28,928 bases of DNA, taken from positions 1-28,928 of IMG/VR virus record IMGVR_UViG_3300020457_000061; one strand, written 5' to 3'. The notes under the pieces are model-generated. The model ran no database searches, had not been told where the DNA came from, and was given only the letters and a program-made list of their open reading frames with translations. Both the position numbers and the translations under genes were made by a program. Positions 1 through 28,928 of the stretch are shown one piece after another; the first letter of the stretch is position 1; each line of letters begins with the position of its first letter. The stretch comes from a virus.

Positions 1-399
1 ACCTTATTTGATGAATTATTTAAAACTCCATCAAGTGCTGAAGGTATGAGAATTGGTAGTGGAAGGGGTCCCGCTGGTACTGCTCCCGCAAGTCAGTTCC
101 AACAAGCAAGGCAACAGAGACAACTGCAAGAACAAACAAAAACAAGAGACAATGCTCGTAAGCAATTAATTGAAAGAAGTCAAGAAATGATTAGAGAAGT
201 CATGGCAGCAGTTGCTCAACAAAATGGGGTAAATACTCAAGCAATTCAATCAGCACAACAGGCATTAGCAGTTGTTGCAGGACAAGCAAATAGTGGTGGA
301 TCTCAGTTCCTTAATACTGGTAGTGGTGGTACTAGTAGCACTACTATTGCATCTAGTTTACAATCTGTTCTTAACCCTTTGAGAGGTATTATTAGATGA
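1..399 (+). CDS. Small baseplate-region protein, 5'-truncated
   Basis: The reading frame is open to the first base of the window, so the ATG at 46 is probably internal and the gene starts upstream. The visible 132 residues are rich in Gln, Ala and Ser, with a basic, Gln-rich helical stretch (about residues 35-70) followed by a Gly/Ser/Thr-rich segment, and the protein ends in LRGIIR. No enzyme motif is visible. The stop overlaps the start of the gp27-like gene (ATGA at 396-399), so the two are translationally coupled. Position just before a hub gene suggests a small tail or baseplate component; in T4-like phages genes 26 and 51 lie near here, but I cannot assign it to either. Confidence 0.75.
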   Translation, partial: TLFDELFKTPSSAEGMRIGSGRGPAGTAPASQFQQARQQRQLQEQTKTRDNARKQLIERSQEMIREVMAAVAQQNGVNTQAIQSAQQALAVVAGQANSGGSQFLNTGSGGTSSTTIASSLQSVLNPLRGIIR

Positions 400-1775
400 C
401 TATTAGAAGAAGTGAAACAGGTGATGTTAGTGTAAAAGTTAATGTCTTCAGGAATGGTCAAAAACTTCAAAACTCTGATGGTAATGATGATATCTACGAT
501 TTCATTACAGGTATTGAGATTTTTGAAAGTGTTACTTCATCGACTTTAGAAGCAAAACTTCTTTTCAATGATGGTTCTGGATTTATAGGTGCCATGACTG
601 GATCTGAATTGTTCAAAATTACAATCAGAGGAACAATTCTTGATAGAGTTTATTATATGAGAGCATATGATATTGAAGCAAGAACAAGATTGAACATGGC
701 AGATTCATTTATTGTGAATTGTGCTAGTGATGAATTTTTCCAAAATGAAATTACTAATGTATTTGGAAATAGTCAAGTTGTATTTAATTCTACTTCATCG
801 TCTGAAATTGTAGAAAAAATTCTGAAGACAGATAACAGATATATTAAAACTCAAAAGAAAATTTATATTGAAGAATCTACAAACAAACAACAGTTTATAG
901 CAACAAATTGGAGACCATTTGACTGTATCTATTGGCTTGCACAAAGGTCAACACGAAAAGCAAGAAAGGGTGGTACACTTCAAAATGGATTTATTTTTTA
1001 TGAAAATGGTTTAGGTTTTAATTTTAAATCTATTGATAAAATCATTGATAATGTAAATGAACAAGACGAGACAAAAACTAATTTTGAAACTGGTAAAACT
1101 AAGTTGTACACATATGTGTATTCAACAAAAAGAACTGGTTCAGATGGAAGTGATCAATTTAAAATTGAATCCATAGTATTTCCAGAAGAAAGAGACTTCT
1201 TAACTGGATTACGTCATGGTGCTTGGGCAGGGTTTAGCATGGGGTTTGATCCTGTAACAGTCACACAATCCAAAATGGGATTAAGTACAGATATGTCAGT
1301 AGATGCTTACCGTTATGGTATATCTGCGTTGTGGCCAAAAATGTCACATCTAAATGAAAATCGGTCAGTCAATCCATTATCAGAGTTAGATGATACCATT
1401 AAGAATATTATTGACTATCCAAGACGAACAAGATATACTGCATTATCAAATCAAATCTTTGATCCAAAATTTATAGACAACCCTCAAAAAAATTACGAGG
1501 AATTGGTAGAACTTCAGGCATACCAATGGATGAGGATTGAATCTCTAAAAAATATTAAGTTGATGATTGTATTTCCTGGTAATCTTGATTTGTATGCGGG
1601 ATCTGGAATAAATGTGATTGTACCTGCGACATATAAGAGGAATGATTCCACAGATACAGATAGAAAATATAGTGGAAGATATGTTATTGGTGGGTTGACA
1701 CACAAGATTGTTGGCAGTACAATGCATACCGAAGCGTTATTAATGAAAGACTCTATACCAAGAAGATCTTCATAA
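396..1775 (+). CDS. gp27: Baseplate hub protein, T4 gp27-like
   Basis: This 459-residue protein resembles the T4 gp27 baseplate hub, the trimeric ring that joins the tail tube to the gp5 needle. Visible features are a beta-rich N-terminal domain (ITGIEIFESV near residue 40), a central NWRPFDCIYWLAQR segment near residue 170 typical of gp27-like hubs, and a C-terminal beta-rich domain ending in GGLTHKIVGSTMHTEALLMKD, a pattern common in hub proteins. Its length is somewhat above T4 gp27 (about 390 residues). The gene order, with a gp5-like gene four genes downstream, supports the call. The intervening metabolic genes are unusual, since in T4 these hub parts have only structural neighbours. The assignment is by motif and context. 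Confidence 0.75.
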   Translation: MTIRRSETGDVSVKVNVFRNGQKLQNSDGNDDIYDFITGIEIFESVTSSTLEAKLLFNDGSGFIGAMTGSELFKITIRGTILDRVYYMRAYDIEARTRLNMADSFIVNCASDEFFQNEITNVFGNSQVVFNSTSSSEIVEKILKTDNRYIKTQKKIYIEESTNKQQFIATNWRPFDCIYWLAQRSTRKARKGGTLQNGFIFYENGLGFNFKSIDKIIDNVNEQDETKTNFETGKTKLYTYVYSTKRTGSDGSDQFKIESIVFPEERDFLTGLRHGAWAGFSMGFDPVTVTQSKMGLSTDMSVDAYRYGISALWPKMSHLNENRSVNPLSELDDTIKNIIDYPRRTRYTALSNQIFDPKFIDNPQKNYEELVELQAYQWMRIESLKNIKLMIVFPGNLDLYAGSGINVIVPATYKRNDSTDTDRKYSGRYVIGGLTHKIVGSTMHTEALLMKDSIPRRSS

Positions 1776-1779
1776 TGCT

Positions 1780-1787
1780 CATAAATA
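1780..1787 (+). promoter_or_regulatory. Late promoter, T4-type (CATAAATA)
   Basis: CATAAATA lies just after the hub gene stop and 23 bases before the CP12 start. It differs by one base from the T4 late promoter consensus TATAAATA. The same element recurs upstream of several structural genes in this window. A strong Shine-Dalgarno, AAGGAGGT at 1797-1804, follows. Together they suggest that the auxiliary genes from CP12 onward are also expressed late. Confidence 0.6.
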
Positions 1788-1809
1788 CTATTGTATAAGG
1801 AGGTACTAA

Positions 1810-2037
1810 ATGCAAAGTATCGAAGCACACATCAAAAAGGATCAACAGATTCTGGATAATCCAGAAACAAATCCACAGATGCGTCGTCACATTGAAGGCG
1901 AACTACATGACCTTGAAGAGTATGTAGAGCATCATAAAGAAGAGATTGAAGCAGGTGATCATCACGATCCTACTTGCATTGAACTATTTTGTGATCAGCA
2001 TCCAGACGAACCAGAATGTTTAGTGTATGACGATTGA
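1810..2037 (+). CDS. cp12: CP12-like Calvin cycle inhibitor
   Basis: CP12 binds GAPDH and phosphoribulokinase and shuts down the Calvin cycle when its cysteines are oxidised. This 75-residue protein ends with the CP12 C-terminal signature: IELFCDQHPDEPECLVYDD, with C61 and C70 eight residues apart, an acidic loop and a terminal YDD. In the family this pair forms the disulfide loop that enters the GAPDH active site. The N-terminal cysteine pair of host CP12 is absent and the core AWD-VEEL motif is only loosely echoed by ELHDLEEYVE. An extra C56 is present. The length matches short CP12 proteins. A strong AAGGAGGT site lies 5 bases before the ATG, and the stop overlaps cpeT. In a phage, the known role is to divert host carbon flow toward the pentose phosphate pathway. 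Confidence 0.85.
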   Translation: MQSIEAHIKKDQQILDNPETNPQMRRHIEGELHDLEEYVEHHKEEIEAGDHHDPTCIELFCDQHPDEPECLVYDD

Positions 2038-2471
2038 TGTCAAATTTTTCATCATGGTTACTTGGAACTTGGTCTAATAGTCGTCAAGCACAATCATCTC
2101 CTACTTTGTACAAATCTGGATTTGTTAGATGGGAGAAAAGTGGTGAGTTTATAAATTCTATTCATTGGGACAGAAAGACACCTGATGACCCATATTTAAA
2201 AACTTACAAGAAATTAGTTGAAGTATCGGATAAAGAAGTTATTTTAGAACATTGGGGTGGAACCTACAGTGGGTTAAACCGTAATGAAGAATGTGATATG
2301 GTATTAAAATTTGATGGTACAGCATGGATGGGTAAGTTTGATACTGATACCATCCATGCTGAACTTGGTGTATATAAAAATAAACTCTTGATGAGAGACA
2401 GATTCTTAGACTCCAAAGGTAGGATGGTTTGGGGTGCAGATGAAATTTATAAGTACTTAAGAGTTGAATAG
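2037..2471 (+). CDS. cpeT: CpeT-like phycobiliprotein lyase
   Basis: Members of the CpeT/CpcT family attach bilin chromophores to phycobiliprotein cysteines. The N-terminus SSWLLGTWSNSRQA matches the family's W-x-x-G-x-(W/F)-SN-x-x-QA signature, followed by a conserved Pro. The C-terminus DRFLDSKGRMVWGADEIYKY matches the typical D-R-x-x-D-x-x-G-x-x-x-WG-x-x-x-x-Y/F ending. At 144 residues it is shorter than host CpeT (about 200), as known for phage versions. I chose ATG 2037, which overlaps the cp12 stop as TGATG, rather than a TTG codon one position earlier. Lying between cp12 and pcyA, it belongs to a photosynthesis-related cassette. The substrate protein and the attachment site cannot be read from the sequence. 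Confidence 0.8.
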   Translation: MSNFSSWLLGTWSNSRQAQSSPTLYKSGFVRWEKSGEFINSIHWDRKTPDDPYLKTYKKLVEVSDKEVILEHWGGTYSGLNRNEECDMVLKFDGTAWMGKFDTDTIHAELGVYKNKLLMRDRFLDSKGRMVWGADEIYKYLRVE

Positions 2472-2474
2472 ACT

Positions 2475-3023
2475 ATGAAAATACACCATCCATTTAAAGT
2501 TTCATTATTACACTATAGTGTACCTAACTGGTCTCACTATAAACCAATTTTGATGGCAAATCTGCCACCATATGAATTGGATGGTGATACAGTATCAACA
2601 GATTATGTTGATAAATCTAAATCAAAGTATTTTGATATCTTTGATGCGTTCATAGAACCAGTTCTAGAACAATTCAAAAAAGACGTTGGGCATGCCGCAT
2701 ACATTAGAAATGTATGGACACAGAGAGCAAGAAAAGGAGATCATCATTGCCCTCACAATCATGGATCAAATGGTTGGGCAGCAGTTTTATATGTTGACTA
2801 CGATCCTAACATACATGCTGCTACAACTTTTATAAGTCCCTTCACAGAGTTTTCTTCAGGGGATCACATGGATTTTACTCCTGATGTAAAGGAAGGAGAT
2901 ATTGTGTTCTTCCCTTCTCAACTTTTACATTATGCAAATCCAAACACTAGTGATAAAGAAAGAGTTATACTCTCATTTAACATGATGAGTATAAATGAAA
3001 TTGGTATCTTTGAGATGAAGTAA
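2475..3023 (+). CDS. 2OG-Fe(II) oxygenase family protein
   Basis: This 182-residue protein has the double-stranded beta-helix pattern of the putative 2OG-Fe(II) oxygenase family common in cyanophages. Likely metal ligands are in the HCPHNHG segment (H94 or H96), then H152 in SQLLHYANPN, with R163 (KERVILSFNM) as the likely 2-oxoglutarate contact. The classical HxD pair is not obvious; this subfamily often uses an H-x-H-like site. KEGDIVFFPSQLLH is the usual strand before the distal histidine. Such enzymes hydroxylate proteins, nucleic acids or small molecules; the substrate here is unknown. It starts 3 bases after cpeT and ends directly before pcyA, so it is co-transcribed with bilin genes. 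Confidence 0.75.
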   Translation: MKIHHPFKVSLLHYSVPNWSHYKPILMANLPPYELDGDTVSTDYVDKSKSKYFDIFDAFIEPVLEQFKKDVGHAAYIRNVWTQRARKGDHHCPHNHGSNGWAAVLYVDYDPNIHAATTFISPFTEFSSGDHMDFTPDVKEGDIVFFPSQLLHYANPNTSDKERVILSFNMMSINEIGIFEMK

Positions 3024-3740
3024 ATGGATTCTGGAAAGTATTTAAAATCATGGGTTCGACTTTCAATTGAAGTTGCCAACTACTTGAGAGAGGAACTAAA
3101 AAGTTTTCCTGATGTTACCCATATGGAAAACAAATATCCTATTGTGGAAAATGAGAACGTATTCATTATAAATGAGATGCATCAGAGTGATAAACTTAGA
3201 AAGATGCATTTAGAAACTGGATATACAGAAAATATTTCTATAATGCACTGTGTGTTGTATCCTGATCCTAATTATCCTATTCCCATATTTGGTGCTGATA
3301 TTGTAGAAACTCCTAATTCAGTTACCGCAGCAATAGTTGATATGTCACCTGTGTTTGGAACTCAAAGATATGTTGATGTATACAGAGATATATCATACAA
3401 ATATAAGTTTAAAGAAAATAGAGTGCTACCCTTGTGGACTGATGATGTTTTCTCACAAGGATGTAAGTTCATGCGTATCAGAACTGAAGAAGAAAGAGAT
3501 ATGTATATGAATCTGATTAAAGAATCCATTCAACTTTATAAAGGTATAGTAGAAAATTCTAAGTTTGATGAACAATGGATTCACACCATGAAAAGGATTG
3601 ATGATCAAATTTATTATTGTAAACAACAGAGAAAAAATAAAAAGACCGAAGCAGTTCTGAGTCAATGGTTTGATCCCCAGTGGGCAAAGGATTACATAAA
3701 TGAAATCCTCTTTGACACAAACGTAATAAATAAATCGTAA
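3024..3740 (+). CDS. pcyA: Phycocyanobilin:ferredoxin oxidoreductase (PcyA)
   Basis: PcyA reduces biliverdin to phycocyanobilin using ferredoxin. This 238-residue protein carries the family core: RKMHLETG (E64, corresponding to the proton-donating Glu76 of Synechocystis PcyA), IMHCVLYPDP (H75, matching His88) and FGADIVETPNSVTAAIVDMSP (D92, matching Asp105). The spacing from H75 to D92 is the same 17 residues as in the host enzyme, and from E64 to H75 one residue shorter. This pattern fits PcyA better than PebS, whose phage form reads FGMDLM in the same place. The gene begins immediately after the oxygenase stop (TAAATG). No heme oxygenase gene is in the window, so biliverdin would come from the host or from elsewhere in the genome. 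Confidence 0.88.
   Translation: MDSGKYLKSWVRLSIEVANYLREELKSFPDVTHMENKYPIVENENVFIINEMHQSDKLRKMHLETGYTENISIMHCVLYPDPNYPIPIFGADIVETPNSVTAAIVDMSPVFGTQRYVDVYRDISYKYKFKENRVLPLWTDDVFSQGCKFMRIRTEEERDMYMNLIKESIQLYKGIVENSKFDEQWIHTMKRIDDQIYYCKQQRKNKKTEAVLSQWFDPQWAKDYINEILFDTNVINKS
3725..3732 (+). promoter_or_regulatory. Late promoter, T4-type (AATAAATA)
   Basis: AATAAATA inside the last codons of pcyA is one base from TATAAATA and lies 24 bases before the gp5-like start. A short Shine-Dalgarno (AAGGA at 3739-3743) follows. It would let the needle gene be transcribed independently of the metabolic cassette. Confidence 0.5.
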
Positions 3741-3755
3741 GGATATAAGTATACA

Positions 3756-6305
3756 ATGCCGTCAATTGAAGGAATTATCAACGAACCTAGTACCAATTTT
3801 GTTGGTAAAGACGGATTTTTCTGGTGGGTTGGTGAGGTTGAAGATAATGAAGACCCTATGGAGTTGGGTAGGGTCAAAGTTCGTGTGCTCGGATATTACA
3901 CTAATGTAAGAGGTGGTACTACAGCAGATTTGCCTACTGAAAATCTTCCATGGGCAACAGTGCTACAACATACATGTCAATCAGGAAATGATGGTCAGGG
4001 TGAAAGTTCTGGTCAACTGCAACCTGGTGCTATTGTTATGGGATTCTTCATGGATGGGGAGTCTGCTCAAATGCCAATAGTTATTGGTGTTATGAGAGTT
4101 AAAAAATCTGCAGAGTCACAGGAGAAGAAAGTGTTTGCCTTTACAGGTGAGAACATGGAACCTGGTGTTGGTCCTAATATGACTACAATGACACCTGGCA
4201 ATCCTAACTCAAGTATGGCAAGTACAAAAGAAGATGGATATCGTAGGGCAAATATTGCTAACACTGTAGATCTTCCTAACCAAAAGGGTGAGAATCAGAG
4301 TGCTGCTATTTCTGGTGTAGGTTCTCCTAATAATCAGGGAACTGTAATGAATGGTAGTGCTGGTAATCCAATCAAACCAAGAAATTCAATTCAACCTAAT
4401 CCTGCTGCTAATGGTGTTGGTGGTCCTTGGAAAACTTTAGAGTATAAGTTATCGTATCTTGTAGAAGATCTTGCAGACCATGCTGGTTCTTTGATTCGTG
4501 CTGAAGATGGTGAGTTTTTAGAAGTTGTTACTGGTAAGTTAGTCACTGCAAAAGAACTTACTGTAAAACTTCAGAACTTCTTGAGTAGTGTATTTGCTCA
4601 GGTAGTTGCTGCAATGCGTCAGGCACTTGCTAACCTTGCAGAACAACTAGAGTTAATTAACATTCTTGGTGGTGCAACTGGTGTGCCATTTGTTGTTTTT
4701 ACTGCAATTCAAGCAGCAGTCAAAACAATTCTTGCCTCTCTTTGTAATATTGATAGTAGATTACTTAGTTTTATCTCAGATCCTGTAGGAAGTGTTGTTG
4801 GAATTCTTGAAAACTTCCTTGATGGGTTGATTGATAAAGCAACCATGGTTATGCAAGGTGTTCAGGCAGCAATCGATGGTGTTATCTGCCAAGTTCAAAG
4901 ACTTCTTGATCAGGTGATGGGTGTTGTTGATACTGTATCATCAATTGTAGATGGTATTGGTAAAGCAAAAGAAATTATTGAGGCATGGAAAGCAGGTAGT
5001 GAAATTTTTGAAGCAGGAACAGACCTTCTTAAGAAAGGTATCACTAGCATTACTGGATTGATTCAATTGTTCATTAAGTTTGCTGGTAGTAATTGTGATC
5101 GTAAACCTGATGGTGGTAAAGATACTGTAGGTTGGTATCCTTTATTTGGTGTTACTCATTGTACTCCTGAAGAACTTGCAGAAATTAACGCAATTAGAGG
5201 ACAGAGTAGAGGAACTTGTGGTGGTGATGCAGGATCTGGTGGTCTTTTTGATAATATTTTCAATGAAGCAGATCCATATTTAACTGCTGCTAAAACTTTC
5301 TTAGATGGTTCTTATGAACTGTTTGTTGGAACTCCTGGTCGTCAGGCAAGTGTAAAGAAAAATGCTAGTGGAACAACATCAACATCTATATGTTGTAATC
5401 AGAATGAACATGCAAAGTATGTTGCTGCTAAAGCAATTCGTGAAGCAAATCCAGATATATCTGATGAAGAATTACAAACACAAGTAGATGCTTCCGTAAA
5501 AGCAGCAAATAGTGGTAAGGGTGATACTGGTTCTTTAGTTGCTGACCATACATCATATGCTGGTAACTATACAGAAGAAACTCATGGTGACCAGTGTAAA
5601 CAAATTGATGGTGATCATGTTGTAAACGTCGATGGTGATTATTTCTTAAAGATTACAGGTGATTGTCATATTGAAGTTGGTGGTGGTTTCTTCTTTGATG
5701 CTGAGGGTGCTCCTAAAGTTGTAAATAAAAAAGGTGAGAAGAAAAACGAAAAAGTTCAAAAACATACAATCAAATTTGGATCTGATGTTGACATCAATAC
5801 TGTTGGTGCTAAGTTTGAAGTTCAAGGTGCAGAGTTTAATGTAGGATCGGTTTCTAGTAAATTTACAAGCAGTGTGTTTGAATCTAGCGGTGGTCAGATG
5901 GCACTATCTGCAGGAGAAGTTATTATTAGTGGAGATAATTCTATTGATCTTATTACACCTTCATTAATTGAGATGATCAATACACCACCTTCACCTCTTC
6001 CCAAAGCAATTACAGGTATTCGTAGAATGGTTGGTGGTTCTGTTGAAACAGTTATGGTACCTGGTCTTTCTGCTGATGCTGTTCCTAGATATATTATTGC
6101 TAACCCACTTGGACCATACTCACTAACATGTGGTACAACAGGATATAACTGTAATGTTCTTACTGGAATGTACAATGTTAATGCTGTAGCAGGTGCGTTG
6201 ATAATGAACGCTAGTCTTGCGTGTACAATAACCTGTGGTACTGGTATGCTTCTCGAAGCAAAAGCGGCAGTCTTGATCCTTGGTAAGACAGTCTTCATCA
6301 ACTAA
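3756..6305 (+). CDS. gp5: Baseplate central spike protein, gp5-like, lacking an obvious lysozyme domain
   Basis: The N-terminus (about residues 19-116) is the OB-fold of gp5/VgrG-type spikes: FFWWVGEVEDNEDPMELGRV, LPWATVLQHT and QPGAIVMGFFMDGESAQMPI are characteristic. The C-terminus from about residue 610 is repetitive and beta-rich (IDGDHVVNVDGDYFLKITGD), as expected for the triple-stranded needle helix. The middle holds long Ala/Leu/Val-rich amphipathic helices (about 220-430) and Cys-containing loops, not the T4-type lysozyme with its E-D-T catalytic set. At 849 residues it is much longer than T4 gp5 (575). It should assemble on the gp27-like hub and puncture the outer membrane; peptidoglycan cleavage would need another protein. 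Assigned by fold motifs and gene order. Confidence 0.8.
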   Translation: MPSIEGIINEPSTNFVGKDGFFWWVGEVEDNEDPMELGRVKVRVLGYYTNVRGGTTADLPTENLPWATVLQHTCQSGNDGQGESSGQLQPGAIVMGFFMDGESAQMPIVIGVMRVKKSAESQEKKVFAFTGENMEPGVGPNMTTMTPGNPNSSMASTKEDGYRRANIANTVDLPNQKGENQSAAISGVGSPNNQGTVMNGSAGNPIKPRNSIQPNPAANGVGGPWKTLEYKLSYLVEDLADHAGSLIRAEDGEFLEVVTGKLVTAKELTVKLQNFLSSVFAQVVAAMRQALANLAEQLELINILGGATGVPFVVFTAIQAAVKTILASLCNIDSRLLSFISDPVGSVVGILENFLDGLIDKATMVMQGVQAAIDGVICQVQRLLDQVMGVVDTVSSIVDGIGKAKEIIEAWKAGSEIFEAGTDLLKKGITSITGLIQLFIKFAGSNCDRKPDGGKDTVGWYPLFGVTHCTPEELAEINAIRGQSRGTCGGDAGSGGLFDNIFNEADPYLTAAKTFLDGSYELFVGTPGRQASVKKNASGTTSTSICCNQNEHAKYVAAKAIREANPDISDEELQTQVDASVKAANSGKGDTGSLVADHTSYAGNYTEETHGDQCKQIDGDHVVNVDGDYFLKITGDCHIEVGGGFFFDAEGAPKVVNKKGEKKNEKVQKHTIKFGSDVDINTVGAKFEVQGAEFNVGSVSSKFTSSVFESSGGQMALSAGEVIISGDNSIDLITPSLIEMINTPPSPLPKAITGIRRMVGGSVETVMVPGLSADAVPRYIIANPLGPYSLTCGTTGYNCNVLTGMYNVNAVAGALIMNASLACTITCGTGMLLEAKAAVLILGKTVFIN

Positions 6306-6308
6306 GTC

Positions 6309-6337
6309 TTGACAGAGCACCCTCTGACTGCTATACT
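6309..6337 (+). promoter_or_regulatory. Sigma70-type early promoter
   Basis: TTGACA (6309-6314), a 17-base spacer and TATACT (6332-6337) form a near-perfect bacterial vegetative promoter. It starts four bases after the gp5-like stop, so it marks the switch from a late structural transcript to a host-polymerase transcript. A Shine-Dalgarno, AAGGAG at 6350-6355, precedes the GTG start at 6362. The spacer end and -10 share ACTGCTATA with the promoter at 9137. Confidence 0.75.
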
Positions 6338-6361
6338 AGATATTGTAGTAAGGAGTCACAC

Positions 6362-6562
6362 GTGGAATCTAAACTAGCACACGTTTTTGTCAACTTCTCA
6401 AAACGCTCAATTAATATTGTGGATGATGAGGGGTATGACAAGACTGTAAACTGGAAATGGGATAAAGAAGGTTCTGATGGTTTTTCTGAAACTGTCAGAG
6501 ACATTGAAGATATCCTTGATCCTGATATGATTACGTATTGTTTTGCTGAGTTACAAGAATGA
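6362..6562 (+). CDS. Small acidic hypothetical protein (GTG start)
   Basis: A 66-residue protein with no recognised domain. It begins with GTG, supported by AAGGAG 6-11 bases upstream and by a consensus promoter at 6309-6337, so it is the first gene of the early-type transcript. The sequence has alternating charged and hydrophobic residues (NFSKRSINIVDDEGYDKTV, WKWDKEG) and an acidic C-terminal helix (ETVRDIEDILDPDM), suggesting a small globular protein. The stop overlaps the next start (ATGA). The function is unknown; small early genes in T4-like phages often encode host-takeover factors, but nothing here shows that directly. Confidence 0.75.
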   Translation: MESKLAHVFVNFSKRSINIVDDEGYDKTVNWKWDKEGSDGFSETVRDIEDILDPDMITYCFAELQE

Positions 6563-6798
6563 TTGGACCTATTGGAGTTACACTGCGTCAGGCAGAAGAT
6601 CACTTTGATTTTATTATGGATCTAACAGAATCACAACGTGTCTGTTGGAAAATTACTCGTAACGATGGCAAATCTGCTATGCTTGTTCCTGTAAATGAAA
6701 TTCCTCATGTATCAGAGGAAATACAAACTCAGGTAGAAGAATTTCAAAAACAATTTTTGTCTGATGGAACAACATCTAGTTCACCGCCAAGTATTTGA
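6559..6798 (+). CDS. Hypothetical protein, 79 aa
   Basis: No family recognised. It starts within the ATGA overlap with the previous gene and its 3' end overlaps the next gene by 35 bases in another frame. The first 60 residues look like a small alpha/beta fold (HFDFIMDLTESQRVCWKITR, AMLVPVNEIP), followed by an amphipathic, Gln/Glu-rich helix and a Ser/Pro tail encoded in the overlap region. Coupled translation makes co-production with its neighbours likely. Confidence 0.7.
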   Translation: MIGPIGVTLRQAEDHFDFIMDLTESQRVCWKITRNDGKSAMLVPVNEIPHVSEEIQTQVEEFQKQFLSDGTTSSSPPSI

Positions 6799-7318
6799 TA
6801 ACTTTCTTGATGACGAAACTTTCGATTACATCTCTAAAGTTGTAATGGGAACTTGGCATGATAGACAAATTCTGTATCAACTACAATCAAACGTCGCTGA
6901 AGAAGGAGAAGAGATGCCACTATGGAATTGGATGGGTATATCAATGATTTACTCAGAAGATGAAGTAAGACATCCATTTTATGATGAAATACGAGACAAG
7001 GTTTTGCCTCTAATTAAAGAAAAAGTATACAATTACAAATCAATAATTAGAATCAAGGCAAATTTTTATCCGTGGACTCAAGAAATCAAGCACCATAGTT
7101 ATCATACCGATTTTGATTGGCAAAATGTTGGTGCAGTTTTATCAATGAATACTTGTGACGGTTACACAGAATTTGAGTATGATATGCCATATCTCAAACA
7201 AAAACGTATAAAATCTGTTGCAAATAGGTTAGTCGTCTTTGATGCTCAAAATTCACATAGATCAACAACAACTACTACCGATTTTGGTAGATTTAACATA
7301 AACTTTAATTTTTTATGA
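6764..7318 (+). CDS. 2OG-Fe(II) oxygenase family protein
   Basis: This 184-residue protein has the facial-triad layout of 2OG-Fe(II) dioxygenases: HTD at H114-D116 (HHSYHTDFDW), a distal H165 (DAQNSHRS) and R176 (FGRFNINFNF) for 2-oxoglutarate. The strand RLVVFDAQNSH is typical of phage prolyl-hydroxylase-like proteins. The N-terminus VFDNFLDDETFDYI is the usual opening of the family, so the ATG at 6764 adds only about nine extra residues; a non-ATG start slightly downstream is possible. The substrate is unknown. It overlaps the upstream gene by 35 bases and the next by ATGA, so it is part of the coupled chain. It is the second of five such enzymes here. Confidence 0.78.
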   Translation: MEQHLVHRQVFDNFLDDETFDYISKVVMGTWHDRQILYQLQSNVAEEGEEMPLWNWMGISMIYSEDEVRHPFYDEIRDKVLPLIKEKVYNYKSIIRIKANFYPWTQEIKHHSYHTDFDWQNVGAVLSMNTCDGYTEFEYDMPYLKQKRIKSVANRLVVFDAQNSHRSTTTTTDFGRFNINFNFL

Positions 7319-7635
7319 TTTTCTTATCTTGCCCACCAATCTACACTTTGCCTGGCACTTGGCAAAAGTTTGATCCAGAAACTTGTAAAGCATACGTCAT
7401 TCCACATGCCAATTTATCAGGTGGTGCTGCGTTTGCGGTGTTTCTTGGTTTATTCGTTCTAGCACTAGTAGTATATGGAATCTATCTTACATTTGGTCCT
7501 GGTAAAGAAGAACTCAGAGATCAAATTGACGAGCATGCTAAAATGCATGAACTAGGAATTGCACATGGTCATGGTGGTAAATCAGACGCATATAAAATTG
7601 CTGGTAAACTTGAACATAAACATGAAGACAAATGA
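7315..7635 (+). CDS. Single-pass membrane protein with PsbN-like segment
   Basis: This 106-residue protein has one membrane helix (about residues 36-60) followed by VVYGIYLTFGPGKEELRDQIDEH, which closely resembles the C-terminal half of cyanobacterial PsbN (G-x-x-x-Y-x-x-FG-x-x-S/K-x-x-LRD-x-x-x-EH). PsbN is a thylakoid protein needed for photosystem II assembly and repair. Host PsbN is only about 43 residues; here there is an extra N-terminal region with two cysteines (C6, C24) and a His/Lys/Gly-rich C-terminal tail. So it is either an extended phage PsbN or a membrane protein that converged on the segment. It is coupled by ATGA overlaps to both neighbours. The PsbN relation is my reading from memory of the family, not a search result. 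Confidence 0.65.
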   Translation: MIFLSCPPIYTLPGTWQKFDPETCKAYVIPHANLSGGAAFAVFLGLFVLALVVYGIYLTFGPGKEELRDQIDEHAKMHELGIAHGHGGKSDAYKIAGKLEHKHEDK

Positions 7636-7826
7636 TTACTAAAGAGAAACAACGTAACCAAGTGAAATCTAAATTTTATTACATCTTCTGGGGTGTTGCA
7701 ACAACATCTGTAGTTCTTGGTCAATTATATGTTGGTGCAGGATACAGAATTTTTGCTCGTTCACTACATAGAATCTTCGATGCTATTGAAGTAGAGGTAA
7801 TCCAAGACCAACCTAGATATTATTAA
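7632..7826 (+). CDS. Small membrane protein, first tandem paralog
   Basis: A 64-residue protein with a charged N-terminus and one hydrophobic helix (YYIFWGVATTSVVLGQLYVG), then a basic amphipathic stretch and an acidic/aromatic tail (AIEVEVIQDQPRYY). It shares its plan with the next gene: YY-x-FW-V-A, a Q near the helix end, Y-x-x-x-R-I, and VEVEI. This points to tandem duplication. It is coupled by ATGA to the gene before and by TAATG to the one after. The function is unknown; it probably sits in the cytoplasmic or thylakoid membrane. Confidence 0.75.
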   Translation: MITKEKQRNQVKSKFYYIFWGVATTSVVLGQLYVGAGYRIFARSLHRIFDAIEVEVIQDQPRYY

Positions 7827-8005
7827 TGAGAACACAAAACAAAGAAAACTATTACTACATGTTTTGGGTGGTCGCAATGATCGCATTCATAGTGCCCCAA
7901 GTATTCACAGCAGTAGCATATCACAAACTCATTAGAATTCTTCAATCTCCTGTTGAGGTTGAGATTAAAAAAATGCCCCCTTATCAAGTGGAGTATATTA
8001 AATGA
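7826..8005 (+). CDS. Small membrane protein, second tandem paralog
   Basis: A 59-residue protein beginning MRTQNKENYYYMFWVVAM. One hydrophobic helix is followed by YHKLIRILQSPVEVEIKKM and a short tail. It resembles the previous protein in residue pattern (YY-x-FW-x-VA, P/Q-x-x-x-x-x-AY, R-I-L, VEVEI), so they are probably diverged duplicates. The start overlaps the previous stop by one base (TAATG) and its stop overlaps the next start (ATGA). Function unknown. Confidence 0.7.
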   Translation: MRTQNKENYYYMFWVVAMIAFIVPQVFTAVAYHKLIRILQSPVEVEIKKMPPYQVEYIK

Positions 8006-8076
8006 TTTGGTATGTTATAGGATGGACAATAGTTACTATGTGGTTCCTATCTAAATTAGGAGTTTTTAAAAAATGA
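8002..8076 (+). CDS. Micro-protein, 24 aa, membrane peptide
   Basis: The frame MIWYVIGWTIVTMWFLSKLG and a short basic end (VFKK) encodes one hydrophobic helix with a positive C-terminus. It is linked by ATGA overlaps on both sides, which is the main reason to think it is translated. At 24 residues it is similar in size to small photosystem or holin-like peptides, but no specific family is recognised. Confidence 0.5.
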   Translation: MIWYVIGWTIVTMWFLSKLGVFKK

Positions 8077-8252
8077 GATTAACACAAGAAGTAATTGACA
8101 AAATTCAATTAGCAATGCAACATACCAAAATGAACGGTGATGTTAATTGGAAAGATGGTGATGAAATAGATGTATGTCTTGCTGGACATTTCGCTGGTGA
8201 CAAGTTTATTTCAATCATTAATAGGACTCGTAGTAACACTACCAAGAGATGA
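8073..8252 (+). CDS. Hypothetical protein, 59 aa
   Basis: A soluble-looking small protein starting MRLTQEVIDKIQLAMQHTKM, with a central NWKDGDEIDVCLAGHF and a basic tail. It has no recognised domain. Overlaps of ATGA on both sides place it in the coupled chain. The mix of an N-terminal amphipathic helix and a beta-like centre suggests a compact domain. Confidence 0.65.
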   Translation: MRLTQEVIDKIQLAMQHTKMNGDVNWKDGDEIDVCLAGHFAGDKFISIINRTRSNTTKR

Positions 8253-8413
8253 CAAAATTATGGAGGGTCTGGAAGTATGCGTTGGGTAGTTTCTCTGATG
8301 AAAAGACCCAGAGGTATGACAATCTTATTGTCCTTGTACGATCTCTTATCTTTCTTACTTATCTCGTCACTAATTGTTTTATTGTTGCGGGAGTGATTAG
8401 ACATTGGGATTAA
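8249..8413 (+). CDS. Small membrane protein, 54 aa
   Basis: This 54-residue protein begins with an aromatic/basic stretch (MTKLWRVWKYALGSFSDEKT), followed by a hydrophobic helix (LIVLVRSLIFLTYLVTNCFI) and ends in RHWD. It is the last of the ATGA-coupled genes, and its stop lies three bases before the tRNA. A likely single-pass membrane protein of unknown function. Confidence 0.7.
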   Translation: MTKLWRVWKYALGSFSDEKTQRYDNLIVLVRSLIFLTYLVTNCFIVAGVIRHWD

Positions 8414-8416
8414 GTC

Positions 8417-8500
8417 GGGAGTGTGGCGGAATTGGTAGACGCACCAGACTTAAAATCTGTTGAGGGCAACCTCGTGGGGGTTCAAGTCCCCCTACTCCTA
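8417..8500 (+). tRNA. tRNA-Leu (anticodon UAA)
   Basis: The 84-base sequence folds as a class II tRNA: acceptor GGGAGTG paired with TACTCCT (two G-U pairs at the ends), a D arm with GGCGGAATTGGTAGACGC, anticodon loop CTTAAAA with anticodon TAA, a long variable arm (GAGGGCAACCTC), and a T arm GGGGG-TTCAAGT-CCCCC. The long variable arm and the anticodon identify leucine, reading UUA/UUG codons, which suit an AT-rich phage. The discriminator is A8500, and CCA is not encoded (TCA follows). It sits in a 104-base gap between two protein genes and is probably processed from their transcript. Confidence 0.95.
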
Positions 8501-8517
8501 TCATTATTATTACATCA

Positions 8518-9165
8518 ATGGATATCACTAGCAAAAATGAAGAGTTTCCTTATATTTTGATTGATAATTTCTACAATCAATCAGAGTTAGGAGAAATTTG
8601 GGATGAGTTGGATTACATGTGCAATCCTAGAAGGATGCAGAGAGCATCAGTTGAAAATGGTGCAGCATGGGATGGGTTTGATGAACATGGTAATAAAAGA
8701 AAACTGAAGACTAACTGGACTATGTGGTTAGATCATTTCTTTGGTCCTAATAGATTTGCATCTAGTATTCTTGAGGTAAACAGGAAATTACTTAAAAACT
8801 CACATATATTTGAAAACCATCCTCATTGGGCAATTAATGATGTTAATGCATACAAGCAAGATTTTACGCAAATTGCATACTATGAGGATAGTGATGAATA
8901 TCTAGAGCATAGAGATTCTGCAAGGTTAACTTGCCTTACATGGTTTTACAGAGAACCAAAAAAATTTACTGGTGGCACTTTATACTTTCCTTTGTGGGGC
9001 ACTGAAATTGAATGTAAAAATAACAGAGTCATATGTTTTCCATCGATGATTCCTCATGGGGTAACTAAAGTTAGTATGGATAAAAATGATATGGGTAAAA
9101 AACTTGGAAGATTTGTTATGACACAATTTTTGATGCTTGACACAGACAGTGTAACTGCTATATAA
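8518..9165 (+). CDS. 2OG-Fe(II) oxygenase family protein
   Basis: This 215-residue protein carries a full dioxygenase triad: HRD (H131, D133) in YLEHRDSARLTCLTWFYRE, H180 in FPSMIPHGVTKV and R198 in GRFVMTQFLM. The segment KKFTGGTLYFPLWG is the usual strand where the family shows GG-x-L-x-F. The N-terminal FPYILIDNFY is the typical family opening, which supports the ATG at 8518. It begins 17 bases after the tRNA. A consensus promoter is embedded in its last codons. The substrate is unknown; related proteins include prolyl hydroxylases. Confidence 0.82.
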   Translation: MDITSKNEEFPYILIDNFYNQSELGEIWDELDYMCNPRRMQRASVENGAAWDGFDEHGNKRKLKTNWTMWLDHFFGPNRFASSILEVNRKLLKNSHIFENHPHWAINDVNAYKQDFTQIAYYEDSDEYLEHRDSARLTCLTWFYREPKKFTGGTLYFPLWGTEIECKNNRVICFPSMIPHGVTKVSMDKNDMGKKLGRFVMTQFLMLDTDSVTAI

Positions 9166-9166
9166 T
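9137..9166 (+). promoter_or_regulatory. Sigma70-type early promoter
   Basis: TTGACA (9137-9142), an 18-base spacer and TATAAT (9161-9166) are both exact consensus boxes; TATATA two bases earlier gives a 16-base spacer. It lies inside the 3' end of the oxygenase gene. Transcription would start at about 9172-9174, right at the base of the folded element that follows. The ACTGCTATA part is shared with the promoter at 6309. Confidence 0.75.
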
Positions 9167-9171
9167 GTACG

Positions 9172-9227
9172 AATTAGGGGGAGTACAAAAGATCTCTAAG
9201 TAGAAAGAGTGCCCCCTTACTAATTTT
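9172..9227 (+). ncRNA. Structured RNA element: candidate small RNA or attenuator
   Basis: Inverted repeats nest here: AATTA (9172-9176) with TAATT (9221-9225), GGGGG (9177-9181) with CCCCC (9212-9216), and CTCT (9194-9197) with AGAG (9206-9209). The T-rich end TTTTAATTTATT follows. The predicted transcript start of the promoter at 9137-9166 coincides with the first stem base. This could be a stand-alone RNA of about 55 bases, a leaky terminator, or a 5' leader for the oxygenase gene at 9236. The sequence does not decide between these. Confidence 0.45.
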
Positions 9228-9235
9228 AATTTATT

Positions 9236-9859
9236 ATGAGCATTGGTCTTACAAAATTAAATCATCCCACGTTAGGTGAAATTATCTTTCACAGGTGGCG
9301 TGGTCATGTATCTTCACATAAGCAAGATATCATTGAACATCATTTATCTCATCAAAACTTTAAGTGGGGATTTACCAAGTCAACTATTGTTGAAGGAACT
9401 AATCCAAAAGAATTTGAAAAATTTGATGACATATCTATTCTTGCACATCCTTTAATTGTAGATAACAAAGTTACTTCTGATTATTTTGGTGGGTTGATTG
9501 AAAATATTGAGATAGAAGATCTTATTAACAGACACCATTTGTCTGGAGAAATTCTTCGTGCTCAGGTCAACCTATTCATTAAACGTGATAAAATTGTAAA
9601 TCCATGTCCTCATATTGACGTTAGAAAAGTTCCTCATTTCAGTATGCTTTACTATGTGAATGATGCTGATGGAGATACAATTTTTTATGACAAATCTGAA
9701 CACAATTCTAATGAAGAACTTGGTGAAATGAAAGAGTGGCGAAGGGAATCGCCAGAGAGGGGAGATATTTTAATTTTTGATGGTAGAATTTATCACAGTC
9801 CATCTTGTCCTGTTGAATCTACCCATAGAATTAGTGTTAACTTTGATATGCTAAAATGA
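9236..9859 (+). CDS. 2OG-Fe(II) oxygenase family protein
   Basis: This 207-residue protein has the dioxygenase triad HID (H126, D128) in PCPHIDVRKVPHFSMLYYV, H187 in FDGRIYHSPSCP and R198 in THRISVNFDM. GDILIFDGRIYHSP is the standard distal strand of phage 2OG oxygenases with a prolyl-hydroxylase-like fold. The N-terminal 100 residues are His-rich and variable. No Shine-Dalgarno is obvious before the ATG; the leader instead carries the folded element at 9172-9227, which may control it. The stop overlaps the next start (ATGA). The substrate is unknown. Confidence 0.82.
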   Translation: MSIGLTKLNHPTLGEIIFHRWRGHVSSHKQDIIEHHLSHQNFKWGFTKSTIVEGTNPKEFEKFDDISILAHPLIVDNKVTSDYFGGLIENIEIEDLINRHHLSGEILRAQVNLFIKRDKIVNPCPHIDVRKVPHFSMLYYVNDADGDTIFYDKSEHNSNEELGEMKEWRRESPERGDILIFDGRIYHSPSCPVESTHRISVNFDMLK

Positions 9860-10134
9860 TATTTTGGATCGGTTTCACCCTCATGGTTCTCAATGAGGGT
9901 TTTGTTATGATGAGACACGTTGCACCGTGGTTCGGAAAACAAAGACAAAAATTTATTGATAAGTATGGTGCAAACGTATGGTACAGATTTCATGGCACCT
10001 TAGATTATACTTGGATAGGACTTGTGACTATTGGATTGATAGTCAATCCTAATAGGATACTACATATTGCAGCATTATCAATTTTTTGGTTTGCATCATT
10101 TTTAATATTCTATTTACCTAGATGGATCAAGTGA
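9856..10134 (+). CDS. Membrane protein with about three helices
   Basis: A 92-residue protein with hydrophobic segments at about residues 2-19 (FWIGFTLMVLNEGFVMM), 50-63 (YTWIGLVTIGLIV) and 69-87 (HIAALSIFWFASFLIFYLP), separated by a basic loop (FGKQRQKFIDKYG). No family recognised. It is coupled to the upstream oxygenase by ATGA and overlaps the next gene by 13 bases. It probably resides in the host inner or thylakoid membrane. Confidence 0.75.
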   Translation: MIFWIGFTLMVLNEGFVMMRHVAPWFGKQRQKFIDKYGANVWYRFHGTLDYTWIGLVTIGLIVNPNRILHIAALSIFWFASFLIFYLPRWIK

Positions 10135-10409
10135 ATTATAACTATCCTTTATATGCACCATATTGGAAGGTTGACCTTTTCAAAAAACCATGGTACAGTA
10201 CATTTAAATCCCTTTTCAAAATGATCAATGTCAAAGACAACGAAGACGGTTCGTTCACGGTCGAGTGGGACGAAAACGACGAAAACGAAAGTTTCTTCAA
10301 CGACTGGACAAAAGAAGACTTCACGAGGTTCTTCCGTCTCTGTGCAGAGCGTGAAAACGCAAAAGAACTTGGAGAAGAATCTCAAAAACTTAACAACGAA
10401 GAAAGTTAG
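10122..10409 (+). CDS. Acidic cyanophage-type hypothetical protein, overlapped gene
   Basis: This 95-residue protein contains DNEDGSFTVEWDENDENESFFNDWTKEDF, a pattern I associate with small acidic proteins found repeatedly in T4-like cyanophages (DGSF-x-(V/I)-x-WD-x-ND-x-x-ES-x-x-NDWT-x-EDF). Its function is unknown. The 3' two-thirds (from 10228) overlap another gene in the +1 frame over 182 bases. In the overlap every Asp, Asn and Phe codon ends in C (19 of 19), while elsewhere in this genome T is common at that position, so base choice there is constrained by something beyond this protein. Confidence 0.75.
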   Translation: MDQVNYNYPLYAPYWKVDLFKKPWYSTFKSLFKMINVKDNEDGSFTVEWDENDENESFFNDWTKEDFTRFFRLCAERENAKELGEESQKLNNEES

Positions 10410-10641
10410 AAAGACTAGAATTGATAAGAAACCAGTATTTACTAAAGTTAAGTCTGGTGATCTATGGGAATTGGGTAATGGTAACGGCAATATAAAGAAT
10501 ACAATGCCTTGGTATCTTCATCCAGTTGATAAAGATACATTTAATAGGTCATGGTTTAGAGATTATGATGATGCATGTAAACAAATTACAAGATTAAAAT
10601 TAAGACCTGAACAATACACTCTAACAAAATATAATGGATGA
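10228..10641 (+). CDS. Basic Ser/Thr-rich protein with folded C-terminus, overlapping the previous gene
   Basis: A 137-residue frame. The N-terminal 60 residues (MSKTTKTVRSRSSGTKTTKT onward) are basic, Thr/Ser-rich and encoded wholly within the previous gene. The C-terminal 70 residues (VFTKVKSGDLWELGNGNGN, MPWYLHPVDKDTFNRSWFRD) look like a normal globular domain and have no competing frame. No family recognised. The start could instead be further downstream, but no ATG occurs between the overlap and VFTK, so either the long form is real or a rarer start codon is used. The basic, disordered N-terminus suggests nucleic-acid binding; that is inference. The stop overlaps the next gene. Confidence 0.65.
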   Translation: MSKTTKTVRSRSSGTKTTKTKVSSTTGQKKTSRGSSVSVQSVKTQKNLEKNLKNLTTKKVRKTRIDKKPVFTKVKSGDLWELGNGNGNIKNTMPWYLHPVDKDTFNRSWFRDYDDACKQITRLKLRPEQYTLTKYNG

Positions 10642-11233
10642 AGGATTTCCCGACAAGAGAGTTTATTACACTCCTACAAAATTGCCAGAGACTCTTATAG
10701 AGTCAATGAAAGAATATTGTGACCAATTAGAATATCAAGATGGAGAAGTTTTTGGTCTAAAAGAAAATGATGAGGCGTTTGTACGATTGGATACTAGGAG
10801 ATCTAAGGTTGCTTGGATCAACTGGGATGAATGGATTCCTGGTATCATGCACAGTATGATGATTTCTGCAAACGAATGTTATTTTAAATATGATCTAAGA
10901 CATTTTAAAGATAAAATACAATCGACTGTTTATAATGGTGGAGGAGAGCATAAAGATTTTTATGGTTGGCATGTAGATGGTGGGAGAACACATATTATTG
11001 AAGGAGTAGAAATGGAAAGAAAGTTATCCATTTCATTACTTCTTAGCGATCCTGATGAATATGACGGTGGTGAATTGGAATTTAGATATTATGGTGATAA
11101 TTATTCTTTTGTTAAACCCGATGCGGGAACTGGGGTAATCTTTCCATCTTGGTTACCTCATAGAGTTCATCCTGTTAAGTCTGGTGTAAGAAGATCTCTG
11201 GTTGCTTGGATGGATGGTCCTTGTTTTAAATAA
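10634..11233 (+). CDS. 2OG-Fe(II) oxygenase, PKHD-type prolyl-hydroxylase-like
   Basis: The most canonical of the five: DFYGWHVDGG gives the HxD pair (H113, D115), LSISLLLSDPDEYDGGELEF gives the GGEL-x-F strand, and FPSWLPHRVHPVKSGVRRSL gives the distal H176 and the 2-oxoglutarate arginine (R186 or R187), followed by VAWMDGP. This set matches PKHD-type hydroxylases in which the last segment reads R-x-SLV-x-W-x-x-GP. At 199 residues it is the size of a single catalytic domain. It overlaps the previous gene by 8 bases. The substrate is unknown. Confidence 0.88.
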   Translation: MDEGFPDKRVYYTPTKLPETLIESMKEYCDQLEYQDGEVFGLKENDEAFVRLDTRRSKVAWINWDEWIPGIMHSMMISANECYFKYDLRHFKDKIQSTVYNGGGEHKDFYGWHVDGGRTHIIEGVEMERKLSISLLLSDPDEYDGGELEFRYYGDNYSFVKPDAGTGVIFPSWLPHRVHPVKSGVRRSLVAWMDGPCFK

Positions 11234-11259
11234 TATATAATATAGTTTTTGATAACATA

Positions 11260-11652
11260 ATGGCAGAAAATAAAAGAAATTCTTCTCAGGCACATCGTGA
11301 TTTTAAAAAGGTTGCAGATGATTATTTTAATCAACCTGGTGCAGTAGAACAAAATTGGAATGTCCCTCAAGGATATGATGGTGAACCATTGAGTCCTAAA
11401 GGTAGAGAACTTAAAGCAATTCTTGAAGAAGAAAGACTTTGGAAAGAGGATAGTAGATGGAGAGCAAAAAATAGACTTCAAGATAACTTAGCATGGATTC
11501 TTGATCACCAAGAAGATGATGAAGATGCGGAGTATGCTTACAACACTCTTATAGAAATTGCTCAGAACGTAGCAACATATCACAATGAAGCAGGAAAAAA
11601 AGCAGAACGACTCGTCAAAATCTTACAAGATCCCACCATCATTAAAGAGTGA
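11260..11652 (+). CDS. Hypothetical helical protein, 130 aa
   Basis: A mostly alpha-helical, charged protein, with a coiled or helical stretch from about residue 50 (RELKAILEEERLWKEDSRWR) to the end. No catalytic motif or membrane segment is visible. It follows a short gap containing TATAATATAG near 11236, which could be a -10 element but has no clear -35. Its last 68 bases overlap a second frame described separately. Function unknown. Confidence 0.75.
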   Translation: MAENKRNSSQAHRDFKKVADDYFNQPGAVEQNWNVPQGYDGEPLSPKGRELKAILEEERLWKEDSRWRAKNRLQDNLAWILDHQEDDEDAEYAYNTLIEIAQNVATYHNEAGKKAERLVKILQDPTIIKE

Positions 11653-11746
11653 GTGGGAATCATATCTATCTGTGTGTGAATCTCTTGAAGTAGAACCTTC
11701 AGTGCGGAGGTTTCTCAGATACAATGAATTGTATCCGTATAAATAA
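11585..11746 (+). CDS. Hidden small gene, 53 aa
   Basis: In a frame overlapping the end of the 130-residue gene lies an ATG-initiated run of 53 codons. It starts with a Lys/Gln-rich part (MKQEKKQNDSSKSYK) and continues past the neighbour's stop as SEWESYLSVCESLEVEPSVR followed by RFLRYNELYPYK, which reads like an ordinary helical protein rather than a chance frame. Its stop codon lies within the late promoter TATAAATA at 11738. The overlapped part may be shorter if a downstream start is used. Confidence 0.5.
   Translation: MKQEKKQNDSSKSYKIPPSLKSEWESYLSVCESLEVEPSVRRFLRYNELYPYK
11738..11745 (+). promoter_or_regulatory. Late promoter, exact TATAAATA
   Basis: An exact match to the T4 late promoter core, 33 bases upstream of the GTG start of the first tail-fibre-like gene. 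It presumably heads the late structural block from 11771 to 20611. Confidence 0.75.
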
Positions 11747-11770
11747 ACTTGTAGCAAATAGTGTGATTTC

Positions 11771-13093
11771 GTGGGAACAAGAAAAATATCTCAGTTGGAT
11801 GTTATTTCAGATGCTAATCTCTCAGGAGAAGGTATCCTACCCGTTGTGGTGTCTGATCCTTTGATTCCCAACAGAAAAGTTAAAATCAACCAACTTCATA
11901 AAGGGGTTGCCCAAGGTACAAAGGCAGCACCTGGTTTATGTTTCGATTTAGACCGAGATACTGGTCTATATCAAAGTGCTTATGATGAAATAGGTCTTGG
12001 TTTTGGTAATAGTGGTTTATATATGACTACTATTTCAAATTCAGAGAGTTATAAATCTCTGTACATTACTGCAGTACATGATACCGCAACTAATGCGGAT
12101 ATTGTCCTTTCACCAAAAGGAACTGGTGCTGTAAAAATTACAGGTAACTTCATCATCTCAGATCAAACTTTTACTCTTGAGGATGCTCAAGGTCCGAAAG
12201 CAAGATTTGAGGTAAGTAATGTTGGTACTGGTACTAATACCAGAATTATGACATTGCCTGCTATCACTTCTGGTAATGGTACAACTTTAGTTGGTGATGA
12301 TACATCACAAACATTAAGAAACAAGACCATTCTCATTGATGAAGATAGTCTTGTTATCACTGATGGTGCTGAAGAAGCAGTCTTTCAAATTAACTGGGCA
12401 GAAACTTCTGGTACTAGAAGATCGTATTTCTTACCTGATGCAGGTACAGTAACAACGACTCTTGAACCAACTGCAACTTCATCAACTTTACTTGATACAA
12501 AGGCAGAGCAAACTGTCCTCAACAAAACTTTTGTAGACCTGTCACTTGTTGCTGACTCTGAACTTAACACTTCTACTGCAACCTTTAACACGGATGCACT
12601 TACAGCAAACAGAATAATCAGTGTACCTGATACTAACCTCACATTGGTTGGTACAGATTCAACACAAATTCTTGAAAACAAATCTATTGAAAACTTGATT
12701 CTTCAGGATTCTGGAGACAATAGTAAAAAGATTACTTTTTCTATTGACAATCAAAACTCATCATCAAACCAAACCTTTGAGTTCCCTCAAACTGGGGTTC
12801 TAAATAATGGTGGAAGCAACAATATTTTTGTATCTGAAGCGGCAACTCAAACTTTATCGGGTAAAACTTTAGTTAACCCTAGTATTAAGAACACTACTTC
12901 AAGTACTAATATTCTCACAATTAACGCAGACAACATTACTGCGAATAGAACCATCAGATTCCCAGACGCTGATGCGACTTTACTTTCTACGACAAACGTA
13001 AATGTCGATGACATCACATTTGGTTCTGGTATTGGTGCTGCTACTCTAATTGGCAGAACCAGACAACAACAGTTTTTCTACGCAGGATTCTAA
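11771..13093 (+). CDS. Tail fibre-like structural protein with NKT repeats (GTG start)
   Basis: A 440-residue structural protein starting at GTG; an in-frame stop at 11759 leaves no upstream option, and no clear Shine-Dalgarno is present. The N-terminus (GTRKISQLDVISDANLSGEG) reads like a virion attachment region. LDRDTGLYQS (residues 60-69) is a common fibre motif. From about residue 170 there are four degenerate repeats of 52-67 residues marked by QTLRNKT, QTVLNKT, QILENKS and QTLSGKT, each preceded by a TL(L/V)-type strand; they likely form a trimeric beta-helical shaft. It follows an exact late promoter. The host receptor cannot be inferred. Confidence 0.75.
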   Translation: MGTRKISQLDVISDANLSGEGILPVVVSDPLIPNRKVKINQLHKGVAQGTKAAPGLCFDLDRDTGLYQSAYDEIGLGFGNSGLYMTTISNSESYKSLYITAVHDTATNADIVLSPKGTGAVKITGNFIISDQTFTLEDAQGPKARFEVSNVGTGTNTRIMTLPAITSGNGTTLVGDDTSQTLRNKTILIDEDSLVITDGAEEAVFQINWAETSGTRRSYFLPDAGTVTTTLEPTATSSTLLDTKAEQTVLNKTFVDLSLVADSELNTSTATFNTDALTANRIISVPDTNLTLVGTDSTQILENKSIENLILQDSGDNSKKITFSIDNQNSSSNQTFEFPQTGVLNNGGSNNIFVSEAATQTLSGKTLVNPSIKNTTSSTNILTINADNITANRTIRFPDADATLLSTTNVNVDDITFGSGIGAATLIGRTRQQQFFYAGF

Positions 13094-13102
13094 TTATTAA
13101 CA

Positions 13103-14566
13103 ATGGCAAATCAAGGACTTCTCGCACAACTTAAACCAACTGCAAACACCGATACGGTGTTATACAGAGCACCCATTGACGCATCTGCTAGTACGGTGTT
13201 GACTATCGCAAACGACGGAACAGGTTCCGCTTATGATGTTGCAGTTAAAGATTACGATCAAAAACTAACTCTTGATGCATCAACCTACAAATTGCACAAG
13301 GGAGATGTTCTTACTTCATATTATATTACATTAAATACAAACTTAACTAACAACACTGCTGTTACTGTTGGTGAATCAATTACGACTACAGATGCAGAAA
13401 AAACTTTTAAGTTTGAATCATTTTATATTCCCCCTCTTACTACAAAGTTTGTAAAAGCAATTTCTATTAGAGAAATACCATTAGAATCTGTAAGTGGAAC
13501 ATGGGTTGTAGGAGATACAATCACCAAAGGAACTGCTCCAAACACTGCTACAGCAACAGTATTTGGAATTGATGAAGGAACAACAACAGATACAATTTAT
13601 GTTGGACCTACAACTCTTGCTGGAACTGGTACTGAATTTGCTGCAGGTGATAGTGTAACTGGAACAGGCGGTGGTGCTGGAACTATTTCTGCTTCGCCTG
13701 CTATCACCACTGCTCAAGAAGAATTCTGTTTCTCTGATACTGCTGGTGGCACATACAATATGCACGTTGGTGTTGATCAACTTGAATTACAAGATGATCG
13801 TACTTTTAGATTTGATGTTTCTGACTCATCGATGACTGGTAGAGATTTTAAAGTATCTGAAACTATTAATGGTGAGTATGGTCCTGATGGTGATTTCTCT
13901 CAGACAGCAGACAATGGTACAGAATACACAACTGGAAAAACTACCAATGGCACTGCTGGATCTAGTGGTGCATATGTGCAGTATGATTTTTCTGGTAGTG
14001 TAACTCCAGATCCTCTGTATTTCTACGATGGTGGTACTGGCACAGCATCTAATGCTAATTATGGTGGTGCTGATCGTTCTATTGAAATGGCAGATGAATA
14101 TTCATACACTGGAATGTATATCTATGACAAAGTTGGAACTCTTGTCAACAACACAGATACTTTCTTGATTGATGGTACAACCTATACAATTACAGGACAG
14201 GTTGCTGGTGCTTATGGATACGTTAAAGACTACACTGGTTCGGTGTTAAAGTTCATCAAAGGAATTAATTCTTCTGACTGGTCTGGATCTGATACATTTA
14301 GGGACGTTCCTAAATTAAATACAGCAATTAGAACAACAGCAACTATCAACAGTGTTGATGTTGCATCTGCAGCAGTAGAAGCATCTAACTACATTACTCA
14401 AGGTGTTAGCAATGGTAATAATGAAGTTGATAAAATCACTTCATTAGTTGTTGGACCTGGTGAAGTTCTTGTTGTGAAGTCAACAACTGCAGATAATGTT
14501 TTCAGTCTCATTGGATTTGAAGATGGTTCAACTTCAATTACGACTAGAGTATTCGGTCAATCATAA
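13103..14566 (+). CDS. Virion structural protein, beta-rich
   Basis: A 487-residue protein rich in Thr, Gly, Ser and Asp with no enzyme motif. The first 120 residues (ANQGLLAQLKPTANTDTVLY, then VLTIANDGTGSAYDVAVKDY) look like a beta-sandwich domain. Residues 130-200 contain a Gly/Thr-rich segment (DTITKGTAPNTATATVFGID), and later parts are Tyr/Asp/Gly-rich. It follows 10 bases after the NKT-repeat gene and precedes a late promoter at 14562. Composition and position fit a tail fibre or decoration component; the exact role is unclear. Confidence 0.7.
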   Translation: MANQGLLAQLKPTANTDTVLYRAPIDASASTVLTIANDGTGSAYDVAVKDYDQKLTLDASTYKLHKGDVLTSYYITLNTNLTNNTAVTVGESITTTDAEKTFKFESFYIPPLTTKFVKAISIREIPLESVSGTWVVGDTITKGTAPNTATATVFGIDEGTTTDTIYVGPTTLAGTGTEFAAGDSVTGTGGGAGTISASPAITTAQEEFCFSDTAGGTYNMHVGVDQLELQDDRTFRFDVSDSSMTGRDFKVSETINGEYGPDGDFSQTADNGTEYTTGKTTNGTAGSSGAYVQYDFSGSVTPDPLYFYDGGTGTASNANYGGADRSIEMADEYSYTGMYIYDKVGTLVNNTDTFLIDGTTYTITGQVAGAYGYVKDYTGSVLKFIKGINSSDWSGSDTFRDVPKLNTAIRTTATINSVDVASAAVEASNYITQGVSNGNNEVDKITSLVVGPGEVLVVKSTTADNVFSLIGFEDGSTSITTRVFGQS

Positions 14567-14569
14567 ATA
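14562..14569 (+). promoter_or_regulatory. Late promoter, T4-type (CATAAATA)
   Basis: CATAAATA overlaps the stop of the upstream structural gene, 21 bases before the start of the 1329-residue gene. It is one base from the TATAAATA consensus. Confidence 0.6.
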
Positions 14570-14589
14570 ATCAAAAGGCAGTATAAGAA

Positions 14590-17500
14590 ATGGCACTTAC
14601 CAGGCTAAAGAATATTATTACGTCCAGAACTGGACGTATTATCTACGTCAACCCTGATGACTTTGATGCCTCAGATGCTATTGACAACAGAGGGAACTCT
14701 GCACTGCGACCTTTCAAGACTATTCAAAGAGCATTTCTTGAGGTTGCTAGATTTTCATACAGAGTTGGTCTTAGTAATGACGAGTTTGATGCTTTTAGTA
14801 TCATGCTCTATCCCGCAGAGTATATTGTAGATAATAGACCTGGCGAAGTTTTATATACCAATGTTCCCCCTATTGATTCAAACTCAAACTTAGACATTAC
14901 ATCATCAAATAATGTTCTGTACAAGTATAACTCTGTTGAAGGTGGCATCATCGTTCCCAGAGGTTGTTCCCTCGTTGGTACTGACCTGAGACGTACGAAA
15001 ATTATTCCTAAGTATGTTCCTTACCCAACAACTCTTGGTAATGAAATTTTAAGTGAATCTGATGTACCAGGTAGAACTGCAATCTTCAAAGTAACTGGTG
15101 GTACATACTTCTGGCAATTTTCATTCTTCGATGGTGCAGAGGAGGGTGTATATTATAGACCTGGTAGCACCAATACTCTTGCTCCTAAGTTTTCTCATCA
15201 TAGACTAACTTGTTTTGAGTTTGCTGATGGTCTAAATCCATTATCAACTCTTATTTCAAATGGAACTGTTCCAAATGAAGATTACACAGCAATTCCAAAT
15301 ATTCAAGAAAGAACTGACTTAGAAATATATTATCAGAAAATATCTAAAGCATTCGCAACTATTCCCGATACATCTGGTGATCCTACTGCTGACCAAATTC
15401 AGGCAAGAGTTGAAGAAAACAGAATTGTTGGTCCTATTAGTGATGAATATAGAGTTCTTCAGATAACTCGTAATGGTAATACTGCTACAGCAGTTACTGT
15501 TGATGAATTTGATAACCCAAGAGATCATGGATTCTCTGTTGGCGTGAACATTAATATATCTGGTGTTAGTGGATCTACTGGTCCTTCATCTGAAGCAGAC
15601 ACAGGACTTTATAATGGTTCTTTTACAGTTACATCTGCATCTAATAACGTATTTACATATCAGATGACAGCAGAACCCTCAGGTAACGCTGTTGGTTCAA
15701 ACATAACTGTTAAGACTGAGATTGATACAGTCGACTCTGCATCACCTTACGCTTTCAACCTATCACTAAGATCAGTGTGGGGTATGAATGGTATGCATGC
15801 TGATGGTTCTAAGGCAACTGGTTTCAAATCAATGGTTGTGGCACAGTTCACTGGACTATCACTACAGAAAGATGACAGAGCATTTGTAAGATTTAATAGT
15901 TCAACTGGTAACTATGATGTGGCAGTGTCTGGTGATGGTGCCCACTTGGATGGATTTGCTGAATATCGCAAGGGATGGGGACATGAGCACATTAAGTGTT
16001 CTAATGACTCATTCATTCAGGCAGTTTCTGTATTCGCTGTGGGATATCAAGGACACTTCACTGCACTAAGCGGTGCTGATATGTCAATCACCAACAGCAA
16101 TAGTAACTTTGGTAACACTGCTCTAAGATCAGCAGGTTTCAAAGCAAAAGCATTTTCTAAAGATAAAGCGGGTGAACTGACTCATATCATCCCACCTAAA
16201 TCACTTGCTGCTATATCTACAACTGCCACAGGTGCTTCGGGGTCAAATCTCATTACTCTTGCTGATGATGGATCTGTTAATGGTATTATTCAAGGTTTAA
16301 CTGTTTCTGGTGATGGTATTGGTGATAATGCCACTGTTGTATCTTTTAACACAAACACTAGAGTTATTACCTTATCTGTTAACAACAGTGCTCTTGTTAA
16401 TGGTAATGTTATTTTTGGTGAAGAGACAGGTGTTAACTGGGTAAACATTGACATTCAAAGAACTAGAGTTGTAAATGCTGCACTCGCTGGTCAAGGTCAA
16501 ACACCAGGCACAAGACTATACTTATATGGTTATACTGTTGAGGCATCTCCACCAACAACAAGGGTACAGGGTTTTACAGTTGGTGCAAGACAAGACGGCA
16601 CAGGTGCAAATGCAATTCCTGATAAATTAAATTGCTTACTAGTTTCTAGTGGAGAATCCGAGGCAAGTGTAAAGAGTGCATTCATATCTCCATATGGTCC
16701 TTCTGTTTCTGGTCTAAAAGCAGGTGTAGTTGGTTCGCCTCTACAATATGATGCAAACACATATACTGTTGGTGGTGTTCCAAATACTATTGGTGGTTGG
16801 TATCTTTCTGTAGATTCTGCTAACAATGGAATTTACACAGATATCACATCTAACAGTCAATACGACAATGTAAACTTCACTCCTACAACATTCCTTAAGA
16901 GGATTGCTGATGGTAGAGACCTTCAGGATAGAACATTCCGTGTTCGTATGAAGATTGATAAGGATAAAACTAATCCTCTTCCTCGTGATCCGTTGTCTGG
17001 TTATGTAATGCAACCATTGAATAGCGATACAACTAACTATAAACTATCTAAGTGTTATTACATCTATGATATTGAGGTAGTTCAAGAATTCGAAAGAGGT
17101 ACTTCTGATGGAATCTACTATCTTACCTTGCTTTGTGGATCTATTAGCCCTTCAACTTCTAATTTTAACGACAGAAAATTCAGTCAAAATGTCAACGAAG
17201 TCTATCCTACGTTTGACAGAGACAACCCTGTTGCTGACCCTGTTGCTGCTGTATCCGTCGCTGACAATGAAACTATCGGACTTGTAAATGCAACAGATGG
17301 TGCAACACCAACTCCTAATAAAGATCCTAAGCGTTCTATTACTAAAGAATGTATTGAGTTTCTTTTAGCAGATAATGGTTGGACACAACCAGGCACAACA
17401 CCTGCATGGGATTCTGTTAATGCTGAATTATCTGATATAGAATTAACTGCTCGTGCTGGTGATGAAGAAGAGAGAAAGATCAACATTCGTGAGAACAATG

Positions 17501-18579
17501 ACGGAACTGTTGCTCCTATCCCCATTGAGTTTAGACGGCACTCAATTTTAAGATCAGGTAACCATACATTTGAATATCTTGGTTTTGGTCCAGGTAACTA
17601 CTCAACTGCATTCCCTCAAACTCAGGTAGAAACACTTTCTAAAGATCAGATCAGATTCTCTCAGTCTATTAAAGAAGAAGCGGGTGTTGCTTTCTACTCT
17701 GGTCTTAACTCAAATGGTGACCTATTCATTGGTAACCAAGTTATCAACCCAGTTACAGGTCAGATCACTAATGAAGATATTGCACAGTTAAATGTTGTTG
17801 GTGAAGAGAACACAACCATCGAAACATTCTCTGAGTTAGTTCTTACTGATAAACTTACAGTTATTGGTGGTGCATCTAACCAGTTAGAATCTATCTTTGC
17901 TGGTCCTGTTACATTCCAAGGATTATCAACCTTTACTAATAATCTTCAAACTAAAAAGTTCACTTACTTCAACCAAGATGGTACGGTTCTAAAACAAACT
18001 TTACTTGCTCCTGAACTTGCAAACGGTCAACCAAACTTTGCTAACATTACAGGATATGATACACCAGGCGATGGTGACCTTGTTTATAACCAAAATTGGT
18101 CGCCAGGTAAATCTCTTGGTTGGATATACAGCGATAATTATTGGCATGAGTTTGGTTTAACTAATACTGGTGATATTAATATTTCATCTGAAGATACTGG
18201 GGCACGGATAGGTATCGGTGTTGCTCCTCATGCTAGTTACAAAGTTGCAGTAACTGGTGATGTTAAAGTTGATGGTGACCTTGTTGTTACTGGAAGAGGT
18301 ACAGTTGCATCCGATAAGTACATTACAAGGACATATCAAGGTGATGGATCAACACTTACATTTGCAATTACCACATATAATCCTGGTCCTAATGGTGGTA
18401 TCCTACACTCTGCAAGTTCTGTTCTTGTATTCTTAAATGGTGTTGCTCAAGTTGGTGGTGCTTCTGGTGCTTCTGGGGTAAACTTTAGTGTAGATACTCA
18501 AGGTGCAAATATTGTATTTGCAAGTGGAAATGCACCACAGTCAACAGACGTAATTCATATTGTAGAATTTCCTATCTAA
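14590..18579 (+). CDS. Large fibre-like structural protein with pectate-lyase-like N-terminus
   Basis: A 1329-residue protein, the largest in the window. The N-terminal region (GRIIYVNPDDFDASDAIDNR, SALRPFKTIQRAFLEVARF, then PRGCSLVGTDLRRTKIIPKY) matches the opening of pectin-lyase-type right-handed beta-helices used in phage fibres and tailspikes. Long Thr/Ser/Asn/Gly-rich beta regions follow, including a segment at about residues 1050-1150 with collar-like motifs. The C-terminus (TYQGDGSTLTFAITTYN, SSVLVFLNGVAQ, DVIHIVEFPI) is a domain often seen at fibre ends. No depolymerase active site can be identified. It is probably part of the tail fibre or baseplate periphery. Confidence 0.75.
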   Translation: MALTRLKNIITSRTGRIIYVNPDDFDASDAIDNRGNSALRPFKTIQRAFLEVARFSYRVGLSNDEFDAFSIMLYPAEYIVDNRPGEVLYTNVPPIDSNSNLDITSSNNVLYKYNSVEGGIIVPRGCSLVGTDLRRTKIIPKYVPYPTTLGNEILSESDVPGRTAIFKVTGGTYFWQFSFFDGAEEGVYYRPGSTNTLAPKFSHHRLTCFEFADGLNPLSTLISNGTVPNEDYTAIPNIQERTDLEIYYQKISKAFATIPDTSGDPTADQIQARVEENRIVGPISDEYRVLQITRNGNTATAVTVDEFDNPRDHGFSVGVNINISGVSGSTGPSSEADTGLYNGSFTVTSASNNVFTYQMTAEPSGNAVGSNITVKTEIDTVDSASPYAFNLSLRSVWGMNGMHADGSKATGFKSMVVAQFTGLSLQKDDRAFVRFNSSTGNYDVAVSGDGAHLDGFAEYRKGWGHEHIKCSNDSFIQAVSVFAVGYQGHFTALSGADMSITNSNSNFGNTALRSAGFKAKAFSKDKAGELTHIIPPKSLAAISTTATGASGSNLITLADDGSVNGIIQGLTVSGDGIGDNATVVSFNTNTRVITLSVNNSALVNGNVIFGEETGVNWVNIDIQRTRVVNAALAGQGQTPGTRLYLYGYTVEASPPTTRVQGFTVGARQDGTGANAIPDKLNCLLVSSGESEASVKSAFISPYGPSVSGLKAGVVGSPLQYDANTYTVGGVPNTIGGWYLSVDSANNGIYTDITSNSQYDNVNFTPTTFLKRIADGRDLQDRTFRVRMKIDKDKTNPLPRDPLSGYVMQPLNSDTTNYKLSKCYYIYDIEVVQEFERGTSDGIYYLTLLCGSISPSTSNFNDRKFSQNVNEVYPTFDRDNPVADPVAAVSVADNETIGLVNATDGATPTPNKDPKRSITKECIEFLLADNGWTQPGTTPAWDSVNAELSDIELTARAGDEEERKINIRENNDGTVAPIPIEFRRHSILRSGNHTFEYLGFGPGNYSTAFPQTQVETLSKDQIRFSQSIKEEAGVAFYSGLNSNGDLFIGNQVINPVTGQITNEDIAQLNVVGEENTTIETFSELVLTDKLTVIGGASNQLESIFAGPVTFQGLSTFTNNLQTKKFTYFNQDGTVLKQTLLAPELANGQPNFANITGYDTPGDGDLVYNQNWSPGKSLGWIYSDNYWHEFGLTNTGDINISSEDTGARIGIGVAPHASYKVAVTGDVKVDGDLVVTGRGTVASDKYITRTYQGDGSTLTFAITTYNPGPNGGILHSASSVLVFLNGVAQVGGASGASGVNFSVDTQGANIVFASGNAPQSTDVIHIVEFPI

Positions 18580-18607
18580 ATAGAAGAGGGGGATTAGGTA
18601 AAAACAT

Positions 18608-19027
18608 ATGTCAACAACAAGAATTAGCGATAATCAAATCGCAACTACTACCCAAGCAATTGTTGATACACTCTCATTCTTAGATGGTGAAAGTGTGTTT
18701 AGACTTCCTTCGGGTACTAATGCACAGAGACCTGGCACACCTGCTCTTGGTACTATAAGGTACAACTCAGAGCAAGACACTGCTGAAATTTATGTAAATG
18801 ATAATGGTGATGGTGTCAATGGTTGGATTCCTGTTGGTGGTGGAGGAGGTCCAAGTTTAGGTGGAGATAGTGTAATTAGAACTCATCCTGATACAATCGT
18901 AGAAGACTCTGTTATCGGTGCCTCTTCTGGTGCTGAGTTTATGAGAGCATTTACTGTTGGACCTGTAACTGTAGCAAATGGTGTATCAGTTACAGTTGAG
19001 ACTGGTGCAGTTTGGAAAGTCATTTAA
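18608..19027 (+). CDS. Collar-motif structural protein 1
   Basis: A 139-residue protein. Residues 38-65 contain NAQRPGTPALGTIRYNSEQD followed by AEIYVN, the recurring RP-G-x-P-x-x-G-x-x-x-YN-(S)-x-x-x-x-x-E-x-(Y/W) motif of short phage fibre proteins, then a Gly-rich turn (VGGGGGPSLGG) and a C-terminal beta domain ending in VTVANGVSVTVETGAVWKVI. The same motif appears in the next two genes, so this is the first of a tandem family. Confidence 0.7.
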   Translation: MSTTRISDNQIATTTQAIVDTLSFLDGESVFRLPSGTNAQRPGTPALGTIRYNSEQDTAEIYVNDNGDGVNGWIPVGGGGGPSLGGDSVIRTHPDTIVEDSVIGASSGAEFMRAFTVGPVTVANGVSVTVETGAVWKVI

Positions 19028-19036
19028 GGAGGAATT

Positions 19037-19372
19037 ATGGCAGGTACATTTGAATGCGAAACCGTTAACGTAACCAACATGGTTCCAACTACCATGTCCA
19101 TGGGTAAGTTAATCATGGATATGAAAGACAACTCAACTAGACCTAGTAGTCCTGTTACTGGACAGATGATATATAATTCATCTCAAGAGAGAGCAGAGGT
19201 TTGGACTGGAAGTGAATGGAAGATTTTAGGGTTGAGACTTACCTTCCCTGTCTGGACTGATTCAACTAAACCTAGTACATCTGGTCTTCCTAATGGGTAT
19301 GCTGGATGGAATACAGATCAGGAAACTTTACAGGTCTGGAATCAGTCCACAAACAAGTGGCAACCTGAGTAA
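19037..19372 (+). CDS. Collar-motif structural protein 2
   Basis: A 111-residue protein with two copies of the collar motif: STRPSSPVTGQMIYNSSQER followed by AEVWTGSEWK, and GYAGWNTDQETLQVWNQSTN followed by KWQPE. A very strong AAGGAGGA (19026-19033) overlaps the stop of the previous gene and sits 3 bases before the ATG. It is followed by an exact late promoter at 19382. It is probably a short fibre or assembly piece made in large amounts. Confidence 0.7.
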   Translation: MAGTFECETVNVTNMVPTTMSMGKLIMDMKDNSTRPSSPVTGQMIYNSSQERAEVWTGSEWKILGLRLTFPVWTDSTKPSTSGLPNGYAGWNTDQETLQVWNQSTNKWQPE

Positions 19373-19381
19373 CCCCAATTT

Positions 19382-19389
19382 TATAAATA
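19382..19389 (+). promoter_or_regulatory. Late promoter, exact TATAAATA
   Basis: An exact TATAAATA match, 26 bases before the ATG of the glycine-rich adhesin gene, giving that gene its own late start. Confidence 0.75.
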
Positions 19390-19414
19390 AAAACAAGAAC
19401 AACGAAGAATAGTT

Positions 19415-20611
19415 ATGTCATCGATTACAGTAGGAACTCTTACTTCAACCACTGTGAATGTGAGTGGAAACATTCAAATGACAAACGGCATGGTATTGCC
19501 GTCATTTACTACTGCTGGTAGACCTGGTTCTCCTACAGCAGGTCAGATGATATACAACTCAACAGAGCAAGATGTTGAAGTGTGGACAGGCAGTGCTTGG
19601 AAACCATTTTTAGGTCAAGGATTAAGAAACTGGACAAACTCTACCAGACCTAGTTCTCCTGTTAATGGTGACGTTGGATGGAATACTGAAGAAGAAGTTG
19701 CTGAAATTTATATTGCTAACGATGCAGAGTGGGTGCCAGTTGGATCAGGTGGTAAAGCAGATCCTGGTGAAGTTCTATTCGTTAGTGTTGGACAACATAG
19801 TTGGCAAGTACCTGATGGTGTTGAAGCGGTATCTGTTGTTGCTATCGGTGGTGGCGGCGGTGGTGCTGGAGACCATGATGGTGGCGGTGGAACAGGTGGA
19901 GGATTAGGATGGCGTAATAATATCACAGTCACGCCAGGTAGTAGTATAACTGTTCGTGTGGGTGCTGCTGGTCCTGGTGGAGATAACGAAAACAGCAATG
20001 GACAGAATGGTGGTGAGTCATGGTTCCAGAGCACTGGTCAAGTACGAGGTGGTGGCGGTAGAGGTGGTCGTGGTAACTATGATGGATCTAATCTACCTGG
20101 TGGAGATTATTCTGGTCAAGGTGGTGGAAGAGGTGGAGATAATAACTACGGTGGAACATGGAGAAACGGTGGAACTGGTGCTGGTGGGTACACTGGACGT
20201 GGTGGTGAAGCAGCAATTCCTTACAACAACCCTGGTCAACCTGGATCTGGCGGTGGCGGCGGTGCTGGTGCTGGTGGAAACAACTACTTCATGGGAGGTG
20301 GAGGAGGAACAGGCATCTATGGTCAAGGTCCAAATGGATCTGGTGGACCTTTCGGTGCTAACCCCGCAAGACCTGGACAAGGTGGATCTGGTGGACAACC
20401 TGGATATAACCAACCTGCTCCTAGAGGTAATACTCGTGGTAATGGTGGTATCTACGGTGGTGCTGGTGGTGGAACCTACTATGGCAACAACCAAGGTGGT
20501 CGTGGTGCTAATGGTGCTGTTAGAGTTATTTGGGGTGATGACAGTGTTAATAGACAATTCCCTAGCACAAACACCAGTTCAGGTTCATCTATCACAGTAC
20601 AGCAAGTTTAA
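19415..20611 (+). CDS. Tail tip protein with collar motifs and glycine-rich adhesin domain
   Basis: A 398-residue protein. Residues 30-115 repeat the collar motif of the two upstream genes (GRPGSPTAGQMIYNSTEQD with VEVWTGSAWK, then STRPSSPVNGDVGWNTEEEV with AEIYI). From about residue 145 a long Gly-rich region runs for over 200 residues in many GGGG and G-x-G blocks, ending in GGRGANGAVRVIWG, a typical closing strand of Gly-rich phage tail proteins. Polyglycine-II sandwiches of this type form the receptor-binding tip of some T-even adhesins (gp38-type); the same fold here is inference. Its own late promoter and the downstream terminator mark it as the end of the structural block. A likely host-range determinant. 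Confidence 0.75.
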   Translation: MSSITVGTLTSTTVNVSGNIQMTNGMVLPSFTTAGRPGSPTAGQMIYNSTEQDVEVWTGSAWKPFLGQGLRNWTNSTRPSSPVNGDVGWNTEEEVAEIYIANDAEWVPVGSGGKADPGEVLFVSVGQHSWQVPDGVEAVSVVAIGGGGGGAGDHDGGGGTGGGLGWRNNITVTPGSSITVRVGAAGPGGDNENSNGQNGGESWFQSTGQVRGGGGRGGRGNYDGSNLPGGDYSGQGGGRGGDNNYGGTWRNGGTGAGGYTGRGGEAAIPYNNPGQPGSGGGGGAGAGGNNYFMGGGGGTGIYGQGPNGSGGPFGANPARPGQGGSGGQPGYNQPAPRGNTRGNGGIYGGAGGGTYYGNNQGGRGANGAVRVIWGDDSVNRQFPSTNTSSGSSITVQQV

Positions 20612-20636
20612 GTGTGACAATCAAAATAAGTGGCAC

Positions 20637-20662
20637 AAGGGGGTTTACATACCCCCTTTTTT
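20637..20662 (+). terminator. Rho-independent terminator
   Basis: An 8-bp stem AAGGGGGT / ACCCCCTT with a 6-base loop (20645-20650) is followed by TTTTTT (20657-20662). It lies 26 bases after the adhesin stop and closes the late structural transcript. Confidence 0.9.
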
Positions 20663-20694
20663 GTGGCATAATATTGAGGAACTGATTTATAATC

Positions 20695-20928
20695 ATGCCT
20701 CAATTTACTCTCATCTGTACCGATGAGGATCAAACTGTTACAACTAAAGAATTCGAAGCAACCATTCTTGAAGATGTTGTAGGTAAAACTGAAGACTTTC
20801 TCAGAGGTGTTGGTTATGTTTTTGAAGAACTAAACACCGAAGTAACTCACAGACCAAAAGTAAAACCAGAGAAAAAAACAAGCGGTATTCACGATGAATA
20901 TATGTCTGTTTACAGAAATGTAGACTGA
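20695..20928 (+). CDS. Hypothetical protein, 77 aa
   Basis: A small protein starting with a beta strand (PQFTLICTDEDQTVTTKEFE), continuing with a likely helix (EDVVGKTEDFLRGVGYVFEE) and ending in a charged tail. No family recognised. It is the first gene after the structural terminator, so it needs its own promoter; a possible -10 (CATAATATT near 20668) is seen without a convincing -35. Confidence 0.7.
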   Translation: MPQFTLICTDEDQTVTTKEFEATILEDVVGKTEDFLRGVGYVFEELNTEVTHRPKVKPEKKTSGIHDEYMSVYRNVD

Positions 20929-20969
20929 TACATATTACAGTAGTTTAGCGTAACCTTAACCTACACACA

Positions 20970-21158
20970 ATGGGTAAAACTTTCAGGCGTGGTGGTAGTG
21001 AACAGGGGTATTATTCTCCTGGTAAATCTATCAGGGATAAACGACAAAAGGGAGGAACCAACCGACAAACTTGGGCACAAGAAAACAATGACAACAATCA
21101 ACCCCAAACTAATAGGAAACGAAAATTTAACCGATCCAAAGACAGTGGTGGATGGTAG
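20970..21158 (+). CDS. Small basic hydrophilic protein, 62 aa
   Basis: The protein (MGKTFRRGGSEQGYYSPGKS, then Arg/Lys/Asn/Gln-rich to the end) is highly basic and probably disordered, which suggests nucleic-acid binding, an inference from composition only. No Shine-Dalgarno is seen; the leader is ACCTACACACAATG. Its last 71 bases overlap the next gene in another frame. Confidence 0.6.
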   Translation: MGKTFRRGGSEQGYYSPGKSIRDKRQKGGTNRQTWAQENNDNNQPQTNRKRKFNRSKDSGGW

Positions 21159-21372
21159 TGAAGTTTCCATGACATCCCCCGATGGTTCTGAAACTGAACT
21201 GCGGTTTGTTTTTGATGAAGATAAGTTTAATAGTGCTTTAACACTATTTGCTGAATCCGTCCATAAACCAGATCCTAAACTTAGGAACTGTGCCCATAAT
21301 CAAAATTGTTATCACGAATTAATGTACATTCGTGAATACATACTTGAACATATCAATTCATTGAGACATTAA
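21088..21372 (+). CDS. Hypothetical protein, 94 aa
   Basis: I placed the start at the internal ATG 21088 (MTTINPKLIGNENLTDPKTV) because the upstream extension lies in the other frame of the preceding gene and reads as an unlikely hydrophobic leader. The rest is a folded-looking acidic protein (SEVSMTSPDGSETELRFVFD) with a Cys/His-containing C-terminus (RNCAHNQNCYHELMYIRE) that might bind a metal through C, H, C and H. No family recognised. The stop overlaps the next start (TAATG). Confidence 0.65.
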   Translation: MTTINPKLIGNENLTDPKTVVDGSEVSMTSPDGSETELRFVFDEDKFNSALTLFAESVHKPDPKLRNCAHNQNCYHELMYIREYILEHINSLRH

Positions 21373-21575
21373 TGACCATTGGCATTCACTCAGCAATCCT
21401 TATCAAGGATCAAAAAATGATATTAAAAGACGCATTACTTTTGTATGTTTCCGACTTGCAAAAGAAACATTTTGGTGCTAAAGTGATTGACGAAGATGTA
21501 TACCTCTCTAAGATGAAAGAGGTAGAGGAAATTGTTAAGACGCTAAGACTTGACGATCTTTACAAGTATAGGTGA
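21372..21575 (+). CDS. Hypothetical helical protein, 67 aa
   Basis: A helical, charged protein (ILKDALLLYVSDLQKKHFGA, then SKMKEVEEIVKTLRLDDLYK). The ATG at 21372 overlaps the upstream stop by one base, which supports it; an internal ATG at codon 16 is the alternative and gives a 52-residue form. Function unknown. Confidence 0.65.
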   Translation: MTIGIHSAILIKDQKMILKDALLLYVSDLQKKHFGAKVIDEDVYLSKMKEVEEIVKTLRLDDLYKYR

Positions 21576-21637
21576 GTGACGGTTGAAGAACCTGCACACA
21601 TCTTCACACATCACTCTAAATTTACGTTATATTAATC

Positions 21638-21814
21638 ATGTTCAACAAAGACATTCGCCTATTGAATAAAGTCATCCGCTTGGGAGAAAGCGGTAAAGTC
21701 CAGTATACGGACGAAGAACTGATTAAGTTAAAGAAAAAACGTAATCAGTTGCGTGATTGGAAACAATCTGCTAAAATTTCACAATCCAACGGTTTCGGAC
21801 ACAACAATGACTAA
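21638..21814 (+). CDS. Basic hypothetical protein, 58 aa
   Basis: An ATG-initiated 58-residue protein (MFNKDIRLLNKVIRLGESGK, then YTDEELIKLKKKRNQLRDWK) with a likely helix-turn-helix-like pair of helices and a Ser/Asn-rich tail. Its start follows TATATT (21628-21633) by only five bases, so it may be leaderless if that is a -10 element, or be read through from upstream. The stop overlaps the next gene. No family recognised. Confidence 0.65.
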   Translation: MFNKDIRLLNKVIRLGESGKVQYTDEELIKLKKKRNQLRDWKQSAKISQSNGFGHNND

Positions 21815-21938
21815 ATCACTAAAAGTCGAATATGATGAGCAGTTTGACAACTGCCAAGAGCAAGAGGACGATTGGGTTTCCTCAGTTATCGGATCTGATG
21901 CCGATGCAATTTATGACGTACTTTCAGAAATCAAATGA
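21807..21938 (+). CDS. Small acidic protein, 43 aa
   Basis: The start is the internal ATG at 21807 (MTKSLKVEYDEQFDNCQEQE), 8 bases inside the preceding gene; a longer form from 21753 would run in a shadow frame of that gene. The protein is strongly acidic with a C-terminal helix (GSDADAIYDVLSEIK). The stop overlaps the next start (ATGA). Function unknown. Confidence 0.6.
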   Translation: MTKSLKVEYDEQFDNCQEQEDDWVSSVIGSDADAIYDVLSEIK

Positions 21939-22066
21939 CCACTATTCCAACTTACGATTTTCCACACTCACCTATTCTTTGGTTGGGTTTTCTTGGCATT
22001 GCAGTAGCACTTTTTACTGTATACACAGTAAACAAAGCATATTTCAATTCGCCTCTTAATAAATGA
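21935..22066 (+). CDS. Small membrane protein, 43 aa
   Basis: A single hydrophobic helix (PILWLGFLGIAVALFTVYTV) lies between a short Pro-rich N-terminus and a polar tail (NKAYFNSPLNK). ATGA overlaps on both sides support translation. A small single-pass membrane protein of unknown function, of a size common among photosystem accessory peptides, but with no recognised match. Confidence 0.65.
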   Translation: MTTIPTYDFPHSPILWLGFLGIAVALFTVYTVNKAYFNSPLNK

Positions 22067-22224
22067 AAGACAACAACCGTTATAAGGTTTGTTGGATCAG
22101 TGAACCTATAGTAAATGGTTTCTATTCACAACATGAAGCAGTCGTCTTTGGTCTTGATTCTGTACAACATATCATTGAAAATGTTGTACCTAAGGATCAA
22201 GGGTGGGACGTAATACCAATGTAA
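22063..22224 (+). CDS. Hypothetical protein, 53 aa
   Basis: A 53-residue protein (MKDNNRYKVCWISEPIVNGF to WDVIPM) with a beta-alpha look. It starts in an ATGA overlap and ends 4 bases before the ParB-like gene, so it is probably in the same transcript. No family recognised. Confidence 0.6.
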   Translation: MKDNNRYKVCWISEPIVNGFYSQHEAVVFGLDSVQHIIENVVPKDQGWDVIPM

Positions 22225-22228
22225 TACA

Positions 22229-23428
22229 ATGACAACAAAAGAACCTAACGTAGTAGAAGACTACGAAAATCTTAATTTACTTTTTGGTGTAGATTTTACT
22301 GCACACGAAATCAATGAAAATCTTCTATTCAATAGTGAGTTATTGAATCGTTGCCGTAAAGAATGTCAACCGATTGATAAATTGGTTGTTGCCTATGGTG
22401 GCAAGATGGTTACGAATGTATTGGAGTTAATTGATATTAATACAGTACATCCAGCAGGTAAAGAGATAAAGAACAATGTGACTAATGAAGTTTTACCTAA
22501 AGGATTTCAAATTCGTGTAGATGTTAATATCAATGAAAAACAAAAGAATAATATTCTTAACGATATTTGGGATGGATATTGGAATCCTAGTAGACCTGCA
22601 ATGATACTGTTTCGTTTACCTAAAGAGTATCAATATACTGATAAAGATGGTAACCGAGTAGTCTGGGGTATTGTTGATGGGTCACATCGTTTTGCTGCTG
22701 CGGGTGATGCTAACCAAGAAAGTGTTATCACTTGGTTGATTGACATGGAAATTAGTAAAATTCGTAAGTTTGCTAATGCTGAACTAAACAGAGTTGACTG
22801 TCCCCAATTAGGAAGAAGTCCTGAAGATGTTGCTGCAGCAATTTGTAACGATATTTTGGATGAAGAATCCGATATCTATACAAAACTTGAAAATGCAGAG
22901 GATGGAGAAAAAGATAAGATTTTGCGTGATGAGATAAGGACTTATCATTATAGTCATCACAAAGAGATTGATGCTATTCTTCGTAAGATTCAACATAATC
23001 CTAACGTAGTTGTTGATCGTAAACAGTATGGTTCAGATCAAATGAAGAACTATATTGCAGAACATGTAATCAACTGGAGTAAAACTAGTGAGGATTACCA
23101 TGATTATGTTAGTGATAAAGGTGTAAGGATTATTGTTAAACAAGGACAAGGTGAGAGTCACATAACTGTTGCACATCATATATGTAAGTTGCAGAGCAGT
23201 AATAAACCTATCACTGTTGCGTTCACAGTTGATAAAGCACGAAAATTAACCAAAGAAAATGCAGAGGCAGAAAGGCGACAATTTATAAACAGAGTAAATG
23301 AAACTATTAAGGAAATTTATAAAGCAGGAAAACTAAGGTACGAGGATGGGACATTTATAAATCCTAGTTGGGTTTGTTTCCCTGAACTTGCTGATGAATT
23401 TGATGATGGTCTAATCACTATAGTGTGA
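22229..23428 (+). CDS. ParB/sulfiredoxin-fold protein
   Basis: A 399-residue protein. Residues 124-175 hold a ParB-like core: MILFRLPKEYQ, then VVWGIVDGSHRFAAAGDANQ with the GSHR motif at 151-154 and a following hydrophobic strand, where ParB-family proteins bind nucleotide (CTPase/nuclease or regulatory fold). A long charged helical C-terminal part (about 190-399) has no recognised domain. The protein is far from plasmid-partition ParB and more like the ParB-like domains found with methyltransferases and restriction-related genes in phages. It is followed by a terminator and then by a nuclease and two DNA methyltransferases. The role is unknown; DNA recognition or transcription control in that set is inference. 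Confidence 0.7.
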   Translation: MTTKEPNVVEDYENLNLLFGVDFTAHEINENLLFNSELLNRCRKECQPIDKLVVAYGGKMVTNVLELIDINTVHPAGKEIKNNVTNEVLPKGFQIRVDVNINEKQKNNILNDIWDGYWNPSRPAMILFRLPKEYQYTDKDGNRVVWGIVDGSHRFAAAGDANQESVITWLIDMEISKIRKFANAELNRVDCPQLGRSPEDVAAAICNDILDEESDIYTKLENAEDGEKDKILRDEIRTYHYSHHKEIDAILRKIQHNPNVVVDRKQYGSDQMKNYIAEHVINWSKTSEDYHDYVSDKGVRIIVKQGQGESHITVAHHICKLQSSNKPITVAFTVDKARKLTKENAEAERRQFINRVNETIKEIYKAGKLRYEDGTFINPSWVCFPELADEFDDGLITIV

Positions 23429-23444
23429 CAATCGAACAACCTAC

Positions 23445-23477
23445 ACAGCACTCTACACAAGGGTGCTGTTTTAGTTT
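23445..23477 (+). terminator. Rho-independent terminator
   Basis: A 10-bp stem ACAGCACTCT / AGGGTGCTGT (one G-U pair) with a 5-base loop (23455-23459) is followed by TTTTAGTTT. It separates the ParB-like gene from the nuclease/methyltransferase genes. A TATATT (23477-23482) right after it could serve as the -10 of the next transcript. Confidence 0.75.
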
Positions 23478-23504
23478 ATATTATTAACATCTAAACAAAA
23501 CACA

Positions 23505-24041
23505 ATGTTTGAATCAATCTTCTCTACTGGCACGTTACGCAACTACATTGACTCTAACGTACAAGATCCTTGGGAAGATACTCCGTTCAAGGGTTATGTT
23601 TTTATGTCACCAAAACAAAAAGGTGAATTTGGAGAGAGATTTGTATCATACTATATGCTAATTGCTGACCATGCTGTAAAACGTGCAGAGACATCAACTG
23701 CAGGTCACGATAGAATAATTGATGGTATAAAAACAGAGATTAAATTCTCACTTGCCACTCGTAACAAGAAGGGTGGGGTGAATAAAGATAAATTTATTAT
23801 CAATCATGTTTCTGTAGGTAAAGACTGGGAGAGACTCATTTTCTGTGGTATCAATCCTAATGAAAAAGATGCTCGCATTGTGTTTATTACTAAAGAAGAT
23901 TTTGAAGCACACCTCAAGAGTGATGATTGTTTATTCAATGTTCAACAAGGTGGTAAATCTATTGGTAATGATGACTACATTTGCACAAAAGTCAATCTTC
24001 TGCTAGAATGTGATTTCGTGAAGGATATTTCTGAATGGTAA
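23505..24041 (+). CDS. PD-(D/E)XK-type endonuclease candidate
   Basis: A 178-residue protein with a restriction-endonuclease-like core: E44 in GEFGERFVSYY, D69 in TAGHDRIIDG, and the E-x-K pair E78/K80 in IKTEIKFS, followed by strands typical of the fold (KFIINHVSVGKDWERLIFCG, RIVFITKEDF). The D-X8-E-x-K spacing matches the catalytic site of the superfamily. The size fits a small restriction enzyme. It starts just after a terminator and lies four bases before a DNA methyltransferase, as in restriction-modification units. No specific recognition site can be inferred. An A/C-rich leader without Shine-Dalgarno precedes the ATG. Confidence 0.72.
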   Translation: MFESIFSTGTLRNYIDSNVQDPWEDTPFKGYVFMSPKQKGEFGERFVSYYMLIADHAVKRAETSTAGHDRIIDGIKTEIKFSLATRNKKGGVNKDKFIINHVSVGKDWERLIFCGINPNEKDARIVFITKEDFEAHLKSDDCLFNVQQGGKSIGNDDYICTKVNLLLECDFVKDISEW

Positions 24042-24045
24042 ATTT

Positions 24046-24780
24046 ATGACTAGTTTATTGCTCGGTGATTGTTTGGATTTGTTACCTACAATTGCAGATG
24101 ATTCAGTTGATATGGTGTTGGTAGATTTACCTTATGGTACAACTGCATGTAAGTGGGATAGTATTATCCCATTAGATAAACTATGGAAAGAATATAATAG
24201 AGTATGTAAAGAGGATGCTGCAATGGTGTTTACTGCTGCTCAACCATTTACTACTGTCCTAGCATCATCTAATATTTCTAATTTTAAATACGAATGGATA
24301 TGGGAAAAACCTCAAGGAACTAATCCCATGAATGCCAAAGTTATGCCATTAAAATCACATGAGAATATATTGGTATTCTATAGAAAGAAACCAACATATA
24401 ACCCTCAAATGTGGTATTCAACTCCTTACAGTGGATTTAAATCTGATACTGCAAAGATTGGTGAAGTTTATGGTGAAGCACAATCTAGACACAGAGACAA
24501 TCCTGAAGGATCACGCTATCCTAAAACTGTATTAAAGTATAAGCAAGAAAAGGGATTGCATCCTACACAAAAACCCGTAGGGTTGATGGAATATTTAATC
24601 AAGACATACACCAATAAAGGTGAAACAGTCCTTGATAATACTATGGGAAGTGGTACAACTGGAGTTGCATGCGTTAATACAGATAGAAACTTTATAGGGA
24701 TAGAAAACGATGAAAAGTATTACAACATAGCAAAAGATCGCATAGGATCTTTAAGTAACCCTCTTACAGAATTATTTTAA
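24046..24780 (+). CDS. DNA methyltransferase (beta-type, DLPY)
   Basis: A 244-residue SAM-dependent DNA methyltransferase. The catalytic motif IV is VLVDLPYG (DLPY, residues 27-30, a variant of DPPY), the HPTQKP motif is at 173-178, and the SAM-binding motif I is DNTMGSGTT (residues 198-206). Motif order IV, then target region, then X and I is that of the beta group, often N6-adenine. The target-recognition segment lies at about residues 90-165. The stop overlaps the second methyltransferase start (TAATG), so they are co-translated. Confidence 0.9.
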   Translation: MTSLLLGDCLDLLPTIADDSVDMVLVDLPYGTTACKWDSIIPLDKLWKEYNRVCKEDAAMVFTAAQPFTTVLASSNISNFKYEWIWEKPQGTNPMNAKVMPLKSHENILVFYRKKPTYNPQMWYSTPYSGFKSDTAKIGEVYGEAQSRHRDNPEGSRYPKTVLKYKQEKGLHPTQKPVGLMEYLIKTYTNKGETVLDNTMGSGTTGVACVNTDRNFIGIENDEKYYNIAKDRIGSLSNPLTELF

Positions 24781-25739
24781 TGAGAGACACAATTCTATTC
24801 GGTGACTGCAGAGACACCTTAAAACAATTTGATGAACAGGCAAGAATGTGTGTAACATCACCACCTTACTATGGTCTAAGAGACTATGGTGGGGAAGACT
24901 CACAAATAGGACAAGAGCAAAGTCCTGAAGAGTTTATTGATGAGTTAGTTAAAGTATTTCGAGAAGTAAGAAATATACTTACTGATGATGGAACTTTATG
25001 GGTCAATATAGGAGACTCTTATTATAATTATAGAAGTGATGGTAATTACCCAAAACAAACAGTAAGTAAAACTAGACAAGATTTACCTACTAAAACACCT
25101 GTTAGAGGGAATAAATTAAAAGGATTAAAGAGTAAAGATTTAATTGGTATACCTTGGATGTTGGCATTTGCATTAAGGAAAGATGGATGGTATTTAAGAC
25201 AAGATATTATCTGGCATAAACCTAATCCAATGCCTGAAAGTGTGAGAGATAGATGTACTAAATCCCATGAATATATCTTCCTATTGAGTAAGAATAAGAA
25301 CTATTATTATGACAATGAAGCAATTAAAGAACAAGCAAAAGACTGGGGTACTAGAGATCGTAGTAAAGGGAAGTATCATAATCCTGGCACTGGTTTATCC
25401 CCTCATACTGGGTTAACTAAGTCTTACGAAAAGAAGAATAAAAGATCAGTATGGACAGTAAACAAGAAACCGTATAAGGGTGCCCACTTCGCTACATATC
25501 CACCTGAACTAATTGAACCTTGTATCCTCTCAGGAAGCGAGAGGGGTGACATTATACTAGATCCATTCATGGGATCGGGAACAACTGCTGCAGTAGCAAA
25601 ATCACTAGGTAGAGACTATATTGGATGCGAGTTGCATGAAAATTATGGTGACCTGATTAAGAAGAGAGTAAGTGAGTATCATGTACCAGTTGAAGAAGTG
25701 GCACACAATGGACTGACACACCTTTTGAATGATGTATAA
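24780..25739 (+). CDS. DNA methyltransferase (TSPPY type)
   Basis: A 319-residue DNA methyltransferase with motif IV VTSPPYYGLRDYG (TSPPY at 26-30), a pattern used by N4-cytosine and some N6-adenine enzymes, an IIWHKPNPMPESVRDRCTKS segment with SHEYIFLLSK, and motif I ILDPFMGSGTT (about 259-269). The target region is probably at residues 180-240. The sequence differs clearly from the methyltransferase upstream, so the two likely modify different sites or strands. Base or position specificity cannot be settled from sequence alone. The last 11 bases overlap the next frame. Confidence 0.9.
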   Translation: MRDTILFGDCRDTLKQFDEQARMCVTSPPYYGLRDYGGEDSQIGQEQSPEEFIDELVKVFREVRNILTDDGTLWVNIGDSYYNYRSDGNYPKQTVSKTRQDLPTKTPVRGNKLKGLKSKDLIGIPWMLAFALRKDGWYLRQDIIWHKPNPMPESVRDRCTKSHEYIFLLSKNKNYYYDNEAIKEQAKDWGTRDRSKGKYHNPGTGLSPHTGLTKSYEKKNKRSVWTVNKKPYKGAHFATYPPELIEPCILSGSERGDIILDPFMGSGTTAAVAKSLGRDYIGCELHENYGDLIKKRVSEYHVPVEEVAHNGLTHLLNDV

Positions 25740-25941
25740 TAATATTGTTGGAGGGATAAAGGTTCTACTGCCCGAACTCAACAAGGGTTCAATCATTTTG
25801 GATACGGCATACATTGGCATCCCTGAGACTTTAATTAGACTTGGTAAACAAGTTAGCATAAGTCAGACATCTGCCAATGTACACTCCTTATATGATTACT
25901 TGCTGTTTAGTAGGGGTTCAGGTGTAAGCGATTCCCAGTAG
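25729..25941 (+). CDS. Hypothetical protein, 70 aa
   Basis: A 70-residue protein (MMYNNIVGGIKVLLPELNKG, then SIILDTAYIGIPETLIRLGK) with an alternating strand and helix pattern and a Ser/Gly tail. It overlaps the methyltransferase end by 11 bases; the second ATG (25732) is an equal alternative start. CTGACA (25713-25718) and TATAAT (25735-25740) with a 16-base spacer look like a promoter but would start transcription inside this gene. No family recognised. Confidence 0.5.
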   Translation: MMYNNIVGGIKVLLPELNKGSIILDTAYIGIPETLIRLGKQVSISQTSANVHSLYDYLLFSRGSGVSDSQ

Positions 25942-25949
25942 GTAAATTT

Positions 25950-25980
25950 GGGCATATAGGTGAAACCTATGTTGATGCCC
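25950..25980 (+). other. Strong RNA hairpin, possible terminator or processing site
   Basis: GGGCATATAGGT (25950-25961) pairs with ACCTAT (25965-25970) and ATGCCC (25975-25980) around a GAA loop, with a four-base bulge GTTG. The stem is 12 bp but no run of T follows at once, so termination is uncertain; RNA stabilisation or processing is equally possible. Confidence 0.5.
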
Positions 25981-26018
25981 CTTTCCCTCTAACATTCTTT
26001 TCACTTTGATTTACTACA

Positions 26019-26213
26019 TTGACAACAACAACACCTCGCAAACGTAGGACACGCAAAACAACAACTGCGAAACCTAAGCAAGATGTTATTAAGGTGGAAA
26101 CAAAGAAAAGAAATCTAACTGAGTTGAATGGACTTGAGTTAGTGATCTTACCTCTAGTATATCTGGAGGGATTTGTTAAACTACTTCTAAAGGAGACAGG
26201 TGTGACTGTGTGA
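26019..26213 (+). CDS. Basic-tailed small protein (TTG start)
   Basis: A 64-residue protein with a Thr/Lys/Arg-rich, probably DNA- or RNA-binding N-terminus (MTTTTPRKRRTRKTTTAKPK) and a hydrophobic C-terminal helix (GLELVILPLVYLEGFVKLLL). No ATG precedes the run, and the only nearby start is TTG at 26019. The hydrophobic helix may be membrane-associated or an oligomerisation element. Function unknown. Confidence 0.55.
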   Translation: MTTTTPRKRRTRKTTTAKPKQDVIKVETKKRNLTELNGLELVILPLVYLEGFVKLLLKETGVTV

Positions 26214-26230
26214 CAGTCATCGAACTGTCC

Positions 26231-26256
26231 AAACCCCTTGACACTAGGGGTTTTTT
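26231..26256 (+). terminator. Rho-independent terminator
   Basis: The 8-bp stem AAACCCCT / AGGGGTTT with a 7-base loop (26239-26245) runs into TTTTTT (26251-26256). It lies 17 bases after the upstream stop and separates that gene from the helicase. A TGACTGT/ACAGTCA inverted repeat (26203-26219) precedes it. Confidence 0.88.
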
Positions 26257-26288
26257 CATGTAAACTTATAGTATTGAAAGATTGATTT

Positions 26289-27533
26289 ATGAACTTGAGA
26301 CCACATCAGCAAAGAGCATACGACAAGATGACCACAGAAAAGTCAGGTCAAATCATCGTGCCTACTGGTGGTGGTAAAACTTATATTATGATTGCAGATT
26401 GCAAGAGGTTGGTAACAACAACTCCACGCAGTCCTCAGACTATTGTTGTAGTTGCACCACGCATATTGCTTGCTAATCAGTTATCTAACGAGTTTGAATC
26501 AGAGATCAAAAATTGCAAGATTGCCCACGTTCACAGTGGTGAAACTCATCACTTCAGCACAACTAAAAGCATTGAGTTGACACACTGGAACAGCATCAAT
26601 CCACAGTATGATAAGTTAATCTTTACTACCTATCATTCACTCAACAGAGTATTAGATAGCATGGTAAATATTGACAGAATATATTTTGATGAAGCACACA
26701 ATAGCACTGGTAAGTCATTCTTTGAGCAGATCAAAAGAGTTGCTGCCAGTGGTATTGAGAGATTTTTCTTTACTGCTACACCACGCATTTCACGTTCTAA
26801 GCACAATGTAAGTGCAGAGAGAGGCATGAATAATGCTCAGGTATATGGTAACATACTAGAGCAAACTGACGCTAAAGAGTTGATTGATAGCGGTTCTATC
26901 TTGTATCCCAAAGTTATACCATTTGAGACAGACAGAGAGCGTACCAGACAGAATGCACATGAAGTTGATTCTGACAACTTAAAGGACATACTTACAAACA
27001 TTACTGACAACAATCCAAAGGTAATTGTGAGTGCTCCAACAACAAGAATACTCTGGAATATGCTCTCACAAACTGATATTCAGTCATGGTTATTTGAGCG
27101 TGATTATAACATCATGCACATCACATCTAAGCATGGTGCTATTATCAATGGTACAAAAGTTGGTAGAGAAGAGTTCTTCAATACTCTCACAGAGTGGGGT
27201 AAAGATGATGCTAAGAAGTTTGTAATATTCCACTATTCTATACTATCAGAGGGTATCAATGTTCCTGGTTTGACTCATTCAATTATGCTTAGAAACTTGC
27301 CTACAATTGAAATGGCACAAACAATTGGTAGAGTTATCAGGATTCATCAGCAAGATGCAAGTGACATGAAATCAGGCAAGATTCCTGTTGGTCAGTTCAA
27401 CTTGTATCGTAAAAAGCATGGTCAGATCGTGGTGCCTATGACTGGTAAGTATGGTAAGAGAATCGCAGACAGACTTCAGTCTGTTGTGTCATACATCTTT
27501 ATAGAGGGTGTCCCACCTCTAGCATACGTTTAG
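26289..27533 (+). CDS. SF2 DEAD/DEAH-box helicase
   Basis: A 414-residue superfamily 2 helicase: Walker A PTGGGKT (25-31), VVVAPRILLANQ (motif Ia), Walker B FDEAHN (133-138, DEAH), motif III FTATPR (161-166), motif V SEGINVP (320-326) and motif VI QTIGRVIR (344-351). The overall look is that of restriction-helicase-like proteins (DEAD/DEAH family of type III/UvsW-like), and UvsW of T4 is the nearest functional analogue, though it is longer (about 500 residues). It probably unwinds branched DNA or RNA during replication or repair. It begins after a strong terminator and lacks a clear Shine-Dalgarno. Confidence 0.85.
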   Translation: MNLRPHQQRAYDKMTTEKSGQIIVPTGGGKTYIMIADCKRLVTTTPRSPQTIVVVAPRILLANQLSNEFESEIKNCKIAHVHSGETHHFSTTKSIELTHWNSINPQYDKLIFTTYHSLNRVLDSMVNIDRIYFDEAHNSTGKSFFEQIKRVAASGIERFFFTATPRISRSKHNVSAERGMNNAQVYGNILEQTDAKELIDSGSILYPKVIPFETDRERTRQNAHEVDSDNLKDILTNITDNNPKVIVSAPTTRILWNMLSQTDIQSWLFERDYNIMHITSKHGAIINGTKVGREEFFNTLTEWGKDDAKKFVIFHYSILSEGINVPGLTHSIMLRNLPTIEMAQTIGRVIRIHQQDASDMKSGKIPVGQFNLYRKKHGQIVVPMTGKYGKRIADRLQSVVSYIFIEGVPPLAYV

Positions 27534-27547
27534 CGGAGGATTTTAAA

Positions 27548-27775
27548 ATGAGTGCAACTTGGACAGTTATCCCATGGTCAATACTCAAAGATTTAACTAT
27601 GAGTTATCGTGACTTAAGGGACACATTGAATAGACTAGACGAGGATCATCTAGACCAGACAGTCACGTTATATTCACTTCAGGATGATGATTTTGTACCT
27701 GCCATTATGACAGATTATACAGATGAAAGCACTCTTGAACATCTTGACTCAGATCATCTAGTTATCACGTTTTGA
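27548..27775 (+). CDS. Small acidic hypothetical protein, 75 aa
   Basis: A 75-residue protein (MSATWTVIPWSILKDLTMSY to SDHLVITF) with an acidic helical centre (DLRDTLNRLDEDHLDQTVTL). GGAGGA (27535-27540) lies at good distance before the ATG at 27548, so I chose it over the internal ATG at 27599, from which a 58-residue form with a typical small-phage-protein opening (MSYRDLRDTLNRL) would begin. Function unknown. Confidence 0.65.
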   Translation: MSATWTVIPWSILKDLTMSYRDLRDTLNRLDEDHLDQTVTLYSLQDDDFVPAIMTDYTDESTLEHLDSDHLVITF

Positions 27776-27828
27776 TGTGCCAGTTTGACAAAGTGTCCAC
27801 TCATTGCACCATTGGGGTGTATGTGTGG

Positions 27829-27861
27829 TTATAATAAGTACATAACAAACAAACTTCTCAC
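27829..27861 (+). promoter_or_regulatory. Duplicated -10/leader element, copy A
   Basis: TATAAT (27830-27835) followed by AGTACATAACAAACAAACTT and CTCAC before the ATG at 27862. It nearly matches copy B at 28486-28518. No consensus -35 lies at the right distance (TTGCAC at 27804 gives a 20-base spacer). The A/C-rich leader has no Shine-Dalgarno. Confidence 0.6.
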
Positions 27862-28080
27862 ATGGACAAAACTCAAATCATTATTAACAGAATACTACAA
27901 GTTGAAAACTTTCAAAATGTTGCTTGTGTATGTGCTAACTGGGCAGAATTCGTTCAAGAGTTAGCAGAGTGGGGTGTTGATGGATGTGCTAAAATCGATT
28001 TTGATGATCCTGAATTAGACATCCCAACACTTGATAAGTTCATGGTATCTGAAAATGGATATATCAGGGAGGTTGCTTAA
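27862..28080 (+). CDS. Hypothetical acidic protein, 72 aa
   Basis: A 72-residue protein (MDKTQIIINRILQVENFQNV) with two Cys residues near the middle (VACVCANWAEFVQE), a helical N-terminal half and an acidic C-terminus (IDFDDPELDIPTLDKF). No family recognised. Its start follows directly after the duplicated leader, which indicates a transcript beginning about 20 bases upstream with no Shine-Dalgarno. The stop abuts the next start (TAAATG). Confidence 0.7.
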   Translation: MDKTQIIINRILQVENFQNVACVCANWAEFVQELAEWGVDGCAKIDFDDPELDIPTLDKFMVSENGYIREVA

Positions 28081-28212
28081 ATGTATACTACTAAAGACTT
28101 TAACAAAGATGTGGCACATCTAAGAGATCTCATCAAAAAATGTGATGATCTCATCGCTAAACAAGATCGTCATACAGATCACTTAATCAAACAATTCAAT
28201 GGAGGTAAGTAA
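28081..28212 (+). CDS. Small helical protein, 43 aa
   Basis: A 43-residue, probably helical protein (MYTTKDFNKDVAHLRDLIKK to HLIKQFNGGK), charged and possibly coiled-coil. It starts right after the upstream stop, and its stop shares one base with the next start (TAATG), so the chain 27862-28460 is likely one operon. GGAGG near its 3' end (28201-28205) serves the next gene. Function unknown. Confidence 0.65.
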   Translation: MYTTKDFNKDVAHLRDLIKKCDDLIAKQDRHTDHLIKQFNGGK

Positions 28213-28460
28213 TGAACAGTCTTAAAGAATTCGTTGACTATGTTGCATCTTTTTACCTACCTAGTCACCCCGATGTTTTATATCCTATAGAGGGATTGAC
28301 AGAACAGAAAATTTATGATGCTTTTTACATCTACAAACATAGACTGTTAAAAGCATCAAACAATCCTGACAACAATTATACATGGGGTTATGGTGACAGT
28401 CTAGACAGAGAGCGAGTAAGGGACATCATTTTAGAGGACAGTTTAGAAACTGTCACATAG
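28212..28460 (+). CDS. Hypothetical protein, 82 aa
   Basis: An 82-residue protein (MNSLKEFVDYVASFYLPSHP, then GLTEQKIYDAFYIYKHRLLK), mostly helical with aromatic residues. GGAGG lies 7 bases before the start. The stop is followed immediately by the upstream part of copy B of the duplicated leader, so this gene ends the operon. A perfect inverted repeat (28437-28454) spans its last codons. No family recognised. Confidence 0.7.
   Translation: MNSLKEFVDYVASFYLPSHPDVLYPIEGLTEQKIYDAFYIYKHRLLKASNNPDNNYTWGYGDSLDRERVRDIILEDSLETVT
28437..28454 (+). repeat. Perfect 18-base inverted repeat
   Basis: GACAGTTT-AG-AAACTGTC, with 8-base arms, lies within the last codons of the 82-residue gene, 32 bases upstream of the copy B -10 box. 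It could be a regulator binding site or an RNA hairpin; there is no T-run after it. Confidence 0.45.
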
Positions 28461-28485
28461 ATGCCCCAAACACATCTCACACCTC

Positions 28486-28518
28486 TTATAATAGGTACAT
28501 ACAAACGAACTTCTCACA
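28486..28518 (+). promoter_or_regulatory. Duplicated -10/leader element, copy B
   Basis: TATAAT (28487-28492) with downstream AGGTACATACAAACGAACTT and CTCACA, matching copy A (27829-27861) except for two substitutions and one deleted base. It precedes the ATG at 28524 and shows that the ATG at 28461 is not the true start. No convincing -35 is present. Confidence 0.6.
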
Positions 28519-28523
28519 ATCCC

Positions 28524-28682
28524 ATGACTTATGACAACATTGACTTTTTACAAGAAGTATACAAAGATTATTGCACTAAGCATGAACTTCCCTTTGTTAG
28601 TGCTGATGAGCAAGACTATCACCCCGATCATGCTAAGTGGTTCAATCAGTTCATAGAATTGTGGGACTACGCACAGTCTTAA
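28524..28682 (+). CDS. Small acidic hypothetical protein, 52 aa
   Basis: I start this at 28524 (MTYDNIDFLQEVYKDYCTKH) because the upstream part of the longer frame (from 28461) contains the copy B promoter/leader. The protein is helical and acidic with aromatic residues (HAKWFNQFIELWDYAQS). Function unknown. Confidence 0.6.
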   Translation: MTYDNIDFLQEVYKDYCTKHELPFVSADEQDYHPDHAKWFNQFIELWDYAQS

Positions 28683-28711
28683 ATCCTTTTTATCAAACCG
28701 CACTTTTTACA

Positions 28712-28928
28712 ATGCACGATTCAACTCTAGATCTTTTCACTGAGCACGATGATGTGCTTGACGATCAACAGCATATGATTGACACAATGCGTGATGCTCT
28801 TTACGATGCTATGCATACTTGTGTAAACGATGGAAGACCAGATGATGCGGTTAGCGTCTATTCTGAGTGGTGTGTTGATGGTGCAGACCCAGAAGACGGA
28901 AATTATGTATTTACATTCTTGCCCGATC
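28712..28928 (+). CDS. Acidic hypothetical protein, 3'-truncated by window
   Basis: Starts at ATG 28712 (MHDSTLDLFTEHDDVLDDQQ) and remains open to the last base, giving 72 visible codons. The sequence is strongly acidic, with DALYDAMHTCVNDGRPDDAV, SVYSEWCVDG and YVFTFLPD at the cut. No family recognised. The leader (TTTTTACAATG) has no Shine-Dalgarno, as with other small genes nearby. Confidence 0.65.
   Translation, partial: MHDSTLDLFTEHDDVLDDQQHMIDTMRDALYDAMHTCVNDGRPDDAVSVYSEWCVDGADPEDGNYVFTFLPD

Follow-up and report, generated by a model that had tools for sequence, protein, structure and literature searches.

The question raised by this locus is whether a viral nuclease gene followed by two DNA methyltransferase genes constitutes a phage-borne restriction-modification (R-M) system and, if so, which of the neighboring genes belong to it. 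The window, that is, the whole stretch of DNA analyzed, comprises 28,928 nucleotides. Between positions 22229 and 25739 it carries four intact ORFs, all on the + strand, which encode a ParB-like protein, a nuclease (NUC), and two methyltransferases (MT1 and MT2), the ORFs of the latter two sharing one base (24780). The features of the region are as follows.

22229..23428, + strand: ParB-like protein, 399 aa, with a DGSHRF motif; accessory, role not assigned
23445..23469, + strand: intrinsic-terminator-like hairpin between the ParB-like gene and NUC, with 10 pairs and a T-rich tail (z −2.9)
23505..24041, + strand: NUC, predicted Type II restriction endonuclease, 178 aa; PD-(D/E)XK fold; PHROG 6927, T4-GC 685; predicted target TCGA
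23709..23744, + strand: NUC catalytic motif D69-X8-E78-X-K80, invariant among 45 relatives
24046..24780, + strand: MT1, beta-class N6/N4 DNA methyltransferase, 244 aa, DLPYG; PF01555 (1e-31); predicted cognate methylase for TCGA
24780..25739, + strand: MT2, second beta-class DNA methyltransferase, 319 aa, TSPPY; T4-GC 38; PF01555 (2e-60)
26231..26253, + strand: intrinsic-terminator-like hairpin 3′ of MT2, which ends the gene block
26289..27533, + strand: superfamily 2 helicase (PF04851/PF00270; T4-GC 36); a frequent neighbor, outside the assigned cassette

The initial annotation had described the ORFs, the GSHR, D-X8-E-x-K, DLPY, and TSPPY motifs, the terminator, and the one-base overlap, all of which match the ORF, motif, and hairpin data. 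Its designation of the second gene product as a PD-(D/E)XK nuclease was borne out by structure prediction, in which AlphaFold2 returned this fold with high confidence (pLDDT 90.6, pTM 0.85) and the top Foldseek matches of the model were all PD-(D/E)XK enzymes. The best matches in the PDB were I-Ssp6803I (top), NhoI, and Eco15I, with DpnI, EcoRV, and NaeI lower in the list. None of the 45 relatives deviates at D69, E78, or K80, and all 45 match PADLOC REase_II PDLC03515 (best 1e-27). With both the modeled fold and the D...E-X-K active site present, NUC is assigned by its predicted structure to the PD-(D/E)XK superfamily. It is under purifying selection both in genomes that have MT1 (dN/dS of about 0.10) and in those that lack it (0.115).

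MT1 and MT2 score 111 and 205 bits, respectively, against a PF01555 cut-off of 26.7. In MT1 the DLPY motif (residue 27) lies ahead of TMGSGTTG (residue 199), which places motif IV before motif I, and by profile and motif order the protein is classified as a beta-class amino-methyltransferase (PF01555). The characterized lactococcal phage methyltransferases gave no specificity that could be transferred to MT1. Among the 80 closest MT1 loci in IMG/VR, the gene directly upstream of MT1 is NUC in 68 and, in the other 12, encodes a protein unrelated to NUC that occupies its slot (NUCX); none of the 80 MT1 genes is an orphan. A profile comparison of NUC with NUCX revealed no similarity, and all close NUCX relatives on a sufficiently long contig carry MT1 too. 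Since the NUC+MT1 pair recurs in dozens of contigs, chance is excluded. Of the features of a Type II R-M system, the locus shows a predicted restriction-endonuclease fold, intact catalytic residues, and an adjacent methyltransferase conserved with the nuclease as a pair. Searches of Pfam and NCBIfam named neither NUC nor NUCX, and a search of the genome contig collection found no bacterial relative of either; the sole NUC match in the plasmid collection was weak and came from Sinorhizobium. The NUC family, PHROG 6927, is annotated as "unknown function".

It had been proposed that the nuclease and methyltransferases may form a phage-borne R-M unit, that all four genes may belong to one system, and that the ParB-like protein may be a DNA-binding or NTP-dependent partner. 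The first proposal is supported for NUC+MT1 by the pairing in 80/80 loci (NUC or NUCX), and a search for the gene order in relatives showed that this core co-occurs but that the full four-gene set does not. An integrated ParB+NUC+MT1+MT2 system with ParB as a required NTP-dependent partner would fit the one-base MT1/MT2 overlap and the position of the ParB-like gene, which is known solely beside the NUC/NUCX-MT1 cassette and immediately precedes NUC or NUCX in each of the 10 IMG/VR loci that continue beyond ParB. However, the ParB-like gene is found in only 10 of the 80 MT1 loci, so that most NUC+MT1 pairs lack it, and adjacency is all that was found to link it to the nuclease, with a terminator lying between them. 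MT2 follows MT1 immediately in 4 of the 80 loci, and it is not cassette specific, being common among cyanophages, including the NUC-free P-SSM2 and P-TIM40. With two methyltransferases, the phage may mark its genome in two ways, as had also been suggested. We therefore regard a single four-gene system as improbable; the functional unit is the smaller NUC+MT1 (or NUCX+MT1). The order ParB-x-MT1-MT2-helicase, where x is NUCX or NUC, is common to an IMG/VR locus (L164) and P-SSM7, and the helicase gene also adjoins a solitary NUC in S-SSM4 and S-ShM2. The model of the ParB-like protein has low confidence (pLDDT 56), with Foldseek matches to ParB, Noc, KorB, and sulfiredoxin (Srx) (E 1e-4), and family-library searches did not name the protein.

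The genomes of relatives point to a target for NUC. Site counts are given here as observed/expected. Genomes with NUC but without MT1 have lost nearly all TCGA sites (S-SSM4, 0/327; S-SSM6b, 0/309; G005, 3/261). TCGA is absent from 28 of 34 contigs of this kind, the remaining 6 having 2 to 6 sites each, and at 19/390 it is depleted in them more strongly than any other of the 136 tetramers. In unselected cyanophages TCGA occurs at an average density of about 1.6 per kb, and none of 80 such loci (988 kb) is without it. The Fisher p value for TCGA absence is 4e-21, and it is 0.001 for clusters compared with NUC+MT1. Genomes with the NUC+MT1 pair retain the site (P-SSM7, 259/339; G009, 74/99), although 5 of 53 such contigs are TCGA free. 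At least three changes of MT1 state were counted on well-supported branches of the tree. Judged from this site loss in relatives, the predicted target of NUC is TCGA. One exception is ACG-2014f, which has NUC but not MT1 and a normal TCGA content (335/415); it encodes three other methyltransferases, which might provide its TCGA protection. P-TIM68 has no NUC and yet just 11 TCGA sites, and there TCG and CGA are themselves depleted. Scans of 6-mers for the target gave no clear candidate, since cyanophages avoid palindromes in general, and the signal emerged with 4-mers split by genome. CCGG was dropped as a candidate, as it is missing from most NUC-free cyanophages too; sites are therefore lost for other reasons as well.

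The divergent NUC2 clade shows the same pattern with a different tetramer, TTAA, which is absent from S-ShM2 (0/586), S-SSM2 (0/242), S-RIM14 (0/182), and G013 (0/134). Where the clade's own methyltransferase (MT1b) is present, TTAA returns (S-BM3, 76/552; G015, 31/189), and MT1b adjoins a NUC2-like gene in two contigs (L103 and L034). Another NUC2 genome (G014) has 37 TTAA sites, with no methyltransferase seen in its partial contig. These data bear on the possibility that restriction by the cyanobacterial host drives site loss and that NUC is an unrelated nuclease carried by chance. Another source of selection does exist, given that, regardless of NUC, CCGG is generally absent from cyanophages and RGCY is scarce in them. 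However, S-ShM2, S-SSM2, and S-TIM4 share the host Synechococcus WH8102, and the first two are TTAA free, whereas the NUC-free S-TIM4 has a normal content (486/534). Phages of one host thus differ in site loss, which argues that host restriction is not the cause. In addition, the lost tetramer (TCGA or TTAA) tracks the nuclease clade, the loss occurred in several separate lineages, and sites are retained alongside a methyltransferase. This explanation is accordingly very unlikely.

It could also be supposed that NUC is a free-standing homing endonuclease spreading between phages, as its top Foldseek match is I-Ssp6803I and its position varies between genomes, where it is at times solitary. However, an enzyme with a long target is not expected to purge one tetramer genome-wide, as found here, and neither the conserved pairing with MT1 nor the exchange of NUC and NUCX is expected for a homing gene; in the window, NUC lies beside MT1 and not within another gene. 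We give this explanation hardly any credence.

We suggest that, very probably, the locus encodes a phage-borne Type II R-M system that cuts unmodified TCGA, the predicted target, and whose methyltransferase has been repeatedly lost from site-free genomes. The computed support consists of the fold, the catalytic motif, purifying selection, the pairing with MT1, the exchange of nucleases next to it, and a loss of sites that tracks the nuclease clade; what we infer is the cleavage activity, the base that is methylated, the order in which events occurred, and the biological target. The carrier of the pair would be a T4-like cyanophage in which NUC cuts unmodified TCGA and MT1 methylates the TCGA sites of the phage genome, which would thereby be spared its own nuclease. 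In an infected cell, NUC would break up the host chromosome together with the DNA of any phage that lacks the methylation. In several lineages, TCGA may have been purged and MT1 lost, leaving a cutter with no target in its own genome. Site loss in relatives suggests that NUC is an active weapon against the DNA of the host or of a rival virus. More broadly, it seems reasonably likely that lytic cyanophages use restriction nucleases as weapons with interchangeable immunity, either methylation or a total deletion of sites that permits loss of the methyltransferase, with NUC and NUCX being swapped and the target shifting between TCGA and TTAA within one family.

To our knowledge, the form of self-immunity that a lone restriction nuclease in a site-free genome would represent is known from no other virus, and our literature search found no other example. 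The target of NUC could be predicted from genome sequences alone. Complete R-M systems are considered nearly absent from phages (PMC10734518), and the predicted NUC+MT1 pair is present across many marine cyanophages. The cultured P-SSM7, S-SSM4, and S-ShM2 make host-DNA breakdown and rival exclusion by cyanophages directly testable.

NUC shares its fold with I-Ssp6803I, NhoI, and Eco15I at an identity of about 15%; the first is a homing enzyme, and the structures of the other two were solved with methylated target DNA. MseI is a Type IIP enzyme with the target TTAA, as predicted for NUC2. TaqI is likewise a Type IIP enzyme, and its target, TCGA, is the one predicted for NUC (PMC5587805). Among the PDB sequences, none is a credible relative of NUC.

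Among viral systems, the Marseillevirus GATC R-M system (mel_015/mel_016) is also a complete pair, and it can cut the DNA of related viruses lacking the pair; however, it belongs to an amoeba virus, targets GATC, and spares host DNA (PMC7253447). The Nitratiruptor phage NrS-3 is a prokaryotic virus with a complete Type II pair (R.Nph3I), demonstrated in vitro, but NrS-3 is temperate and the target of its pair is RGATCY, whereas the NUC family occurs in T4-like cyanophages, with TCGA or TTAA as predicted targets, many relatives, and methyltransferase-less forms. The chloroviruses (PBCV-1 and relatives) resemble the cyanophages in having a viral nuclease beside its methyltransferase, with targets of 2 to 4 bp, and their nucleases are thought to degrade host DNA, but the host is eukaryotic and the nuclease is packaged in the virion, according to the sections consulted of PMC7019647. 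The same sections describe chlorovirus methyltransferases without nucleases, whereas in the cyanophages it is the nuclease that occurs without a methyltransferase, in site-free genomes.

The window is a virus contig of 28,928 bases from IMG/VR, and its nearest named relative is the Prochlorococcus phage P-SSM7 (Kyanoviridae). Rereading its sequence bore out the initial annotation as to the terminator, the sequence motifs, and all four ORFs: a ParB-like protein, a small predicted nuclease (NUC), and two methyltransferases (MT1, DLPYG motif; MT2, TSPPY motif). NUC matches PHROG 6927 ("unknown function") with an E value of 7e-91 and the PADLOC Type II restriction enzyme profile PDLC03515 with 3.5e-8; the latter was matched by 45 of 45 NUC relatives, at best with 1e-27. 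The AlphaFold2 model of NUC is confident (pLDDT 90.6), its best solved structural relatives are PD-(D/E)XK enzymes, and the residues D69, E78, and K80 are invariant.

Relatives of NUC were gathered from IMG/VR, as were those of ParB, MT1, and later NUCX, an unrelated protein occupying the slot of NUC beside MT1. The functional unit is NUC+MT1. MT1 is never an orphan among its 80 closest loci: its immediate upstream neighbor is NUC in 68 and NUCX in 12, with a gene overlap of a few bases in most. NUCX has about 194 amino acids and is distinct from NUC, to which it showed no profile similarity; one member weakly matches a different REase_II profile. Contig L164 and P-SSM7 share the cassette order ParB-x-MT1-MT2-helicase, in which x is NUCX in L164 and NUC in P-SSM7, the latter with an extra oxygenase gene ahead of NUC. 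A restriction-modification module that had swapped its nuclease would be expected to look like this, with MT1 holding its position next to two unrelated candidate nucleases.

NUC has no adjacent MT1 in many contigs, in S-SSM4, S-SSM6b, and ACG-2014f among the named genomes of its clade, and in the IMG/VR record G005; no MT1 orthologue was found in the whole records of S-SSM4, ACG-2014f, and G005. Such a NUC is not a relic, because strong purifying selection persists in these contigs (median dN/dS of 0.115 without versus 0.104 with MT1). Judged by its well-supported branches, the tree requires a minimum of three switches between having and lacking MT1.

Unless its genome is free of the target, a phage with NUC but no MT1 should be damaged by its own enzyme, and we therefore counted the palindromic tetramers of each genome against trinucleotide Markov expectations. 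The observed/expected counts of TCGA were 0/327 in S-SSM4, 0/309 in S-SSM6b, and 3/261 in G005. Across 34 further contigs with NUC and no MT1, TCGA was the most depleted among 136 tetramers (19/390), and 28 of the 34 (236 kb) have none. The TCGA hypothesis was built on S-SSM4, G005, and the contigs; S-SSM6b, fetched afterwards as a test, agreed with it. With NUC+MT1, the counts were 259/339 in P-SSM7, 25/43 in the window, and 74/99, 45/117, and 19/101 in the records G009, G011, and G012. None of 80 comparison cyanophage loci, for which a structural-type gene from the window was the only selection criterion, is TCGA free (1592/2087 in total; per-locus ratio of 0.45 to 1.04 among loci with an expectation of at least 8), which gives a Fisher p of 4e-21 for 28/34 versus 0/80. 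At the level of 90%-identity clusters, 7/10 without MT1 versus 3/27 with NUC+MT1 are TCGA free (p = 0.001), a safer figure because the contigs are related. CCGG was rejected as the target, being absent or nearly so in most cyanophages tested as complete genomes, with or without NUC.

Some genomes call for separate comment. P-TIM68 is TCGA poor because TCG and CGA are themselves rare there. Six solitary-NUC contigs hold a few TCGA, which in L032, L083, and L086 are clustered near one contig end. ACG-2014f has NUC, no MT1, a normal TCGA count, and three other methyltransferase genes; its DNA is possibly more broadly modified, or the target of its NUC, which lies on a long branch, may have altered. 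RGCY words (AGCT, AGCC/GGCT, and GGCC), the CviJI-type pattern, show strong depletion across almost all cyanophages examined, independent of NUC, and ACG-2014f is exceptional as the single genome with AGCT and AGCC near normal. AGCT is missing from both strands of the window (0 versus 101 expected). This depletion suggests another nuclease acting on cyanophages.

A divergent clade, NUC2 (about 35% identical to NUC), is encoded by S-ShM2, S-SSM2, S-RIM14, S-BM3, and the contigs L101 and L102. TTAA stands at 0/586 in S-ShM2, 0/242 in S-SSM2, 0/182 in S-RIM14, and 0/134 in G013 (L101), all with normal TCGA; the S-ShM2 result came first, and S-SSM2 and S-RIM14 were then retrieved to test it. S-BM3 and G015 (L103) encode MT1b, a methyltransferase of a type other than MT1 (TDPPYF; 69% identical between the two), and TTAA is kept alongside it (76/552 and 31/189). 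MT1b directly follows a NUC2-like gene in L103 and in contig L034, where both TCGA and TTAA are present and the genes are arranged as follows:
1700-3087, NUC2-like+MT1b pair (TTAA type)
4309-5208, third methyltransferase
6001-7271, NUC+MT1 pair (TCGA type)
Two members of one nuclease family thus each follow a tetramer and a methyltransferase of their own. The record G014 has NUC2 and 37 TTAA, with no methyltransferase seen in the partial contig. The host was considered as the source of site loss and rejected: Synechococcus WH8102 is the isolation host of S-ShM2, S-SSM2, and S-TIM4, and among these phages NUC2 and the absence of TTAA are both limited to S-ShM2 and S-SSM2. Distant relatives of NUCX (30-32%) occur in four loci lacking MT1 (L351-L353 and L355), of which three are TTAA poor (7-9 versus 56 expected) and all four are reduced in TCGA.

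Most probably, NUC would cut unmodified TCGA and MT1 would protect the phage. The main target may be the host chromosome, in line with the proposal for chloroviruses (PMC7019647), or rival phages, by analogy with the rival viruses proposed for marseilleviruses (PMC7253447). The 80 comparison loci average about 1.6 TCGA per kb, a density that would put roughly 290 sites in the genome of a rival phage of about 180 kb. TCGA is absent from 5 of 53 NUC+MT1 contigs; these and TCGA-poor ones such as G012 may represent an intermediate stage, for which we infer that sites are purged ahead of MT1 loss.

ParB was seen in 14 contigs, and NUC or NUCX comes next in all 10 that extend past it; MT2 is frequent in NUC-free cyanophages. 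The ParB-like protein could be a regulator or an accessory factor. In contig L059 (828-2684), a distant relative (33%) sits apart from NUC and is immediately followed by a different methyltransferase, an arrangement hinting that the window-type ParB may accompany methyltransferases generally. Small 2OG-Fe(II) oxygenase-like proteins were recognized, by eye only, at 2475-3023, 6764-7318, 8518-9165, 9236-9859, and 10634-11233 of the window, and the P-SSM7 gene between ParB and NUC is also 2OG-Fe(II) oxygenase-like.

Our literature search, with most subscription papers outside its reach, found no papers on restriction-modification systems in T4-like cyanophages. The NUC2 of S-BM3 is already annotated as "restriction endonuclease," so the suspicion of such a function is not new. 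Chloroviruses (PMC7019647) and marseilleviruses (PMC7253447) are known to carry restriction-modification systems. PMC10734518 demonstrates one system of a temperate phage in vitro and describes complete systems as nearly absent in phages. To these, the present analysis adds the NUC/MT1 pairing, the nuclease swap, the two predicted targets, and the site-free forms that lack the methyltransferase.
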